This document shows, one piece after another, positions 1-64,000 of a stretch of 64,000 nucleotides of DNA. The notes beneath the pieces are model-generated. The model was not told the origin of the DNA, made no database searches, and saw only the letters and a program-made list of their open reading frames with translations. Made by a program: the position numbers and the translations under genes. The stretch covers positions 1 to 64,000 of the forward strand of contig VGDZ01000005.1 of assembly GCA_016869515.1 (NCBI GenBank), read 5' to 3'. Each line of letters starts with the position of its first letter. Positions within the stretch are counted from its first letter, which is position 1. Source of the stretch: Alphaproteobacteria bacterium (lineage in GTDB: Bacteria; Pseudomonadota; Alphaproteobacteria; VGDZ01).

Positions 1-166
1 GCATCCCATCGGCCGCCAATTCGGGCGCCATCACCGCTGGCCCCGCCCCTTCGATCACGGGGGCGCAAGCAGCCAGCCCGACCGCCCCCGCCAGGGCCAG
101 GGCCAGCGCCAGAGCGCCGCCGCGGCGCTTATCCGATTGCCGCCAAAGGATAAACATGCCAAACAT
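1..166 (-). CDS. Lipoprotein, N-terminal fragment (window edge)
   Basis: Only the first 55 codons are inside the window; the rest lies to the left of base 1. Read on the minus strand the product begins MFGMFILWRQSDKRR, followed by an Ala/Leu-rich hydrophobic stretch and the lipobox LAAC, so it should be exported and lipidated at that cysteine. The residues after it (APVIEGAGPAV) are low-complexity linker. The start at 166 was preferred over an in-frame ATG at 157 because a purine-rich GGGA precedes it. Some alphaproteobacterial alpha/beta hydrolases begin in a similar way, but the visible part does not allow a function to be assigned. The gene is divergent from the receiver gene that follows. 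Confidence 0.6.
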   Translation of the reverse strand, partial: MFGMFILWRQSDKRRGGALALALALAGAVGLAACAPVIEGAGPAVMAPELAADGM

Positions 167-257
167 TTGTCCCGGATCGCCTCGCCGCGCAGCCGTTTCG
201 CGACGGTAGCCGGCTTGTCTGAGCGCCGTCCATAGGTGCGACCATCACCTTGGGGCC

Positions 258-776
258 GTGATGCAGCAGCAGGGTTACAATCTTTCGCGACTGAAGATTC
301 TGGTCGTCGAGGACAACAAGAACATGCGCGTGATGATTCGCGCCATGCTCGAGGCCTTTGGCGTCAAGAACATACGCGAATGCGAGAACACCAAGGACGC
401 CTGGGAGCGCATACTCGAATTCGGTCCCGACATCATGATCCTGGACTGGATGCTGACGCCCGAGGACGGCATCGCCTTCGCCAAGCGCCTGCGCACCGCC
501 GAGGATAGCCCCAACCGCTTCCTGCCGATCGTCATGCTGACCGGCTACACCGAGACCCGGCACGTGATGGTGGCGCGCGACGCCGGCATCAACGAGTATC
601 TTGTCAAGCCGGTCTCGGGCCAGGCGCTGTACGGCCGCATCATCATGGCGATCGAGCATCCGCGGCCGTTCGTGCGCGCCAAAGGTTATTTTGGTCCCGA
701 CCGTCGCCGCCACAGGAAAAAGGACTATGATGGTCCCGAGCGGCGCAAGCCGGACGACAAGGACAAGGATGACTAA
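258..776 (+). CDS. CheY-like response regulator with GPDRR tail
   Basis: A 172-residue stand-alone receiver. Acidic residues at VVEDNKN, the phospho-acceptor Asp in ILDWML, the T in MLTGY and the lysine of LVKPVSG are all present, so it should be phosphorylatable. There is no DNA-binding output domain. After the receiver comes a basic tail with YFGPDRRR and YDGPERRK, a motif pair shared with the receiver two genes downstream. Start codon is GTG at 258 or the adjacent ATG at 261. It heads a compact plus-strand group (Hpt-like protein, second receiver, MoxR ATPase, VWA protein). The cognate kinase is not identifiable here. Confidence 0.88.
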   Translation: MMQQQGYNLSRLKILVVEDNKNMRVMIRAMLEAFGVKNIRECENTKDAWERILEFGPDIMILDWMLTPEDGIAFAKRLRTAEDSPNRFLPIVMLTGYTETRHVMVARDAGINEYLVKPVSGQALYGRIIMAIEHPRPFVRAKGYFGPDRRRHRKKDYDGPERRKPDDKDKDD

Positions 777-796
777 TCGGTGCCAAGGATGACTAA
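764..796 (+). repeat. 13-bp direct repeat across the receiver stop codon
   Basis: CAAGGATGACTAA occurs at 764-776, where it encodes the last codons and TAA of the receiver, and again at 784-796 in the intergenic space. It looks like a small tandem duplication of the gene end that left a second copy of the stop region. Confidence 0.7.
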
Positions 797-835
797 ACGG
801 GGCGACGACGAGACGGGGCGAGACAGAGGGATTTA

Positions 836-1306
836 ATGGCCAAGAAGCACGAAATCATCGAACCGCCGAACAAGCTGTCGGATCGGGTGTCGAAAGGCGG
901 CCCCAATCCGATGGACGCCATCGCCAAGGCCGAGGCCAAGCTGCAGGAAATGGCCAAGGACTACGGCCAGTGGCTGGAAAACGACCTCGAGCAGGTCTAC
1001 GCCGCCCTGGCCAAGGCCCGCGCCGGCGGCGCCGAACGGGCGGCTCACGTCAAGGCGCTGCATGGCGCCGCCTTCAACATCAAGGGCCAGGCCGGCACCT
1101 TCGGCAAGCCGCTGTTGTCGCGCATCTCGAAATCGCTGTGCAAGCTGATCGAGGAGCGCGCCGAGTTCACCGACGAGGACCTGACCGTGGCCGCGACTCA
1201 TGTCGACGCGCTCAAGGCGGCGGCTGCCGGTCAGTACCCCGACAAGCTGGGCGAACAGGTGGCGATGGGGCTCGAGGGCATCGTCTCGAAGCGGCTGACG
1301 GCCTGA
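836..1306 (+). CDS. Hpt-domain-like protein lacking the phospho-histidine
   Basis: A 156-residue, mostly helical protein whose centre reads AAFNIKGQAGTFGKPLL. This matches the histidine-phosphotransfer (Hpt) helix, where the usual pattern is H-x-I/L-K-G-Q-G-G-x-F-G. The position of the phosphorylated histidine is phenylalanine (codon TTC), while the K-G and the following Gly-rich segment are kept. The nearest His lies four residues upstream. It sits between two receivers, 59 bases after the first and 4 bases before the second, so it probably acts with them. Either it binds receivers without passing phosphate, or another residue is used. A GAGGG ribosome site precedes the ATG. Confidence 0.78.
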   Translation: MAKKHEIIEPPNKLSDRVSKGGPNPMDAIAKAEAKLQEMAKDYGQWLENDLEQVYAALAKARAGGAERAAHVKALHGAAFNIKGQAGTFGKPLLSRISKSLCKLIEERAEFTDEDLTVAATHVDALKAAAAGQYPDKLGEQVAMGLEGIVSKRLTA

Positions 1307-1310
1307 GGCG

Positions 1311-1880
1311 ATGGCCGAGCTCACGCCGGTCGCGGCCAAGCCTAAGCTTTTCTCGGATTTGCGGGTGCTGGTGATCGAGGACGATCGCCAGATGCGGCTG
1401 TTGTTCAAGACCATGCTCGAGACCATGAACATCCGCAACGTGTTCGAGGCGGTCGACGGTCATGGCGGGCTGCAGCTGATGATGAGCAACGTCATCGATG
1501 TCGTGATCTGCGACTTGACCATGCGGCCGATGGACGGCATCGAATTCACCACGCTGTTGCGCCGGGCGCAGAACAGCCCCAGCCGCTATTGCCCGGTGAT
1601 CATGGTCACCGGCAATGCCACCGCCGCCACCGTCGCCAAGGCACGCGACTGCGGCATCAACGAATTCGCCGCCAAGCCGGTGGCGCCGGGCACGCTCAAG
1701 GCCCGGATCGAAGCCGCCATCGCCCGCCCGCGCCCCTTCATCCAGTCGACCGATTACTTCGGGCCCGACCGCCGCCGCGTGGCGCGACCCTTCGATGGAG
1801 AGGACCGGCGCGAGAACGAACCCGAGGACGCGCCCGCGCCCAAGCCGGACCCGACTGCCGCCAAGCCCAAGACCGAGTGA
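1311..1880 (+). CDS. CheY-like response regulator with GPDRR tail (second copy)
   Basis: A 189-residue receiver. It has VIEDDRQ, the acceptor Asp in VICDLTM and the lysine of AAKPVAP, so the phosphorylation pocket is complete. As in the first receiver, the domain is followed by a charged tail containing YFGPDRRR and then FDGEDRRE, ending in a proline-rich stretch. There is no output domain. The gene starts 4 bases after the Hpt-like gene and lies 22 bases before the MoxR ATPase gene. The two receivers are clearly related but diverged, which suggests an old duplication with separate roles. Confidence 0.88.
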   Translation: MAELTPVAAKPKLFSDLRVLVIEDDRQMRLLFKTMLETMNIRNVFEAVDGHGGLQLMMSNVIDVVICDLTMRPMDGIEFTTLLRRAQNSPSRYCPVIMVTGNATAATVAKARDCGINEFAAKPVAPGTLKARIEAAIARPRPFIQSTDYFGPDRRRVARPFDGEDRRENEPEDAPAPKPDPTAAKPKTE

Positions 1881-1902
1881 CATCGCAAGCAAAGGATCGA
1901 TC

Positions 1903-2751
1903 ATGCGCTTTCAGGGTACCGATTCCTACGTCGCCACCGACGATCTGATGGTGGCGGTCAACGCCGCCATCACCTTGCAGCGGCCGCTTCTGGTCAAGGG
2001 CGAACCCGGCACCGGCAAGACCATGCTGGCGTTCGAGATCGCGCGCGCGCTGGGCAAGCCGCTGCTGCAATGGCACATCAAGTCGACCACCAAGGCTCAG
2101 CAGGGCCTCTACGAATACGACGCGGTGTCGCGGCTGCGCGATTCCCAGCTCGGCGACGAACGGGTCAAGGACATCCGCAACTACATCGCCCGCGGCAAGC
2201 TGTGGGAGGCGTTCGGCGCCGACGGTTCGGTGGTGCTGCTGATCGACGAGGTCGACAAGGCCGACATCGAATTCCCCAACGACCTGCTGCTCGAACTCGA
2301 CCGCATGGAGTTCCACGTCTACGAGACCCAGGAAACCGTCAAGGCCAAGCACCGGCCGATCGTGATCATCACCTCCAACAACGAGAAGGAGCTGCCCGAC
2401 GCCTTCCTGCGCCGCTGCTTCTTCCACTACATCCGCTTCCCCGACCGCGACACCATGCAGCGCATCGTCGCCGTCCACCATCCCGACATCCAGAAGACGC
2501 TGGTGCGCGAGGCGCTCAACGTGTTCTACGAGCTGCGCGAGGTGCCGGGGCTGAAGAAGAAGCCCTCGACCTCGGAGCTGCTGGACTGGATCAAGCTGCT
2601 GATGGCCGAAGACATCCCGCCCGAGGCGCTGCGTGCCAAGGACCAGAAGGTGGTGATTCCGCCCCTGGCCGGGGCGCTGTTGAAGAACGAGCAGGACGTG
2701 CATCTGTTCGAGCGGCTGGCCTTCCTGGCCAAGCGCGAACGCGGCAACTGA
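1903..2751 (+). CDS. MoxR-family AAA+ ATPase
   Basis: A 282-residue MoxR-type ATPase with Walker A GEPGTGKTM near residue 35, Walker B VVLLIDEVDKAD and the sensor region TSNNEKELPDAFLRRCF. Such ATPases act as chaperone-like remodelers for metalloenzymes or surface complexes, together with a VWA partner. The partner gene follows after 7 bases. The ORF track extends this frame back to 1615 inside the receiver gene; the start chosen is the ATG at 1903, where the protein begins MRFQGTDSY and the family homology starts. The substrate of this pair is unknown. Confidence 0.92.
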   Translation: MRFQGTDSYVATDDLMVAVNAAITLQRPLLVKGEPGTGKTMLAFEIARALGKPLLQWHIKSTTKAQQGLYEYDAVSRLRDSQLGDERVKDIRNYIARGKLWEAFGADGSVVLLIDEVDKADIEFPNDLLLELDRMEFHVYETQETVKAKHRPIVIITSNNEKELPDAFLRRCFFHYIRFPDRDTMQRIVAVHHPDIQKTLVREALNVFYELREVPGLKKKPSTSELLDWIKLLMAEDIPPEALRAKDQKVVIPPLAGALLKNEQDVHLFERLAFLAKRERGN

Positions 2752-2758
2752 GCCGGCG

Positions 2759-3934
2759 ATGTTCGTCAACTTCTTCCTCGAACTGAAGAAGGCCAAGGTG
2801 CCGGTCACCTTGCGCGAATACCTCACCCTGCTCGAAGCCATGAAGCAGGGCATGGCCGAGTACGAGGTCGAGAAGTTCTACTATTTGTCGCGCGCGGCGC
2901 TGGTCAAGGACGAGAAGAACTTCGACAAGTTCGACCGCGTCTTCGGCCAGGTGTTCAAGGGCCTGGAAGGCAGCGGCGAAGCGGTGGTCGAGATTCCCGA
3001 GGAATGGCTGCGCAAGCTGGCCGAAAAGACCCTGAGCGAGGAGGAAAAGGCGCTGATCCAGTCGCTGGGCGGCTGGGAAAAGCTGATGGAGACGCTGAAG
3101 AAGCGGCTGGAGGAGCAGAAGGGCCGTCATCAGGGCGGCAACAAGTGGATCGGCACCGCCGGCACTTCGCCCTTCGGCGCCTATGGCTACAATCCCGAGG
3201 GCGTGCGCATCGGCCAGGACAAGTCGCGCAACCGCCGCGCCGTCAAGGTGTGGGACAAGCGCGAATACAAGAACCTCGACGACGACGTCGTGCTGGGCAC
3301 GCGCAACATCAAGGTGGCGCTGCGCCGGCTGCGGCAGCTGATCCGCCAGGGCGAGGCCGACGAACTCGACCTGCCCGAGACCATCCGCTCGACCGCCGAC
3401 AATGCCGGCTGGATCGACATCGTCATGCGCCCGCAGCGCCGCAACAAGGTCAAGGTGCTGCTGTTCCTCGACATCGGCGGCTCGATGGACGACCACGTCC
3501 GCGCCTGCGAGGAACTGTTCTCGGCGGCGCGCGGCGAACTCAAGCACCTCGAGCATTTCTACTTCCACAACTGCCTTTACGAAAAGGTGTGGAAGGACAA
3601 CCGTCGCCGCTACACCGAGACCACGCCGACCTGGCAGGTGCTGCACACCTACGGCCACGACTATCGCGTCGTCTTCGTCGGCGACGCCACCATGAGCCCC
3701 TACGAGATCGTCTATCCCGGCGGCTCGGTCGAGCACTGGAACGAGGAAGCGGGGCAAGTCTGGTTGCAGCGCGTGACCCAGATCTACCAGAAGGCGATCT
3801 GGCTGAACCCGGTGCCCGAGCAGCACTGGCAATACACGCCCTCGGTCCAGATCGTCCGCCAGATCATGGGCGAGCGGATGTATCCGCTGACGCTCGAGGG
3901 CCTGACCGGGGCGATGCGCGAATTGGCGCGATGA
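2759..3934 (+). CDS. VWA domain protein, CoxE-like
   Basis: A 391-residue cytosolic protein with a helical N-terminal half and a C-terminal von Willebrand A domain. The metal-site motif reads LFLDIGGSMD, so the usual DxSxS has become DxGxS, as is common in this CoxE-like group. There is no signal peptide. MoxR and VWA proteins form functional pairs, and here the genes are 7 bases apart. The last bases overlap the cysQ start (ATGA). The role is inferred to be assembly or activation of a partner complex that is not encoded nearby. Confidence 0.9.
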   Translation: MFVNFFLELKKAKVPVTLREYLTLLEAMKQGMAEYEVEKFYYLSRAALVKDEKNFDKFDRVFGQVFKGLEGSGEAVVEIPEEWLRKLAEKTLSEEEKALIQSLGGWEKLMETLKKRLEEQKGRHQGGNKWIGTAGTSPFGAYGYNPEGVRIGQDKSRNRRAVKVWDKREYKNLDDDVVLGTRNIKVALRRLRQLIRQGEADELDLPETIRSTADNAGWIDIVMRPQRRNKVKVLLFLDIGGSMDDHVRACEELFSAARGELKHLEHFYFHNCLYEKVWKDNRRRYTETTPTWQVLHTYGHDYRVVFVGDATMSPYEIVYPGGSVEHWNEEAGQVWLQRVTQIYQKAIWLNPVPEQHWQYTPSVQIVRQIMGERMYPLTLEGLTGAMRELAR

Positions 3935-4695
3935 TCGCGCGCCTGGTGGCGATCGCACAGGCGGCGGGCGCGGCCATCCTCGAACATTACGTGCGCGGCG
4001 CGGCGCCCAGGCTGAAGGCCGACCGCTCGCCGGTCACCGCCGCCGACGAGGCCGCCGAGGCGCTGATCCTGGAACGCCTGGGGCGGGAGTTTCCCGAGAT
4101 TCCGGTGGTGGCCGAAGAGGCCGAGGCGCGCGGCCTCGCCCCTGCCAACGTCGGGGCGCGCTTTTTCCTGGTCGATCCGCTCGACGGCACCAAGGAATTT
4201 GTCGCCGGCAATGGCGAGTTCACGGTCAATATCGGCCTGATCGAAAATGCTCGGCCCGTGGCCGGCGTGGTCCACGCCCCGACCCTGGAAGAAAGCTGGT
4301 GGGCCGAACGCGGCCGCGCCTGGCATCAGGCGGGGAACGCGGCGCCGGTCGCGATCGCCGCCCGCCGCCCGCCGTCCGAAGGCCTCACCGCCATGGTCAG
4401 CCGCTCGCACATGACGGCCGAGACCGAGGCCTTTCTTGCCCGCCTGCCGATCGCGGCGCGGCTGGTCTCGGGCAGCTCGGTCAAGTTCTGCCGCATCGCC
4501 GAGGGCCGGGCCGACATCTATCCCCGCCACGGGCCGACGCGGGAATGGGACAGCGCCGCCGCCCACGCCGTGCTGGCGGCCGCGGGCGGATCGGTGCGCG
4601 ATTTCGAGGGCCGCGATCTAAGCTACGGCAAGCCCGGCTGGCGCAACCCGGCCTTCGTCGCCCGCGGCCGCGGAGCGATCATGGCGGAAGGATGA
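3931..4695 (+). CDS. cysQ: 3'(2'),5'-bisphosphate nucleotidase
   Basis: A 254-residue member of the inositol monophosphatase superfamily. The metal-binding signature DPLDGTKEF is present near residue 87, with a preceding VVAEEAE and a C-terminal WDSAAAHAVLAAAGG. CysQ hydrolyses PAP to AMP and recycles a by-product of sulfate assimilation. The real start is ATG 3931, overlapping the TGA of the VWA gene; the longer ORF from 3004 is a frame extension. Its end overlaps the end of the convergent histidine kinase gene by 17 bases. Confidence 0.9.
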   Translation: MIARLVAIAQAAGAAILEHYVRGAAPRLKADRSPVTAADEAAEALILERLGREFPEIPVVAEEAEARGLAPANVGARFFLVDPLDGTKEFVAGNGEFTVNIGLIENARPVAGVVHAPTLEESWWAERGRAWHQAGNAAPVAIAARRPPSEGLTAMVSRSHMTAETEAFLARLPIAARLVSGSSVKFCRIAEGRADIYPRHGPTREWDSAAAHAVLAAAGGSVRDFEGRDLSYGKPGWRNPAFVARGRGAIMAEG

Positions 4696-6424
4696 CCCTC
4701 ACGATCGTCCCCTCGCCCGGGCGGCTGGCGATGTCCAGCGTGCCGCCGTGCAGGTCCACCAGCGCCTTGACGATCGACAGCCCCAGGCCCGTGCCGGAGA
4801 GGCGGTCGGTCGCGCCTTCGGCCTGTTCGTAGGGGCGTTGGAGCCGCGCCAGCGCTTCGGGCGCAATTCCGCGCCCGGTGTCGGAAACGCCCAGGCATGT
4901 CCGCCCCTCGGCTTCGGCGGCAAGGGCGATCGAGATCGAGCCTCCGTTCGGGGTGAACTTGACGGCGTTCGACAGAAGATTGAGGGCGATGCGGCCGAGC
5001 GCGTCGGCATCGGCCTCGACCGTCAGCCCAGCCGCCAGATCGACCGTCAGCGCCTGGCGCTTGGCTTCGGCCAGGGGCCGGATGATCTCGACCGCGCCCG
5101 CGATCGGCACGGCGGGATCGATCGGCGCGCGGCGCAGCGGATACTTGCCGGCTTCCAGCCGCGACAGGTCGAGCAGATCGTCCACCAGCTTCGACAGGAT
5201 GCCGCCGGCGCGACGGATCAAGGCGGCGTATTCGCGCGTCTTGGCCTCGTCGAAGCCGGGCAGGATTTCGAGCGATTCCGAAAAACCGAGGATGGCGTTG
5301 ATCGGGGTGCGGATGTCGTGGGTCAGCGACGCCCAGAGCCTTTGCCGGGCACGGTGCTCGCGCTCGAGACCGGCGCGGGCCGCGGACAGTTCGTCCTGGA
5401 GGCGGCGGTGCTCGGTCAGGTCGGTGATCCAAAGCGCCACGCCCTGGCCGCGGTTGTAGTCGATCCGCCCGAAGCTGAGCCGGGCGTACATCCGGCGGCC
5501 GCCGTCGAGCGCGACGAAGCCCTCGGCCTCCTGGCCATCGGCGCCGTCCAGCATGGCCCGCGCGGCCGCCGCCAGCGGCGCGGGGTCTTCCAGCAGATCC
5601 AGCGGCCGGCGGTCGGCAAAATTGGTGGCGTTGGCGCCCAACATGGCCGCCAGATGCTGTCCGACATAGCGGAACGCACCCAGATCGGGGGTCACGATCG
5701 CCACCCCGACGCGGCCAACCCCAAGCAGCGCCTTGGCGCTGGCCTCGATGCCGCGATTGAGTTCGATCGCGCAGGCGACGTTGTATCGATCCCGCGCGCG
5801 GCGATAGCGATCGTCGGCCGGGGTGCCGCGGCCGCGAATCGGCAGCACCGGCGACCAAGCGGGAAGACCCGGCGCGGACAAGTTCGCGACCACGAATCCG
5901 GCGACCCGCCCCGCGCCATCCTTCACCGGCAAAATCAGTCGCCGCCAGGTCAGCACCGCCAGGCCCGGGGTGTTGGAATTCTCGGTGTAGAGCGGACGGC
6001 CGGCGGCGGCGACGGTGTTGTAGATCGGTCCGTACAGCCAGGACGCCGCCGAGCGCGCCATCATCTGGCTGAGCGGCAGCCCGGTCCAATCGCGGCCGCT
6101 GCGCGCGGCGATGTTGCGGCCGTAGTGCAGGTAGAGATGATCGCGCCCGTCATCGACCAGCGCCACCGCCATGCAATCGGCGCCGAGCGCCGCTTGCGAA
6201 CCGGTGCGCAACTCGCGCGCCGCCCCCTCCAGGCCCAGCGCGGTCAGGGCCGGCCCCTGGGCGGCCAGCCGCCGCAGCACCGGCTGGTCGAGCGTTTCGG
6301 GGTCGGGATCCCAGCAGGCATAGACCGGCTCGAGTCCGGCCGCGATCGCGCGCTCGACCGTCTCCAGCGGATCTGCGGCGACGATCGCGCTGCGCGGGGC
6401 GTCTTGCGGCGCGACGGGGCGCAC
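4679..6424 (-). CDS. PAS-domain sensor histidine kinase
   Basis: A 581-residue soluble hybrid-less kinase with no membrane segment. The N-terminal half is a PAS-like sensory region (residues about 40-200) followed by a second PAS (about 220-345). The dimerisation helix has LTHDIRTPIN with the phospho-His near residue 369, and the ATPase domain has an N-box (LLSNAVKF), DTGRGIAPE and GTGLGLSIVK. The start is GTG 6424, 8 bases after the stop of the lipoprotein gene; the longer ORF to 6976 is that gene in another frame. It is the last gene of the paa-like cluster, but no receiver gene is adjacent on this strand. Confidence 0.85.
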   Translation of the reverse strand: MRPVAPQDAPRSAIVAADPLETVERAIAAGLEPVYACWDPDPETLDQPVLRRLAAQGPALTALGLEGAARELRTGSQAALGADCMAVALVDDGRDHLYLHYGRNIAARSGRDWTGLPLSQMMARSAASWLYGPIYNTVAAAGRPLYTENSNTPGLAVLTWRRLILPVKDGAGRVAGFVVANLSAPGLPAWSPVLPIRGRGTPADDRYRRARDRYNVACAIELNRGIEASAKALLGVGRVGVAIVTPDLGAFRYVGQHLAAMLGANATNFADRRPLDLLEDPAPLAAAARAMLDGADGQEAEGFVALDGGRRMYARLSFGRIDYNRGQGVALWITDLTEHRRLQDELSAARAGLEREHRARQRLWASLTHDIRTPINAILGFSESLEILPGFDEAKTREYAALIRRAGGILSKLVDDLLDLSRLEAGKYPLRRAPIDPAVPIAGAVEIIRPLAEAKRQALTVDLAAGLTVEADADALGRIALNLLSNAVKFTPNGGSISIALAAEAEGRTCLGVSDTGRGIAPEALARLQRPYEQAEGATDRLSGTGLGLSIVKALVDLHGGTLDIASRPGEGTIVRVILPP

Positions 6425-6432
6425 GGTTCCGG

Positions 6433-7011
6433 TTAGCCCGGCGCGCGGCGTTCGGCCGCGCCCTCGTCCAGCCGCAGCCGGCCGAGGAAGGACAGCATCT
6501 CGAATTCGAGATTGAAGCGGCCGGGATCGTCCGCCGGCCGGCAGCGCGCACCGGCCAGTTCGTGGCTGGGGCCCTGGGTGGCGAACAGGAAGCAGCGCGC
6601 CCGCGGCGTGGTCACCAGGATGTAGGACAGCCGGCCGAGCGCGCGCTCGACATCCTTGACCTCGGCCTCGCGATAGACCGCGCCGGCGGCCTCCCGCACT
6701 TCGTCGGTGTCGACGATGCGCTTGAGCGCCGCGCGGTTGCTCTCGCCGGCCGCCCAGGTGCCCTGCTTGAGGCGGTCGTAGCGCACGAAGCCGCCCTCGA
6801 TGGCGACGTATTCGCGATAGCGATCGGGCAGCTCGACCTGGCGGCGCTCCTTGATCAGGCTTTGATCGAGCAGGATCGAAAGCCGCGATTCGGTGCGATG
6901 CAGCACTGTCTGTCGTGGCTCGCCCGCGGCCGCGGACGCCGGCGGAGGCGGCGGCGCCTGGGTCGCCGGCGTGCACGCCGCCAGCAGCAGGACGACCAAA
7001 GCGCGCTTCAT
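6433..7011 (-). CDS. Small lipoprotein of unknown function
   Basis: A 192-residue product starting MKRALVVLLLAACTP, a short lipoprotein signal with lipobox LLAAC and a proline-rich linker. The mature part contains conserved-looking charged helices (DRYREYVAIEGG) and two cysteines (ARCFLF, GARCRP) that could form a disulfide in the envelope. I recognise no family. Its start overlaps the stop of the flavin monooxygenase by four bases (ATGA) and it is followed closely by the histidine kinase, so it belongs to that operon. A periplasmic sensing partner of the kinase is possible, but this is speculation. Confidence 0.7.
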   Translation of the reverse strand: MKRALVVLLLAACTPATQAPPPPPASAAAGEPRQTVLHRTESRLSILLDQSLIKERRQVELPDRYREYVAIEGGFVRYDRLKQGTWAAGESNRAALKRIVDTDEVREAAGAVYREAEVKDVERALGRLSYILVTTPRARCFLFATQGPSHELAGARCRPADDPGRFNLEFEMLSFLGRLRLDEGAAERRAPG

Positions 7012-8822
7012 GGCTCCTCCCCTTGCCGCGCCAGGCGCATGGCCTCGGCCAGCATCGCCCGATCGCCGATCTGATTGGCCAGGATCAGCAGCAGTTTGGC
7101 CTGGACCAGCCGCGCCTGCTCGTCGCCGAGGCCCTGGGTCATGGCGATCAGATCGTCATAGAAACCGTCGGCATCGTCGAAATTGCTTTCGCGCCGGATC
7201 AGTCCTTCGGCCGGGGCGTGCGGCACGGGCGCCGCCGCGGGCGCGGCGCGGCCGAGGCAGCGGGCATGGGCCTGGCGCACCGCGTCGGCGTCGTAGCGCC
7301 GCCAGCGCGCGGCGACGTGGCTGTCGGGCCGGATCAGGCAGACCGTGCCCGGCTCGGCGTCGAACAACTGGGCGATTGCGGACTCGGTCTTGGGATCGAC
7401 CGCCACCACCCGCCAGCCGGTCTCGGGCGCGGGCACGGTGCCGCCGCGCTCGACGAAGGCCAACAAGGTAAAGCCGAGATCGAGCCGGTCGAGCAAGAAG
7501 CCGCCGGCCTTGAGCGGCGCGTTGGGCACCGGCGCGCCCGGCCGCAGGCCCTTGGTCGGGACGAAGCCCGCGCCGTCGGTGTTGAGCGGCGATCCGTCCA
7601 GCACCGCCGGCACCGACAGCCGGCCGGAATTGACCAGCGCGCGGGCGAAGGGCAGCGCGCGCGCCAACCGCAGCGCCGCCGTGCGCGCGATCTTGGCGAT
7701 GGCGCCGCCGGGGGCGATGAAATTGGTCGAGCGGGTCGAATTGAGGATGTTCTCGTCGGCGGCGTGGATGCGCTCGCGGTCGTAGGAGTCCAGCAGCGCC
7801 GCCGGCGCCTCGCCCGTGACCACGGCGGCCAGCTTCCAGCCCAGATTGTCGGCGTCCTGGATGCCGGAATTGGCGCCGCGCGCGCCGAACGGACTGACTT
7901 GATGGGCGGAATCGCCGGCGAAGATGACACGGCCATGGACGAAGCGGTCCAGCCGCCGGCATTGGAAGGTATAGACGCTCGACCAGGCGATCTCGACCTT
8001 GCGGTCCTCGCCCAGCATCTTCTTGACCCGCGGCACCACGTTCTCGGGCCGCTTCTCGACCTCGGGATCGGCGTTCCAGCCGAGCTGGAAATCGACCCGC
8101 CATTCGCCGTCGGCCTCCTTGTGCAACAACGCGGTCTGGCCGGTGTGGAAGGGCGGATCGAACCAGAAGCGCCGCAGCGCCGGCAGGTCGATGTCGGTCT
8201 TGACGTCGGCGATGAGAAAGCGGTCCTCGAACACCTGGCCCTTGAATTCGAGATCGAGCAGGCGGCGCGCCTGGCTGCGCGCGCCATCGCAAGCCAGCAC
8301 CCAATCCGCGCTCAGCCGATAGCGCCCTTCGGGCGTGGCCAGTTCGAGCGTGGCGCGTTTGGCGTCCTGGCTCAGCCCCGCCAGCCGCGTCAGCCAGCGC
8401 AGTTCGATCTTGGGCTCGGCCAGGCAGGCCTCGACCAGATGGCTTTCGACGTGGAATTGCTGGAGGTTGATGAAGGCCGGGAACTTGGCGTCGCCCGGGC
8501 TGGCGAGGCGGAACTGGAAGACCGGCTCGGGGCCGAAATGGACCGCGCCGTCGTACCAGGTGACGCCTTTTTCCATCATCCGCCCGGCGATGCCGACACG
8601 GTCGCAGATGTCCAGCGCGCGCCGCGCCCAGCACACCGCGCGGCTGCCGGTCGAGAGCGTGTCGTCGTCGTCCAGGATCACGCTGGCGACGCCGCGCTTG
8701 GCCAGATCCAGCGCCAGCACCATGCCGACCGGCCCGGCGCCGACGATGGCCACCGCAACATGCTGGCCGTCGCGCGCCAGCTCGGGCCGGAAAGGAAAGC
8801 GACGGGCTTGAGACTGGCTCAT
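7008..8822 (-). CDS. FAD-dependent aromatic-ring monooxygenase
   Basis: A 604-residue class A flavoprotein monooxygenase. It has the N-terminal Rossmann dinucleotide motif GAGPVGMVLALDL and the second FAD motif GDSAHQVSPFGARGANSG, a layout typical of MhpA/phenol-hydroxylase-like enzymes. It should use NAD(P)H and O2 to hydroxylate an aromatic substrate in the cytoplasm. It lies directly downstream of paaG-paaI-paaK, so the substrate is probably an aromatic acid linked to that route; the exact compound cannot be read from the sequence. The start is ATG 8822, 9 bases after the paaK stop. Confidence 0.87.
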   Translation of the reverse strand: MSQSQARRFPFRPELARDGQHVAVAIVGAGPVGMVLALDLAKRGVASVILDDDDTLSTGSRAVCWARRALDICDRVGIAGRMMEKGVTWYDGAVHFGPEPVFQFRLASPGDAKFPAFINLQQFHVESHLVEACLAEPKIELRWLTRLAGLSQDAKRATLELATPEGRYRLSADWVLACDGARSQARRLLDLEFKGQVFEDRFLIADVKTDIDLPALRRFWFDPPFHTGQTALLHKEADGEWRVDFQLGWNADPEVEKRPENVVPRVKKMLGEDRKVEIAWSSVYTFQCRRLDRFVHGRVIFAGDSAHQVSPFGARGANSGIQDADNLGWKLAAVVTGEAPAALLDSYDRERIHAADENILNSTRSTNFIAPGGAIAKIARTAALRLARALPFARALVNSGRLSVPAVLDGSPLNTDGAGFVPTKGLRPGAPVPNAPLKAGGFLLDRLDLGFTLLAFVERGGTVPAPETGWRVVAVDPKTESAIAQLFDAEPGTVCLIRPDSHVAARWRRYDADAVRQAHARCLGRAAPAAAPVPHAPAEGLIRRESNFDDADGFYDDLIAMTQGLGDEQARLVQAKLLLILANQIGDRAMLAEAMRLARQGEEP

Positions 8823-8831
8823 GGCAGCACT

Positions 8832-10184
8832 CTAGCCTTTCGGCCGCAGGTCGATCACGCGCTTGGCCTTGCCGATCGAGCGTTCGACCTTGCCCGGATC
8901 GACCGGGCGCACCCGCGCCGTCACGCCGACCAGGTCCTTGATGCGCTTGGCCAGCGCCCGCGCCGCATCGGCCCGCCCGGCCTCGTCGAGGCCCTCGGGC
9001 CGCACCTCGACCACGACATCGAGTTCGTCGAGATTGGCCTCGCGCCGGACTTCGAGCACGTAATGCGGCGCCAGCCGCTTTTCCTTGAGCAGGATCTCCT
9101 CGATCTGCGAGGGGAAGACGTTGACGCCGCGGATGATCAGCATGTCGTCCGATCTGCCGGTGATCTTGGCCATGCGCCGGAATCCCGGCCGCGCCGTGCC
9201 CGGCATCAGCATGGTCAGGTCGCGCGTGCGATAGCGCACCAGCGGCAGGCCCTCCTTGGCCAGCGTGGTGAACACCAGCTCGCCCGGGCTGCCGTCGGGC
9301 AGCACCTGACCGGTGGCGGGGTCGATGATTTCGGGCAGGAAGAAGTCCTCGAACACGTGCAGCCCGTCCTTGGTCTCGCGGCATTCGCAGGCCACGCCCG
9401 GGCCCATCACCTCGCTCAGGCCGTAGATGTCGATGGCGTCGATGCCCAGCCGCGCCTCGATCGCCCGGCGCATGGTCTCGGTCCAGGGCTCGGCGCCGAA
9501 AATGCCGATGCGCAGCGAGGTCTTGCGCGGATCCATGCCCTGGCGCTCGATCTCGTCGGCGATGGCCAGCATGTAGGACGGCGTCACCATGATGACGGCG
9601 GGCTTGAGGTCGGCGATGAGCTGGACCTGGCGCTCGGTCATGCCGCCCGACACCGGCACGGCGGTGCAACCCAGCGCCTCGGCGCCGTAATGCGCGCCCA
9701 GCCCGCCGGTGAACAGGCCGTAGCCGTAGGCGTTGTGGACGATGTCGCCCGGCCGCCCGCCGGCGCAGCGGATCGCCCGCGCCATCAGCCGCGACCAGTC
9801 GTCGATGTCCTTGCGGGTATAGCCGACCACGGTCGGCTTGCCGGTGGTGCCCGAGGAGGCATGCAAGCGGATGATCTTCTGGCGCGGCACGGCGAACAGG
9901 CCGAAAGGATAGTTGCGCCGCAGATCCTCCTTGAGCGTGAAGGGGAACTTGGCCAGGTCCTCGAGCCGCTTCAGATCGGACGGCTTGACGCCCTTGGCAT
10001 CGAAAGCGCGGCGGTAATGCGGCACGTTGTCGTAGGCGTGCTTGAGGGTCCATTTCAGGCGCTTGAGCTGGAGTTCGCGCACCGCCTCGCGCGAGGCGCG
10101 CTCGATCGGCTCCAAGCCCGGGATTTTCGCGGTCTTGACCGTGGGCTTGGGGCGGGATTTCGGCTTGGTCGGCTTGCGCTTCAT
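8832..10184 (-). CDS. paaK: Phenylacetate-CoA ligase
   Basis: A 450-residue adenylate-forming ligase that activates phenylacetate (or a close analogue) with ATP and CoA. The phosphate-binding loop HASSGTTGKPTVVGY, YGLSEVMGPGVACEC and the C-terminal hinge with GRSDDMLIIRGVNVFPSQIEE are typical of PaaK. The N-terminus is unusually long and basic (MKRKPTKPKSRPKP). The start is ATG 10184 with a GGAGAG site upstream and a 4-base overlap with the paaI stop; the longer ORF to 10727 is a frame extension. It is co-transcribed with paaG and paaI. Confidence 0.92.
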   Translation of the reverse strand: MKRKPTKPKSRPKPTVKTAKIPGLEPIERASREAVRELQLKRLKWTLKHAYDNVPHYRRAFDAKGVKPSDLKRLEDLAKFPFTLKEDLRRNYPFGLFAVPRQKIIRLHASSGTTGKPTVVGYTRKDIDDWSRLMARAIRCAGGRPGDIVHNAYGYGLFTGGLGAHYGAEALGCTAVPVSGGMTERQVQLIADLKPAVIMVTPSYMLAIADEIERQGMDPRKTSLRIGIFGAEPWTETMRRAIEARLGIDAIDIYGLSEVMGPGVACECRETKDGLHVFEDFFLPEIIDPATGQVLPDGSPGELVFTTLAKEGLPLVRYRTRDLTMLMPGTARPGFRRMAKITGRSDDMLIIRGVNVFPSQIEEILLKEKRLAPHYVLEVRREANLDELDVVVEVRPEGLDEAGRADAARALAKRIKDLVGVTARVRPVDPGKVERSIGKAKRVIDLRPKG

Positions 10185-10612
10185 CGCACCAGCTCTCCTT
10201 GGATGGTGGCCGAGGTGCCGCGGAACAGCGCCACGGTCTTGCCGCTCTGGTCGGTGACGGTGACGTCGTAGAGGCCGGCGCGACCGGCCTTGTGGCGTTC
10301 GTGGCATTCGGCGGTGAGACGGTCGCCCAGCTTGGCCGGCCGGCAGAAGGTGATGCTGGCCTGCTGGGCGACGGCGGTCCGGTTGTAGCTGTTGCAGGCG
10401 AAGGCGAAGGCGGAATCGGCCAGGGTGAAGATCATGCCGCCATGGCAGATGTCGTGGCCGTTGACCATGTCCTTGCGCACCGCCATCGACAGCCGGGCAT
10501 AGCCCGGCGCCACCGCCTCGACGTTCATGCCGAGGCCCTTGGAGGCGTTGTCGCGGGCATACATCTCGACCGCGACGCGCTCGGCCAGGCGCTGGGCGTC
10601 GGGCTGGCTCAT
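10181..10612 (-). CDS. paaI: Hydroxyphenylacetyl-CoA thioesterase PaaI
   Basis: A 143-residue hot-dog fold thioesterase. The signature NGHDICHGGMIFTLADSAFAFACNSY is that of PaaI, which releases CoA from ring-hydroxylated phenylacetyl-CoA and keeps the pathway from trapping CoA. The start at 10612 overlaps the stop of paaG (ATGA), and its own stop overlaps the paaK start. Position between paaG and paaK supports the assignment. Confidence 0.92.
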   Translation of the reverse strand: MSQPDAQRLAERVAVEMYARDNASKGLGMNVEAVAPGYARLSMAVRKDMVNGHDICHGGMIFTLADSAFAFACNSYNRTAVAQQASITFCRPAKLGDRLTAECHERHKAGRAGLYDVTVTDQSGKTVALFRGTSATIQGELVR

Positions 10613-11397
10613 TGGCCGGTGAATTTGGGTGGCCGCTTCTGGAAGAAGGCCGCCACGCCCTCGACGAAATCGCGGCTGCGGCCGGCTTGGCGCTGGCTGT
10701 CGCGTTCGAGGGCCAATTGCGCGGCAAGGTCGTTGCCGGGCGAGGCCTGCAGCGCGCGCTTGATCAGCGCCAGGCCCTTGGTCGGGCCGGCCGCCAGCTT
10801 GGCGGCGATGGCGCGGGCCTCGGCCATCAGCTTGTCGTCGTCGACGCATTTCCAGATCAGGCCCCAGGCCTCGGCCTTCTCGGCCGGCAGCCTTTCGCCC
10901 AGCATGGCCAGGCCCATGGCGCGGGCCGATCCCGCCGCGCGCGGCAGGAAATAGGTCGAGCCGGCATCGGGCACCAGCCCGATATTGCAGAAGGCCTGCA
11001 GGAAATAGGCCGAGCGCCCGGCGATCGCCAGATCGCAAGTCAGCGCCAGCGAGGCGCCGGCACCCGCCGCCGCGCCGTTGACCGCGGCGATGCTGGGCAT
11101 CGGCAAGGCGCGCAGCGCCTGGATGAAGGGGTGATAGCTTTCGTCCAGCGCCTTGCCGAGATCGAGATTGCCGGCGGCGTCCTTGGGCATCTCGCCCGAC
11201 AGATCGGCGCCGGCGCAGAAGGCGCGGCCCGATCCCGTGATCAACAGGGCGCGCGCCCCCAGCCCGGGCAGCGATTCCACCGCCTGCTTGAGTTCGCCCA
11301 GCATGGCGCCCGAATAGGAGTTGAGCACGTCCGGCCGGTTGAGCGTCAGCAGGGCGACACCGGATTCGATTTCCAACTTTATGGTCTGATAGGTCAC
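10609..11397 (-). CDS. paaG: Ring-1,2-epoxyphenylacetyl-CoA isomerase PaaG
   Basis: A crotonase-family protein of 262 residues, the same length as Escherichia coli PaaG. The oxyanion-hole segments GRAFCAGADLSG and AVNGAAAGAGASLALTCD are present, and the C-terminus LERDSQRQAGRSRDFVEGVAAFFQKRPPKFTGQ-type ending closely follows PaaG. It isomerises the epoxide to an oxepin in phenylacetate breakdown. The ORF track starts at a TTG at 11421; I prefer GTG 11397 because GGGGGA lies just before it and the length fits. It is the first gene of the minus-strand cluster. The ring epoxidase genes paaABCDE are not in the window. Confidence 0.9.
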   Translation of the reverse strand: MTYQTIKLEIESGVALLTLNRPDVLNSYSGAMLGELKQAVESLPGLGARALLITGSGRAFCAGADLSGEMPKDAAGNLDLGKALDESYHPFIQALRALPMPSIAAVNGAAAGAGASLALTCDLAIAGRSAYFLQAFCNIGLVPDAGSTYFLPRAAGSARAMGLAMLGERLPAEKAEAWGLIWKCVDDDKLMAEARAIAAKLAAGPTKGLALIKRALQASPGNDLAAQLALERDSQRQAGRSRDFVEGVAAFFQKRPPKFTGQ

Positions 11398-11537
11398 GAC
11401 TCCCCCGTCGATGGCGGTCAAAGTCTGGCCGGGCGGGCGCCTCTTGGCAAGGCGCCGCGCGGTCGCAAACCGGTTCGCGGCAAGGAGGATTGGGCGTAGA
11501 CTGGGATTCGACCGCGCCCGCCCGCTTGCCCGACCCC

Positions 11538-12293
11538 ATGCCCTGGCTCGACCCGCTCTACGATTTGGCCTTCGGCCAGGCTTCGCCTTGGGTGGTGCTG
11601 GGGGCCGCGGCTATGGCCGGCCTGCTGCGCGGCTTTGCCGGCTTCGGTTCGGCCATGCTGCTGGCGCCGATTTTCGTCGGCCTGTTCGGCGCGGCCGAGA
11701 TGCTGGTCACCATCCTGGCGATGGAAAGTCTGATCAGCGCGCCGCTGGTGGTCGAGACCAGGCGCGAGGCGGATTGGCCGCTGGTGCGGCGCATGGCGGT
11801 GGCGGCGACGTTGGCCATGCCGCTGGGGCTGTGGTTCCTGACCGCGGTCGATTCGGCCGTGGTCGGGCGCACGGTGTCGGCGGTGGTGATCGCCTTCGCG
11901 CTGGCGATGCTGGCGGGTTGGCGCTGGGGCGGCGGGCATTCGCCCGCGCGCGCCGCCGTTGCCGGCGCGCTGTCGGGCGCGCTGTGGGGCGGGACCGGGA
12001 TCGGCGGGCCGCCGGTGCTGGTCTATCTGCTGTCGAGCCCGGATCCGCCGGCGCGGCTGCGGGCCAACATCATCGCCTATTTCACGGTCGTCCAGGTGGC
12101 GCTGATCGTCATGCTGCTGGCGACGCAGATCGTGGGCATGGCGGCGGTGTGGCGGGGCGCGATCCTGTTTCCGGCGATGTGGGCGACGGCGGCGCTCGGC
12201 GCGCGCCTGTTCCGCGGCAGCGACGAGGCGCGCTATCGCCGCATCGCGCTGACCATCCTTCTCGGCGTCGGCGTGTTCGGGTTGTTGCGATAG
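11538..12293 (+). CDS. TauE/SafE-family permease
   Basis: A membrane protein of about 251 residues with seven to eight hydrophobic segments, including PWVVLGAAAMAGLLRGFAGFG and the conserved GTGIGGPPVLVYLL. Members export sulfite, organosulfonates or related anions; the substrate here is unknown. A strong AAGGAGG at 11482-11488 lies only one base before a possible TTG start at 11490, which is too close, so I chose ATG 11538. The gene is divergent from paaG, with about 140 bases between them. Confidence 0.82.
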   Translation: MPWLDPLYDLAFGQASPWVVLGAAAMAGLLRGFAGFGSAMLLAPIFVGLFGAAEMLVTILAMESLISAPLVVETRREADWPLVRRMAVAATLAMPLGLWFLTAVDSAVVGRTVSAVVIAFALAMLAGWRWGGGHSPARAAVAGALSGALWGGTGIGGPPVLVYLLSSPDPPARLRANIIAYFTVVQVALIVMLLATQIVGMAAVWRGAILFPAMWATAALGARLFRGSDEARYRRIALTILLGVGVFGLLR

Positions 12294-12366
12294 CCGCCGC
12301 CTGTGGCGCTTTGCGGCCGCATTGGATAACTTCGCCGTCCCCGCAACCCGCGAATCCGAGTCGCCC

Positions 12367-12918
12367 ATGAGCCAATCCGTGCCCAATTACGCCATCAGCT
12401 TTCGCGAGTCCGGCGGCGGCTTTGTCTTTGCCATCGAGGCATTGGGAGTGATCTCCAAAGGGACGACCGTCGAAGAGGCCTATGCGAACCTGAAACAGAA
12501 GCGCGATTCCCTGGTGCAAGAATTCCGCGACCTGGATTCGATCGACCTGCTGCCGGCGCCTCGGACGACGGAGAAAACCACGCTTTCGGACCAGCCCTCC
12601 GGGCTGAAGGCGACCGCGCTGCGCAGCCTGGTGGCGGCGGCGGTGATCGGCGCCGTCCTGGCGATCGGCTTGGGCGGGTTGGTCGCCATCGCCCGCATGA
12701 CGTTCGAAAATCCGTTCTCGGGCATTATGCGACCGTCCCAATATGCGGTGTGGATGGACACGATCGGCGATGGACTCAAGCGCATCACCCCCGAGCGCAA
12801 GCAGCAGATGATCGAGGGTATCCGACTCCTGGCCACGGAGATCAAACCCTATGCCGCCGAGCTGCGGCCGTTGTTGCAGGAGCTTTCCGTTTGCGGAACC
12901 GGAGGCGGTACCAACTGA
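12367..12918 (+). CDS. HicB-like domain fused to a membrane segment
   Basis: A 183-residue protein. The first 50 residues (YAISFRESGGGFVFAIEALGVISKGTTVEEAYANL) follow the HicB/UPF0150 fold pattern of a beta sheet followed by T-x-E-E-A-x-x-N-L. A linker then leads to one transmembrane helix (about residues 82-105, SLVAAAVIGAVLAIGLGGLVAIA) and a soluble helical C-terminus. No HicA toxin gene is adjacent and no HTH or ribbon-helix-helix domain follows, so it is not a normal antitoxin. The start is ATG 12367; the upstream TTG at 12322 is less likely. Function unknown. Confidence 0.72.
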   Translation: MSQSVPNYAISFRESGGGFVFAIEALGVISKGTTVEEAYANLKQKRDSLVQEFRDLDSIDLLPAPRTTEKTTLSDQPSGLKATALRSLVAAAVIGAVLAIGLGGLVAIARMTFENPFSGIMRPSQYAVWMDTIGDGLKRITPERKQQMIEGIRLLATEIKPYAAELRPLLQELSVCGTGGGTN

Positions 12919-12936
12919 CCGTCCCGCGCGCCAGCC

Positions 12937-13554
12937 TCAGCGCGCCGTCAAGGCCGTCATCGCGCCGGCGCCCAGCAGCGCCGTGCCGCCGATGCGGTTG
13001 AGCCAACGCAGCGTGCCGGGCCGGATCGCGCGCTCGCGCGCCCGGCCGATCAGCAGCACGTAGATCGCCTGGATGCCGACCGCCAGGACGACGAAGGTCG
13101 CGCCCAGGATCAGGATTTGCGGAGCGGCCGGCAGCCCGGGGTCGACGAATTGCGGCATGAATGCGGTGAAGAACAGGATGCCCTTGGGGTTGAGCAAGGT
13201 GACGACGAAGGCCTGCGAGGCGGCGCGCAGCGGCGAGGCCGCCTCGAGCCGGGCCGGATCGAGCCGCCCCTCGCCCGCGCGCCACAGCCCGATCCCCAGC
13301 CAAACCAGATAGCCGGCGCCCACCCATTTCAGGACCTCGAACAGCGTCGCCGAAGCCGCCAAAAGCGTGCCGAAGCCGAGACCGGAAACGGCCACCGCAC
13401 CGGCGTCGCCCAGGCCGACGCCGATCAGGCAGGCCAGGCCGACGCGCGTCCCCGACGCCAGCGCATGGCCCAGCACCAAGGTCACGGTCGGCCCCGGGAT
13501 CGCGATCAGCGCCGCCGACGCGACCGCAAATGCCAGCCAGCTATCGAGCGCCAA
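12937..13554 (-). CDS. LysE-family amino-acid exporter
   Basis: A 205-residue inner-membrane protein with about six hydrophobic helices. The family signature PGPTVTLVLGHAL is near residue 18, and TLLNPKGILFFTAFMPQF is near residue 113. It probably exports an amino acid or homoserine-lactone-like compound. The start is a TTG at 13554 that overlaps the end of hflX by 14 bases, with GGGAG as ribosome site; upstream extension of the ORF runs through hflX in another frame. Confidence 0.85.
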   Translation of the reverse strand: MALDSWLAFAVASAALIAIPGPTVTLVLGHALASGTRVGLACLIGVGLGDAGAVAVSGLGFGTLLAASATLFEVLKWVGAGYLVWLGIGLWRAGEGRLDPARLEAASPLRAASQAFVVTLLNPKGILFFTAFMPQFVDPGLPAAPQILILGATFVVLAVGIQAIYVLLIGRARERAIRPGTLRWLNRIGGTALLGAGAMTALTAR

Positions 13555-14881
13555 GCGCGCCGGCTCCCAGACGCTTTTCCAGCCGGCCGAGATCGGCCGG
13601 GTCGAGCCCGACCTTGAGCGCGATCCGCCCGCCCTCGACCGAGTCGCGCGCCACCACCTCGCCGTGACGATAAAGCCAAGCCAGCGTCGCGCCGTCAGCG
13701 GCCGCCAGCGTGACCTCGACCAGGCGACGCGCGCCGCCCAGCCGCGCGTCGATCGCCGCCAGCAGTTCGGCCATGCCATCGCCGCCCAGCGCCGAGACCG
13801 GCACCACCGCCGGATCGCGCTCGGCGCGGCGCCGCCAATCTTCGCGCGCCGCCGCATCCAGCCGGTCGATCTTGTTGGCGGCGACCAGCATGCGCTCGGC
13901 AGCGCGATCGCCGATCCCGATCTCGCCCAGCACGCGATGCACGTCCTCGTCTTGGGCCGCGCTGTCGGGATGCGACACGTCGCGGACGTGCACGATCAAG
14001 GCCGCTTCCAATACCTCTTCCAGCGTGGCCCGAAACGCCGCCACCAGCTCATGCGGCAGATCCGAGATGAAGCCAACCGTGTCCGACAGGATGATGCGCC
14101 GGCCCGAAGGCAGGTCGAGGCCGCGCATGGTCGGATCCAGCGTCGCGAACAAAAGATCGGCCGCAAACACCCTGCCGCCGGTGAGGCGGTTGAACAGCGT
14201 CGACTTGCCGGCATTGGTGTAGCCGACCAGCGCCACCACCGGATGCGGCGCCTTGCGGCGTTCGGCGCGGTGGAGCGCGCGGGTGCGCTGCACCTCGGCC
14301 AATTGCTTCTTGAGGCGCAGGATGCGTTCGCCGAGCGCGCGCCGGTCGCTCTCCAACTGGGTTTCGCCCGGCCCGCCCAGCTTGCCCGACCCGCCGCGCT
14401 GGCGCTCGAGATGGGTCCAGGAGCGAACCAGCCGGCCCTTCTGGTAATCGAGCCGCGCCAGCTCGACCTGCAGCCGGCCTTCGCGGGTGCGGGCGCGGGC
14501 GCCGAAGATTTCGAGGATCAGGCCGGTGCGATCCAGCACCTTGCAAGCCAACTCTTTTTCGAGATTGCGCTGTTGCACCGGCGTCAGCGTGCCGTCGACC
14601 ACGGTCAGTTCGATGGCACGCTCGGCAACCAGCGCCTTGAGTTCCGCCACCTTGCCTTGGCCGATCAACGTCGCCGGCCGCGGCGCCGCCAAGGGCGCCA
14701 GCGCGGACGCCGCGATCTCGAGTCGGATCGCTGCCGCCAGACCGACGGCTTCTTCGAGCCGTGCCTCGGGCGCGCGCGCCGGTAGGGCGCCGGCGCGGCG
14801 CTTGAGAAACGGATGGACGACCAGCGCGCGGCCGGAGCTTGCGTCCGAACCGCCCGCGACCGGTTCAGTCGGCCTCAGCAA
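13541..14881 (-). CDS. hflX: Ribosome-associated GTPase HflX
   Basis: A 446-residue GTPase. The N-terminal HflX domain (to about residue 190) ends in the glycine-rich [15 protein letters not shown]. The G domain follows with P-loop GYTNAGKST, switch [15 protein letters not shown] and NKID. HflX splits stalled or heat-damaged ribosomes. It starts at a TTG that overlaps the hfq stop by 17 bases, the usual coupling of these two genes. It shares the message with hfq and the LysE-type gene. Confidence 0.93.
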
Positions 14882-15119
14882 GCTGCTCCTGCGGCTCGAA
14901 TAGCTGAATCGGTCCGGCCGGCATGACGGTCGAAATGGCGTGCTTGTAGATCAACTGGGCATGCCCGTCCCGGCGCAGCAAGACAGAGAAATTGTCGAAC
15001 CAGCCGACAACGCCCTGCAGCTTGACGCCGTTCACCAGAAACACCGTCACCGGCATCTTGTTCTTGCGGATGTGGTTGAGAAACACGTCCTGCAGATTTT
15101 GGCTCTTGTCGCCGGCCAT
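14865..15119 (-). CDS. hfq: RNA chaperone Hfq
   Basis: An 84-residue Sm-like protein: Sm1 ([22 protein letters not shown]) and Sm2 ([11 protein letters not shown]) are intact, with the proximal-face residues Q and the YKH motif that bind U-rich RNA. Alphaproteobacterial Hfq has a short C-terminal tail, as here. It helps small RNAs pair with mRNAs. An AAAGGA site precedes the ATG. It is upstream of and overlapping hflX. Confidence 0.97.
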
Positions 15120-15164
15120 GGCGGGGTCCTTTCTTGCTTGTTGGCGGGCATCATAACCCGCAGG

Positions 15165-15183
15165 CGACGGTCAAGAACCGTCG
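15165..15183. repeat. Inverted repeat between dat and hfq
   Basis: CGACGGT and ACCGTCG flank a 5-base loop CAAGA. It lies between the dat stop and the hfq start. There is no T-run on either side, so a rho-independent terminator is doubtful; it could be an operator or part of the hfq leader. Confidence 0.4.
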
Positions 15184-15226
15184 TGACGTTCATTATATGG
15201 TGATGTCGGTCCCCGGATACAAGCCT

Positions 15227-16090
15227 TCAGGCGCGGCCGGCGGCGGCGACGTGCGCCGCATAGAGCGCCTGCAGCCGCCTGGCGGTTTCCCCGGGGTAGC
15301 CGTTGCCGACCGGCGAATCGTCGATCCGCACCACCGGCAACACAAAAGACGTGGTCGAGGTAATGAAGGCCTCGCGCGCGGACTTGGCCTCCTCGGCGGT
15401 GAACTTGCGTTCGATCACCTTGAAACCGGCTTTTTTCGCCAATTCGATCAAGGCGATGCGGGTGATGCCGTTGAGGATCGAATGGTCCGCCGGACGGGTA
15501 ATCAAGGCGCCGTCACGGTCGACCATCCAGGAATTGCTGGAGCCGCCCTCGGTGACGAAGCCGTCGCGATCGACCTGCCAGACCTCGTGACAGCCGGCGG
15601 CGCGCGCGTCCTGCTTGACCAGCACATTGGCCAGCAGTGCCACCGATTTGATGTCGCACCGTCCCCAGCGGATGTCCGGCCGGGTAATCACGCCCACCCC
15701 CTCCTCCATCGCCTTGGCGCCCGGGCCAAGCCCCGAGCGCGACGTCACCACCAGCGCCGGCCTGATCGGAGTCTTGGGAAAGGGGTGGTCGCGGCGCGAC
15801 ACGCCGCGGGTGACCTGGAAATAGACGATGCCGTCGTTCACCCCATTGCGGCGGATGGTCTCGTCCAATACCTGGCCGAGCGCCGCGCGCCCCATCGGCT
15901 GGGCGATGCCGATCGCCGCCAGCGAGCGCTCCAGCCGCTCGTGATGCAGCACCGGATCGATCAGCCTGCCGCCCGCCACCGCGATCACCTCGTAGACGCC
16001 ATCGGCGAACTGGTAGCCGCGATCTTCGATGTGGACGCTGGCCTCGGCATGGCGGCGATAGGCTCCGTTGACGTAGGCGATGCGCGACAT
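15227..16090 (-). CDS. dat: D-amino-acid transaminase, PLP fold type IV
   Basis: A 287-residue class IV aminotransferase. The PLP lysine lies in DIKSVALLANVL, and the conserved EGGSSNSWMVDRDG and the N-terminal YVNGAYRRH...DRGYQFADGVYEV block are typical of D-amino-acid transaminases. It interconverts D-alanine and D-glutamate with their keto acids. A gene of this type regularly lies between trkA and hfq in alphaproteobacteria, as here. The substrate is assigned by family and context. Confidence 0.88.
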   Translation of the reverse strand: MSRIAYVNGAYRRHAEASVHIEDRGYQFADGVYEVIAVAGGRLIDPVLHHERLERSLAAIGIAQPMGRAALGQVLDETIRRNGVNDGIVYFQVTRGVSRRDHPFPKTPIRPALVVTSRSGLGPGAKAMEEGVGVITRPDIRWGRCDIKSVALLANVLVKQDARAAGCHEVWQVDRDGFVTEGGSSNSWMVDRDGALITRPADHSILNGITRIALIELAKKAGFKVIERKFTAEEAKSAREAFITSTTSFVLPVVRIDDSPVGNGYPGETARRLQALYAAHVAAAGRA

Positions 16091-16112
16091 GGGGTCCTCG
16101 TCGATTTGCGGT

Positions 16113-16934
16113 TCAGATCCAGGCCTCGGGCGACGTCGCTTCGATTCCGCCGATCACGCGCCGCTCCTGCTCACGCGGGAAACAAAACATGTTGCGGGAC
16201 GCGATGGTGCCGAAGACATTGTCGCCGACGCCGTAGAAATTGTCCCTATTGTAGAGCGGCGGCCGGTCCCAGAACAGGCGATAGTCGAGGGACAGCAGCG
16301 CGTCGATCAAGGCTGGCGAGCGCGCGCGGCGATCGTTCTCGACATAGAGCAAGGGGCGGTGCCGGGCGATGGTGGCGGCGGCGCCGTTCAGCACGTCGAG
16401 TTCCATGCCTTCGACATCGATCTTGATCAGCTGACAGGATGGCAGGTCGAGCCCATCGACCGTCCGCGTCTCGATTTGTCCGCCTCCGTCAAACGGCCGC
16501 AACTCGACTTGACCGAAATTCCCCTTTTGACCGAAATCCAGGGCGGGTGCCGTCATCCTTCCGGGCGCCGCCCCCATCGCCGCCGCCACGATTTCGGCAT
16601 GGTCGAGCTGGTTGATCGCAAGATTGGTCCGCAGCAATTGCGACAGCGCCGGATGCGGCTCGACCGCGATCAGCCGACCCCGCGCTCCAAGACGCCGGGC
16701 CAGCGGCAGGGTCAGCGTGCCGATATTGGCGCCGATGTCGAGCGCGGTCTGTCCGGGCTCGACCACGCGGCAAAGCAGCGAGGCCTCCGACTCCGAATAT
16801 TCGCCGTAGAGATCGAGCGAACGGCCGATATAGATGTCGGCCGCGGGGAACAGCATCAGCCCATGCCGGCAGCGCCGGAGACGCAGCGGCGGCAGTTCGG
16901 CGATCGGCGGCGGCGCGCGGCCCGGCACGATCAA
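16113..16934 (-). CDS. FkbM-family SAM methyltransferase
   Basis: About 273 residues. The SAM-binding motif ALDIGANIGTLTLPLARRLG and the FkbM hallmark LIKIDVEGMELDVLNGA are both clear. Such enzymes O-methylate sugars or lipids of the cell surface. The start is probably TTG 16934, overlapping the TGA of trkA; GTG 16928 is an alternative, and the first strong homology begins later. It sits between trkA and dat, an unusual insertion in an otherwise standard gene string. Confidence 0.83.
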   Translation of the reverse strand: MIVPGRAPPPIAELPPLRLRRCRHGLMLFPAADIYIGRSLDLYGEYSESEASLLCRVVEPGQTALDIGANIGTLTLPLARRLGARGRLIAVEPHPALSQLLRTNLAINQLDHAEIVAAAMGAAPGRMTAPALDFGQKGNFGQVELRPFDGGGQIETRTVDGLDLPSCQLIKIDVEGMELDVLNGAAATIARHRPLLYVENDRRARSPALIDALLSLDYRLFWDRPPLYNRDNFYGVGDNVFGTIASRNMFCFPREQERRVIGGIEATSPEAWI

Positions 16935-18307
16935 AAGAACTCGAGCCGCACCGCGAACAGCTTGTCGACTTGGCGCTTGGCCTCGGAGGTGGCGAAGAGG
17001 ACGATGCGGTCGCCGGCCTCGACCACGGTGTCGGCGCGGGTCACCACCACCTGCTTGCCGCGCAACAGTGCCCCCAGCACGATGCCGTCCGGCAGGTCGA
17101 CCTCGCGCAGCGGCTTGCCGACCAGGGGCGAGGTGGTCAGCGCCTCGACCTCGACCACTTCGGCGGCGCCGTCGCGCAATGCCTGCAGCTTGCGCACGCG
17201 GCCGCGGCGGATGTGCTGGAGGATGGTCGAGACGGTGATGCCGCGCGGGCTGATCACGGCATCGAGCCCCAGCCCGCCGACCATCGGCCCGTAGCTCTGG
17301 CCGTTGACCAAAGCGATGGCGCGCTGGCAACCCTCGCGCTTGGCCAGCAGCGAGGCCAGGATGTTGACGCCGTCGTCATTGGTGACGGCGATGCAGGCCT
17401 CGGCATGATGGGCGTTGGCCTCGATCAGGACCTCGCGGTCGAGCGCGTCGCCGTGCAGCACCACGGTCCGGCTCAGCGTCTCGGCGATGGCGTCGGCGCG
17501 GCGCTTGTCGGCCTCGATCAGCTTGGCCACCACTTCGGGATGCTCGGCCTCGATCTGGCGGGCTAGGAAACGGCCGATATTGCCGCCGCCCAGCACCACC
17601 ACCCGCCGCGTCGCCCGCTGCTCGACGCCGAAGGCGGTCATGGCGCGGGGCACATGCTCCTTCTCGGCGGCGAAATAGATCTCGTCGCCGACCAGCATCT
17701 GGTCCTCGCCGTCGGGGGCGATCACCCTTTCGCCGCGGAAGATGCCCATCACCGTGATGTGCAGGTCGGGAAACAACTCGGAAAGCTGGCGCAAGGGCGT
17801 GTCCTTGACCGGACAGCCGGCGCCGATGCGCAGGCCGACGACGCGGATGCGGTCGTCGGCGAAGGGAATCATGTCGAACGCGCCCGGCACATCGAGCCGG
17901 CGCATGGCGGCGCGCGCCACCTCGATCTCGGGCGAGATGATGACGTCGATCGGCAGCGCCTTGTTCGAGAACAGCTCGGCCCATTCGCCCTGGAGGTAGG
18001 ATTGCGCCCGCACCCGCGCGATCTTGATCGGCACCTTGAACAGCGCGTGCGCGATCTCGCAGGCGATCATGTTGACTTCGTCGGTGTGCGTCACCGCCAC
18101 CAGCATGTCGGCCTCGCCGATGCCGGCGCGCTCGAGCACGTCGGGGTGCGAGGCATGGCCGCAAGTGGCGCGCACGTCGAGCTGGTCGGCGATGCGCTGG
18201 ACCAGTTCGGCCTCGCGGTCGATGACGGTGACGTCGACCTGCTCCTCGGCCAGCTGCTTGGCGATGGCGAAGCCGACCTGGCCGGCGCCGCAGACCACGG
18301 CCTTCAT
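16931..18307 (-). CDS. trkA: Trk potassium uptake regulator TrkA
   Basis: A 458-residue cytosolic protein with two RCK units. Each has a Rossmann NAD-binding start (VVCGAGQVGFAIAKQL and VVVLGGGNIGRFLARQI) followed by a TrkA-C domain. It gates the TrkH/TrkG potassium channel in response to NAD(H) or ATP. No channel gene is in this window. The start overlaps the ntrX stop by four bases. Its link to ntrYX is common in alphaproteobacteria. Confidence 0.95.
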   Translation of the reverse strand: MKAVVCGAGQVGFAIAKQLAEEQVDVTVIDREAELVQRIADQLDVRATCGHASHPDVLERAGIGEADMLVAVTHTDEVNMIACEIAHALFKVPIKIARVRAQSYLQGEWAELFSNKALPIDVIISPEIEVARAAMRRLDVPGAFDMIPFADDRIRVVGLRIGAGCPVKDTPLRQLSELFPDLHITVMGIFRGERVIAPDGEDQMLVGDEIYFAAEKEHVPRAMTAFGVEQRATRRVVVLGGGNIGRFLARQIEAEHPEVVAKLIEADKRRADAIAETLSRTVVLHGDALDREVLIEANAHHAEACIAVTNDDGVNILASLLAKREGCQRAIALVNGQSYGPMVGGLGLDAVISPRGITVSTILQHIRRGRVRKLQALRDGAAEVVEVEALTTSPLVGKPLREVDLPDGIVLGALLRGKQVVVTRADTVVEAGDRIVLFATSEAKRQVDKLFAVRLEFF

Positions 18308-19737
18308 TTCGACCCTCCGTCGACAGCTACCTCAGTCTCGACGCCCTCGCCGCGGGCATGCACGCCAAGCGATTTCAGCTTGCGGTGCAGCGCCGAGCGT
18401 TCCATGCCGACGAAATTGGCGGTGCGCGAGACGTTGCCGCTGAAGCGCGTCATCTGCGCGATCAGGTACTGGCGCTCGAACAGCTCGCGCGCCTCGCGCA
18501 GCGGCAGCGCCAGCATGTCGGCCTCGCCCGCACCTCGCATCATCGTCCCGTCGCCGCCGGTCAGTTCGGCCGGCAGCATGGCGGCGCGGATCGGCTCGGC
18601 CGGCGAACCCGGCGCCAGGATCAGAAGCTGTTCGACGACGTTGCGGAGCTGGCGCACATTGCCCGGCCAATCCAGGCCCTGCAGCGCCACCAGCGCGTCG
18701 TCGGCCAGGGTGCGCGCCGGCAGGCCCGCGGCCGCCGCCAGACGGACCATGAAATGCTTGGCCAACGGCGCCACGTCCTCTCGCCGTTCGGCCAATGCCG
18801 GTACCTTGACCGGCACCACCGCCAGACGGTGGTAGAGATCGGCCCGCAGCCGGCCCGCGGCGATCTCGGACTTGAGATCGCGGGCCGAGGCCGACACCAC
18901 CCGCACGTCGACCTTGACCCGGCCGACGCCGGGTCGCTCGAAGGCGGAATCGACCAGCGCGCGCAGGATCTTGCCCTGGGTCTCGAGCGGGAGGTCGACG
19001 ATCTCGTCGATGAACAGCGTGCCGTGATGGGCGCTTTCGAGGATGCCGGGCTGGCGCTCGCCGTTCGCCCCCTTGCCTTCCTCGCCGAACAGCGCACGCT
19101 CGAAGCGCTCGGGCGAAAGCGTCGCCGCCGGCAAGACGCGGAACGGGCCTTCGCCGCGCCGCGAGCGCGCATGCAGGATGCGCGCGCACAGTTCCTTGCC
19201 GCTCCCCGGCGGGCCGTTGAACAGCACCCGGCTGTTGGTCGGCGCCACCTTGTCGATCTGCTGGCGCAGCTGCATCAGCCCGTTCGAGTTGCCGATCAGC
19301 TCGCTTTCGTGGCCGGCGCGCAGCCTGAGTTCGCGGTTCTCGGCCACGATGCGGGCCTGCTCCAAAGCCCGGCCGATGGCCAGCAGCAGCCGCTCGGCGG
19401 TGAATGGCTTTTCGATGAAATCGTAGGCGCCGCGCTTGATCGCCGCCACCGCGGTTTCGATGTTGCCATGGCCCGAGATGATCAGCACCGGCAACTCGGC
19501 GTGACGCTTGCGGATCCAGTCCAGCAGCGCCAACCCATCCAGTTTCGAGCCCTGCAGCCAGATGTCGAGCAGCACCAGCGCCGGCACGCGGTGATTGATC
19601 GCCGCCATGGTCTGGTCGGAATCCGCCGCGCCGCGGGCCTCGTAGCCCTCGTCCTCGAGGATGCCGGATACCAGGCCGCGGATGTCGGTCTCGTCGTCGA
19701 CCACCAGGATGTCACGACGCACGGCGCAGATCTCCAC
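18304..19737 (-). CDS. ntrX: Nitrogen-regulation response regulator NtrX
   Basis: A 477-residue three-domain regulator: receiver (VVDDETD, acceptor Asp in LLDIWL, K in IEKPF), AAA+ domain (Walker A GPPGSGKE, Walker B LFIDEI) and a Fis-type HTH (NVSRTANFVGMERSALHRKLKSLG). The sigma-54-contacting GAFTGA loop is missing; the region reads ALFGEEGKGANGERQPG. So it may act without sigma-54, as reported for some other alphaproteobacterial NtrX proteins. The partner kinase NtrY is encoded just upstream, overlapping by 26 bases. A GTG at 19722 is an alternative start. Confidence 0.94.
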   Translation of the reverse strand: MEICAVRRDILVVDDETDIRGLVSGILEDEGYEARGAADSDQTMAAINHRVPALVLLDIWLQGSKLDGLALLDWIRKRHAELPVLIISGHGNIETAVAAIKRGAYDFIEKPFTAERLLLAIGRALEQARIVAENRELRLRAGHESELIGNSNGLMQLRQQIDKVAPTNSRVLFNGPPGSGKELCARILHARSRRGEGPFRVLPAATLSPERFERALFGEEGKGANGERQPGILESAHHGTLFIDEIVDLPLETQGKILRALVDSAFERPGVGRVKVDVRVVSASARDLKSEIAAGRLRADLYHRLAVVPVKVPALAERREDVAPLAKHFMVRLAAAAGLPARTLADDALVALQGLDWPGNVRQLRNVVEQLLILAPGSPAEPIRAAMLPAELTGGDGTMMRGAGEADMLALPLREARELFERQYLIAQMTRFSGNVSRTANFVGMERSALHRKLKSLGVHARGEGVETEVAVDGGSK

Positions 19738-21952
19738 CCGTCTCGGCCGCCGCGCGGGCTGCTGCCGGCGGCACCGCCGGCCAACTCAGCCGCGCCAGCG
19801 TGCCGCCGCCCGGCGCATCGTCCAGCGCCAGCCGGCCGCCATGATCCTCGATGATCTTGCGCACGATGGCGAGCCCAAGTCCGGTGCCGCGCGGCCGCGT
19901 CGTGACATAGGGCTCGGTCAGCCGGTCGCGCAATTCGCCCGGCAGGCCGCGACCGTTGTCGATCACCTCGATCGTCACCCCGCCCTCGCCCACGCCCAGC
20001 CGCAATTCGATCCGCCCGTCCTCGGCCCGCCCTTCCATCGCCTCGGCGGCGTTCTTGAGCAGGTTGGTCAGCGCCTGCGCGATCTGCCGTCCGTCGCAAT
20101 GCGCCCGCACCGTCTCGGCCGGAAGCTCGAACCGGTATTGGATCTGAGGATTGGCGAGTTGCTGGAGGAAGGTCGCCTGGCGCACCAGATCGCCGATGTC
20201 CTCGCTGCGGAACACCGGCGCCGGCAGCCGGGCGAAGGACGAGAACTCGTCGACCATGCGGCCGATGTCCTGCACCTGGCGGATGATGGTGTCGGTGCAG
20301 CGCTGGAAGATCTCGGGATCGCCCTGCAGCTGGGGCAGATAGCGCCGCCGCAGCCGCTCGGCCGAAAGCTGGATCGGCGTCAGCGGATTCTTGATCTCGT
20401 GGGCGATGCGGCGGGCGACATCGGCCCAGGCGGCGGTGCGCTGCGCCGCCAACAAATCCGAGATGTCGTCGAAGGTGACGACATAGCCCAGCACCTCGCC
20501 GGCATCGCCGCGCTCGGCGGCGACCCGCACCAGCAGGGTCTGCACCCTTCCCTGGCGCTTGAGTTCGATCTCGCCCTGCGCCAGCCGGTCGGGCCGCGCC
20601 CGGCAATCGCGCACCAACTGCGCCATCTCGGGCACGGCGTCCTCGATCGGGCGACCCTCCAGCTCCTCGCCGCGCATGCCGAGCAGGGTCGCGGCCGAAC
20701 GATTGGGCAGTTCGATCCGACCCTGCAAATCGAGGCCCAGCACGCCGGCCGACACGCCCGACAGCACCGCGGCGACGAAGCGGCGGCGTTCTTCGAGCTG
20801 GGCATTGGCCTGGATCAGGTCGCGGCGCTGGCCCTCGAGCTGGCCGGTCATGCGATTGAAGGCGCGCGACAGCGTGCCGATCTCGTCGTCGTCCTCGCCT
20901 TCGCGCACCCGCACGCCGAGATCGCCGCGCCGCGCCCGCTCGGTGGCCGAGACCAGCGCGCCGATCGGACCCGACAGCCGGGTCGCCATCTGCAGCCCCA
21001 CCAACACCGCCACCATCAGCATCAACAGCGCCACCACCAGGAACACCATGGCGAAGGTGATCTGGATCGAAGATCGCGTGCCTTCCAGCCGCTCGTAGGC
21101 CGCGGCCGCGCCACGCGCCCGGTCGGCATGGGCCAGCACGCGGGATTCGACGAACCGCCCGACCACCAGATAGGCATCGACCAGCCGGTTGAGCTTGACC
21201 ATCGCCCGCACCCGATCCTCGGTCTGATTGGCCAGGATCACCACCTCGCCGCGCCGCGCGCGCTCGAAGGCCTGGTCGGAAACCTTCTCGAACTCGAGCA
21301 CCAGCGACAGCGGCGCGCGCGCCAGCACCGTGCCGTCGCCGGCCTTGACGATGGCCTCGGGCAGCGAGCGCAACAGCGCCTGGCCGGTGACGAACTCGTC
21401 GAAGGCTCCGCCGTCGCGGATCAGGAACGGCGCCTGGCGGTCGATGTCGTTGGCCATCGCCAGCACTTCGGCGGTGATGGTCTTGCGGTGCTCCTCGACA
21501 TAGGCTTCGGCGACGACCCGGGAATCGGTCAGCACCCGCCGAACGCGCTCCGAGAACCAGGATTGCAGGCCGAGATCGAAGAACAGCACGGAAAAAATGC
21601 CGACGACGATGGTCGGCAGGATCGCCAGCGCGCTGAACAGCGCCGCCAAGCGGGTGTGCAGCTTGGAACCGGCCAGGCCCTGGCGGCGTTCCACCCATAG
21701 CCGCACCAAACGCCGCGCGATCAGCGCGCCCAAAAGAAGCAGTATCACCAGGTCGATCAGCAGCAGCACCAGCACGGTGCGCGGCGACGATCCGAAAGTG
21801 GCGTCGTTGAGGGCTTGGAAAGTGGCCACGCCCGAAATCAAGGCGGCGGCCGTCAGGAGATAGGCCAGCTTGCGCGACAGGCGATGGTGCCGCGCCCACG
21901 CCAAGAAGCGCTTCCAAAGCGGCTCTAAACTGGCAATGACGTCGCTGGCCAT
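19712..21952 (-). CDS. ntrY: Membrane sensor kinase NtrY
   Basis: A 746-residue kinase. Three N-terminal membrane helices (up to about residue 105) are followed by a periplasmic section, another membrane helix near 290, HAMP, PAS, and the kinase core with RIAHEIKNPLTP (His near 518), an N-box NLLKNAAEA and GTGLGLAIVRKI. It senses a nitrogen- or redox-related signal and phosphorylates NtrX. It lies 56 bases downstream of ntrC, in the order ntrB-ntrC-ntrY-ntrX. Confidence 0.95.
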   Translation of the reverse strand: MASDVIASLEPLWKRFLAWARHHRLSRKLAYLLTAAALISGVATFQALNDATFGSSPRTVLVLLLIDLVILLLLGALIARRLVRLWVERRQGLAGSKLHTRLAALFSALAILPTIVVGIFSVLFFDLGLQSWFSERVRRVLTDSRVVAEAYVEEHRKTITAEVLAMANDIDRQAPFLIRDGGAFDEFVTGQALLRSLPEAIVKAGDGTVLARAPLSLVLEFEKVSDQAFERARRGEVVILANQTEDRVRAMVKLNRLVDAYLVVGRFVESRVLAHADRARGAAAAYERLEGTRSSIQITFAMVFLVVALLMLMVAVLVGLQMATRLSGPIGALVSATERARRGDLGVRVREGEDDDEIGTLSRAFNRMTGQLEGQRRDLIQANAQLEERRRFVAAVLSGVSAGVLGLDLQGRIELPNRSAATLLGMRGEELEGRPIEDAVPEMAQLVRDCRARPDRLAQGEIELKRQGRVQTLLVRVAAERGDAGEVLGYVVTFDDISDLLAAQRTAAWADVARRIAHEIKNPLTPIQLSAERLRRRYLPQLQGDPEIFQRCTDTIIRQVQDIGRMVDEFSSFARLPAPVFRSEDIGDLVRQATFLQQLANPQIQYRFELPAETVRAHCDGRQIAQALTNLLKNAAEAMEGRAEDGRIELRLGVGEGGVTIEVIDNGRGLPGELRDRLTEPYVTTRPRGTGLGLAIVRKIIEDHGGRLALDDAPGGGTLARLSWPAVPPAAARAAAETGGDLRRAS

Positions 21953-22008
21953 GCTTTCCCTGTGGCTCGAAAGCCACGGAATCTATCACACTCTGTTGCT
22001 CGCATGCA

Positions 22009-23460
22009 TCAGTCGCTCCTGGCGCCCCTACTGACCTCGATGCGCAGGGTCTCGATCCGCTTGCGCAAGGTGTTGCGATTCAGTCCCAACAACTCCGCCG
22101 CACGCAGTTGATTGCCTCGGGTCGCGGCCAGCGCGGCAAGGATCAGCGGCCGTTCGACCTCGGCCAAGACGCGGTCGTAGAGCCCAGGCGGCGGCAGGCG
22201 GTCGCCATGAGCAGCGAAATAGCGCTTGAGATGGAATTCGACCGCTTGACCCAGATTGTCGTCGTCTGCACGCCTCGGGGTCTCGGCGCTCCTCAGATCG
22301 GCCAACTCGACCTCGATCACTTCGGCGCCGATGGTCTCTTGGGCATAGAGCGCCGCCAGGCGCCGCACCAGGTTTTCGAGTTCGCGTACATTGCCCGGCC
22401 AACGATGGCGTTGCAGCCGCTCGAACGCCTGCGGATCGAAGCTCTTGGCGGGCAAGCCCTCGCGCGTCGCTTGCGCCAGGAAATGCCGCGCCAGATCGGG
22501 AATGTCCTCGGCCCGCTCGCGCAAGGGCGGCAAGCGGATCGGCACTACGTTCAGGCGGTAATAAAGGTCCTCGCGGAACTGGCCGCGGTCGATCCATTGC
22601 CGCAGATCGCGGTTGGTGGCGGCGATAATGCGAACGTCGGTGCGCACCGGGGTGCGGCCGCCGACGCTGGTGTATTCGCCCTGCTGGAGAACACGCAGCA
22701 GGCGGGTCTGGGCCTCGGGCGGCATGTCCCCGATCTCGTCGAGGAACAGCGTGCCGCCTTCCGCCTGCTCGAAGCGGCCGGTGACGCGCATATGGGCGCC
22801 GGTGAACGACCCCTTTTCGTGCCCGAACAGCTCGCTCTCGATCAGCTCGCGCGGAATCGCCGCCATGTTGACGGCGACGAAGGGGCCGTTGCGGCGCTTG
22901 CCGTAATCGTGCAGCGCGCGCGCCGCCAGCTCTTTGCCGGTGCCGGACTCGCCGGTGATCATCACCGTCAAGTCGGTCTGCATCAGCCGCGCCAGCACGC
23001 GGTAGATCTCCTGCATCGCCGGCGAGCGGCCGATCAGCGGCAGGCGCTCGCTTTCCTCGCCCGCCGGCTCGGGCCGCGCCGCCGGATCGCGCGGCGCCGC
23101 CAGCGCCCGCGCCACCAGCGCGCCCAATTCCTGCAGATCGAACGGCTTGGGCAGATAGTCGTAGGCGCCGCGCTCGGTCGCCCGGATCGCGGTCAAGAGC
23201 GTGTTCTGCGCGCTCATCACGATCACCGGCAGTTCGGGCCGCAGCTTCTTGATGCGCGGCAGCAGGTCGAGACCGTTGCCGTCCGGCATCAGCACGTCGA
23301 TGATGGCAACGTCGCCCTCGCCATCGGACACCCAGCGCCACAGCGTGGCGGCGTTGCCGGTCGAGCGCACCGCATGTCCCTGGCGCGCCAGCGCGTGATC
23401 CAGCACGGTGCGGATGCCGCGATCGTCGTCGGCCACCAGCACGGTGGCGATGCGGCTCAT
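22009..23460 (-). CDS. ntrC: Nitrogen-regulation response regulator NtrC
   Basis: A 483-residue sigma-54 activator. It has a receiver (VADDDRG, acceptor Asp in [18 protein letters not shown]), an AAA+ domain with Walker A GESGTGKE, the intact sigma-54 loop GSFTGA, Walker B LFLDEIGD, and a Fis HTH ([20 protein letters not shown]). It switches on nitrogen-assimilation genes when phosphorylated by NtrB. The start ATG 23460 overlaps the ntrB stop (ATGA). The ORF extension to 24693 is in another frame of ntrB. Confidence 0.96.
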
Positions 23461-24578
23461 GGCGCGCCCTCGTCCCGCCACACCGGCAGGCGGACGCGAA
23501 ACGCGGTACGGCCGGGCTGGGAATCCCACTCCACCACGCCGCCATGGTCCTCGACGATCTTGGCCACCATCGCCAATCCGAGACCGGTGCCGCCGGCCTT
23601 GGCGCTGACGAAGGGATCGAACAGATGCTCGCGGATGTCCTCGGGCACGCCGCCGCCATTGTCTTGGATGGTGACTTCGATCGGCAGTTCGAGGCGCGCC
23701 CGGCCGCGGGTTGCCTGCGCCAAGCGCACGCCGTGGCGATAGGCGGTGCCGACGACGATCTCGCCGGCGACCTCGGGTGCGGCCTCGCAGGCGTTCTTGA
23801 TCAGGTTGAGGAAGGCCTGCACCAGCCGGTCGCGCGCACCCAGCACCGGCGGCAGCGAGGGATCGTAGCGCTCGACCACGCGCTTGCCGCGGCCGAAGCC
23901 GGCCTCGGCGATGCGGCGGACATGCTCCAGCACTTCGTGGATGTTGACCGGGCCGCGATCCAGCGGCCGGCGGTCGGCGAAAGTCTCCATGCGGTCGACC
24001 AGGGCGCAGATACGATCGGATTCGTCGCGGATCAGCCGCGCCAGCGCCTGATCCTCGCCGCCGACGGCCTGTTCGAGCAATTGCGCCGCACCGCGAATGC
24101 CGGAAAGCGGATTCTTGACCTCGTGCGCCAGCACCGCCGCCATGCCCGAAACCGACCGCGCCGCGCCGCGATGCATCAGCTGACGGTCCATCAGCTGGGC
24201 GATGGCGCGCTCCTGCAGCCAGATCGCCACCGTACCCGGCGCTTCGGCGATCGGGCAGACCATGACGTTGACGGTGTGAAAGCCATAGCGCGGCGTGCCG
24301 ATCTCGATGCCGTATTCGTAGACCGTGCCGCCGGCGCGGGCCTGGCCGATCAGGTCCAGCAAGGGATGGCCGAAAGACAGCAGGCTTTCGAAGCGGGTGC
24401 CGATCAGATGCGTGGCGCCGGTACGAAAGAACTGTTCGGCGGCCGGGTTGGCCGAACGTATGCGGCCCTCGCCGTCGAGCACCAGAAGCGGTTCGGGCAG
24501 CGATTGGACCAGCGCCTCGGCGCCCGGCGCCGACGCCGGCGCTCGGGACTCGCGCCGCCGCAGCGCGCCGCGCTTCAC
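23457..24578 (-). CDS. ntrB: Nitrogen-regulation sensor kinase NtrB
   Basis: A 373-residue soluble kinase: PAS domain ([20 protein letters not shown]), [19 protein letters not shown] with His near residue 152, N-box [10 protein letters not shown] and [12 protein letters not shown]. It works as kinase or phosphatase of NtrC under control of PII. The start is a GTG at 24578 whose last bases overlap the dusB stop. Order dusB-ntrB-ntrC is the classic nifR3-ntrB-ntrC operon. Confidence 0.95.
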
Positions 24579-25579
24579 GATGCCGCCGCCGACAGCGGCG
24601 CCGGCCGCGCCAGCAAGTCGTCGAAGAACCGTCGGGACAGCGCCGCCACCGCGGCCGGATCGGCCATCTGGTTGACCGCATCGCGGAAGGCATTGGCGCC
24701 GGGCAGTCCCTTGACGTACCAGCCGATATGCTTGCGCGCCAGGCGCACGCCGATGTCGCTGCCGTGGTGGCTCAGCATGTCGTCGTAATGGCGCAGCACG
24801 ACCTCGCGCCGCTCGGCCAAATCGGGATCGGGCAGGCGCCGGCCGCCGTCGAGAAAGGCCATGATCTGGCCCAGCAGCCAAGGCCGGCCATAGGCGCCGC
24901 GGCCGACCATCACCCCGTCGGCTCCCGATCGATCGAGGATGGCACGCGCATCTTCCACGGTCTTGACGTCGCCATTGGCCACCACCGGCACCGACACCGC
25001 GTTCTTGACTTGACGGATGAAGGCCCAGTCGGCCTGGCCGTTGAACATCTGGTTGCGGGTACGGCCGTGGACGGTGATCAGCTTGATGCCGCAATCCTCG
25101 GCGATCTTGGCCAGCCGCGGCGCGTTGCGGTTGCGCTCGTCCCAGCCGGTGCGCATCTTCAGCGTCACCGGCACCGAGACCGCGCGCACCGTGGCTTCGA
25201 TGATGCGCGCCGCCTTGTCCTCGTGGCGCATCAGCGCCGAGCCGGCCTCGCCGTTGACCACCTTCTTCACCGGGCAGCCCATGTTGATGTCGATGACCTC
25301 GGCGCCCATGTCCTGGTTGAGACGCGCCGCCTCGGCCATGCGCTCGGGCTCGCAGCCCGCCAGTTGGACCACGCGCGGATGGGCGTCGCCGTCGCAAGCC
25401 GCTTTTTTCAGCGACTCGCGGGTATGACGAATCATCGCCTCGCTGGCGATCATTTCCGACACCACCATGCCGGCACCGAATCGCTTTACCAAGCGCCGGA
25501 AAGGAAGGTCGGTGACGCCCGACATGGGCGCCAAGACGACGGGGGATTCAAGAGCAATTGGGCCGATACGAATGGTCAT
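24575..25579 (-). CDS. dusB: tRNA-dihydrouridine synthase B (NifR3)
   Basis: A 334-residue FMN enzyme that reduces uridines in the tRNA D-loop. The N-terminus has [14 protein letters not shown], the catalytic-cysteine motif [17 protein letters not shown] and HGRTRNQM, then VVANGDV and [13 protein letters not shown]. It heads the ntr operon. ATG 25579 is the start; there is no good ribosome site, only a short hairpin and an A-run before the ATG. The ORF continuing to 26815 is the shadow of ispDF. Confidence 0.95.
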
Positions 25580-25607
25580 TTTTTGGGCAAGGTCCAAATT
25601 TGCCCGG

Positions 25608-25636
25608 CTTTTAGGCAATGCCCCAAATGGAGTCAA
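25608..25636 (-). promoter_or_regulatory. Putative promoter of dusB-ntrBC-ntrYX
   Basis: On the minus strand TTGACT (25636-25631) is followed by 17 bases and TAAAAG (25613-25608), a reasonable sigma-70-like pair. It lies about 30 bases upstream of the dusB ATG. Between it and the ATG sits the dyad GGGCAA-N9-TTGCCC (25585-25605), which could form a leader hairpin or be an operator. Confidence 0.5.
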
Positions 25637-25693
25637 CGCGACATTACGCATCACAACTAGCCAGAAAGCGGACCGGGACTTACCATCGCGGAC

Positions 25694-26860
25694 ATGGCGA
25701 CCTATGCGCTGATCGTTGCCGCCGGCAGCAGCACCCGTTTCGGCGGGCCGGTCCCCAAGCAATATCGCGACTTGGCCGGACGCTCGGTGCTGTATCGCAG
25801 CGCCAAGGCCTTCGTCGAGCATCCGGCCGTCGCTGGGGTGAAAGTCGTGATTCGCGCCGAAGACGAGGCACGCTATCGCGCCGCGGTCGCCGGACTCGAT
25901 CTGCTGGAACCCGTCGGCGGCGGCGAGACGCGCCAGGACTCGGTTCGCTTGGGCCTGGAAAGCTTGTGCGACCGCAGACCCGACGGCGTACTGATTCACG
26001 ATGGCGCGCGGCCATTGGTCGTGCCCGCGCTGATCGATCGCGTCGTGACGGCGCTGGCCGCGCACCCAGGCGCCATCCCGGCATTGGCGGTGGCGGATAC
26101 CCTCAAGCGCGGCCGTGACGGTTTGATTGCCGGCACCGTGCCGCGCGAGGGCTTGCACCGCGCCCAAACGCCGCAAGGCTTTCGCTTCGATGACATCTTG
26201 GCCGCCCATCGCGCCGCCGCCGGCCAAAGCCTGACCGACGATGCCGCCGTGGCCGAGGCGCATGGCTTGGCGGTGGCGCTGGTCGATGGCGGCGAGGACA
26301 ACCTCAAGATCACGACCGAGGACGATCTGCGGCGCGCCGAACGCCTGGTGTGGTCGCGCCTGCCTGAGACCCGCGTCGGCCAGGGCTACGATGTGCATCG
26401 CCTGGGCCCGGGCGGCCCGATCACGTTGTGCGGCGTGGCGATTCCGCACGACCGCGCGCTGATCGGCCATTCCGATGCCGATGTCGGCCTGCACGCCCTG
26501 ACCGATGCGCTGCTGGGCGCGCTGGGTCAGGGCGATCTCGGCCAGCACTTCCCGCCCACCGATGCGCGCTGGAAGGGCGCGCCCAGCGCCACCTTCCTGC
26601 GCCATGCCGGCGAATTGGTGGCGCGCGCCGGCGGGCTGATCGCGCATCTCGACGTGACCCTGATCTGCGAGCGGCCCAAGATCGCGCCCCATCGCCAGGC
26701 GATGCGGGCGGCGATCGCGGCCACGCTCGGCATCGCCCTCGAGCGGGTCTCGGTCAAGGCCACCACCACCGAAGGTCTCGGCCTGACCGGCCGCGGCGAA
26801 GGCATCGCCGCACAAGCCGTGGCGACGATCCGTTTGCCGCCGGCGGGAGACGCGCGGTGA
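25694..26860 (+). CDS. ispDF: Bifunctional isoprenoid enzyme IspDF
   Basis: A 388-residue fusion. The N-terminal IspD domain (residues 1-225) has [16 protein letters not shown] and makes CDP-methylerythritol. The C-terminal IspF domain (about 230-388) has GYDVHRLG, the zinc-site [19 protein letters not shown] and [15 protein letters not shown], and makes the cyclodiphosphate. The fusion is common in alphaproteobacteria. It is divergent from dusB and shares a four-base GTGA overlap with pgpA. Confidence 0.96.
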
Positions 26861-27333
26861 AGCCGCTGCTGGCGGATCCCGCGACCTGGCTCGCCACCTG
26901 GTTCGGCGTCGGGCTGCTGCCCGGGCCGCAAGGAACCTGGGCCTCGCTGGCAGCCCTGCCCTTTGCCGCGCTGTTCCTGTCCTGGGGCGGCGCTTTCGTA
27001 CTGCTGATGGCGACGGCGCTGATTGCGCTGGTCGGCATTTGGGCCAGCGACCGGGTCGCGGCCCGCATGCGGATCGAGGATCCGGGCGCGATCGTGATCG
27101 ACGAAGTGGCCGGTCAATGGCTGGCGCTCGCCATTCTCGCTGCGGCGGGAACCGCCGACTGGATGGGCTATGGCTTGGCCTTCGTCCTGTTTCGCGCCGC
27201 CGACATCGTCAAGCCCTGGCCGGTCAGCTGGGCCGAACGCGCATTGCCCGGAGGGCTCGGGGTGATGGCCGACGATCTGGTGGCCGGGATCTATGCCGGC
27301 GCGCTGGCGGCAGCCTTGCGGGCCTGGCTGTGA
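26857..27333 (+). CDS. pgpA: Phosphatidylglycerophosphatase A
   Basis: A 158-residue membrane enzyme that dephosphorylates phosphatidylglycerol phosphate. Motifs [22 protein letters not shown] and [11 protein letters not shown] match PgpA, with four hydrophobic segments. The start is GTG 26857, overlapping the ispDF stop; the ORF from 26428 is a frame extension. The next gene overlaps its stop in the same way. Confidence 0.92.
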
Positions 27334-27863
27334 CGCCCGACCTGATCGCCGCCGCCGATCGCTTGCTGCGGGCCTGCCGCCAGCGGCGCGTGATGTTGGC
27401 GACTGCCGAGTCCTGCACCGGCGGCCTGATCGCAGCGCTTTTGACCGAAGTCGCCGGCAGTTCGGACGTGGTCGAACGCGGCTTCGTGACATATTCCAAC
27501 GCCGCCAAGACGTCGCTTTTGGGCGTGCCCGAGGCACTGCTGGCGGTCCATGGCGCGGTCAGCGAACCGGTCGCCCGCGCCATGGCCGAGGGTGTATTGG
27601 CCGCTGCGCCGGCCTGCGGCCTGGCCCTGGCCGTGACCGGCATCGCCGGACCTTCCGGCGGTTCGGCCGAGAAACCGATCGGGCTGGTGCATGGGGCGGC
27701 GGCAAGGCGCGAAGGCGGCCTGGTGCTGCACCGCCGCCAGGTTTTTGCCGGCGATCGCGGCGCCATTCGCCGCGCAGCCGCCTTGGCGGCGCTTGAACTC
27801 GGGGTCGAGATTCTAGGGCATGATCGATCGGTCTCGAACCGCGAGGTTCAAGACCGATCGTGA
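27330..27863 (+). CDS. pncC: CinA-type nicotinamide-nucleotide amidase
   Basis: A 177-residue single-domain CinA C-terminal protein. TAESCTGGLIAALLTEVAGSS, YSNAAKTSLLGV and VTGIAGPSGGSAEKPIGLV are the family signatures. It deamidates NMN to NaMN in pyridine-nucleotide recycling. The start is GTG 27330 at the pgpA stop. The last residues (HDRSVSNREVQDRS) are encoded by an interspersed palindromic repeat, so the natural C-terminus has been replaced or extended by it. Confidence 0.92.
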   Translation: MTPDLIAAADRLLRACRQRRVMLATAESCTGGLIAALLTEVAGSSDVVERGFVTYSNAAKTSLLGVPEALLAVHGAVSEPVARAMAEGVLAAAPACGLALAVTGIAGPSGGSAEKPIGLVHGAAARREGGLVLHRRQVFAGDRGAIRRAAALAALELGVEILGHDRSVSNREVQDRS

Positions 27864-27875
27864 ATCAAGCCCTAG
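27813..27875. repeat. Palindromic repeat, copy C (shared gene end)
   Basis: A 63-base imperfect palindrome. CTAGGGC pairs with GCCCTAG, TGAT with ATCA, CGATCGGTCT with AGACCGATCG and GAACC with GGTTC around a GCGA loop. It has the same GGGCATGATC and GATC-GTCT-GAAC blocks as copy B at 62442. It holds the stop codons of both the plus-strand CinA gene and the minus-strand kinase gene, and could end transcription from both sides. Confidence 0.85.
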
Positions 27876-29086
27876 CCTAGGGCGCCGATTTTCTTGCCGC
27901 GGCTGATCGGCAGGGTGATGGTGGCCGCGGTGCCGAAGCCAGGCCGCGACTTGATTTCGAACTCGCCGTTCATCAATTCGACCAGCATCCTGGCCACCGG
28001 CAGCCCGAGACCGCTGCCCGAGCCGGTGCCGACGAACGGCTTCATCGCCTTGACCAGCTCCTCGGGCGCGATGCCGACGCCGTTGTCGCTGATCACCAGG
28101 ATCAGCACCCGCGCGCCGACATGGGCCTTGGCCTCGACGCTGACCCGGCCGCCGCGCTTGGTGGCGCGGATGGCGTTGGCGACGACATTGTCGAGCGCGC
28201 GCTGGAGATGCGAGGGATCGGCATAGATCTCGGGCAAATCGCGCCCCACCGAAAGCTCGAAACTGATGCCGGCCTCGGCCGCGCTCTTTTCGAACCGCTT
28301 GGCCAAGGCCTCCAGGGCCTCGGCGACGTCGATCGCCTTGGGCCGCACCGGCAACTGGCCGGTTTCGCCGCGATAGAGATCAAGCAGATCGGTGACGATG
28401 CGCTGCATGCCCTGCCCGGCCTCCAGGATCGAGGCGGCATAGTCCTTGTACCGCGGATCGGAATGCGGGCCATGCGCTTCGTCGCGCAGCAGTTCGGCGA
28501 AGCCGGTGACGACGTTGAGCGGCGTGCGCAAATCGTGAATCAGCCCGGCCGGCGGCACCATGCGTTCGCCCAGCGCCTCTTCGCGCGCCGACAGCCGACG
28601 CTCGAGCAGCTGGTGGCCGACTCGCATCAATTCGAGACCTTGGTCGAGCCGCCTGGCGCGCTGCGCGGTCAGCGCCAGCAGCGCCATCGCCCGCACCTTG
28701 CGCCTCAGCTTCCCGCCCGTTTGGTCGCGAAAGATGGCTTCGATGTGATCGGGCACGCGGCCGCGTTCGGCCCCGCCCGATGCCACCACCAGCGCCCGCC
28801 AGCTTTCCGACCAGCCGGTGCCGATGCCGGCCGGAGACAGCTTCATTCCCTCGACATCGACCATCACCACCAGCGCATCGTCGGCCGAATGGCGCGCCAT
28901 CAGATCGGCATCGCCCTCCAGGCGGGCGATCGGCGCATAGCCCTCGCCAGCCAAGGATTCGTCGAGCCAGCGCGCCAGATTGGGTTCCGGGCTCAGCAGC
29001 ACCAGCCGCGCCAACCGCGCCTCGGGCAAGGTCGTGCGATGCGGCTCGTTAGCGTTCAGATCGCGCGACGAATTGTTGGCCGTCAT
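27872..29086 (-). CDS. Histidine kinase with degenerate N-terminal receiver-like domain
   Basis: A 404-residue soluble kinase. Residues about 25-140 look like a receiver fold (RLVLLSPEPNLARWL, LVVMVDVEGMKLS) but lack the acidic pair and the conserved lysine. The dimerisation helix has GLIHDLRTPLNVV with His near residue 184, followed by an N-domain DNVVANAIRA, SDNGVGIAPEE and SGLGLPVARML. There is no membrane segment. It follows the Coq10-like gene on the same strand after 84 bases and ends inside palindrome C. The signal and partner are unknown. Confidence 0.85.
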   Translation of the reverse strand: MTANNSSRDLNANEPHRTTLPEARLARLVLLSPEPNLARWLDESLAGEGYAPIARLEGDADLMARHSADDALVVMVDVEGMKLSPAGIGTGWSESWRALVVASGGAERGRVPDHIEAIFRDQTGGKLRRKVRAMALLALTAQRARRLDQGLELMRVGHQLLERRLSAREEALGERMVPPAGLIHDLRTPLNVVTGFAELLRDEAHGPHSDPRYKDYAASILEAGQGMQRIVTDLLDLYRGETGQLPVRPKAIDVAEALEALAKRFEKSAAEAGISFELSVGRDLPEIYADPSHLQRALDNVVANAIRATKRGGRVSVEAKAHVGARVLILVISDNGVGIAPEELVKAMKPFVGTGSGSGLGLPVARMLVELMNGEFEIKSRPGFGTAATITLPISRGKKIGALG

Positions 29087-29170
29087 CCTAGGCCGCCATC
29101 CTTCCCGCCCTCGCCTCGGGCCGGGCGTCCAGTTCTGATCCGCAGGACATTGCCCACCCTCTGCGCATTG

Positions 29171-29614
29171 CTACTGAGAGGAGTTCAAATTTGCAAGCGA
29201 ATTTGCCCGGATCTCGAAGGCGTGCACCATCCGCCGCACCGCCTCGTTGAACACCGGCTCCATCAGCCGCTGCAGCAGCTTGGACTTGAATTCGAAATCG
29301 ATGAAGAAGTCGACCTCGGTTCCGGCGGCGGCCGGCCGGAAGATCCAATGATTGTCCAGCCGCCGGAACGGCCCGTCGATATAGGCGACGTCGATGCGGC
29401 CGGGCCGGTCGAGGGTGACACGCGAAGTGAACTGTTCGCGCAGCATCCGGAAGCCGATCGCCAGATCGCCCCACAGCACGTTGCCCTCGCGCCGGCGGAT
29501 GCGGCAGGCGACGCACCAGGGCAGGAATTCGGGATAGCGCTCGATATCCGCCACCAGATCGAACAGGAATTCGGGCGCATGCGGCAGCAGGCGCGTTTCG
29601 GCGTGGGTCGGCAA
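29171..29614 (-). CDS. Coq10/RatA-like SRPBCC protein
   Basis: A 147-residue START-fold protein. The N-terminal segment FLFDLVADIERYPEFLPWCVACR is characteristic of the Coq10/RatA family, which binds ubiquinone or, in some species, ribosomes. In alphaproteobacteria the gene regularly follows lipA, as here, where the start overlaps the downstream side of the lipA stop by one to two bases. A role in ubiquinone handling is more likely than a toxin role. Confidence 0.88.
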   Translation of the reverse strand: MPTHAETRLLPHAPEFLFDLVADIERYPEFLPWCVACRIRRREGNVLWGDLAIGFRMLREQFTSRVTLDRPGRIDVAYIDGPFRRLDNHWIFRPAAAGTEVDFFIDFEFKSKLLQRLMEPVFNEAVRRMVHAFEIRANSLANLNSSQ

Positions 29615-29615
29615 A

Positions 29616-30548
29616 TTATCCCTGGGCGCCGGCTTGGGCGCGGGCCGCGCGCAGGCGGGCGAAATCCTCGCCGGCGTGATGCGAACTGCGGGTCAAGGGC
29701 GTGGCCGCGACCATGAGGAAGCCGCGCGCCCGCGCCAGCGCGGCCAATTGCTCGAACTCGGACGGCTCTACGAAGCGCGCGATCGGCGCATGCTTGGGCG
29801 TCGGCTGGAGGTACTGGCCGACGGTCAGGAAATCGACCCCGGCGACGCGCAGATCGTCCATCACCTGCATCAGTTCCTCGCGACCTTCCCCAAGCCCGAC
29901 CATCAAGCCCGATTTGGTGAAGCCCGCGGGCGCGATCCGCTTGGCTTCGGCCAGCAATTGCAGCGAGGCGAAATAGCGCGCCCCCGGCCGGATCGAAGGA
30001 TAAAGCCGCGGCACGGTCTCAAGATTGTGGTTGAAGACATCCGGCCCGGCCGCCATCACCGTCTCGACCGCGCCCGGCTTGCGCAGGAAATCGGGCGTCA
30101 GCACTTCGATCGTCGCCGCCGGCGCCCTGGCGCGGATCGCCCGGATCACGGCGGCAAAATGCACCGCACCGCCATCTTCCAGATCGTCGCGATCGACCGA
30201 CGTCACCACCACATGCGCCAGCCCGAGACGCGCCGTCGCATCCGCCACCCGTTCGGGTTCGGCCGGATCGAGCGGCTTGGGCTGGCCGGTGGCGACGTTG
30301 CAAAAGGCGCAAGCCCGGGTGCAGGTCGCGCCCATGATCATGAAAGTGGCGTGCTTCTTCTGCCAGCATTCGCCGAGATTGGGACAGGCGGCCTCTTCGC
30401 ATACGGTGTGCAAATCGAGCCCGCGCAGCACGCCACGGGTGGCATCCACCCCGCCGCCGACCGGCGCCCGCACCCGGATCCAAGCCGGCAGTCGCGGCCG
30501 CGGCTGATCCGGCCGATGGGCCTTTTCGGGGTGACGCAGCGCGGTCAT
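29616..30548 (-). CDS. lipA: Lipoyl synthase
   Basis: A 310-residue radical-SAM enzyme with two iron-sulfur clusters. The auxiliary cluster motif [12 protein letters not shown] and the radical-SAM motif [10 protein letters not shown] are intact, followed by EVLTPDF and [11 protein letters not shown]. It inserts two sulfurs into protein-bound octanoate to make lipoate. Lipoate is needed by the pyruvate dehydrogenase complex encoded just upstream, so co-location makes sense. The final RSSHHAGED motif is present. Confidence 0.96.
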
Positions 30549-30574
30549 GGCCGGTCCATCATAGCCGTCGGCGC

Positions 30575-31981
30575 TTAGATGTGCAGCGCCCGGCCATGGG
30601 CGGCCAGCACGGATTCGTGCATCATCTCGGACAGCGTCGGGTGCGGGAAAACGGTGTGCATCAGCTCGGCCTCGGTGGTCTCAAGCGTGCGCGCCACGGC
30701 ATAGCCCTGGATCAGCTCGGTGGCCTCGGCGCCGATCATGTGCGCGCCCAGCAGCTCGCCGGTCTTGGCGTCGAACACGGTCTTGATCAGGCCCTCGGTT
30801 TCGCCCAGTGCGATCGCCTTGCCGTTGCCGACATAGGGGAAGCGCCCGACCTTGACCGCGCGGCCCGCCGCCTTGGCGCGGGCCTCGGTCAGGCCGACGC
30901 TGGCGATCTGCGGATGGCAATAGGTGCAGCCGGGAATGTTGCCGATGGCGAGCGCATGCACGCCTTTGACCCCGGCGATGCGTTCGACGCAGATCACGCC
31001 CTCGTGGCTGGCCTTGTGCGCCAGCCAGGGCGGCCCGGCCAGGTCGCCGATGGCGTAGATGCCCGGCGCCGAGCTGCGCCCGTAGCCGTCGACCGCGACA
31101 TGGCCCTTTTCGACCTTCACGCCGGCGGCTTCGAGGCCCAGGTTCTCGACATTGCCGGTTATGCCGATCGCCAGGATGACGCGCTCGACCGTCAGTTCGC
31201 CGGCCTTCCCGCCCCCGAGATCGAGCGTCGCGGTGACGCTGTCCGCGCCCTTGCGCAGCGCCTTGACCCCGGCCGAGGTATGGATGCGCATGCCCTGCTT
31301 TTCGAACGCCTTGCGCGCCAGGGCCGAGATTTCCTCGTCCTCGACCGGCAGGACGCGATCGAGCATTTCGACCACCGTTACCTCGGCGCCGAGGGTGCGA
31401 TAGAAGCTGGCGAATTCGATGCCGATCGCGCCCGAACCGATCACCAACAGCGATCTGGGCATGGCGGCCGGCACCATCGCCTCCTTGTAGGTCCAGACCA
31501 GCTTGCCGTCGGGCTCCAGCCCCGGCGCGCTGCGCGCCCGCGCCCCGGTCGCCAGCACGATATGCGGCGCGGTCAGGCCGGCGATCTCGGCGCCCTTGGC
31601 GGTCACCGAGATTCTGTTGCGTCCGGCCAGCGCGCCGTTGCCGTCGAACACCGTCACCTTGTTCTTCTTCAGCAGGTGCTTGACGCCGGCGTTGAGCTGC
31701 GCCGCCACCTGGCGCGAACGCTTGACCATGGCCGAAAGATCGAACCCGACCTTGCCTTCGAAGGTCAGGCCGAATTCGGCCCCGCGATGCGCGAGATGAT
31801 AGATCTCCGCCGAGCGCAGCAGCGCCTTGGTCGGGATGCAGCCCCAATTCAGGCAGATGCCGCCGAGATGCTCGCGCTCGACCAACGCGGTCTTGAGGCC
31901 GAGCTGGGCCGAGCGGATGGCGGCGACGTAGCCGCCCGGTCCGCCGCCGACGACGATCAGGTCAAAGGCTTGGTCGGCCAT
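30575..31981 (-). CDS. lpdA: Dihydrolipoyl dehydrogenase (E3)
   Basis: A 468-residue flavoprotein disulfide reductase: FAD motif [17 protein letters not shown], redox-active [16 protein letters not shown] motif [14 protein letters not shown], and the C-terminal catalytic His in [11 protein letters not shown]. It reoxidises the lipoyl groups of E2. It lies 9 bases after pdhC and ends 26 bases before lipA. Confidence 0.97.
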
Positions 31982-31990
31982 GACCGCCTC

Positions 31991-33259
31991 CTACAGCAGC
32001 ATCCGGATCGGGTCTTCGATCAGCGCCTTGAACGCCGCCAGCAAGCTGGCGCCGACCGCGCCGTCGACCGCGCGATGATCGCAGGACAAGGTGCAGGTCA
32101 TCACCGTGGCGATCGCCAGCGCGTTCTGCTTGACCACCGGCCGCGCCTCGCCGGCGCCCACCGCCAGGATGGTGCCCTGCGGCGGATTGACCACCGCCGC
32201 GAACTGCTTGATGCCCATCATGCCGAGATTGCTGAGCGAGGTGGTGCCGCCCTGGAACTCGTCGAGCTTGAGCTTGCCGGCCCGCGCGCGCTCGGCCAAG
32301 TCCTTCATCTCGGCGGCGATGCGCGCCAGGCCCTTGCGGTCGGCCTCGCGCAGGATCGGCGTGATCAGCCCGCCCTCGATCGCCACCGCCACCGAAACGT
32401 CGACCCAACGATAGCGCCGGATCGCCTCGCCGGTGAAGGCGACGTTGGCGTCGGGAACTTTCATCAGCGCCAGCGCCAGCGCCTTGATCACCATGTCGTT
32501 GACCGAGATCTTGGTGTCGCTTTTTTCGTTCAGTTCCTTGCGCATCGCCAGCAGCCGGTCGATCTCGCAATCGACCGTCAGATAGTGATGCGGCACCTGG
32601 GATTTCGACTCGACCATGCGGCGGGCGATGGTCCGCCGCATGTTGCCGAGCGGCTGGTCGACGAAGTCGGGCATGCCGTGAACTTGAAGCGGCGCGGATG
32701 CGGGCGCCGGAGCCGCTGCGGCTCGGACCGGAACCGGCGCCGCGACCGGCCGCGGCCCGGCCAGCGCCGCCTCGACATCGGCCTTGACGATGCGGCCTTG
32801 AGGACCCGAACCCCTCACCGCCTTGAGATCGAGCCCGGCCTGTTCGGCCATGCGTCGCGCCAGGGGCGAGACGAACAGCCGCTCGCCCGAAGGCGCGGCA
32901 AGCGCGGCCGGTGCCGGAGCCGCGACCGGCGCGGGCGCGTTCGGAGCCGCGCCCAGCGCGGCTGTGGGCGGTTTGACGGGAGCCGGAGCGGCCGCGACCG
33001 GGGCGCCGGGCTTTTCGCCCTCGCCCAGCAACACCGCGATCGGCGTGTTGACCGCGACCTTCTGGGTTCCGGCCGGGACCAGGATCTTGCCCAGCACGCC
33101 CTCGTCGACCGCCTCGACTTCCATCGTCGCCTTGTCGGTCTCGATTTCGGCGATGACGTCGCCGGGCTTGATGGTGTCGCCCTCCCGCTTGGTCCATTTG
33201 GCGAGGTTGCCCTCGGTCATGGTCGGCGACAGCGCCGGCATCAGGATCTGGATCGGCAT
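31991..33259 (-). CDS. pdhC: Pyruvate dehydrogenase E2, dihydrolipoamide acetyltransferase
   Basis: A 422-residue E2 core. One lipoyl domain (lysine in ETDKATMEV at residue 43) is followed by an Ala/Pro linker, the peripheral-subunit-binding domain ([17 protein letters not shown]) and the catalytic domain ending in [11 protein letters not shown]. The ORF track reaches 33538; the correct start is ATG 33259. The N-terminal 81 residues are almost identical to those of PdhB. Confidence 0.96.
33017..33259 (-). repeat. Lipoyl-domain direct repeat, copy in pdhC
   Basis: The first 81 codons of pdhC differ from those of pdhB in about six residues by my count, and the DNA is close to 90 percent identical. 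This makes a direct repeat separated by about 1.1 kb and capable of recombination or gene conversion. Confidence 0.85.
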
Positions 33260-33281
33260 GGCGGTCGGTCCTTCCCCTACA

Positions 33282-34619
<1,338 letters not shown>

Positions 34620-34631
34620 GGCGCCCGCTCC

Positions 34632-35633
34632 TCAGCGCAGCACGTCGGTGTAAAGCTCGGCCGGGTCGGGCTCGGGGCTCGACTGGGCGAAGCCGGCGCT
34701 GTCGGCGACGATCTCGCGCACGGCGCGGTCGATCGCCTTGATCTCGTCCTCCTTGACCCCGTGCTCGGCCGCCAGCCGCCGGGCCAGGCTGTCGATCGGA
34801 TCGCGCTTTTCGCGCACCTGATCGACCTCCTCCTTGGTGCGGTACTTGGCCGGGTCCGACATCGAATGGCCGCGATAGCGGTAGGTCATGGCTTCGAGGA
34901 TGATCGGCCCGTTGCCGCCGCGGCACCACGCCACCGCCTCCTCGGCCGCGGCACGCACCGCCACCACGTCCATGCCGTCGACCTGCTTGCCGGGGATGCG
35001 GAAGCTTTCGCCGCGGCGGAAGAACTGGGTTTCGGCCGAGGCGCGCTTGACCGCCGTGCCCATGGCGTATTGGTTGTTCTCGATGACGTAGATCACCGGC
35101 AGCTTCCACAATTCGGCCATGTTGAAGCTTTCGTAGACTTGGCCCTGGTTGGCGGCGCCGTCGCCGAAATAGGTCACCGAAACGCGGTCGTTGCCGCGAT
35201 AGCGATTGGCGAAGCCCAGCCCGGTGCCGAGCGAAACCTGGGCGCCGACGATGCCATGGCCGCCGAAGAAGTTGCGCTCGCGGCTGAACATGTGCATCGA
35301 GCCGCCCTTGCCTTTGGAATAGCCGCCGGCGCGGCCGGTCAACTCGGCCATCACCCCGCGCGCTTCCATGCCGCAAGCCAGCATATGGCCATGGTCGCGA
35401 TAAGCGGTGATGACCTGGTCGCCCTCGCCCAGCGCCGCCTGAATGCCGACCACCACCGCTTCCTGGCCGATGTAGAGATGGCAAAAGCCACCGATCAGCC
35501 CCATGCCGTAAAGCTGGCCGGCGCGTTCCTCGAAACGCCGGATCAGCAGCATTTCGCGGTAATAGCGCAGCAGGGTCGCCTTGTCGGTCGGCGCGGCGTC
35601 GGTCTTTTTGGCGGCTTTGGCGGCGCTGGCCAT
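34632..35633 (-). CDS. pdhA: Pyruvate dehydrogenase E1 alpha
   Basis: A 333-residue E1 alpha. The thiamine-diphosphate motif starts GDGAANQGQVYESFN and ends in VIENNQYAMGT; YRGHSMSDPAKYRTKEEV is the phosphorylation-loop region. The N-terminal 20 residues are an Ala/Lys-rich extension. A GGGAGGA site precedes the ATG. It is the first gene of the pdh set and follows ftsB after 165 bases, which include a possible regulatory dyad. Confidence 0.96.
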   Translation of the reverse strand: MASAAKAAKKTDAAPTDKATLLRYYREMLLIRRFEERAGQLYGMGLIGGFCHLYIGQEAVVVGIQAALGEGDQVITAYRDHGHMLACGMEARGVMAELTGRAGGYSKGKGGSMHMFSRERNFFGGHGIVGAQVSLGTGLGFANRYRGNDRVSVTYFGDGAANQGQVYESFNMAELWKLPVIYVIENNQYAMGTAVKRASAETQFFRRGESFRIPGKQVDGMDVVAVRAAAEEAVAWCRGGNGPIILEAMTYRYRGHSMSDPAKYRTKEEVDQVREKRDPIDSLARRLAAEHGVKEDEIKAIDRAVREIVADSAGFAQSSPEPDPAELYTDVLR

Positions 35634-35683
35634 GATCGTTCCTCCCGCCTCTGGGTATCCTCGACCTAATCAGCAGTCGACCA

Positions 35684-35701
35684 CGACCTATATAGCGGTC
35701 G
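35684..35701 (-). promoter_or_regulatory. Dyad around a TATATAG box upstream of pdhA
   Basis: CGACC-TATATAGC-GGTCG, 5-base arms around a TATATAG that could serve as a -10 box for pdhA. No convincing -35 is visible. A repressor-binding site is possible but unproven. Confidence 0.3.
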
Positions 35702-35798
35702 GCCGTCCAGGCCACCATGCAGGTTTTGGCGGAGAATCCATGCGATTCCGTAAGCTATTGAAATATCCCGAATATTAAAAAAGAACAAGGTTCGGAAA

Positions 35799-36119
35799 TT
35801 ACTGCCGCTCGCGCCGGAATATCACCACGTCACTGGCGCCGGCCAATCCCAGCACCTCGCGGGCGCGCTCGTCCAGCATGTCGAGGTCGAGTCCATTGGA
35901 GCGCAGCAGGGCAGCTTTGCGTTCCAGCGACTCGCGCTGACTACGAACCGCGATCAAGCGCGATCCGGTCTCGGCGATGTCGCCCTGCAGGCGATGATAG
36001 GCCGAGATTCCGCGTTCGCTTTCAAGCGCGTGATAACCGAAATAGGCTACGGCGCAGGCAAACAGGAAGGGCGGGAAAGCCCCCCAGAGCCGCTCGCTCC
36101 AACTGCGAATCGCTGCCAT
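35799..36119 (-). CDS. ftsB: Cell-division protein FtsB/DivIC-like
   Basis: A 106-residue protein with one N-terminal membrane helix (FPPFLFACAVAYFGYHAL), a coiled coil over about residues 35-70 and a C-terminal LDMLDERAREVLGLA that matches the septum-formation initiator family. It bridges FtsL and FtsQ in the divisome. Location between eno and pdhA is the usual alphaproteobacterial arrangement. Just after the stop lies GAAC-CTT-GTTC followed by six T, a weak terminator-like element. Confidence 0.88.
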   Translation of the reverse strand: MAAIRSWSERLWGAFPPFLFACAVAYFGYHALESERGISAYHRLQGDIAETGSRLIAVRSQRESLERKAALLRSNGLDLDMLDERAREVLGLAGASDVVIFRRERQ

Positions 36120-36176
36120 TCAAGGAGAGAATCACAAACCGATTCGCGGCGTCAAGAAATTATCGATTCTCCGACT

Positions 36177-38236
<2,060 letters not shown>

Positions 38237-39031
38237 TCAACTCAACAGCGCGCGCGTGGCCAGGAACACGTCGTCCTGGCGCATCAGGCTTTCGCCGACC
38301 AGGAAGCAATGGATGCCGACCCGCTTCAGCCGGGCGATGTCGGCGGCGGCGGATATGCCGCTTTCGGCCACGACCAAGCGATCCTTCGGCACCTGCTTGG
38401 CCAGGGTCTCGGCGGTGGCCAGGTCGACGGTCATGGTCTTGAGATCGCGATTGTTGATGCCGATCAGCCGGCTCTTCAGCTTGAGGGCGCGCGCCAGTTC
38501 GGCCGCGTCGTGCACCTCGACCAGGACGTCCATGCCGAAATCGCGTGCCGCGCTTTCCATCTCGGCCGCCTGGGCATCCGACAGCGCGGCCACGATCAGC
38601 AGCACGCAATCGGCGCCGAGGATGCGGGTTTCGGCGATCTGGTAGGGATCGACCATGAAGTCCTTGCGCAGCACCGGCAGCAGGACCGAATTGCGGGCGT
38701 TGGCCAGATGCAGATCGTCGCCCTTGAAGAAGCTGCGGTCGGTCAGCACCGACAGGCAGGTGGCGCCGCCGCGCTTGAAGTTGCGGGCCAGCGCCTCGGG
38801 ATCGAAATCGGACCGGATCAGGCCTTTCGAGGGCGAGGCGCGCTTGATCTCGGCGATCAGCCCGGTCTGGCCCAGCAGCGCGCGCGCATCGAGCGCCTTG
38901 AGGAAGCCGCGTGCCGGCGCGGTTTCGCGCTTGGCCATCTCCACCAGCCGGCCGAGCGGCATCTTGTTGCGCCGCGAGGTGACCTCCTCGCGCTTGACCT
39001 TGAGAATGCGGGCCAGGGTATCGCCGGACAT
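38237..39031 (-). CDS. trpC: Indole-3-glycerol phosphate synthase
   Basis: A 264-residue TIM-barrel enzyme of tryptophan synthesis. IAEIKRASPSKGLI, VLTDRSFFKGDDLHL, LRKDFMVDPYQI, IGINNRDLKT and VAESGI are the catalytic and substrate-binding segments. The start ATG 39031 follows the trpD stop by two bases; the longer ORF is a frame extension through trpD. Confidence 0.97.
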   Translation of the reverse strand: MSGDTLARILKVKREEVTSRRNKMPLGRLVEMAKRETAPARGFLKALDARALLGQTGLIAEIKRASPSKGLIRSDFDPEALARNFKRGGATCLSVLTDRSFFKGDDLHLANARNSVLLPVLRKDFMVDPYQIAETRILGADCVLLIVAALSDAQAAEMESAARDFGMDVLVEVHDAAELARALKLKSRLIGINNRDLKTMTVDLATAETLAKQVPKDRLVVAESGISAAADIARLKRVGIHCFLVGESLMRQDDVFLATRALLS

Positions 39032-39033
39032 GA

Positions 39034-40050
<1,017 letters not shown>

Positions 40051-40127
40051 GACGGGCGGTTTCCTTCCGCGGGCCGGCAGAAAACAGGGCGCGCGGCGCG
40101 CCGTCAAGCCTGACGACGAGGTCCGGC

Positions 40128-40158
40128 TTGACCTTCCATCGACTGGAAGCCCTATATG
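40128..40158 (+). promoter_or_regulatory. CueR-type promoter and operator of copA
   Basis: TTGACC (-35, 40128-40133) and TATATG (-10, 40153-40158) are separated by 19 bases, the stretched spacing used by MerR-family activators. The spacer holds the perfect dyad CTTCC-ATCGACT-GGAAG (40133-40149), the CueR-box pattern. The -10 covers the ATG at 40156, so that codon cannot be the translation start from this promoter. Confidence 0.85.
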
Positions 40159-40164
40159 ATGGCC

Positions 40165-42303
40165 ATGAGCGAAACGGCATTGGACATCGCGATCGGCGGC
40201 ATGACCTGCGCCGCCTGCGTCGGACGGGTCGAGACCGCCTTGCGCCGCGTGCCGGGCGTGCAGGCGGCGCGGGTCAATCTGGCCAGCGAACGCGCCCATG
40301 TCGAAGGCCAGGCACTCGACGCCCGGGCGCTGATCGAGGCGGTCGAGGCCGCGGGCTATGACGCCCGGCCCGCGACCGACGACGCCCCCTCCCCGCCCGA
40401 TCGCGAGCCATGGATCTTGGTCCTGGGGGCAGCCCTGACCTTGCCCTTGATCGCGCCCATGGCGCTGGCGCCGCTGGGCGTGCATGCCATGCTGCCGCCC
40501 TGGCTGGAATTGGTCTTGGCGACGCCGATCCAGATCGTCCTGGGGGCGCGGTTCTATCGCGGCGCCTGGGCCGCGCTGCGGGCCCGCGCCGGATCGATGG
40601 ACGTGCTGGTCGCGCTCGGCACCACCGCCGCCTATCTCTACAGCCTGGCGCTGGTCTCGCAGACCGGCGATGACGCTCATGGCCGGCTCTATTTCGAGGG
40701 CGCGGCCGTGATCCTGGTGCTGGTGCGCTTGGGCAAATGGCTGGAGGGCCGGGCCAAACGCGCCACCACCCGCGCCCTGCGCGGACTCATGGCGCTGCGG
40801 CCGAACAGCGCCACGATCCTGCGCGACGGCGTCGAACGTGTCGTGCCGATCGCCGAGGTGCGGCCGGGCGATCGCATGATCGTACGGCCGGGCGAGTGCG
40901 TGCCGACCGACGGTCGCATCCTGGCAGGGCGCGCCGCGTTCGACGAATCGATGCTGACCGGCGAGAGCCTGCCGGTCGACAAGGCGCCGGGCGATCGCGT
41001 CGCCGGCGGCACCATCGACCGCGACGGCCTGTTGACAGTCGAGGCGCAGGCGGTCGGCGCGGATACCGTGCTGGCCCGGATCGTGGCCGCGGTCGAACGC
41101 GCCCAAGCCGCCAAGGCGCCGATCGAGGCGCTGGTAGACCGGATCAGCGCGGTATTCGTTCCGGCGGTAATCGGATTCGCGCTGGTCACTTTCGCGGCTT
41201 GGTTGGCTCTGGGCGGCGGTTTCGAACGCGCGCTGGTGGCGGCGGTCGCGGTGCTGGTGATCGCCTGCCCCTGCGCCCTCGGCTTGGCGACGCCGGCGGC
41301 GATGATCGTCGGTCTCGGCCGCGCCGCCGAGCTTGGCATCCTGGTGCGCGACGCGGCAGCGCTGGAGCACGCCCGCGCCATCGATACCGTGGTGTTCGAC
41401 AAGACCGGCACCTTGACCGAGGGGCGGCCGGTGGTGACCGAAATCCTTCCGGCCGCGGGATTCGATGTCGGCGCGGTGCTGCGCCTTGCCGCCTCGGCCC
41501 AGCAGGGCAGCGAGCATCCCCTGGCCAAGGCGGTGCTGGCGCGCGCGGCGGACCAAGGCTTGGCGCTCGAAGCGCCGGTCGAATTCCTGGCTGTGCCCGG
41601 CCAGGGCATCGAGGCCAGCATCGACGGCAAGCGGCTGCGCATCGGCAGCCGCGCTTTCGTGGGAGCGACGACCGATACCGCGGCGCTCGAAGCCAAGGGC
41701 CAGAGCGTGATGCATCTGGCGCTCGATGGCCGGCCGCTGGGCGCCATCGCCGTGGCCGATCGGCCGCGACCCCAAGCCCGCGCCGCGGTCGCGACCTTGC
41801 GCGCACGCGGCATCGAGGTGTGGATGCTGACCGGCGATTCCGCCCGCACCGCGCGGACGGTCGCCGACGAATTGGGCATAGCGCGGCTCGAGGCCGAGAT
41901 CTTGCCCGAGGGCAAGCTTGCCACCATCGGCCGGCTGCGCGGCCAAGGCCGGGTGGTGGCCATGGTCGGCGACGGCATCAACGACGCCCCGGCCCTAGCC
42001 GGAGCCGATGTCGGCATCGCCATTGGCGGCGGCGCCGATGTCGCGGTCGAGGCCGCCGGCCTGGCGCTGCTGCGGCCCGATCCGGAGCTGGTACCGCTGG
42101 CGATCGACCTGGCGCGCGCCGTCACCGACAAGATCCGCCACAACCTGTTCTGGGCCTTTATCTACAACGTCGTCGGCCTGCCGCTGGCGGCGCTGGGCTG
42201 GCTGACGCCGGGGCTGGCGGGAGCGGCGATGGCGGCATCGAGCGTCAGCGTCCTGGCCAGCGCGCTGCTGCTGCGTCGTTTCCATGCGAGGAGCGCACCA
42301 TGA
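40165..42303 (+). CDS. copA: Copper-exporting P1B-type ATPase
   Basis: About 712 residues. One N-terminal metal-binding domain (GGMTCAAC) is followed by eight membrane helices with the CPC motif ([14 protein letters not shown]), phosphatase TGES, phosphorylation site [19 protein letters not shown] and [10 protein letters not shown]. It pumps Cu(I) out of the cytoplasm. The ORF track starts at 40156, inside the -10 box; I chose ATG 40165, which coincides with the expected transcript start, so the message is probably leaderless. Its stop overlaps the cueR start. Confidence 0.95.
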
Positions 42304-42701
42304 ATATCGGCGAGACGGCCCGGCAGTCCGGGGTTCCGGCCAAGACCATCCGCTATTACGAGGAGGTCGGCTTGATCCCGCGCGCGGTGCGCAGCGGCGC
42401 GAACTATCGGGTTTACAGCACGAACGACGTCGAGACCTTGCGCTTCATCGCCCGCGCCCGCGGTCTGGGATTTTCGGTCGAGGATGTCGGCGCGCTGCTG
42501 GCGCTCTATCGCGACAAGCAGCGCGCTTCTGCCGCGGTGAAGAAACTGGCCGAGCAGCATATCCGCGCCATCGACCGCAAGATCGCCGAGCTGCGCTCGA
42601 TGAGCCGGACGTTGAGCGAGTTGTCGCGCCGCTGTCACGGCAATCACCGCCCCGACTGCCCGATCCTGGACGATCTGGCCGGACACGCCGAATCGGCCTA
42701 A
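42300..42701 (+). CDS. cueR: Copper-responsive MerR-family regulator
   Basis: A 133-residue MerR-type activator. The N-terminal HTH ([26 protein letters not shown]) is followed by a dimerisation helix and a metal loop with cysteines at 112 and 120 (CHGNHRPDC), the same numbering as E. coli CueR. It should bind the dyad at 40133-40149 and activate copA, with which it overlaps by four bases, and so control its own operon. Confidence 0.94.
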   Translation: MNIGETARQSGVPAKTIRYYEEVGLIPRAVRSGANYRVYSTNDVETLRFIARARGLGFSVEDVGALLALYRDKQRASAAVKKLAEQHIRAIDRKIAELRSMSRTLSELSRRCHGNHRPDCPILDDLAGHAESA

Positions 42702-42711
42702 GCGGCCGAAC

Positions 42712-43641
42712 ATGCCCAGATCGAAGAAGGCAGCACCTCCGCGACGTACGATCGCGGCGGCTGTCGCGCTGGTGTTGGTAGCGATCGGCGTTGCCACGAC
42801 CCTTTGGCTTTGGACCGACCGGCCGAGCCGGCCGCCGCCGCGGCCACGGCCTGAAGCGGCCGCTCCGCCCGCGATCGCCGCCCTTCCCCCCGCGTCCAGC
42901 CAGGTCGAAGCGCCGTCGACGCCGGCCTGGCGGCGCCATGCCGTGGCCGCGCCCGAAGCCCATGGCCGGCCGCGCATCGCGATCGTGATCGACGACCTCG
43001 GGCTGGATCGCAAACGTGCGCTGCAGGCGATCGAATTGCCGGGCCCGCTGACCCTGTCGCTGATGAGCTATGCCCGCAATCTCGACGAGCTCGCGGCGCT
43101 GGCGCGGCTGCGCGGCCACGAATTGATGCTGCACGTGCCGATGGAGCCGGTGTCGCGCGCCGACGATCCCGGACCGCAGGCGTTGCGACTCGAACTCGAA
43201 GCCGAGGAATTCCTGCGTCGGCTATCCTGGCATCTCGATCGGCTCGACTTCTATGTCGGCATCAACAACCACATGGGCAGCCGGCTGACGGCCGATGCCT
43301 GGGCCATGACCATGGTCGCCGACGCGCTCAGGACGCGCGGCTTGTTGCTGGTCGATTCCCGCACCGCCGGGGCCTCGGTCGCGGCCGAGATCGCGCGCAG
43401 CCGCGGCGTGCCCAGCCTCGGCCGCGACGTGTTCCTGGACGATATCGACGACAGCCAGGCCATCCACCGCCAATTGGAGGAGACCGAACGCATCGCGCGC
43501 CGCCACGGCCAAGCGATCGCCATCGGCCATCCGCGCGATCGTACCCTGGCCGCGCTCGGCCCCTGGCTGGCGGCAGTGCCCGCCAAGGGTTTGGTGCTGT
43601 CGCCGGTTTCGTCCCTGATCCGCGACAAAAACGGCCCTTGA
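42712..43641 (+). CDS. Divergent polysaccharide deacetylase-like protein
   Basis: A 309-residue protein with an N-terminal membrane anchor (about residues 14-34), a proline-rich linker and a domain with RIAIVIDDLGLDR, MLHVPMEP, GINNHMGSRLT and AIAIGHPRDRT, the signatures of the divergent (YibQ-like) deacetylase family. It probably acts on envelope polysaccharide or peptidoglycan in the periplasm. The gene follows cueR by 10 bases on the same strand, so it may be read through from the copper operon. Confidence 0.85.
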   Translation: MPRSKKAAPPRRTIAAAVALVLVAIGVATTLWLWTDRPSRPPPRPRPEAAAPPAIAALPPASSQVEAPSTPAWRRHAVAAPEAHGRPRIAIVIDDLGLDRKRALQAIELPGPLTLSLMSYARNLDELAALARLRGHELMLHVPMEPVSRADDPGPQALRLELEAEEFLRRLSWHLDRLDFYVGINNHMGSRLTADAWAMTMVADALRTRGLLLVDSRTAGASVAAEIARSRGVPSLGRDVFLDDIDDSQAIHRQLEETERIARRHGQAIAIGHPRDRTLAALGPWLAAVPAKGLVLSPVSSLIRDKNGP

Positions 43642-43674
43642 CCTTACCCCCACGGGAAGGACTAGCTTCGGCGC

Positions 43675-43893
43675 ATGAAAGCCACCTACCGCATCGACGG
43701 CATGACCTGCCAGGGCTGCGCCCGTTCGGTCACGCGCGCCATCGAACGCGCCGTGCCGACCCTCAAGGCGTCGGTCGACCATGTTCACGGCACCGCCGCG
43801 GTCGAGGGCGAGGGCGACGAAGCCGCCATCCGCCGCGCGGTTGAAACCGCCGGCTTCGTATTCAAGGGCCAGGCGGCGCCGGCGGGGTCTTGA
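43675..43893 (+). CDS. copZ: CopZ-like copper chaperone
   Basis: A 72-residue heavy-metal-associated domain with the metal site GMTCQGCARSV and a babbab fold. It hands Cu(I) to CopA or CueR. Thirty-three bases separate it from the preceding gene, and its end overlaps the convergent acetyltransferase gene by 32 bases. Its position after copA-cueR supports the role. Confidence 0.9.
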   Translation: MKATYRIDGMTCQGCARSVTRAIERAVPTLKASVDHVHGTAAVEGEGDEAAIRRAVETAGFVFKGQAAPAGS

Positions 43894-44323
43894 GCCAGCG
43901 CGTCATCAGCACGCGCTCTTCGACTTCGTAGCCAAGCGCGCGGTAGAACGCGATCACGCGCGCGTTTTCGGCCCGCACCAGCAGCATGGATTTGGGCACG
44001 CCGCGCGCATTGTGCCAGGCTTCGGCGGCGGCGACCAAGGCCCGGCCATAGCCCGATTTCTGCCGATCCGGGTCAACCGCGACGTAGTACATCCAGCCGC
44101 GATGGCCGTCCTGCCCGACCATGACCGAGGCGACCACGCGTCCGCCGGCATCCTCGCCGACCAGCAGCGCGGCCTCGCGCGACTTCAGGCAATGGGCGAT
44201 GTCGCTGGCGGGATCGTTCCACGGTCGGGTCAAGCCGCAGGCCCGCCACAGCGCGACGACCGCGGCTTGGTCGGGGTCGCGATAGGGCCGGATGCGCAAT
44301 CCGGAATCAGAAGGCGCGTTCAC
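43862..44323 (-). CDS. GNAT-family acetyltransferase
   Basis: A 153-residue acetyltransferase similar to the YpeA/RimI-like group. The acetyl-CoA loop is DRQKSGYGRALVAAAEAW, preceded by GWMYYVAVDPD, with a C-terminal NARVIAFYRALGYEVEE. The target is unknown. The start is GTG 44323, 17 bases inside the end of the PpiD-type gene, so the two are translationally coupled; the 3' end overlaps copZ. Confidence 0.88.
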   Translation of the reverse strand: MNAPSDSGLRIRPYRDPDQAAVVALWRACGLTRPWNDPASDIAHCLKSREAALLVGEDAGGRVVASVMVGQDGHRGWMYYVAVDPDRQKSGYGRALVAAAEAWHNARGVPKSMLLVRAENARVIAFYRALGYEVEERVLMTRWLKTPPAPPGP

Positions 44324-46193
44324 GGACTCGGTCGTTGATGGTGACTTTGAACTGGCCCTGCAAGGCCTGTTGGTACTGATTGAGCAGATCCGCGCCCACT
44401 GCCTCGGTCAGCGCGCGCGCAATGCGCTCGACCCCGGCCTCGTCCGCGGCCGGATCGGCCGGAACGATCTCGGCCAGACGCGCCACCACCGTCCCGTCGC
44501 CGGCCACGGTCGCGCCCAGGGTCATTTCGCCCGGCTTGAGTTCGAACAGCTTTGCCGCCAGCGCCCCGGACACCGCCTGATCGCCCGAGGGGCCAGACCG
44601 CCGCAGCTGCGCCGAGATCTTGGTCTCGAGCTTGAGGGTACGGGCGGCCCCCGAAAACGACTCCCCAGCCTTTACCTGTTCGATCAGTTTCTCGCCCACC
44701 GCATTGGCGGCGGCCGCGCGCTGCTCGCCGCGCCACGCCGCCAGCACTTCGCTGCGCACCTCGGCCAACGGCTTCAGCGCCGAAGGCCTGATCCCCGTCA
44801 CCCGCGCGATGGCATAGCCATCCTTGGAGGTCTCCATCAGCCGGGTCTCGTCGCCGTCGCCGGTCACGAAAATCGCGTCGATCAGGTTGCGCTCCTCGCT
44901 CAGGCCGTCGATCGGCTTGCCTGCGGGGTCTTGACCCTCGGCGTCGACCGCCGCTACCGCAGTCACCGTCAGCCCGACCTTGGCGGCGGCGTCCTCGAGC
45001 TTGGCGCCGCCCGCAAGCGCGTCCTCGAGCTTGTTGGCGTGATTGGCCAGCGTGTCGGCCGCCCGCCGCAAGCGGATGTCGGTCAGCAGCCGGCCGCGGG
45101 CGTCTTCCAGCGTCTGGGTCTGGGCGGGGATGATCGCGCGCACGCGGAACAAGTGCCAGCCGAACGGGGTCTTCAGCGGCTCGCCGACCGCATTGGCGCC
45201 GAGGTCGAAGGCATGGTCGGCGAACTCCTCCGGCAGGTCGGCCTTGGCGACCATGCCGAGCGCGATGTCCTCGGGCTTGCGATCCAGCATCGCCTTGCCC
45301 ACCGCCATGAAGTCCTCGCCGGCGGTCAGCCGAGCCTTCGCCGTTTTGGCCTGGGCCTCGTCGTCGAACAGCAGCATGTCGACTTCGCGCTGTTCGGCGG
45401 TCTGGAACTCGGAGGCGCGGGCCTCGTACTCGTCCTTGATGTCGTCCTCGCCGACCGCGATCTCGGGCGCGAAATCGGCCGGGGTGAAACGCACCAGCGA
45501 GACGGCGCGATACTCGGGGGCGCTGAAGCGTTCGGCGCGCTCGCGGTGGAATGCCGCCAACGCTTCCTCGCTCGGATCCTGCGGCTCGGGCATGGCCGAC
45601 TGGGCGACGATCGCGATCTCGGCGACGCGCCGTTCCTGGCGAAAGCGGTACAGCGCCTCGGCCAGCACCTTCGGCGCCGCCGCCCCGCCGGCCAGCGCCC
45701 CCAACAGCATGTCGCGGGTCATGTCGCGGCGGGTGTCGGTGACGAAGCCCTGTTCGGTCATGCCGGCGGCGCGCAGGCGGTTCTCGAACACCAGCCGGTC
45801 GAACTCGCCGCGATTGCCGCGAAAGGCCGGGTTGGCGACGATGTCGGCCCTGACCGTCGCATCGTCGATGGCGAGGCCGAGCAGCGCCACTTTCTGGTCG
45901 AGCAGGGCGCGCCCGACCATGGTCTGCAAAGTCTGATCGGGCAGGCCGAGCGCGCGCGCCCGATCGGCATCGAGCTGCCCGCCCATCGCCGCCTGCAGGC
46001 GTTGCAACGAGCGACGGTATTCCTGCTGGAATTGCGACAGGCTGATTTCGACCTGTCCGACCTTGGCCAAGGCCGGATCGCCGCCGCCGCGGAAGATGTC
46101 GGCGATGCCCCAAATGCCGAAGCTGATCACCAAGAGGAACAAGAAGATGCGCAGCACCCAAGTGCCGGCGGTGTTACGAAGGGCTTGAAGCAT
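44307..46193 (-). CDS. PpiD-type peptidyl-prolyl isomerase/chaperone
   Basis: A 628-residue protein. One N-terminal membrane helix (TWVLRIFLFLLVISFGIWGI) anchors it to the inner membrane. A SurA-N-like helical section follows, then a parvulin-type domain (about 240-340, with LGMVAKADLPEEFADHAFDL and PFGWHLFRVRAI) and a long helical C-terminus. It assists folding of secreted proteins leaving the Sec channel. The start is ATG 46193; the ORF to 46304 is an extension. It is divergent from tpiA. Confidence 0.92.
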   Translation of the reverse strand: MLQALRNTAGTWVLRIFLFLLVISFGIWGIADIFRGGGDPALAKVGQVEISLSQFQQEYRRSLQRLQAAMGGQLDADRARALGLPDQTLQTMVGRALLDQKVALLGLAIDDATVRADIVANPAFRGNRGEFDRLVFENRLRAAGMTEQGFVTDTRRDMTRDMLLGALAGGAAAPKVLAEALYRFRQERRVAEIAIVAQSAMPEPQDPSEEALAAFHRERAERFSAPEYRAVSLVRFTPADFAPEIAVGEDDIKDEYEARASEFQTAEQREVDMLLFDDEAQAKTAKARLTAGEDFMAVGKAMLDRKPEDIALGMVAKADLPEEFADHAFDLGANAVGEPLKTPFGWHLFRVRAIIPAQTQTLEDARGRLLTDIRLRRAADTLANHANKLEDALAGGAKLEDAAAKVGLTVTAVAAVDAEGQDPAGKPIDGLSEERNLIDAIFVTGDGDETRLMETSKDGYAIARVTGIRPSALKPLAEVRSEVLAAWRGEQRAAAANAVGEKLIEQVKAGESFSGAARTLKLETKISAQLRRSGPSGDQAVSGALAAKLFELKPGEMTLGATVAGDGTVVARLAEIVPADPAADEAGVERIARALTEAVGADLLNQYQQALQGQFKVTINDRVRERAF

Positions 46194-46315
46194 CGCGTGC
46201 GCACCGAAATCGAAAAGGGGCCGGATGATAGGCGCTGGCCCGCCGTCCAGCAACGCCCATTGCGCCGGCGCCGCGCCGGGCGCTAGCTTGGCGACGATCC
46301 ACATCGGAGGTCAGG

Positions 46316-47074
46316 GTGAGCAAGAGACCGCGGCCGTTGGTGGCCGGAAACTGGAAAATGAACGGTTCGCTCGCGGGGGCCAGGGACCTGGCCAAAGCCG
46401 CAGCCGAATTGGCGGGACGGACCCGGACCGAAATCGCGCTTTGCCCGCCCTTTCCCTTATTGGCGCCGGTGGCAGCGATCCTCTCTGGCACCGCGGCACA
46501 GCTCGGTGCCCAGGACTGCCACGCCCAGGACAAGGGGGCCTATACCGGCGACGTCGCGGCACCTTTGTTGCGCGAGATCGGCTGCCGCTACGTCATTCTC
46601 GGCCATTCCGAACGGCGCGCCCAGCACCGCGAAAGCGATCCCGAAGTGCGGGCCAAAGTCGCTGCTGCCTGGCGCGCCGGGCTCGGCGCCATCATCTGCG
46701 TCGGCGAGACCGAGTCCGAGCGCGAACTCGGCCGCACCCGCGCCCGGCTGGCGCTGCAGGTGCAGGAATCGCTGCCCGACGGCGCCAACCCCGCCAACAC
46801 CGTCATCGCCTACGAGCCGGTGTGGGCGATCGGCAGCGGCCGCACGCCGCGACCGGAGGAGGTCAGCGAATTGCATGCCTTTTTGCGTGCGGCTTTGGTG
46901 GCACGGATCGGCCCGGAGGCGGACTCCGTCCGCATCCTCTACGGCGGCTCGGTCAAGGCCGACAACGCCCGCGCCTTGATGGGCGTGCCCGAAGTCGACG
47001 GCGCGCTGGTGGGCGGCGCCAGCCTGGATGCCAAGGCTTTCTCAGCCATCGCCGAGGCCTGCCGCGAGACTTGA
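46316..47074 (+). CDS. tpiA: Triosephosphate isomerase
   Basis: A 252-residue TIM barrel. GNWKMNG, ILGHSERR (electrophilic His), the catalytic-Glu segment AYEPVWAIGSGRTP and YGGSVKADN are all intact. It interconverts dihydroxyacetone phosphate and glyceraldehyde 3-phosphate. The start is GTG 46316 with GGAGGT five bases upstream. Confidence 0.97.
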   Translation: MSKRPRPLVAGNWKMNGSLAGARDLAKAAAELAGRTRTEIALCPPFPLLAPVAAILSGTAAQLGAQDCHAQDKGAYTGDVAAPLLREIGCRYVILGHSERRAQHRESDPEVRAKVAAAWRAGLGAIICVGETESERELGRTRARLALQVQESLPDGANPANTVIAYEPVWAIGSGRTPRPEEVSELHAFLRAALVARIGPEADSVRILYGGSVKADNARALMGVPEVDGALVGGASLDAKAFSAIAEACRET

Positions 47075-47132
47075 TGACCCCGCCTCCGGCGTGCGACTAA
47101 TCCCTTACAGGGATCCACGGACAGACAGAACT

Positions 47133-47780
47133 ATGGCCGCCGGGACGGGAAAACCGGACAAGACCCCAAAAAGTTCGATCTGGGTGGTCGAAGACGATCC
47201 GGCGATGCGGCGCATCCTTGGCATTCGGCTCAAGGACGCGGCCGGACAGGTATCGTTTTTCGAGTCCGGCGAAGCCATGCTCGACGATGTCGACGGTCTC
47301 GACGGCCCGGCCTGCCTGGTCCTGGACATTCGCTTGCCCGGCATGAACGGCATCGAGATCCAGGGCGAGTTGGCGCGTCGCGGTTTCATCATGCCGATCG
47401 TTTTCATCACCTCCGATGCCGACGTGCCGATGGCGGTGGCGGGCATGCGCGCGGGCGCGTTCGACTTCATCGAAAAGCCGCTCGACTACAATCAACTCAA
47501 GAGGCGCATCGGCGAAGCCATCGAGCATCACCGCAAGCAACTGGAGCCCTCCAGCCTGCGGCGACTGACCACCGAAAAACTCGGATCGCTGACGCCGCGC
47601 GAGCATCAGGTTTTGCGGCAGTTGGTGGCCGGACATCAGACCAAGACCATCGCCGCCAATCTTGGCATCAGCGTCCGGACGGCCGAATTGCACCGCGCCC
47701 GCGTCATGCAAAAGAGCGGCGCCGGGAGCCTTTCGGTCCTAGTACGCATGGCCATAGATGCCGGAATTTCAGCGGATTAA
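47133..47780 (+). CDS. FixJ-type response regulator
   Basis: A 215-residue two-domain regulator. The receiver has VVEDDPAMR, acceptor Asp in LVLDIRLPGMNG and FIEKPLD. The LuxR-type HTH is LTPREHQVLRQLVAGHQTKTIAANLGISVRTAELHRARVMQK, close to FixJ. It probably controls a few promoters in response to a PAS kinase; none is adjacent. The start is ATG 47133; upstream extension overlaps tpiA. Confidence 0.9.
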   Translation: MAAGTGKPDKTPKSSIWVVEDDPAMRRILGIRLKDAAGQVSFFESGEAMLDDVDGLDGPACLVLDIRLPGMNGIEIQGELARRGFIMPIVFITSDADVPMAVAGMRAGAFDFIEKPLDYNQLKRRIGEAIEHHRKQLEPSSLRRLTTEKLGSLTPREHQVLRQLVAGHQTKTIAANLGISVRTAELHRARVMQKSGAGSLSVLVRMAIDAGISAD

Positions 47781-47800
47781 AGCAATAAAATACGTGTCTC

Positions 47801-47819
47801 TGCGTACGAAAGATACGCA
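47801..47819. repeat. Short dyad after the FixJ-type gene
   Basis: TGCGTA-CGAAAGA-TACGCA, 20 bases after the stop codon. A small hairpin or operator; there is no T-run that would make it a clear terminator. Confidence 0.4.
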
Positions 47820-47832
47820 ATTATCCCCCCTC

Positions 47833-47860
47833 ATGACATGCGATAAGTTGAATGTAATAT
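47833..47860 (+). promoter_or_regulatory. Promoter for the candidate small RNA
   Basis: ATGACA (47833-47838) and TAATAT (47855-47860) are 16 bases apart. Transcription would start near 47867, just before the first of three stem-loops. Confidence 0.45.
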
Positions 47861-47866
47861 TTCGAG

Positions 47867-47970
47867 GCTATCGGTCTCCGATGTGCCGAGAACGGCGGAC
47901 CAGACCATAGCGCCCCAGGTTCTGGATCGCTGAAACGGCGGGCCCGGACAGCAATGTCCGGGCCCGTTGC
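47867..47970 (+). ncRNA. Candidate small RNA upstream of secG
   Basis: About 100 bases without a convincing ORF, placed between a promoter-like pair and a strong hairpin. Stem-loop 1 pairs GGTCT (47873) with AGACC (47902). Stem-loop 2 is nested, AGCG-CC-CCAG-GTT-CTGG-AT-CGCT (47909-47931). Stem-loop 3 is the 12-base hairpin at 47939-47966. I recognise no known RNA family: it lacks the SRP RNA motif and is not a tRNA. It could instead be a structured leader of secG. Confidence 0.42.
47939..47966 (+). terminator. Strong 12-bp hairpin, probable terminator
   Basis: CGGGCCCGGACA pairs perfectly with TGTCCGGGCCCG around a GCAA tetraloop, followed by TTGCGTTT. The T-run is imperfect, but the stem is very stable. 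It may end transcription of the small RNA or of the upstream gene about 160 bases after its stop. Confidence 0.6.
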
Positions 47971-48034
47971 GTTTGGCGGAAGCGCGGCCTATAACCCGGC
48001 CGCTCATTCGTCGCGCGCTGGCCGAGGTTCGATC

Positions 48035-48352
48035 ATGCAAACCGTGCTGTTGGTAATTCATGTGCTGCTGGCGGTGGCCTTGATCGGCGTCGTGCTGCTT
48101 CAGCGCAGCGAAGGTGGCGCGCTTGGCATTGGCGGTTCCGGCGCCAATTTCATGAGCGGTCGCGGTGCGGCAAACTTGTTGACCCGGGCGACCGCCATCC
48201 TGGCGGCCGCGTTCATGGCCACCAGCATCACGCTTGCCATCCTGGCCACCGCCGGGACCAAGCCGAAATCGATCATCGATACCGCGCCCGCCAGGCCGGC
48301 CGCCGATTCGCCCGAACGTCCGGCCGAGCCGGCGGTGCCGCTGGCGCGTTGA
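48035..48352 (+). CDS. secG: Protein-export membrane protein SecG
   Basis: A 105-residue protein with two membrane helices flanking LLQRSEGGALGIGGSGANFMSGRGAANLLTR, the conserved cytoplasmic loop of SecG. It assists the SecYEG channel. The C-terminal tail is Pro/Ala-rich. The start is ATG 48035; the ORF from 47954 runs through the hairpin. It is followed by pyrG after 69 bases, a usual alphaproteobacterial order. Confidence 0.93.
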   Translation: MQTVLLVIHVLLAVALIGVVLLQRSEGGALGIGGSGANFMSGRGAANLLTRATAILAAAFMATSITLAILATAGTKPKSIIDTAPARPAADSPERPAEPAVPLAR

Positions 48353-48421
48353 CGCTAGGGAATCCGGGGCTTGGCATAGCCGGCTGTTGACCCGCCGGCT
48401 TTTTCTGTAGACTGGGGTTCC

Positions 48422-50050
48422 ATGACGCGGTTCATTTTCGTCACCGGCGGCGTGGTCTCATCCCTCGGCAAGGGCTTGGCATCGGCGGCGATCGGCGCGC
48501 TGTTGCAGGCGCGCGGCTTTACCGTGCGGTTGCGCAAGTTCGATCCCTATCTCAACGTCGATCCCGGGACGATGAGCCCCTATCAGCACGGCGAGGTCTA
48601 CGTCACCGACGACGGCGCCGAGACCGATCTCGACCTCGGCCATTACGAGCGCTTCACCGGCGTGTCGGCACGGCGGGCGGATTCGCTGACCGCCGGCCGG
48701 GTCTACCAGACCATCCTCGAACGCGAACGCCGCGGCGACTATCTCGGCCGCACCGTGCAGGTGATTCCGCACGTCACCGACTGCATCAAGGAATTCATCC
48801 GCCAGGACACCGAAGGCGTCGACTTCACCCTGGTCGAGATCGGCGGCACTGTCGGCGACATCGAAGGCCTGCCGTTCTTCGAGGCCATCCGCCAGATGCG
48901 CCACGAACTCGGGTCCGAGCGCACGCTGTTCGTGCATCTGACGCTGGTGCCGTTCATTGCCGCGGCCGGCGAGCTCAAGACCAAGCCGACCCAGCATTCG
49001 GTCAAGGAACTGCGTTCGATCGGCATCCAGCCCGACGTGCTGCTGTGCCGCTGCGATCGCGAGATTCCGCAATCCGAGCGCCGCAAGATCGCGCTGTTCT
49101 GCAATCTGCGCGAGGAGCGCGTCATCCAGGCGCGCGACGTCGCCACCATCTACGAGGCGCCGATCCGCTACCACGCCGAGGGACTGGACGACCAGATCCT
49201 GGCGGCGCTCGGCATGGCGAGCGCGCCCGATCCCGAGCTCGATCGCTGGCACGAGGTGGTGCGGCGCGTGCTGCAGCCCGAGGGCGCGGTCAAGATCGCC
49301 GTGATCGGCAAGTACACCGGCCTCAAGGACGCCTACAAGTCGCTGGCCGAGGCGCTGGCCCATGGCGGCATCGCCAACAACGTGCGGGTCGATCTGGAAT
49401 GGTTCGATTCCGAGATCTTCGAAAGCCAGGAGGCCAGCACCCATCTCGAGGGCGTCAACGGCATCCTGGTGCCGGGCGGCTTCGGCGAGCGCGGCACCGA
49501 AGGCAAGATCGCCGCCGCCGGTTTCGCCCGCCAGCGCCGGGTACCCTATTTCGGCATCTGCTTCGGCATGCAGATGGCGGTGATCGAAGCCGCGCGGCAC
49601 ATGGCCGGCATCGCCGGCGCCAGCTCGACCGAATTCGGTCCCTGCCAGGAGCCGGTGATCGGGCTGATGACCGAATGGCTGCGCGGCAACGAGGTCGAGC
49701 GCCGGCGGCTGGGCGACAATCTCGGCGGCACCATGCGGTTGGGCGCCTATGACTGCGACCTGGCCGATGGCAGCCGCGTCGCCGGCGTCTACGGCCAGCG
49801 CCGCATTTCCGAGCGCCACCGCCACCGCTACGAGGTCAACATCGGCTATCGCGAACGACTGGAGAGCGCGGGCTTGCGCTTTTCCGGCCTGTCGCCCGAC
49901 GGCATTCTGCCGGAAATCGTCGAACTGCCGCAGCATCCCTGGTTCGTCGGCGTGCAGTTCCACCCCGAACTCAAGTCGCGGCCGTTCGCGCCGCATCCGC
50001 TGTTCGCCAGCTTCGTCAAGGCCGCGGTCGAACAGAGCCGGCTGGTTTGA
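48422..50050 (+). CDS. pyrG: CTP synthase
   Basis: A 542-residue enzyme. The N-terminal synthase has [20 protein letters not shown] and [11 protein letters not shown]. The C-terminal class I glutaminase has [10 protein letters not shown], the catalytic Cys in [12 protein letters not shown] and the His in [11 protein letters not shown]. It aminates UTP to CTP using glutamine. Start ATG 48422. Confidence 0.98.
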
Positions 50051-50121
50051 AGATTGTATCGCGCCACCGCCTGTGCTGTGGTGCCGTCCGCTGGGGCGCG
50101 GCGGTCGGAATCGGCTGAGGC

Positions 50122-50502
50122 ATGACGCAAACGGCCAAGAAACTCTTGGTGATGGACGACGACGTCGACTTCGCCGAACTGGTCAGCCGGGTCGGGGCGG
50201 AGTTGGGCTACAGCGTCCTGACCTTGACCGAGTCCCGGCGCTTCCAGGCCGAGTTCGCCGCCTTCCGTCCCGATGTGGTGTTTCTCGACATCGTCATGCC
50301 CGACATCGACGGCACGCAGCTGGTGCGCTGGCTGTCGCGCGACGCGCCGACCATCCGCCTGATCATCGCCACCGGCTACAATCCCTACTATCTGCACTTG
50401 GCGGAAACGCTGGGCCAGGTGGCGGGCCTGGTGCCGGTGGCTCAACTGCGCAAGCCGATCCCGCTGGACGAGTTGCGCGCCGCCCTCAAGGCCGCGCTTT
50501 AG
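50122..50502 (+). CDS. CheY-like single-domain response regulator
   Basis: A 126-residue receiver: MDDDVDFAELV, acceptor Asp in VFLDIVMPDIDG, and the lysine in LRKPIPL. It has no output domain. Its 3' end overlaps the convergent EAL gene by 17 bases, which suggests that the two may function together in a signalling pathway. Confidence 0.87.
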   Translation: MTQTAKKLLVMDDDVDFAELVSRVGAELGYSVLTLTESRRFQAEFAAFRPDVVFLDIVMPDIDGTQLVRWLSRDAPTIRLIIATGYNPYYLHLAETLGQVAGLVPVAQLRKPIPLDELRAALKAAL

Positions 50503-52144
50503 CCGACAGATATTCGGTCACGTTCTCGGTCGGTCGGCCGAACAAGTAGCCCTGGCCGTAGGCCACGCCCAGTTCCGCCAGCAGCGATGCCACGTCTTCG
50601 TTTTCGACCATTTCGGCGATCACCTGCATGCCGAGATCGCCCGCCAGCGCGGTCATCGCCTTGAGGAAGGGCCGAGTAGAGACCGAGGCCAGGGCGTCGC
50701 GGACATAGGAGCCGTCGATCTTGGCGAAGTCGACTTGCAGCGCCCGCAAGTATTGGAATGCCGCGGCACCGGCGCCGAGATCGTCGAGGCAGACCGGATA
50801 GCCCGCGCGCCGCAGGCCCTGCACCACGTTGTTGGCCGCCGCCAAGTCGCGGATCTCGGCGCTTTCGGTGACCTCGAACAGGACGCGGCCCTTGGCGGCA
50901 TGGCGCACCCGCAGCAGCCGGTGCAGCGCATCGACGAAGCTGGGCGAGGACAGCGACCGGCCCGACAGGTTGATGGCGATCGCCGCCTTGGTCGCGGTCG
51001 CCTCGCGGCCTTCGAGCCAGGCCAAAGCGCGTTTGCAGATCGCCATGTCGATGTCGAGGATCAGGCCGACATCCTCGGCGAACCCGATCAGATCGGCCGG
51101 CGAACCGGCTGCCTCGCCCTCGCCGAAGCGCACCAGGGTCTCGAAATGGTGCACCTTGCGCGAGGCCAGGTCGACGATCGGCTGGAAGGCCAGCTTGAAC
51201 CAGCCTTTGGCCACCACCTCGCGCACTCGCCGCATGCGATCCACGGTTTCGCTCAGGCGCTCGCGATAGCCCTTGGCCAGCGCCTCGATGGTGACGTCCT
51301 CGCCCTCGATGGCGAAGCGGTTGATGGCATAGACCACCGCCTGGCCGAGATCGTGCGGATCGACCCCGCTCTGGGCCAGTTCGAAGGTGGCCGACTTGAT
51401 GATCGCCATCTTGTCCGCCGGCAGCACGTCGCGCGCGATCTCGCGCAGCCGCCGTTCGATCGCGGCGCTATCGATGCCTTCGGCGTGCAGCACGCCGTAG
51501 CGTCCCTCGTCCAGGCGCGCCGCCATGTCGCCATCGAACGACACCGAGCGCAGATAGGCGCCGACCGAACTGACCAGGTTCTCGGCCGTGTCGGGCGGCA
51601 GGTTGGCGGGATTGGGCAGTTCGAGCAGGGTCAGCTTGCCCTTCTCGCCATCGCCGCCGGGCTGGGTGGCGCGCTGTCCGGCCAGTGCCGCAAGGCCGTC
51701 GGCCGCCAACAGCCCGCTGGCCTCGTCGCGCTTGCCGGCGTGGGTCGGCGCGTGACGCAGCACCGTGAAGGCCAGGAAGAAATTGTCGGCAAGGTCGACC
51801 AGCCGATAGCCGCCCAACTTGGCCGCGCTTTCGCGGCCGTCGGGCGCGATCAGGCGCACCACCACCGGTTCGACCCGCTGCGCGAAGCCTTCGCGCATGC
51901 GGTGCAGGAATTCCTTGACCATCGCCCGATCGCCCTTGGCCAGCAGATCGTAGAGCGAGCGCCCCGGCAAATCGCCGTCCTCCAATCCCACCAGGGCGCG
52001 GGTCGATCCGGCGGCGAAGCGGGTCAGACCGTCGCCCGACACCTCGACCAGCATGTCGGCGGCGGCGAAGGCGAAGGCCAGGAAGCGATTGCGCTCCTCG
52101 CGCAGCTTGGCCGTGGCGTTGGCGGGCGGTGCAGGCGCGCTCAT
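50486..52144 (-). CDS. EAL-domain cyclic-di-GMP phosphodiesterase
   Basis: A 552-residue soluble protein: an N-terminal PAS-like part (about 15-130), a degenerate GGDEF-like segment (about 165-300) and a C-terminal EAL domain. The EAL signature is ETL (E335). The other catalytic residues are kept (INLSGRS, FEVTES, DDLGAG, AKIDGSYV, AEMVEN), so hydrolysis of c-di-GMP is plausible. No membrane segment is seen. The start overlaps the stop of the alpha/beta hydrolase gene. Confidence 0.87.
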   Translation of the reverse strand: MSAPAPPANATAKLREERNRFLAFAFAAADMLVEVSGDGLTRFAAGSTRALVGLEDGDLPGRSLYDLLAKGDRAMVKEFLHRMREGFAQRVEPVVVRLIAPDGRESAAKLGGYRLVDLADNFFLAFTVLRHAPTHAGKRDEASGLLAADGLAALAGQRATQPGGDGEKGKLTLLELPNPANLPPDTAENLVSSVGAYLRSVSFDGDMAARLDEGRYGVLHAEGIDSAAIERRLREIARDVLPADKMAIIKSATFELAQSGVDPHDLGQAVVYAINRFAIEGEDVTIEALAKGYRERLSETVDRMRRVREVVAKGWFKLAFQPIVDLASRKVHHFETLVRFGEGEAAGSPADLIGFAEDVGLILDIDMAICKRALAWLEGREATATKAAIAINLSGRSLSSPSFVDALHRLLRVRHAAKGRVLFEVTESAEIRDLAAANNVVQGLRRAGYPVCLDDLGAGAAAFQYLRALQVDFAKIDGSYVRDALASVSTRPFLKAMTALAGDLGMQVIAEMVENEDVASLLAELGVAYGQGYLFGRPTENVTEYLSAKARP

Positions 52145-52983
52145 CCGCCGGCCAGGAAATCCGCCACCAAGGAAATCTGTCCCGAGACGTTCAGCGCCGG
52201 CGCGTGGCCGCAGCCGGCAATGGTCTCGAGCCGGCAGCGCGGACCGCGCCGCGTCATCTCGCGCGCCACGGCCTCGGTCAGCAGGTCAGAACTCTCGCCG
52301 CGCAACACCAAGGTCGGACAGGCGATCTGGTCGTAGGCCGGCCACAGCTCGTAGTCGCGCGGGTGCAGGACGAATTGGCGCACCATGCGCGGATCGTAGT
52401 GCACGGTCAGGCGCCCGTCCTCGGTCCGCCGCACGCTGGTCTCGGCCATGCGCCGCCATTGCGCATCGCTCAGCGCGCCATAGGGCGCGTAGATGGTTCG
52501 CAGGAAACGCTCGAACTCGGTCATGCTGGCGAAGGCCGGCGGGTTTCCGGCATAGGCCTTGATGCGCTCGACCGCCGGCGGATTCAACGCCGGGCCGATG
52601 TCGTTCAGCACCAGCCGGCCGATGCGGGTCTTGAGCGCGCCGCCGGCGACCGCCATGCCGATCGCGCCCCCCATCGAGGTGCCGACCCAGTGAAACCGCG
52701 CCAGGCCCAGCTCGTCGACCAACGCCGACGCCAGCGCGGCATAATGCGCCAGGCTGTATTGGCTGTCGGGATCGGCGGCCCATTGCGACATGCCGCGGCC
52801 AAGCGTGTCCGGGCAATAGATGCGGTAGCGTCCGGACAGCGCCTCGGCCAAGTCGTCGAAATCGCGCCCGGTGCGTGCCAGCCCGTGCCACATCACCACC
52901 GGCTCGGCGCCCGCCGCGCCCCATTGGGTGACGTGAATCTCGTGGTCGAGCAAGGTCAGGTAGGTCGAAACCGGTCGGCTCAT
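52141..52983 (-). CDS. Alpha/beta-fold hydrolase
   Basis: A 280-residue serine hydrolase. The nucleophile elbow is GTSMGGAIG, the oxyanion segment WHGLARTGRDF, and the C-terminal His lies in CGHAPALNVSGQ. It is coupled to livM by a four-base overlap, so it probably cleaves a compound imported by that transporter. The substrate is unknown. There is no signal peptide. Confidence 0.87.
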   Translation of the reverse strand: MSRPVSTYLTLLDHEIHVTQWGAAGAEPVVMWHGLARTGRDFDDLAEALSGRYRIYCPDTLGRGMSQWAADPDSQYSLAHYAALASALVDELGLARFHWVGTSMGGAIGMAVAGGALKTRIGRLVLNDIGPALNPPAVERIKAYAGNPPAFASMTEFERFLRTIYAPYGALSDAQWRRMAETSVRRTEDGRLTVHYDPRMVRQFVLHPRDYELWPAYDQIACPTLVLRGESSDLLTEAVAREMTRRGPRCRLETIAGCGHAPALNVSGQISLVADFLAGG

Positions 52984-54041
52984 CGCTCGACTCCGCGCAG
53001 GCGGCCGACGATGCCGCTAGGGAAGAAATAGACCGATAGCACGAAAAGCACGCCCAGCCACAGCAACCAGCGGTCGGGGTGCAGAAGCTCGGGCAATAGC
53101 GGCACGCCCTGGGTCGCCGCCGCCGCTTGCTTCATCAGATCCTGCAGATAGTTCTGGGCCAGGATGAACAAGGTGGCTCCCAAGATCGCGCCGTAGAGCG
53201 AACCCATGCCGCCGATCACCACCATCAGCAGGATGTCGACCATGATCGAAAAGCTGAGCGTGGTGGCGGGCCCGTTGTAGCGCAGCCACAGCGCCATCAT
53301 CGCCCCGGCCAGGGTGGCGATCAGCGCCGAAAGGACGCTGGCCGAGGTGCGGTAGACCACGGTGCGATAGCCCAAAGCCTCGGCGCGGAAGTCGTTCTCG
53401 CGGATCGCCTGCAGCACGCGTCCGAAAGGCGCATTGACCATGCGCAGCATGACCAGGAACAGCGATGCCGAAACCAGGAAAACGCCCCAATAGAGCAGCG
53501 TGCGGCCGGTGATCATGACGCCGAGGATCGGTTCTTCGCTCAAGCGGAATCCGGGCGTAAGCACCGCGGGGATGCGGAAAGTCAGGCCGTCCTCGCCGCC
53601 GGTCAGCCAGGACAGCTGCGAGGCCAGGATCTGGAACGCGCTGGCCACCGCCAGCGTCACCATGGCGAAGAAGATCGCCCGCACCCGCAGGCTGAACAGC
53701 CCGATCGCCAGCGCCAGCGCCGCCGACAGCGACAGCGCCGCGATCAGGCCGATCGCCAGCGCATCCCAACCCGTTCCCAACCGCACGCTGGCGATCGCCA
53801 CGCCATAGGCGCCGATGCCGAAGAACATGGTGTGGGCAAAGGAGACGATGCCGGTATAGCCCAACAGCAGGTCGTAGCTGGCGACCAGCACAATGAACAC
53901 GCAGATCCGCGCCGCCACATCGAGATTGCGCTGCCCCGGAAACAGGATCGGCGCCAAGGCCAAGGCCAGCACCACCGCCAGCACCAGGAAGCTCAGCACC
54001 CGCCCGCGCGGCAGATCGCCTGACAGCAGCCGATCGATCAT
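52980..54041 (-). CDS. livM: Branched-chain amino-acid-type ABC permease LivM
   Basis: A 353-residue permease with about nine helices. LLLGYTGIVSFAHTMFFGIGAYG and the conserved GGMGSLYGAILGATLFILAQ place it in the LivM group. It forms the channel with LivH. The start ATG 54041 overlaps the livH stop; the longer ORF to 55115 is a frame extension. Confidence 0.92.
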   Translation of the reverse strand: MIDRLLSGDLPRGRVLSFLVLAVVLALALAPILFPGQRNLDVAARICVFIVLVASYDLLLGYTGIVSFAHTMFFGIGAYGVAIASVRLGTGWDALAIGLIAALSLSAALALAIGLFSLRVRAIFFAMVTLAVASAFQILASQLSWLTGGEDGLTFRIPAVLTPGFRLSEEPILGVMITGRTLLYWGVFLVSASLFLVMLRMVNAPFGRVLQAIRENDFRAEALGYRTVVYRTSASVLSALIATLAGAMMALWLRYNGPATTLSFSIMVDILLMVVIGGMGSLYGAILGATLFILAQNYLQDLMKQAAAATQGVPLLPELLHPDRWLLWLGVLFVLSVYFFPSGIVGRLRGVER

Positions 54042-55036
54042 TGCCGGATCACCGGATAGAGGCCCTGCGGCCGCCACATCAGCACCACCACCATCAACAG
54101 GATGTTCGAGGCCAGCGCCAGTTTGGGGGCCAGAAAACCGGTGTAGTTCGCGACCAAGCCGACCAGCACCGCGCCCAGGAAGCAGCCGCCGACCGATCCC
54201 AGCCCGCCGACGATGATGACGATGAAGATCAGCACCATCACTTCCATGCCCATGCCGGCGGTGATGATCTCCTGGTAGAGCCCCCACATCACCCCGCCCA
54301 TTCCGGCCAGCGCCGATCCGGCGACGAACACCACCACGAACAGCATGCGGATCGGATAGCCCAGCGCCTCGACCATCGCCCCGTTCTCGACCCCGGCACG
54401 GACCAGCAGCCCGAACTTGGTCCGATTCAACAACGCGTGCAGACCGGCGAACACCGCCACCCCCAGCACGCAGGCCAGCAGGCGGTATTTCTCGAACACC
54501 AGATCGCCCGCCCCGACCGAGCCCTTGAACGCGGTCGGTCGCGGCAGCGGAATCTGATCCGGCCCCCACAGCACATGGATCATCTGCTCGACGACGATGA
54601 TGCCGCCGATGGTAACCAGGATCTGCTTGAGGTGGTTGTCGTAGACCGGGCGGATGATGATGCGCTCGAACGCCCAGCCCAGCGCGCCGGTCACCAGCAC
54701 GGCAACGATCAGCGCCGGACCGACCGCGACCAGATTCAGGGCCAGTGCGTCGGGCGCGGTCCAGCCGGTCATCCGGGTCAGCACGCTGGCGGCCAGGAAC
54801 GCGCCCAGCGAGACGAAGGCACCGTGGCCGAAATTGATCACCCCCATCAGCCCGAACACCAGCGTCAATCCCGACGCCATGATGAAGATCATCATGCCCA
54901 TGGCGAAGCCGGCCACGGTCAGGATCAGCCACGTGCTGGGTGCGATCCAGACCAGCGGCACCAGCATCGCCGCCGCCAGCACGGCCGGCGGCCAGGGATC
55001 GAACGGCATGGTGCGCGCGGCGGAAAGATCGCTCAT
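54038..55036 (-). CDS. livH: Branched-chain amino-acid-type ABC permease LivH
   Basis: A 332-residue permease with about eight helices. GLTLVFGLMGVINFGHGAFVSLGAF and IIVGGLGSVGGCFLGAVLVG are the LivH signatures. The start ATG 55036 overlaps the livF stop by four bases. The transporter may carry amino acids, amides or aromatic acids; the family does not decide. Confidence 0.92.
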   Translation of the reverse strand: MSDLSAARTMPFDPWPPAVLAAAMLVPLVWIAPSTWLILTVAGFAMGMMIFIMASGLTLVFGLMGVINFGHGAFVSLGAFLAASVLTRMTGWTAPDALALNLVAVGPALIVAVLVTGALGWAFERIIIRPVYDNHLKQILVTIGGIIVVEQMIHVLWGPDQIPLPRPTAFKGSVGAGDLVFEKYRLLACVLGVAVFAGLHALLNRTKFGLLVRAGVENGAMVEALGYPIRMLFVVVFVAGSALAGMGGVMWGLYQEIITAGMGMEVMVLIFIVIIVGGLGSVGGCFLGAVLVGLVANYTGFLAPKLALASNILLMVVVLMWRPQGLYPVIRQ

Positions 55037-55755
55037 TGATGCGCGTCCAGGCTGAGACCCAAGAGCCGCCGCTGCAGGCCGGCGTCTTCGGCCAGCTCGG
55101 CCATGCGCCCGGCATGGGTGATGCGACCGGTATCCATCACGAACACGCCGTCGCCGACCGACCTCGCGACGTGGAAATTCTGTTCGACCAGCAGGATGGT
55201 GCTGCCGGCGCGCTTCAACTCGCGGAACGCCTCGATCAGCGCGCCGACGATCGCCGGCGCCAGCCCCTTGGTCGGCTCGTCGATCAGGATCAGTCGCCGC
55301 GGCTCGATCACCGCCCGGCCGATCGCCAGCATCTGCTTCTGCCCGCCGGACAGGAACCCGGCGCGCAATTGCCAGAACTTCTCCAGCGGCGGAAACAGGC
55401 CGAACAGCCATTTCAGGCGGCGATCGTCGATCTCGCGCTCGCGCGCCGCCAGCACCAGATTCTCGCGCACCGTCAGCCCGGCGAAAATGCCCATGTCCTC
55501 GGGGACGTAGGCAATGCCCAGCCGCGCGATTTCGGGTGTGCGCAGGGGGATGAGGTCGCGGGACTGAAAGCGCACCGCCCCGGCCGAGGCACGGTGCAGG
55601 CCGATGATGGTCTTGAGCGTGGTCGTCTTGCCGGCGCCGTTGCGACCCAGCAGCATGGTCAATTCGCCCTCGGGCGCGATCAAATCGACGCCCTCGAGGA
55701 TGTGATAACGGCCGATATGGGTATGCACCCCGGCCAGGGACAGAAGTTCAGCCAT
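55033..55755 (-). CDS. livF: ABC transporter ATP-binding protein LivF
   Basis: A 240-residue ATPase: Walker A GRNGAGKTT, the ABC signature FLSGGQKQMLAIGRA, Walker B LILIDEPTKGLAP and a switch His after EQNFH. Its start overlaps the livG stop by 8 bases. Confidence 0.94.
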   Translation of the reverse strand: MAELLSLAGVHTHIGRYHILEGVDLIAPEGELTMLLGRNGAGKTTTLKTIIGLHRASAGAVRFQSRDLIPLRTPEIARLGIAYVPEDMGIFAGLTVRENLVLAAREREIDDRRLKWLFGLFPPLEKFWQLRAGFLSGGQKQMLAIGRAVIEPRRLILIDEPTKGLAPAIVGALIEAFRELKRAGSTILLVEQNFHVARSVGDGVFVMDTGRITHAGRMAELAEDAGLQRRLLGLSLDAHQ

Positions 55756-56515
55756 CGCTTGCCGCCACGCCGAGATAGGCCTCTTGCACGACCTTGGAAG
55801 CGATCACCGCCGCCGGTTCGCCGTCGGCCACCAGCCTTCCGTTGTGCAGCACGACGATGCGGTCCGCCAGCGAGCGCACCACGTCCATCTTGTGCTCGAC
55901 CAGAAGGATGGTCTTGTCGCCCTCGGCCTTGATGCGGCGGATCAGGTCGAGGATCACCGGCACCTCGTCGACGCTCATGCCGGCGGTGGGTTCGTCGAAC
56001 ATGAAGATGCGCGGCTCCAGCGCCAGCATGATGGCGACTTCGAGCTTGCGCTGATCGCCATGCGGCAGCGTCGCCGCCAGCGCCTCGCGCCGCCCGGCCA
56101 GCGCCACGCGTTCGAGGCAGGCCATCGCCTTGTCGGCCAGGTCGGTCAAACGATCCGCGCGCCGGAACAGGGACAGCCCCGCCCCGGCGCGGGCCTGCGC
56201 CGCCAAGCGCACGTTCTCGAACACGCTGAGATTGGGAAACAGGTTGGTGAGCTGAAAGGCGCGGCCGACGCCAAGCCGGGCGCGGCGCGGTGCCGGCAAG
56301 CGGGTGATGTCCTCGCCCGCCAGCAGCACCTGGCCCGCGGTCGCCGGCAATTGGCCCGAAATCAAGTTGAAATACGTCGTCTTGCCGGCGCCGTTGGGAC
56401 CGACGATGGCGGTCAACGTGCCGCGCGAAAAGGCGCAACTGACGCCGTCAACCGCGGCGTGACCGCCGAAGCGGATGGTCAGGTCGCGGGATTCGAGGAT
56501 CGGCGCGTCGGTCAT
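55748..56515 (-). CDS. livG: ABC transporter ATP-binding protein LivG
   Basis: A 255-residue ATPase: Walker A GPNGAGKTT, signature ATLPHGDQRKLEVA (a LivG-type variant), Walker B IFMFDEPTAGMS, and the switch-His region LLVEHKMD. ATG 56515 is preferred to the upstream start in the ORF track at 56542 because the family begins there. It pairs with LivF. Confidence 0.93.
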   Translation of the reverse strand: MTDAPILESRDLTIRFGGHAAVDGVSCAFSRGTLTAIVGPNGAGKTTYFNLISGQLPATAGQVLLAGEDITRLPAPRRARLGVGRAFQLTNLFPNLSVFENVRLAAQARAGAGLSLFRRADRLTDLADKAMACLERVALAGRREALAATLPHGDQRKLEVAIMLALEPRIFMFDEPTAGMSVDEVPVILDLIRRIKAEGDKTILLVEHKMDVVRSLADRIVVLHNGRLVADGEPAAVIASKVVQEAYLGVAASDG

Positions 56516-56576
56516 GGCGACGCCCGCTCCTCCCCGCCCCAACCGGGACGAGGAGGATGCGGCCGCAACTCGGCGA

Positions 56577-57779
56577 TCAGCGCTTGTTGCGGATCGGGAT
56601 GTTCATGTCCTCGATCTTGAGTTCGCGCACCAGCTCGGGCACCGCCCAGGCCACCGCCGGATCGACCTTGACCTTGAAGTGGTACATCGACTGCAGCGCC
56701 TGATGATCGTCCTTGCGGAACACCATGCGGCCCTTGGGCGAGGCGAACTCCAGCCCCTCCATCGCCGCGATCAGCTTCTCGGTGTCGGTCGAGCCGGCCT
56801 TCTTCAGCGCCTCGACGATGGCGATGCCGGCCGACATGCCGCCGGCGGTGAAGAAGTCGGGCGGCTCGTTGTTGAAGCGCTTCTTGTGCTCGAACACCAG
56901 CCAGTCGTTGACCGCGTTTCGCGGCAGTTCGTAATAGTAGTAGGTGGCGCCCTCCATCCCCGGGAAATCCTTGTAGGCCGCCAGCGCCGGCAGGATGTTG
57001 CCGCCGGTGGCGATCTCGATGCCGAGGCGGCCGGGATTGAGGTCCTTGAGCTTGCCCAGCGGGTTGGTGCCGCCGGCCCAGATCACCCAGATCACCTTGC
57101 GGCCGGGCTTGTCCTTGAGCGCGTCGAACAGCCGCTGCGCCGGCGCGGTGAAGTCGGTGGTGTTGATCGGCGCGTATTCCTCGAACGCCAGGTTGGCGCC
57201 GGTGCCCTTGAGCGCGTCCTTGAACGCGGCGACGCCGTCGCGGCCGAAGGCATAGTCCTGCGCCAGGGTGGCGATGTTGACCCCGGCCTTGCCCAGCGCC
57301 ACCGCATTCGAAATCGCGTCCTGCGAGGAGTTGCGGCCGGTGCGGAAGACGTAGCGGTTCCACTTGTCGCCGGTGATCGAATCCGCCACCGCCGGCTCGA
57401 CCAGCAGAATGCGCTTGAACTCCTCGGCCACCGGCAGCATCGCCAGCGCCACGTTCGAACCGGTCGGCCCGACCGCGATATGCGCGCCGTTGTCGCCATA
57501 GGCCTCGGCCAACAGCGACTTGCCCAGTTCGGGCTTCAGCTGGTCGTCCTTTTCGATCACTTCGAGCTTGCGGCCAAGCACGGTCATCTTGCCTTGGGTG
57601 GCATATTCGAGCCCCATCATCAGTCCGCGCTGAGTCTGCTTGGCATAGGCCTCGAACGCACCGGTCTTGCCGTAGATGTGGGCGATCTTGATCGGTTGTT
57701 GGGCCGCGGCCGGCAATGCCAGCGCCGAGGCCAGGGCCAACGCCCCCAGGGCGCGGCGGCCGATAGTCGAAAATGCCAT
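56577..57779 (-). CDS. ABC transporter substrate-binding protein (LivK-type)
   Basis: A 400-residue periplasmic binding protein with a Sec signal (RALGALALASALALPAAAQ). The mature part begins PIKIAHIYGKTGAFEAYA, typical of the branched-chain amino-acid/amide family. AGGAG lies 9 bases before the ATG. It is the first gene of the transporter operon, followed by livG, livF, livH and livM. The set shows a complete uptake system; its ligand is unknown. Confidence 0.93.
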   Translation of the reverse strand: MAFSTIGRRALGALALASALALPAAAQQPIKIAHIYGKTGAFEAYAKQTQRGLMMGLEYATQGKMTVLGRKLEVIEKDDQLKPELGKSLLAEAYGDNGAHIAVGPTGSNVALAMLPVAEEFKRILLVEPAVADSITGDKWNRYVFRTGRNSSQDAISNAVALGKAGVNIATLAQDYAFGRDGVAAFKDALKGTGANLAFEEYAPINTTDFTAPAQRLFDALKDKPGRKVIWVIWAGGTNPLGKLKDLNPGRLGIEIATGGNILPALAAYKDFPGMEGATYYYYELPRNAVNDWLVFEHKKRFNNEPPDFFTAGGMSAGIAIVEALKKAGSTDTEKLIAAMEGLEFASPKGRMVFRKDDHQALQSMYHFKVKVDPAVAWAVPELVRELKIEDMNIPIRNKR

Positions 57780-57852
57780 GATACGTGACTCCTCTTCTTG
57801 GCCCCCACCCCTGGGCGGGATGCTAGCCGAGGCCCCCGCCCCCCTCAAGCGA

Positions 57853-59481
57853 TTAGACCGGCGGAGAAGGGAATTTCACGTAGTCCTCGCGCTTCACCTG
57901 ATCGGCCAGGGCGATCTCCCAGCGCAGATAATCGCGCATGGCTTCTTCGATCTGCGCCTGGCGATCATAGGGGCGGTAATAAACGTCGTCGTCGCGCACG
58001 CCGCCAGGCCCATCGCCGGATTCGAGCGCGCGACCCGCAGCCTTCCAACCCGCCGTGCCCTCCGCCAAAGCCAGCACCGGACGATCGGTCAGCGCCTGGA
58101 CCTCGGGAACCGCAAGGCGCGCGATGACCCCATCGGGCGAGGTCAGCACGATGCGCTGCGCCAAGCTCATGCCCGCGATCGCCGCGGCGAGATCGGGGCG
58201 CTGGGCGAAGCGCGCCCCCGGCACATGGCCCTTGCGGTACTGGATGCTGGTGGCGAGATCGAGGATCGCCACGTCCTTGGACGCGCCCAATTCGGTCGGC
58301 GCAATCGTCGGCACGTCCTTAAGACCGAGCACGGCTTGGATTTCGGGCCCGGTCTCGCTGGCTTCGGCCATCGCCGCAGGATCGAGCGTCACCACTTCCG
58401 GCCATCCCAACTGGATCAGCCAATGCGCGGTCATGGTGGCGCGCACGCCGTCGTCGTCCGCCAGCACCAGGCGCGCATTGCGCGTCGCGGCATAAGTGTC
58501 GGTAGCCTGGACCAACTGCCCGCCCGGCGCCGAACGGAATCCGGACAGATGGCGGCCGGCATATTCCTCGGGCGAGCGGACATCGAAGCAATAGGTGGTG
58601 CGAGCCGGTTCGGCGCGCAGGCGTTCGAGTTCGCCGCGGCCGATGCAGCGGATGCCGAAGCGCCGCGCGATTCCGGCGGCCGCCGCCTTGGCTTTGGCCA
58701 GGGCCTCGGCACCCGGCGGCGGCACCATCCTGGTCTTGCCGCCTTCGAGCGCAAACCCGGCCAGATGCCAGCCCATGGTGCCGTTGCGCAGCGCCACCAC
58801 CTTGTTGGGCAGGCCGGCATTGATCAGAGATTGCGCGCCGATGATCGAGCGCGTGCGCCCGGCGCAATTCACCACCACCAGCGTCTCGGGCCGCTTGACC
58901 AGTTCGTGGATACGGTAAACCAGTTCGGCTCCCGGGCAGTTCCAGCCGCCGGGCAGGCTCATGGCCTTGAACTCGCCCTCGGGCCGGCTGTCCAGCACCA
59001 CCATGTCGGTGCCGGCCTCCATCAGCCGCTTGAGCTCGGTCGCGTCGATCGCCGGCGTGCCGTCGCGATGTTCGACCACCTCGCCAAAGGCCTTGGAGGG
59101 CACGAACACGCCCGAAAAAAGCTGGTGCCCGGCCGCCTTCCAGGCGCCGATGCCGCCGGCCAGCACGGCGATGCGGCCGTAGCCGAAGCCGCGCAGCCGC
59201 GTCAAGGCGCGCCGGGCCAGGTTCTCGTCATCGTCGACCAGGACGATGCGGGCATCGCGCCGCGGCACCAGGGCATCGATGCGAGTTTCCAGCTTCGACA
59301 GCGGCAGCGAGGCCGCGGTCAGCAGATGGCCCCGGGCGAAGGCGCCTTCCTCGCGCACGTCGAGCAGCGCCAGCTCCTGGCCGTCGCCCAGTATGGCGCG
59401 CAATTCGGCCGCGTCGACCAGCGGCGCGTCGATTGCGGGCGTGACGGCAGCAGCAGGCGCGCGGGCGCCGGATGGAGTCAT
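57853..59481 (-). CDS. Four-rhodanese-domain protein
   Basis: A 542-residue protein made of four rhodanese-like units (about residues 20-130, 145-255, 285-385 and 395-505). Only the second has the active-site cysteine (VVVNCAGRTRS, Cys near 206). In the others the loop reads LVDDDENLARR, LADDDGVRATM and LTSPDGVIARL, so they are probably structural. It may transfer sulfur through the single active site. The gene lies 73 bases upstream of the transporter operon on the same strand, so the two may be linked. No signal peptide. Confidence 0.88.
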   Translation of the reverse strand: MTPSGARAPAAAVTPAIDAPLVDAAELRAILGDGQELALLDVREEGAFARGHLLTAASLPLSKLETRIDALVPRRDARIVLVDDDENLARRALTRLRGFGYGRIAVLAGGIGAWKAAGHQLFSGVFVPSKAFGEVVEHRDGTPAIDATELKRLMEAGTDMVVLDSRPEGEFKAMSLPGGWNCPGAELVYRIHELVKRPETLVVVNCAGRTRSIIGAQSLINAGLPNKVVALRNGTMGWHLAGFALEGGKTRMVPPPGAEALAKAKAAAAGIARRFGIRCIGRGELERLRAEPARTTYCFDVRSPEEYAGRHLSGFRSAPGGQLVQATDTYAATRNARLVLADDDGVRATMTAHWLIQLGWPEVVTLDPAAMAEASETGPEIQAVLGLKDVPTIAPTELGASKDVAILDLATSIQYRKGHVPGARFAQRPDLAAAIAGMSLAQRIVLTSPDGVIARLAVPEVQALTDRPVLALAEGTAGWKAAGRALESGDGPGGVRDDDVYYRPYDRQAQIEEAMRDYLRWEIALADQVKREDYVKFPSPPV

Positions 59482-59562
59482 GGCGGTTCGGGTCCGATGT
59501 CGTGGTCGTGGAATAGATCGGCACCATTAATCAAGACTGCAGCACCAAGTGCAATACAAGAA

Positions 59563-59943
59563 TCAACGCTTGGCGGCGCGCTTGCGGTTCTTGCTTCTGG
59601 CTGGCTTGCGCTTGACGGAGCGCGCATAGGCCAAGCCGCGCGCGACCCATGCCTTCAGTTCGCCGGCGTCGTCGATCAGCGCCGGCGGCAATGCCAGATA
59701 CTCGCGCATGACGCGGCCGGGCAAGGGCTCGAACGGTCGCGCATCATGCGCCTTCGCCAACGCCCTTCGGTCGCCATCGCTCAATCGCAGGATGAAACTT
59801 TCTTGGTGGAGGCCCGTGAACATGGCGTCGTTCACGAACGCGACCGGATAGCCGAACATCGAGCGCCGAACGACTCCCGGCGCCTTGGGCAGCACGGCGT
59901 CGAACCGCGCAATCAGCGTCGGCGGCGATTTTCGCCAGGCCAT
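59563..59943 (-). CDS. TfoX N-terminal domain protein
   Basis: A 126-residue protein. RRSMFGYPVAFVNDAMFTGLHQESFILRLSD and the following region match the TfoX/Sxy N-terminal fold. The C-terminal end is rich in Arg and Lys. A role in competence is not implied; many such stand-alone proteins are of unknown function. The start is ATG 59943, 11 bases after the DUF899 gene stop. Confidence 0.82.
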   Translation of the reverse strand: MAWRKSPPTLIARFDAVLPKAPGVVRRSMFGYPVAFVNDAMFTGLHQESFILRLSDGDRRALAKAHDARPFEPLPGRVMREYLALPPALIDDAGELKAWVARGLAYARSVKRKPARSKNRKRAAKR

Positions 59944-59954
59944 CGCCGCCTCCC

Positions 59955-60527
59955 TCAGCCGTACCGGAATTTCGGCGTCCAGCCGGCCGCACCGCCCTTG
60001 AGCATGTCGAAGAAATGCCAGACCGCACAGAAATCGTCGCCCGGCCCGGAATTGACCGCGGCGATGCGCTGGATCTGCCGGCCCTGCTTGCGGAAGGACG
60101 ATATGCCGGGCAGGCAGCGCCCAGAGTCGCCGAGGAAGCCCATATCGGCGGCGAAGCTTGATCCGGCATGGCTGGCCATCGGAAAGCGCCAGCCGCGCGA
60201 CTTGGCGAACTGGGCCTGCCGCTTGGGCGGATCGGGGCTGGTGACGACGAAGGCCGCACGGTCCGAAAGATGGGGGTAAAGCCCGTTGTAGCCGTCGGCC
60301 CACATCGTGCAGTAGGCGCAGCCCGTGCCCATGTTGTGGATCACGATCAGATCGCGCTTTTCGCCGAACAGCTGCGACAGCCGGGTCTCGCCCTTCGGCG
60401 TCGCCAAGACGTAATCCTGGACGATCTGTGGCCGGGAGGCCGAGATGGCCGACCTCAGGCCAACGCGGGCCTGATCGATCTTGCCGCGCAGCCGCGCGAT
60501 GCGCCGCTTGGAGTCTTTCCCGCTCAT
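59955..60527 (-). CDS. DUF899-type thioredoxin-fold protein
   Basis: A 190-residue protein of the thioredoxin-like DUF899 group. The motif MGTGCAYCTMWADGYNGLYPHL holds a C-x-x-C pair that suggests redox activity. A predicted operator lies about 70 bases upstream (60591-60614). It is followed by the TfoX-like gene on the same strand, so the pair forms a small operon. Physiological role not known. Confidence 0.83.
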   Translation of the reverse strand: MSGKDSKRRIARLRGKIDQARVGLRSAISASRPQIVQDYVLATPKGETRLSQLFGEKRDLIVIHNMGTGCAYCTMWADGYNGLYPHLSDRAAFVVTSPDPPKRQAQFAKSRGWRFPMASHAGSSFAADMGFLGDSGRCLPGISSFRKQGRQIQRIAAVNSGPGDDFCAVWHFFDMLKGGAAGWTPKFRYG

Positions 60528-60590
60528 GGCTGGCTTCTCTCCTCATTAGGTCTGCATGGCACCGGCCGCTATGCGACCGCACCGCTGAGC

Positions 60591-60614
60591 ATTTAATTAA
60601 CACATTGGTTAAAT
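60591..60614 (-). promoter_or_regulatory. Operator-like dyad upstream of the DUF899 gene
   Basis: TTAAC-ACATTG-GTTAA (60597-60612) is a perfect dyad, inside a second register ATTTAA...TTAAAT (60591-60614). It is AT-rich in a GC-rich region, which suggests a repressor site, for example of the ArsR type that often controls such genes. Confidence 0.5.
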
Positions 60615-60689
60615 GTCAATCGCTGGTTCTCCCGATGCGGAGTGCCGCGACCATGCCGTCCCGTGTGTCCGAGACCGTCCGCAGTCGGC

Positions 60690-60766
60690 TGGCGCGCCCG
60701 GCAGGATTCGAACCTGCGACCCCGGACTTAGAAGGTCCGTGCTCTATCCAACTGAGCTACGGGCGC
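60690..60766 (-). tRNA. tRNA-Arg (anticodon TCT)
   Basis: Read on the minus strand: acceptor GCGCCCG pairs with CGGGCGC, D-arm GCTCAGTTGGATAGAGC, anticodon loop CTTCTAA giving TCT, T-arm GGTTCGAATCC. The 3' CCA is encoded. It reads AGA codons. Length 77 with CCA. Confidence 0.97.
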
Positions 60767-60787
60767 GAAAGGCCGGATCGGACCCGA

Positions 60788-61084
60788 TCATCTGATGCGG
60801 TGATAGGCGAAATTGTCGGCGTAAGCGCGAAGCTTGAGGGCGCGGGCGTGCGGCTCGGCGACGCTGTAGGCCAGCCCGTTGCGGGTGGCGAAGGCGATGG
60901 CGGCATCGCGGCTCTCGAAGGCGATTCGCACCTGGCCGTTGGTGTCGGCCGAGCCGGTCCAGCCCATTAGCGGATCCAGCACCTTGGGCGCGCCTGGGGC
61001 GAATTCCAGCACCCAGGCCTTGGCGTTGCCCTTGCCCGATTGCATGGCGGTCTTGGCCGGCTGGAAGATGCGGACTTGAGACAT
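60788..61084 (-). CDS. NDUFS4-type complex I accessory protein
   Basis: A 98-residue protein starting MSQVRIFQPAKTAMQSGKG, matching the ETC complex I subunit conserved region (NDUFS4/NUYM-like). GWTGSADTNGQVRIAFESRDAAIAFATRNGLAYSV is the core. It stabilises NADH dehydrogenase in alphaproteobacteria and mitochondria. The ORF track extends into the tRNA-Pro gene; the start is ATG 61084. It lies between two tRNA genes. Confidence 0.9.
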   Translation of the reverse strand: MSQVRIFQPAKTAMQSGKGNAKAWVLEFAPGAPKVLDPLMGWTGSADTNGQVRIAFESRDAAIAFATRNGLAYSVAEPHARALKLRAYADNFAYHRIR

Positions 61085-61112
61085 GACGGTTGGCGGGCTC
61101 CTCGGCTGGTTC

Positions 61113-61189
61113 TGGTCGGGGCGACTGGATTCGAACCAGCGGCCTGCTGCTCCCAAAGCAGCCGCTCTACCAGGCTGAGCTACGCCCCG
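61113..61189 (-). tRNA. tRNA-Pro (anticodon TGG)
   Basis: Minus strand: acceptor CGGGGCG pairs with CGCCCCG, D-arm GCTCAGCCTGGTAGAGC, anticodon loop TTTGGGA giving TGG, T-arm GGTTCGAATCC, encoded CCA. It reads CCA and related Pro codons. Length 77 with CCA. Confidence 0.97.
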
Positions 61190-61219
61190 GGCGCCGGCTT
61201 GATAGCACGCCGGCGGCGA

Positions 61220-61684
61220 TCAGGAAACCGGCGGCACCAAAGGCCGTGGCCGCACCCGCGCCCACAACCCGGTCATGGTCATGACCACGCGCTTGCCGAC
61301 CGTCAGCTTTCCGGCCAGGAAAATGGTCGAGGCCGAGAGGCGCTCGACCCAGGCGCGGCCCTCGACCCAATCGCCGATCGCCGCCGGGGCCACGAAATCG
61401 CAAGTCATGCGCAGGGTGACGCTGGCGCCTTGGTCCAGCTCCTGCTCCTCGCGGCTGGCCATCACGCCGGCCCGCGACAGCACGTTGTCGGCAAAGCTCA
61501 TCAGCATGCCGCCATGCGCCAAGCCCATGCGGTTGGCATGCTTGGGCTGGACGCGGAAAGCGCGCAGGGTGATTTCGCCCTCGCGACGCTGATAGCTGGG
61601 CCCGATCAGATCGGCGAAGGCCGAGACATGCGAGACCTTTTCCCAGCCTTCGGGCGGCGGCAGCTCGGCGGCGGCGTCGTTCAC
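61220..61684 (-). CDS. PaaI-family acyl-CoA thioesterase
   Basis: A 154-residue hot-dog fold protein with ANRMGLAHGGMLMSFADNVLSRAG, the catalytic HGG helix. The substrate is unknown, and it is not part of the paa cluster. The start is GTG 61684, overlapping the stop of the DUF192 gene. The ORF to 62095 is an extension. Confidence 0.87.
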   Translation of the reverse strand: MNDAAAELPPPEGWEKVSHVSAFADLIGPSYQRREGEITLRAFRVQPKHANRMGLAHGGMLMSFADNVLSRAGVMASREEQELDQGASVTLRMTCDFVAPAAIGDWVEGRAWVERLSASTIFLAGKLTVGKRVVMTMTGLWARVRPRPLVPPVS

Positions 61685-62121
61685 GGCAGATTTCCGAACA
61701 GGCGGTGGCGCACCAGATCGCCCGGCGCGATACCCAGGCGATCGGCCGCACCGCCGTTGATCTCCAGCACCGCCGCCACCGCCCCGTCCGAGGCGATGGT
61801 GGCCTCGGAATGCGGCACGGCGCGCTTGTGGATGTTGCGGATGCGGCCGTCGGACAGGATGAACAGCATGTCGAGCGGGATCAGGGTATTGCGCATCCAC
61901 ATCGCCACGTGCTGCCCCGGGCGGAAATCGAACAGCATGCCGTGATCGGGCGCCATCCGCTCGCGGAACATCAGGCCGCGGGATTTCTGCTCGGGCGTGG
62001 CGGCGAACTCGACTTGAAAAGCGTGCTTGGCCGAGCCGGTTTCGATCACCAAGGGCTCGCGCGCCTGACCCCAAGCCAGGCTCGCGGCCAGCCATGCCAA
62101 AAGAAACGCCGCGGCGCGCAT
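61681..62121 (-). CDS. Exported DUF192 protein
   Basis: A 146-residue protein with an N-terminal signal (MRAAAFLLAWLAASLAWGQA) and the DUF192 core: EQKSRGLMFRERMAPDHGMLFDF and WMRNTLIPLDMLF. Probably periplasmic. Function unknown. It is coupled to the thioesterase gene that follows. Confidence 0.9.
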   Translation of the reverse strand: MRAAAFLLAWLAASLAWGQAREPLVIETGSAKHAFQVEFAATPEQKSRGLMFRERMAPDHGMLFDFRPGQHVAMWMRNTLIPLDMLFILSDGRIRNIHKRAVPHSEATIASDGAVAAVLEINGGAADRLGIAPGDLVRHRLFGNLP

Positions 62122-62193
62122 GGCCGGCTGTCTACAGGCAAAGCCGCGATCTTGGCAAGATCAGACCGAACCGATTTTCAGTCGCAATCGCGC

Positions 62194-62219
62194 CGCGGTT
62201 TGATCTGAATCAAACCGCG
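62194..62219 (+). promoter_or_regulatory. FNR/FixK-like palindrome
   Basis: CGCGGTTTGAT-CTGA-ATCAAACCGCG, a 26-base perfect dyad whose core TTGAT-N4-ATCAA (62200-62213) is the FNR/FixK/Anr consensus. It lies about 68 bases before the 30-residue ORF. The arms are longer than a usual FNR box, so it could instead belong to the local palindrome family. Confidence 0.5.
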
Positions 62220-62274
62220 ACAGCGCCCTTCTCCGCCAAATCGAGCCCTCGGCCCTTGAGGGGGAGTCGCCGCC

Positions 62275-62367
62275 ATGGACCATGCTTGGTTTCTCTATCT
62301 GGCACTGTCCGCCTTTTCCGCCTTCGCCGTCGCCGTGATCTATTGCGAGCGGACCTGGAAGCGCTAA
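62275..62367 (+). CDS. 30-residue putative membrane protein
   Basis: A small ORF too short for the track. It starts MDHAWFLYLALSAFSAF and continues with one membrane helix and a charged end CERTWKR. GGGGGAG lies 9-15 bases before the ATG, a good ribosome site. It resembles small accessory subunits of respiratory oxidases in size and layout, but no family is recognisable. The FNR-like site upstream would suggest induction when oxygen is low. Confidence 0.5.
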   Translation: MDHAWFLYLALSAFSAFAVAVIYCERTWKR

Positions 62368-62426
62368 ACCGCGATCGGTTCATAGCGAATCACGGCCGCG
62401 ATTCCCTATGAACCGCGGATCGCGGT
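62368..62426. repeat. Palindromic repeat, copy A
   Basis: A 59-base hairpin: ACCGCGATC pairs with GATCGCGGT, GGTTCATAG with CTATGAACC and GAATC with GATTC; a 3-base GCG bulge lies on the right arm. It begins one base after the small ORF stop and could end its transcript. Confidence 0.85.
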
Positions 62427-62441
62427 CCAGAGCGGCATACG

Positions 62442-62500
62442 AGGGCATGATCCGCGATCTGTCTTGAACTCTATGGTTCAAGACAGATCGATCATGCCCT
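62442..62500. repeat. Palindromic repeat, copy B
   Basis: A 59-base hairpin: AGGGCATGATC pairs with GATCATGCCCT and GATCTGTCTTGAAC with GTTCAAGACAGATC; a 3-base CGC bulge lies on the left arm. Same layout as copy A in mirror orientation, and the same sequence blocks as copy C at 27813. Confidence 0.88.
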
Positions 62501-62538
62501 GAGCCGATTTGAGCGGCTTTCCGTGACTTGACCAAATT

Positions 62539-62563
62539 CCCGGCGAGGCAGAGACTCGCCGGG
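62539..62563 (+). promoter_or_regulatory. Hairpin abutting the DUF1194 start codon
   Basis: CCCGGCGAG pairs with CTCGCCGGG around a 7-base loop. The right arm ends at the base before ATG 62564, where a ribosome site should be. It may limit translation initiation. Confidence 0.55.
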
Positions 62564-63376
62564 ATGCGTCGGCTTGCGATTCTGGCGTTGGCGATCGGCC
62601 TGGTTTCGGCCACGATGGCGGCCGAGCGCGAGCCGGTCGATCTCGAATTGGTGCTGGCGATCGACGTGTCCGGTTCGATCGACATGGAAGAAGCGCGGCT
62701 GCAGCGGCAGGGCTATGCCGACGCCATGCGCCATCCCGACGTGATCTCGGCCATCCGCGGTGGCGAGTACCAGAAGATCGCGGTCAGCTATTTCGAATGG
62801 GCCGACGACTACCACAAGTACCAAGTGCTGGAATGGGTGGCGGTCGGCGATCGCGCCAGCGCCGAGCTCTGGGCCGCGGCCTTGCTTGACGCCCCGACGC
62901 GACCTGGGCGGCGGACCTCGATTTCGGGCGCGATCGACTACGCCATGCCGCTTTACGACCGCAATCCCTTCGTCGGCCGGCGCAAGGTGCTGGACATCTC
63001 GGGCGATGGACCCAACAACTCGGGACGCATCGTCACCTTGGCGCGCGACGCGGCCTTGGCCAAGGGCATCACCATCAACGGCCTACCGATCATCAACGAT
63101 CGGCTCAACCCGGGCGGTTTCCCGGTGATGAAGGATCTCGATGTCTATTTCGAGGGCTGCGTCATCGGCGGGCCCGGCGCCTTCGTAGTGGTGGCCGAGA
63201 ACTTCGCCGCCTTCGGCCAGGCGGTGCGCAAGAAGCTGATTCTGGAGATCGCCAACCGCCAGCCCAGCCCCTGGGATCGACCGGCGCGGTTCAGGCGGGC
63301 GAGTTACGCCGGCGGCTGCGACATCGGCGAGCGCCAGAGCCGCGATTTCTGGCAGCGCCGGTGGGGCCCAAACTGA
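62564..63376 (+). CDS. DUF1194 VWA-like secreted protein
   Basis: About 270 residues. A signal peptide (LAILALAIGLVSATMAAE) is followed by a VWA-type fold with an intact metal site AIDVSGSID. Other DUF1194 features are SGAIDYAMPLYDRNPF, DISGDGPNNSGR and a C-terminal ASYAGGCDIGERQSRDF. It should be periplasmic and bind a protein partner. The ATG 62564 is preferred for the signal peptide; TTG 62528 is the track start. Its 3' end overlaps the next gene. Confidence 0.87.
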   Translation: MRRLAILALAIGLVSATMAAEREPVDLELVLAIDVSGSIDMEEARLQRQGYADAMRHPDVISAIRGGEYQKIAVSYFEWADDYHKYQVLEWVAVGDRASAELWAAALLDAPTRPGRRTSISGAIDYAMPLYDRNPFVGRRKVLDISGDGPNNSGRIVTLARDAALAKGITINGLPIINDRLNPGGFPVMKDLDVYFEGCVIGGPGAFVVVAENFAAFGQAVRKKLILEIANRQPSPWDRPARFRRASYAGGCDIGERQSRDFWQRRWGPN

Positions 63377-64000
63377 TCCTGACCAGGGTCGCGGCGGTTT
63401 TGGCGATCGGCCTGGGCACGGGTTTGGCCGCCGCGCAAGATATGGTTCCCGTCACCGCCGTCGGCGGCCAAGTCATCGCCGGCTATGTCTTTCGCCCCGC
63501 GGGCACCGGGCCGTTTCCGGCCGTTGTCGGCATGCACGGCTGCAGCGGCCTGACGCGCGATGACGGCATGCGTCTGTCGTTTCGGGTCTGGGCCGAGCTG
63601 CTTGCCGCCAATGGCTATGTCGTGCTGATGCTCGACAGTTTCCGGCCGCGCGGCTTTTTGGGCGAATGCGATCCCCGCAACGCCAGGATCTCGCGCGATC
63701 TGGTGCGGCCCCGCGACGCCTATGGCGGCCTGCTCTGGCTGCAGGGCCGGTCCTGGGTCAAGCCGGACCGCATCGCCTTGATCGGCTGGTCGCATGGCGG
63801 CGGCTCGGCGCTCTACGCCCTCGGCGGCGGCAGCCCGGTCGACGCCGCCGATCTGCCGCGCGGCGGCTTCGCCGCGGCGGTGTTGTTCTATCCAAGCCCC
63901 TGCAACCAAGCCAGCCATGGCAGCCGCTATCGGCCGGCGGTTCCGCTGCTGGTGTTGCTGGGCGCCAACGACATGTCGGTTCCTTCCTCGCCCTGCGAAT
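63361..64000 (+). CDS. Dienelactone-hydrolase-like protein, 5' part
   Basis: Open to the right edge, 213 codons visible. A signal-like N-terminus (VAAVLAIGLGTGLAAAQ) precedes an alpha/beta hydrolase: VVGMHGCSGL (oxyanion loop), MLDSFRPRG and the nucleophile IGWSHGGGSAL. VLLGANDMSVPSSPCE is the approach to the acid residue. GTG 63361 starts within the end of the DUF1194 gene. Related secreted dienelactone-hydrolase-like proteins act on ester or lactone substrates; the substrate is unknown. Confidence 0.83.
   Translation, partial: MGPKLILTRVAAVLAIGLGTGLAAAQDMVPVTAVGGQVIAGYVFRPAGTGPFPAVVGMHGCSGLTRDDGMRLSFRVWAELLAANGYVVLMLDSFRPRGFLGECDPRNARISRDLVRPRDAYGGLLWLQGRSWVKPDRIALIGWSHGGGSALYALGGGSPVDAADLPRGGFAAAVLFYPSPCNQASHGSRYRPAVPLLVLLGANDMSVPSSPCE

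Follow-up and report, generated by a model that had tools for sequence, protein, structure and literature searches.

An Hpt-like protein in which phenylalanine (Phe80) replaces the phosphorylated histidine is encoded between two receivers in an alphaproteobacterial genome, within the 64,000-nucleotide stretch of DNA analyzed here (the window). On balance, we favor the view that it is a pseudo-Hpt, i.e., that it carries no phosphate at the canonical site and that, rather than acting as a relay, it would most likely bind the co-encoded receivers, REC1 and REC2, in a phosphorylation-sensitive manner.

Results

The gene belongs to a same-strand cluster that encodes, in order, a receiver, the Hpt-like protein, a second receiver, a MoxR-type ATPase, and a CoxE-type VWA protein, with gaps of 59, 4, 22, and 7 bases. 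The features referred to below are as follows (methods of identification in parentheses):

258..776, + strand: REC1, single-domain receiver with a YFGPDRRR tail and an intact acceptor, Asp63 (444-446); the usual upstream partner of the Hpt family (profile match, alignment)
836..1306, + strand: Hpt-like (CheA-P1-like) protein of 156 amino acids, with Phe80 at the phospho-His position (ORF, Pfam, AlphaFold2, Foldseek, phmmer)
1073..1075, + strand: TTC codon of Phe80, at the phospho-His position (paralog alignment, phmmer)
1199..1201, + strand: CAT codon of His122, conserved family-wide, in a different helix from Phe80 and probably structural (family alignment)
1311..1880, + strand: REC2, second receiver of the REC1 class, with an intact acceptor, Asp68 (1512-1514); 40% identical to REC1 (profile match, alignment)
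1903..2751, + strand: MoxR-type AAA+ ATPase, next gene of the presumed operon; the closest NCBIfam model is MadB, below cut-off (profile match)
2759..3934, + strand: CoxE-like VWA-domain protein, last gene of the presumed operon (profile match)

When the Hpt-like protein was compared with PDB sequences using phmmer, the segment AAFNIKGQAGTFG aligned with AAHSIKGGAGTFG of CheA P1, placing Phe80 on the phospho-His, which we take to be His48 of CheA. In alignments with paralogs from the same genome, and with homologs, the column occupied by Phe80 contains His. Both comparisons bear out the initial annotation, which had read the codon at the histidine position as TTC (Phe). No one-base error can account for Phe80, since two or three changes separate TTC from the His codons CAC and CAT. 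The Pfam Hpt domain (PF01627), which is characterized by a phosphorylatable His followed by xxKG, matched residues 39-128 (E = 0.001, 19.7 bits). Because this is below the curated gathering score of 24.6, we regard the protein as a diverged member. With respect to that motif, the His is replaced by Phe80, whereas the Lys at H+3 (K83) and the Gly at H+4 (G84) are retained, the latter pair having also been recognized initially.

AlphaFold2, using a two-row alignment as input, predicted an Hpt-like, up-down helical bundle (mean pLDDT 80.7; 63 to 81 across the five models), with Phe80 lying within the helix formed by residues 68-88. The top Foldseek matches to this model in the PDB were CheA P1 domains, alone and complexed with CheY (1i5n, 8c5v, 2lp4, 3kyi, 3kyj), all with a probability of 1.00 and TM scores of 0.54-0.75, although the E-values were modest (0.025-0.3). 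Judged from the predicted model, the window protein is an Hpt/CheA-P1-type four-helix protein. The earlier suggestion that the fold is intact while canonical phosphotransfer is lost is thus well supported by the sequence and the model.

REC1 and REC2 both retain the acceptor Asp, the acidic pair, the Thr, and the Lys, confirming that the Hpt-like gene lies between two receivers that keep their Asp (Asp63 and Asp68). The presence of receivers tightly spaced on both sides, and on the same strand, is unusual; elsewhere, a both-sided arrangement was found only at one locus (L179), where it is less tight. The order REC1-Hpt-REC2 upstream of MoxR/CoxE was not conserved among 40 MoxR/CoxE loci examined.

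Some other features of these loci were also observed. An Hpt gene of the family described below lies within about 2 kb of a MoxR/CoxE pair not only in the window but also in three other families, i.e., at L111 (genome G055), L091 (G041), and L095 (G313). This is more than a rough calculation would predict by chance (about 0.5), in a comparison that was made post hoc. The Hpt of L111 is also a non-His form (Asn). At L095, inspection by eye revealed a flagellin-like gene (about 2280-3104, - strand) between the MoxR and Hpt genes, with ClpS- and ClpA-like genes just past it. Also by eye, the start of a lipoprotein-like ORF, encoding a signal peptide with LAAC, was seen in the window at about 1-170 on the - strand; it is divergent from the receiver gene and truncated by the contig end. 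A literature search for MadB/MadC returned no paper.

The alphaproteobacterial receiver-Hpt pair family was defined in the present analysis. Its Hpt members are mostly stand-alone proteins of about 165 amino acids, and the window protein, a diverged member, has all of the family features, i.e., W46, KGQ, FG, THVDA/AHVDA, and a neighboring receiver with a YFGPDRRR tail. In a sample of 385 genomes from the class, 136 contained members (E <= 1e-5). When the whole phylum was sampled, 26 of the 27 genomes with a match belonged to the same class, and the family is therefore essentially confined to it.

Among 111 domains, one of which was unscorable, the residue at the site was His in 92, Leu in 6, Phe in 4, Arg in 4, Trp in 2, Asn in 1, and Gln in 1, so that 18 of 110 scorable domains were non-His. 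Phe occurs in the window, in both genomes of the small-genome genus f20, and in the MAG K_Offshore_80m_m2_191, and Leu in both f22 genomes. Within genus g175 (family f93), Trp was present in nine of nine orthologs, and there were separate Phe and Leu groups; the latter two are sisters (support 99), indicating that one non-His residue was exchanged for another without a return to His. A Lys or Arg at H+3 was found in all 29 non-His members examined, and a Gly at H+4 in 28 of the 29. At least seven more members are encoded in the genome containing the window; the two receiver-Hpt fusions of its contig C148 have Arg at the site, and the others (five) have His. When all 84,980 species were searched with a DNA pattern encoding the motif with Phe at the site, four matches were obtained, of which one (L119, in the MAG already mentioned) was a true relative; the other three were unrelated proteins. 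Scanning GTDB contigs with the window protein as sole query revealed no relative. Rather than being a single oddity, as initially supposed, the Phe site represents one case of substitution across a wider family, in which the reverse case exists too.

A receiver of a single class was encoded next to the Hpt on the same strand, or was fused to it, for 62 of the 92 members with His and 15 of the 19 remaining ones. These are single-domain receivers with the YFGPDRRR tail, often with a second GPxRR after it; no mention of the FGPDRR motif was found in the literature searched. Beside non-His Hpts the receiver Asp was kept in 13 of 15 scorable cases, and the two exceptions represent one Glu-bearing protein counted twice, a fusion with an Arg Hpt from the same genome as the window. 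No receiver of the YFGPDRRR class adjoins the Phe members of f20 or most of the sampled Trp group, and receiver binding may therefore not be general. In the reverse case, a clade of eleven pairs (L042, L044, L067, L121, L123, L130, L135, L141, L147, L194, and L195) has receivers with Asn at the acceptor position (NWQMxPxDG) and Hpts that keep the His. From this clade and the non-His Hpts, it follows that a receiver and an Hpt remain paired even where one or the other lacks the residue needed for transfer between them.

Two variants of the pairs were noted separately. Locus L184 (G000:C148), in the genome containing the window, encodes two receiver-Hpt fusions in tandem. Both have Arg in place of the His, and the second, which also has Glu at the receiver acceptor position, is possibly a constitutive mimic. 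At eight loci (L023, L025, L028, L124, L169, L174, L177, and L180) the receivers end in C-terminal peptides such as LSQAEVEALLNG and LSSSDIDALM, which presumably resemble the LSQxEIDALL peptide of FliM/FliN; four of these eight receivers are paired with a non-His Hpt.

Pairwise dN/dS ratios within ortholog groups, estimated by the Nei-Gojobori method, were 0.13-0.36 for non-His groups versus 0.08-0.30 for His groups. Together with lineage-wide conservation, these ratios, which were obtained with groups other than that of the window gene, indicate that the non-His proteins are maintained rather than decaying. No other genome belongs to the same family or order as that containing the window, and the nearest homolog of the Hpt-like gene is 36-37% identical, the selection figures coming from other lineages. 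The best tree contained ten changes between His and non-His, although well-supported branches force only two. In AU tests, a single origin of the Phe members was not rejected (p = 0.17), and nor, at the 5% level, was a single origin of all non-His members (p = 0.077). Many independent losses of His are, on the sequences available, likely but not proven.

Discussion

If the Phe80 protein is a pseudo-Hpt, kinases or catalytic Hpts whose genes lie elsewhere would still phosphorylate REC1 and REC2 on Asp. For these receivers the Phe80 protein would serve as partner or output, or it would block the docking site of a catalytic Hpt; no phosphate would be relayed through it. We infer the binding, its dependence on phosphorylation, and any link to the MoxR/CoxE pair. 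The receiver-docking face of the protein has probably been kept. In the yeast Hpt protein Ypd1, large substitutions at H+4 nearly abolish phosphotransfer while weakening receiver binding only modestly, a small residue at this position being required for the correct arrangement of the active site of the partner receiver (PMC6341664). From these data, the Gly kept at H+4 hints at a constrained contact with a receiver active site, which is not the same as proof of docking. Loss of transfer is supported by the His-less Hpt domains of Pseudomonas aeruginosa ChpA, which were not phosphorylated in vitro and whose function is unknown (PMC10782961). The proposal in the initial annotation of a receiver-binding scaffold or inhibitor stands as a putative role in so far as it concerns binding, since it fits the usual receiver neighbor, the kept K-G, and the maintenance of His-less forms elsewhere; the protein may be an output partner, a scaffold, or an antagonist.

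Might the protein nevertheless be a relay, with phosphate carried by another residue (His122, His76, or His71)? An atypical Hpt without the HxxKG motif, HmrB, has been proposed in Caulobacter (PMC11481889), and His122, conserved in 95 of the 101 members with the phospho-His and in 26 of the 29 without it, could take part in chemistry not yet suspected. However, it is just as well conserved in members that retain the canonical His, and its helical spacing with V118, A125, and A129 is of the core type, so that it is probably structural. As to the others, His76 lies one helical turn ahead of Phe80 and is usually replaced by Phe or Tyr in relatives, while His71 is variable, and neither takes the place of His80 in the alignment. 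Another conserved His at the active position, an outcome that the initial annotation had envisaged, was therefore not found, and we consider a relay highly improbable. Equally little credence can be given to the idea of a decaying copy, i.e., an Hpt gene that died recently and serves no function. The long branch and the low Pfam score speak for such a copy, but the ORF is intact and is preceded by a ribosome-binding-like AGAGGG ahead of its ATG, the G+C contents of its codon positions (0.67, 0.42, and 0.90) resemble those of neighboring genes, the spacing within the cluster is tight, the family motif is kept, and other non-His members are under purifying selection.

A further explanation is that the protein is a competitive inhibitor that docks, not on the flanking receivers, but on hybrid-kinase receivers used by catalytic Hpt paralogs encoded elsewhere in the genome. 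This is how AHP6 acts in plants (PMC7402358), and the five family members with His in the same genome could be the paralogs in question. However, the flanking receivers are the obvious partners within the window, and in the f22 and f20 genomes sampled the non-His form was the only family member found, which excludes competition with catalytic family paralogs as its role there. We therefore regard competition of this type as rather unlikely.

Returning to the pseudo-Hpt interpretation, relatives without the phospho-His probably also act by binding a partner and not by passing on phosphate. A broader, and distinctly more tentative, proposal is that the receiver-Hpt pair is a widespread alphaproteobacterial module that stays conserved even when the phosphosite of one half or the other is lost (in the Hpt, His to Phe, Trp, Leu, Arg, or Asn; in the receiver, Asp to Asn). 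It might then represent a phosphorylation-gated binding switch that evolved from a phosphorelay and in which the Hpt fold serves as the output partner of the receiver, here perhaps feeding into the MoxR/CoxE machine. If the pair is indeed a binding switch, many alphaproteobacterial orphans labeled "Hpt domain-containing proteins" would need to be re-read, and automated tallies of phosphorelay components would be in error for such proteins. The non-His groups are also natural test cases for identifying Hpt surface residues that serve docking alone. Pseudo-kinases and pseudo-receivers are already well known in bacterial signaling, and no description of conserved stand-alone pseudo-Hpt proteins was found in the bacterial literature searched.

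How does the window protein compare with known systems? It shares with CheA P1 (PDB: 1i5n, 3kyj) both the fold and the motif A-A-x-x-I-K-G-x-A-G-T-F-G, but differs from CheA in having Phe in place of the phospho-His, and no kinase or regulatory domains. The ChpA domains are likewise bacterial Hpt domains without His, although they lie inside a CheA-type kinase rather than standing alone beside receivers. Osp of Rhodobacter sphaeroides is another alphaproteobacterial two-component protein that is missing residues expected of a true member of its family, and it binds CckA directly and inhibits it (PMC9430884), although it is a receiver rather than an Hpt, and its Asp is still present. HmrX of Caulobacter crescentus (CC_1220) is a putative stand-alone Hpt that acts on motility and holdfast. 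It is similar in size to the window protein, judged by its residue numbers (His81, Ala152), and its nearest structural neighbors by AlphaFold and Foldseek are CheA P1 domains, largely the same PDB entries (PMC11481889). It has His81, in contrast to Phe80 of the window protein, and its length and Foldseek neighbors provide a lead, but only a lead, to a common family. Finally, Arabidopsis AHP6 is a pseudo-HPt in which the phospho-His is replaced by Asn, and which acts by binding without transferring phosphate (PMC7402358). Like the window protein it is a stand-alone Hpt fold that has lost the phospho-His, but it is a plant protein with Asn rather than Phe at the site, it competes with catalytic AHPs for kinases, and it has no operon of co-encoded receivers.
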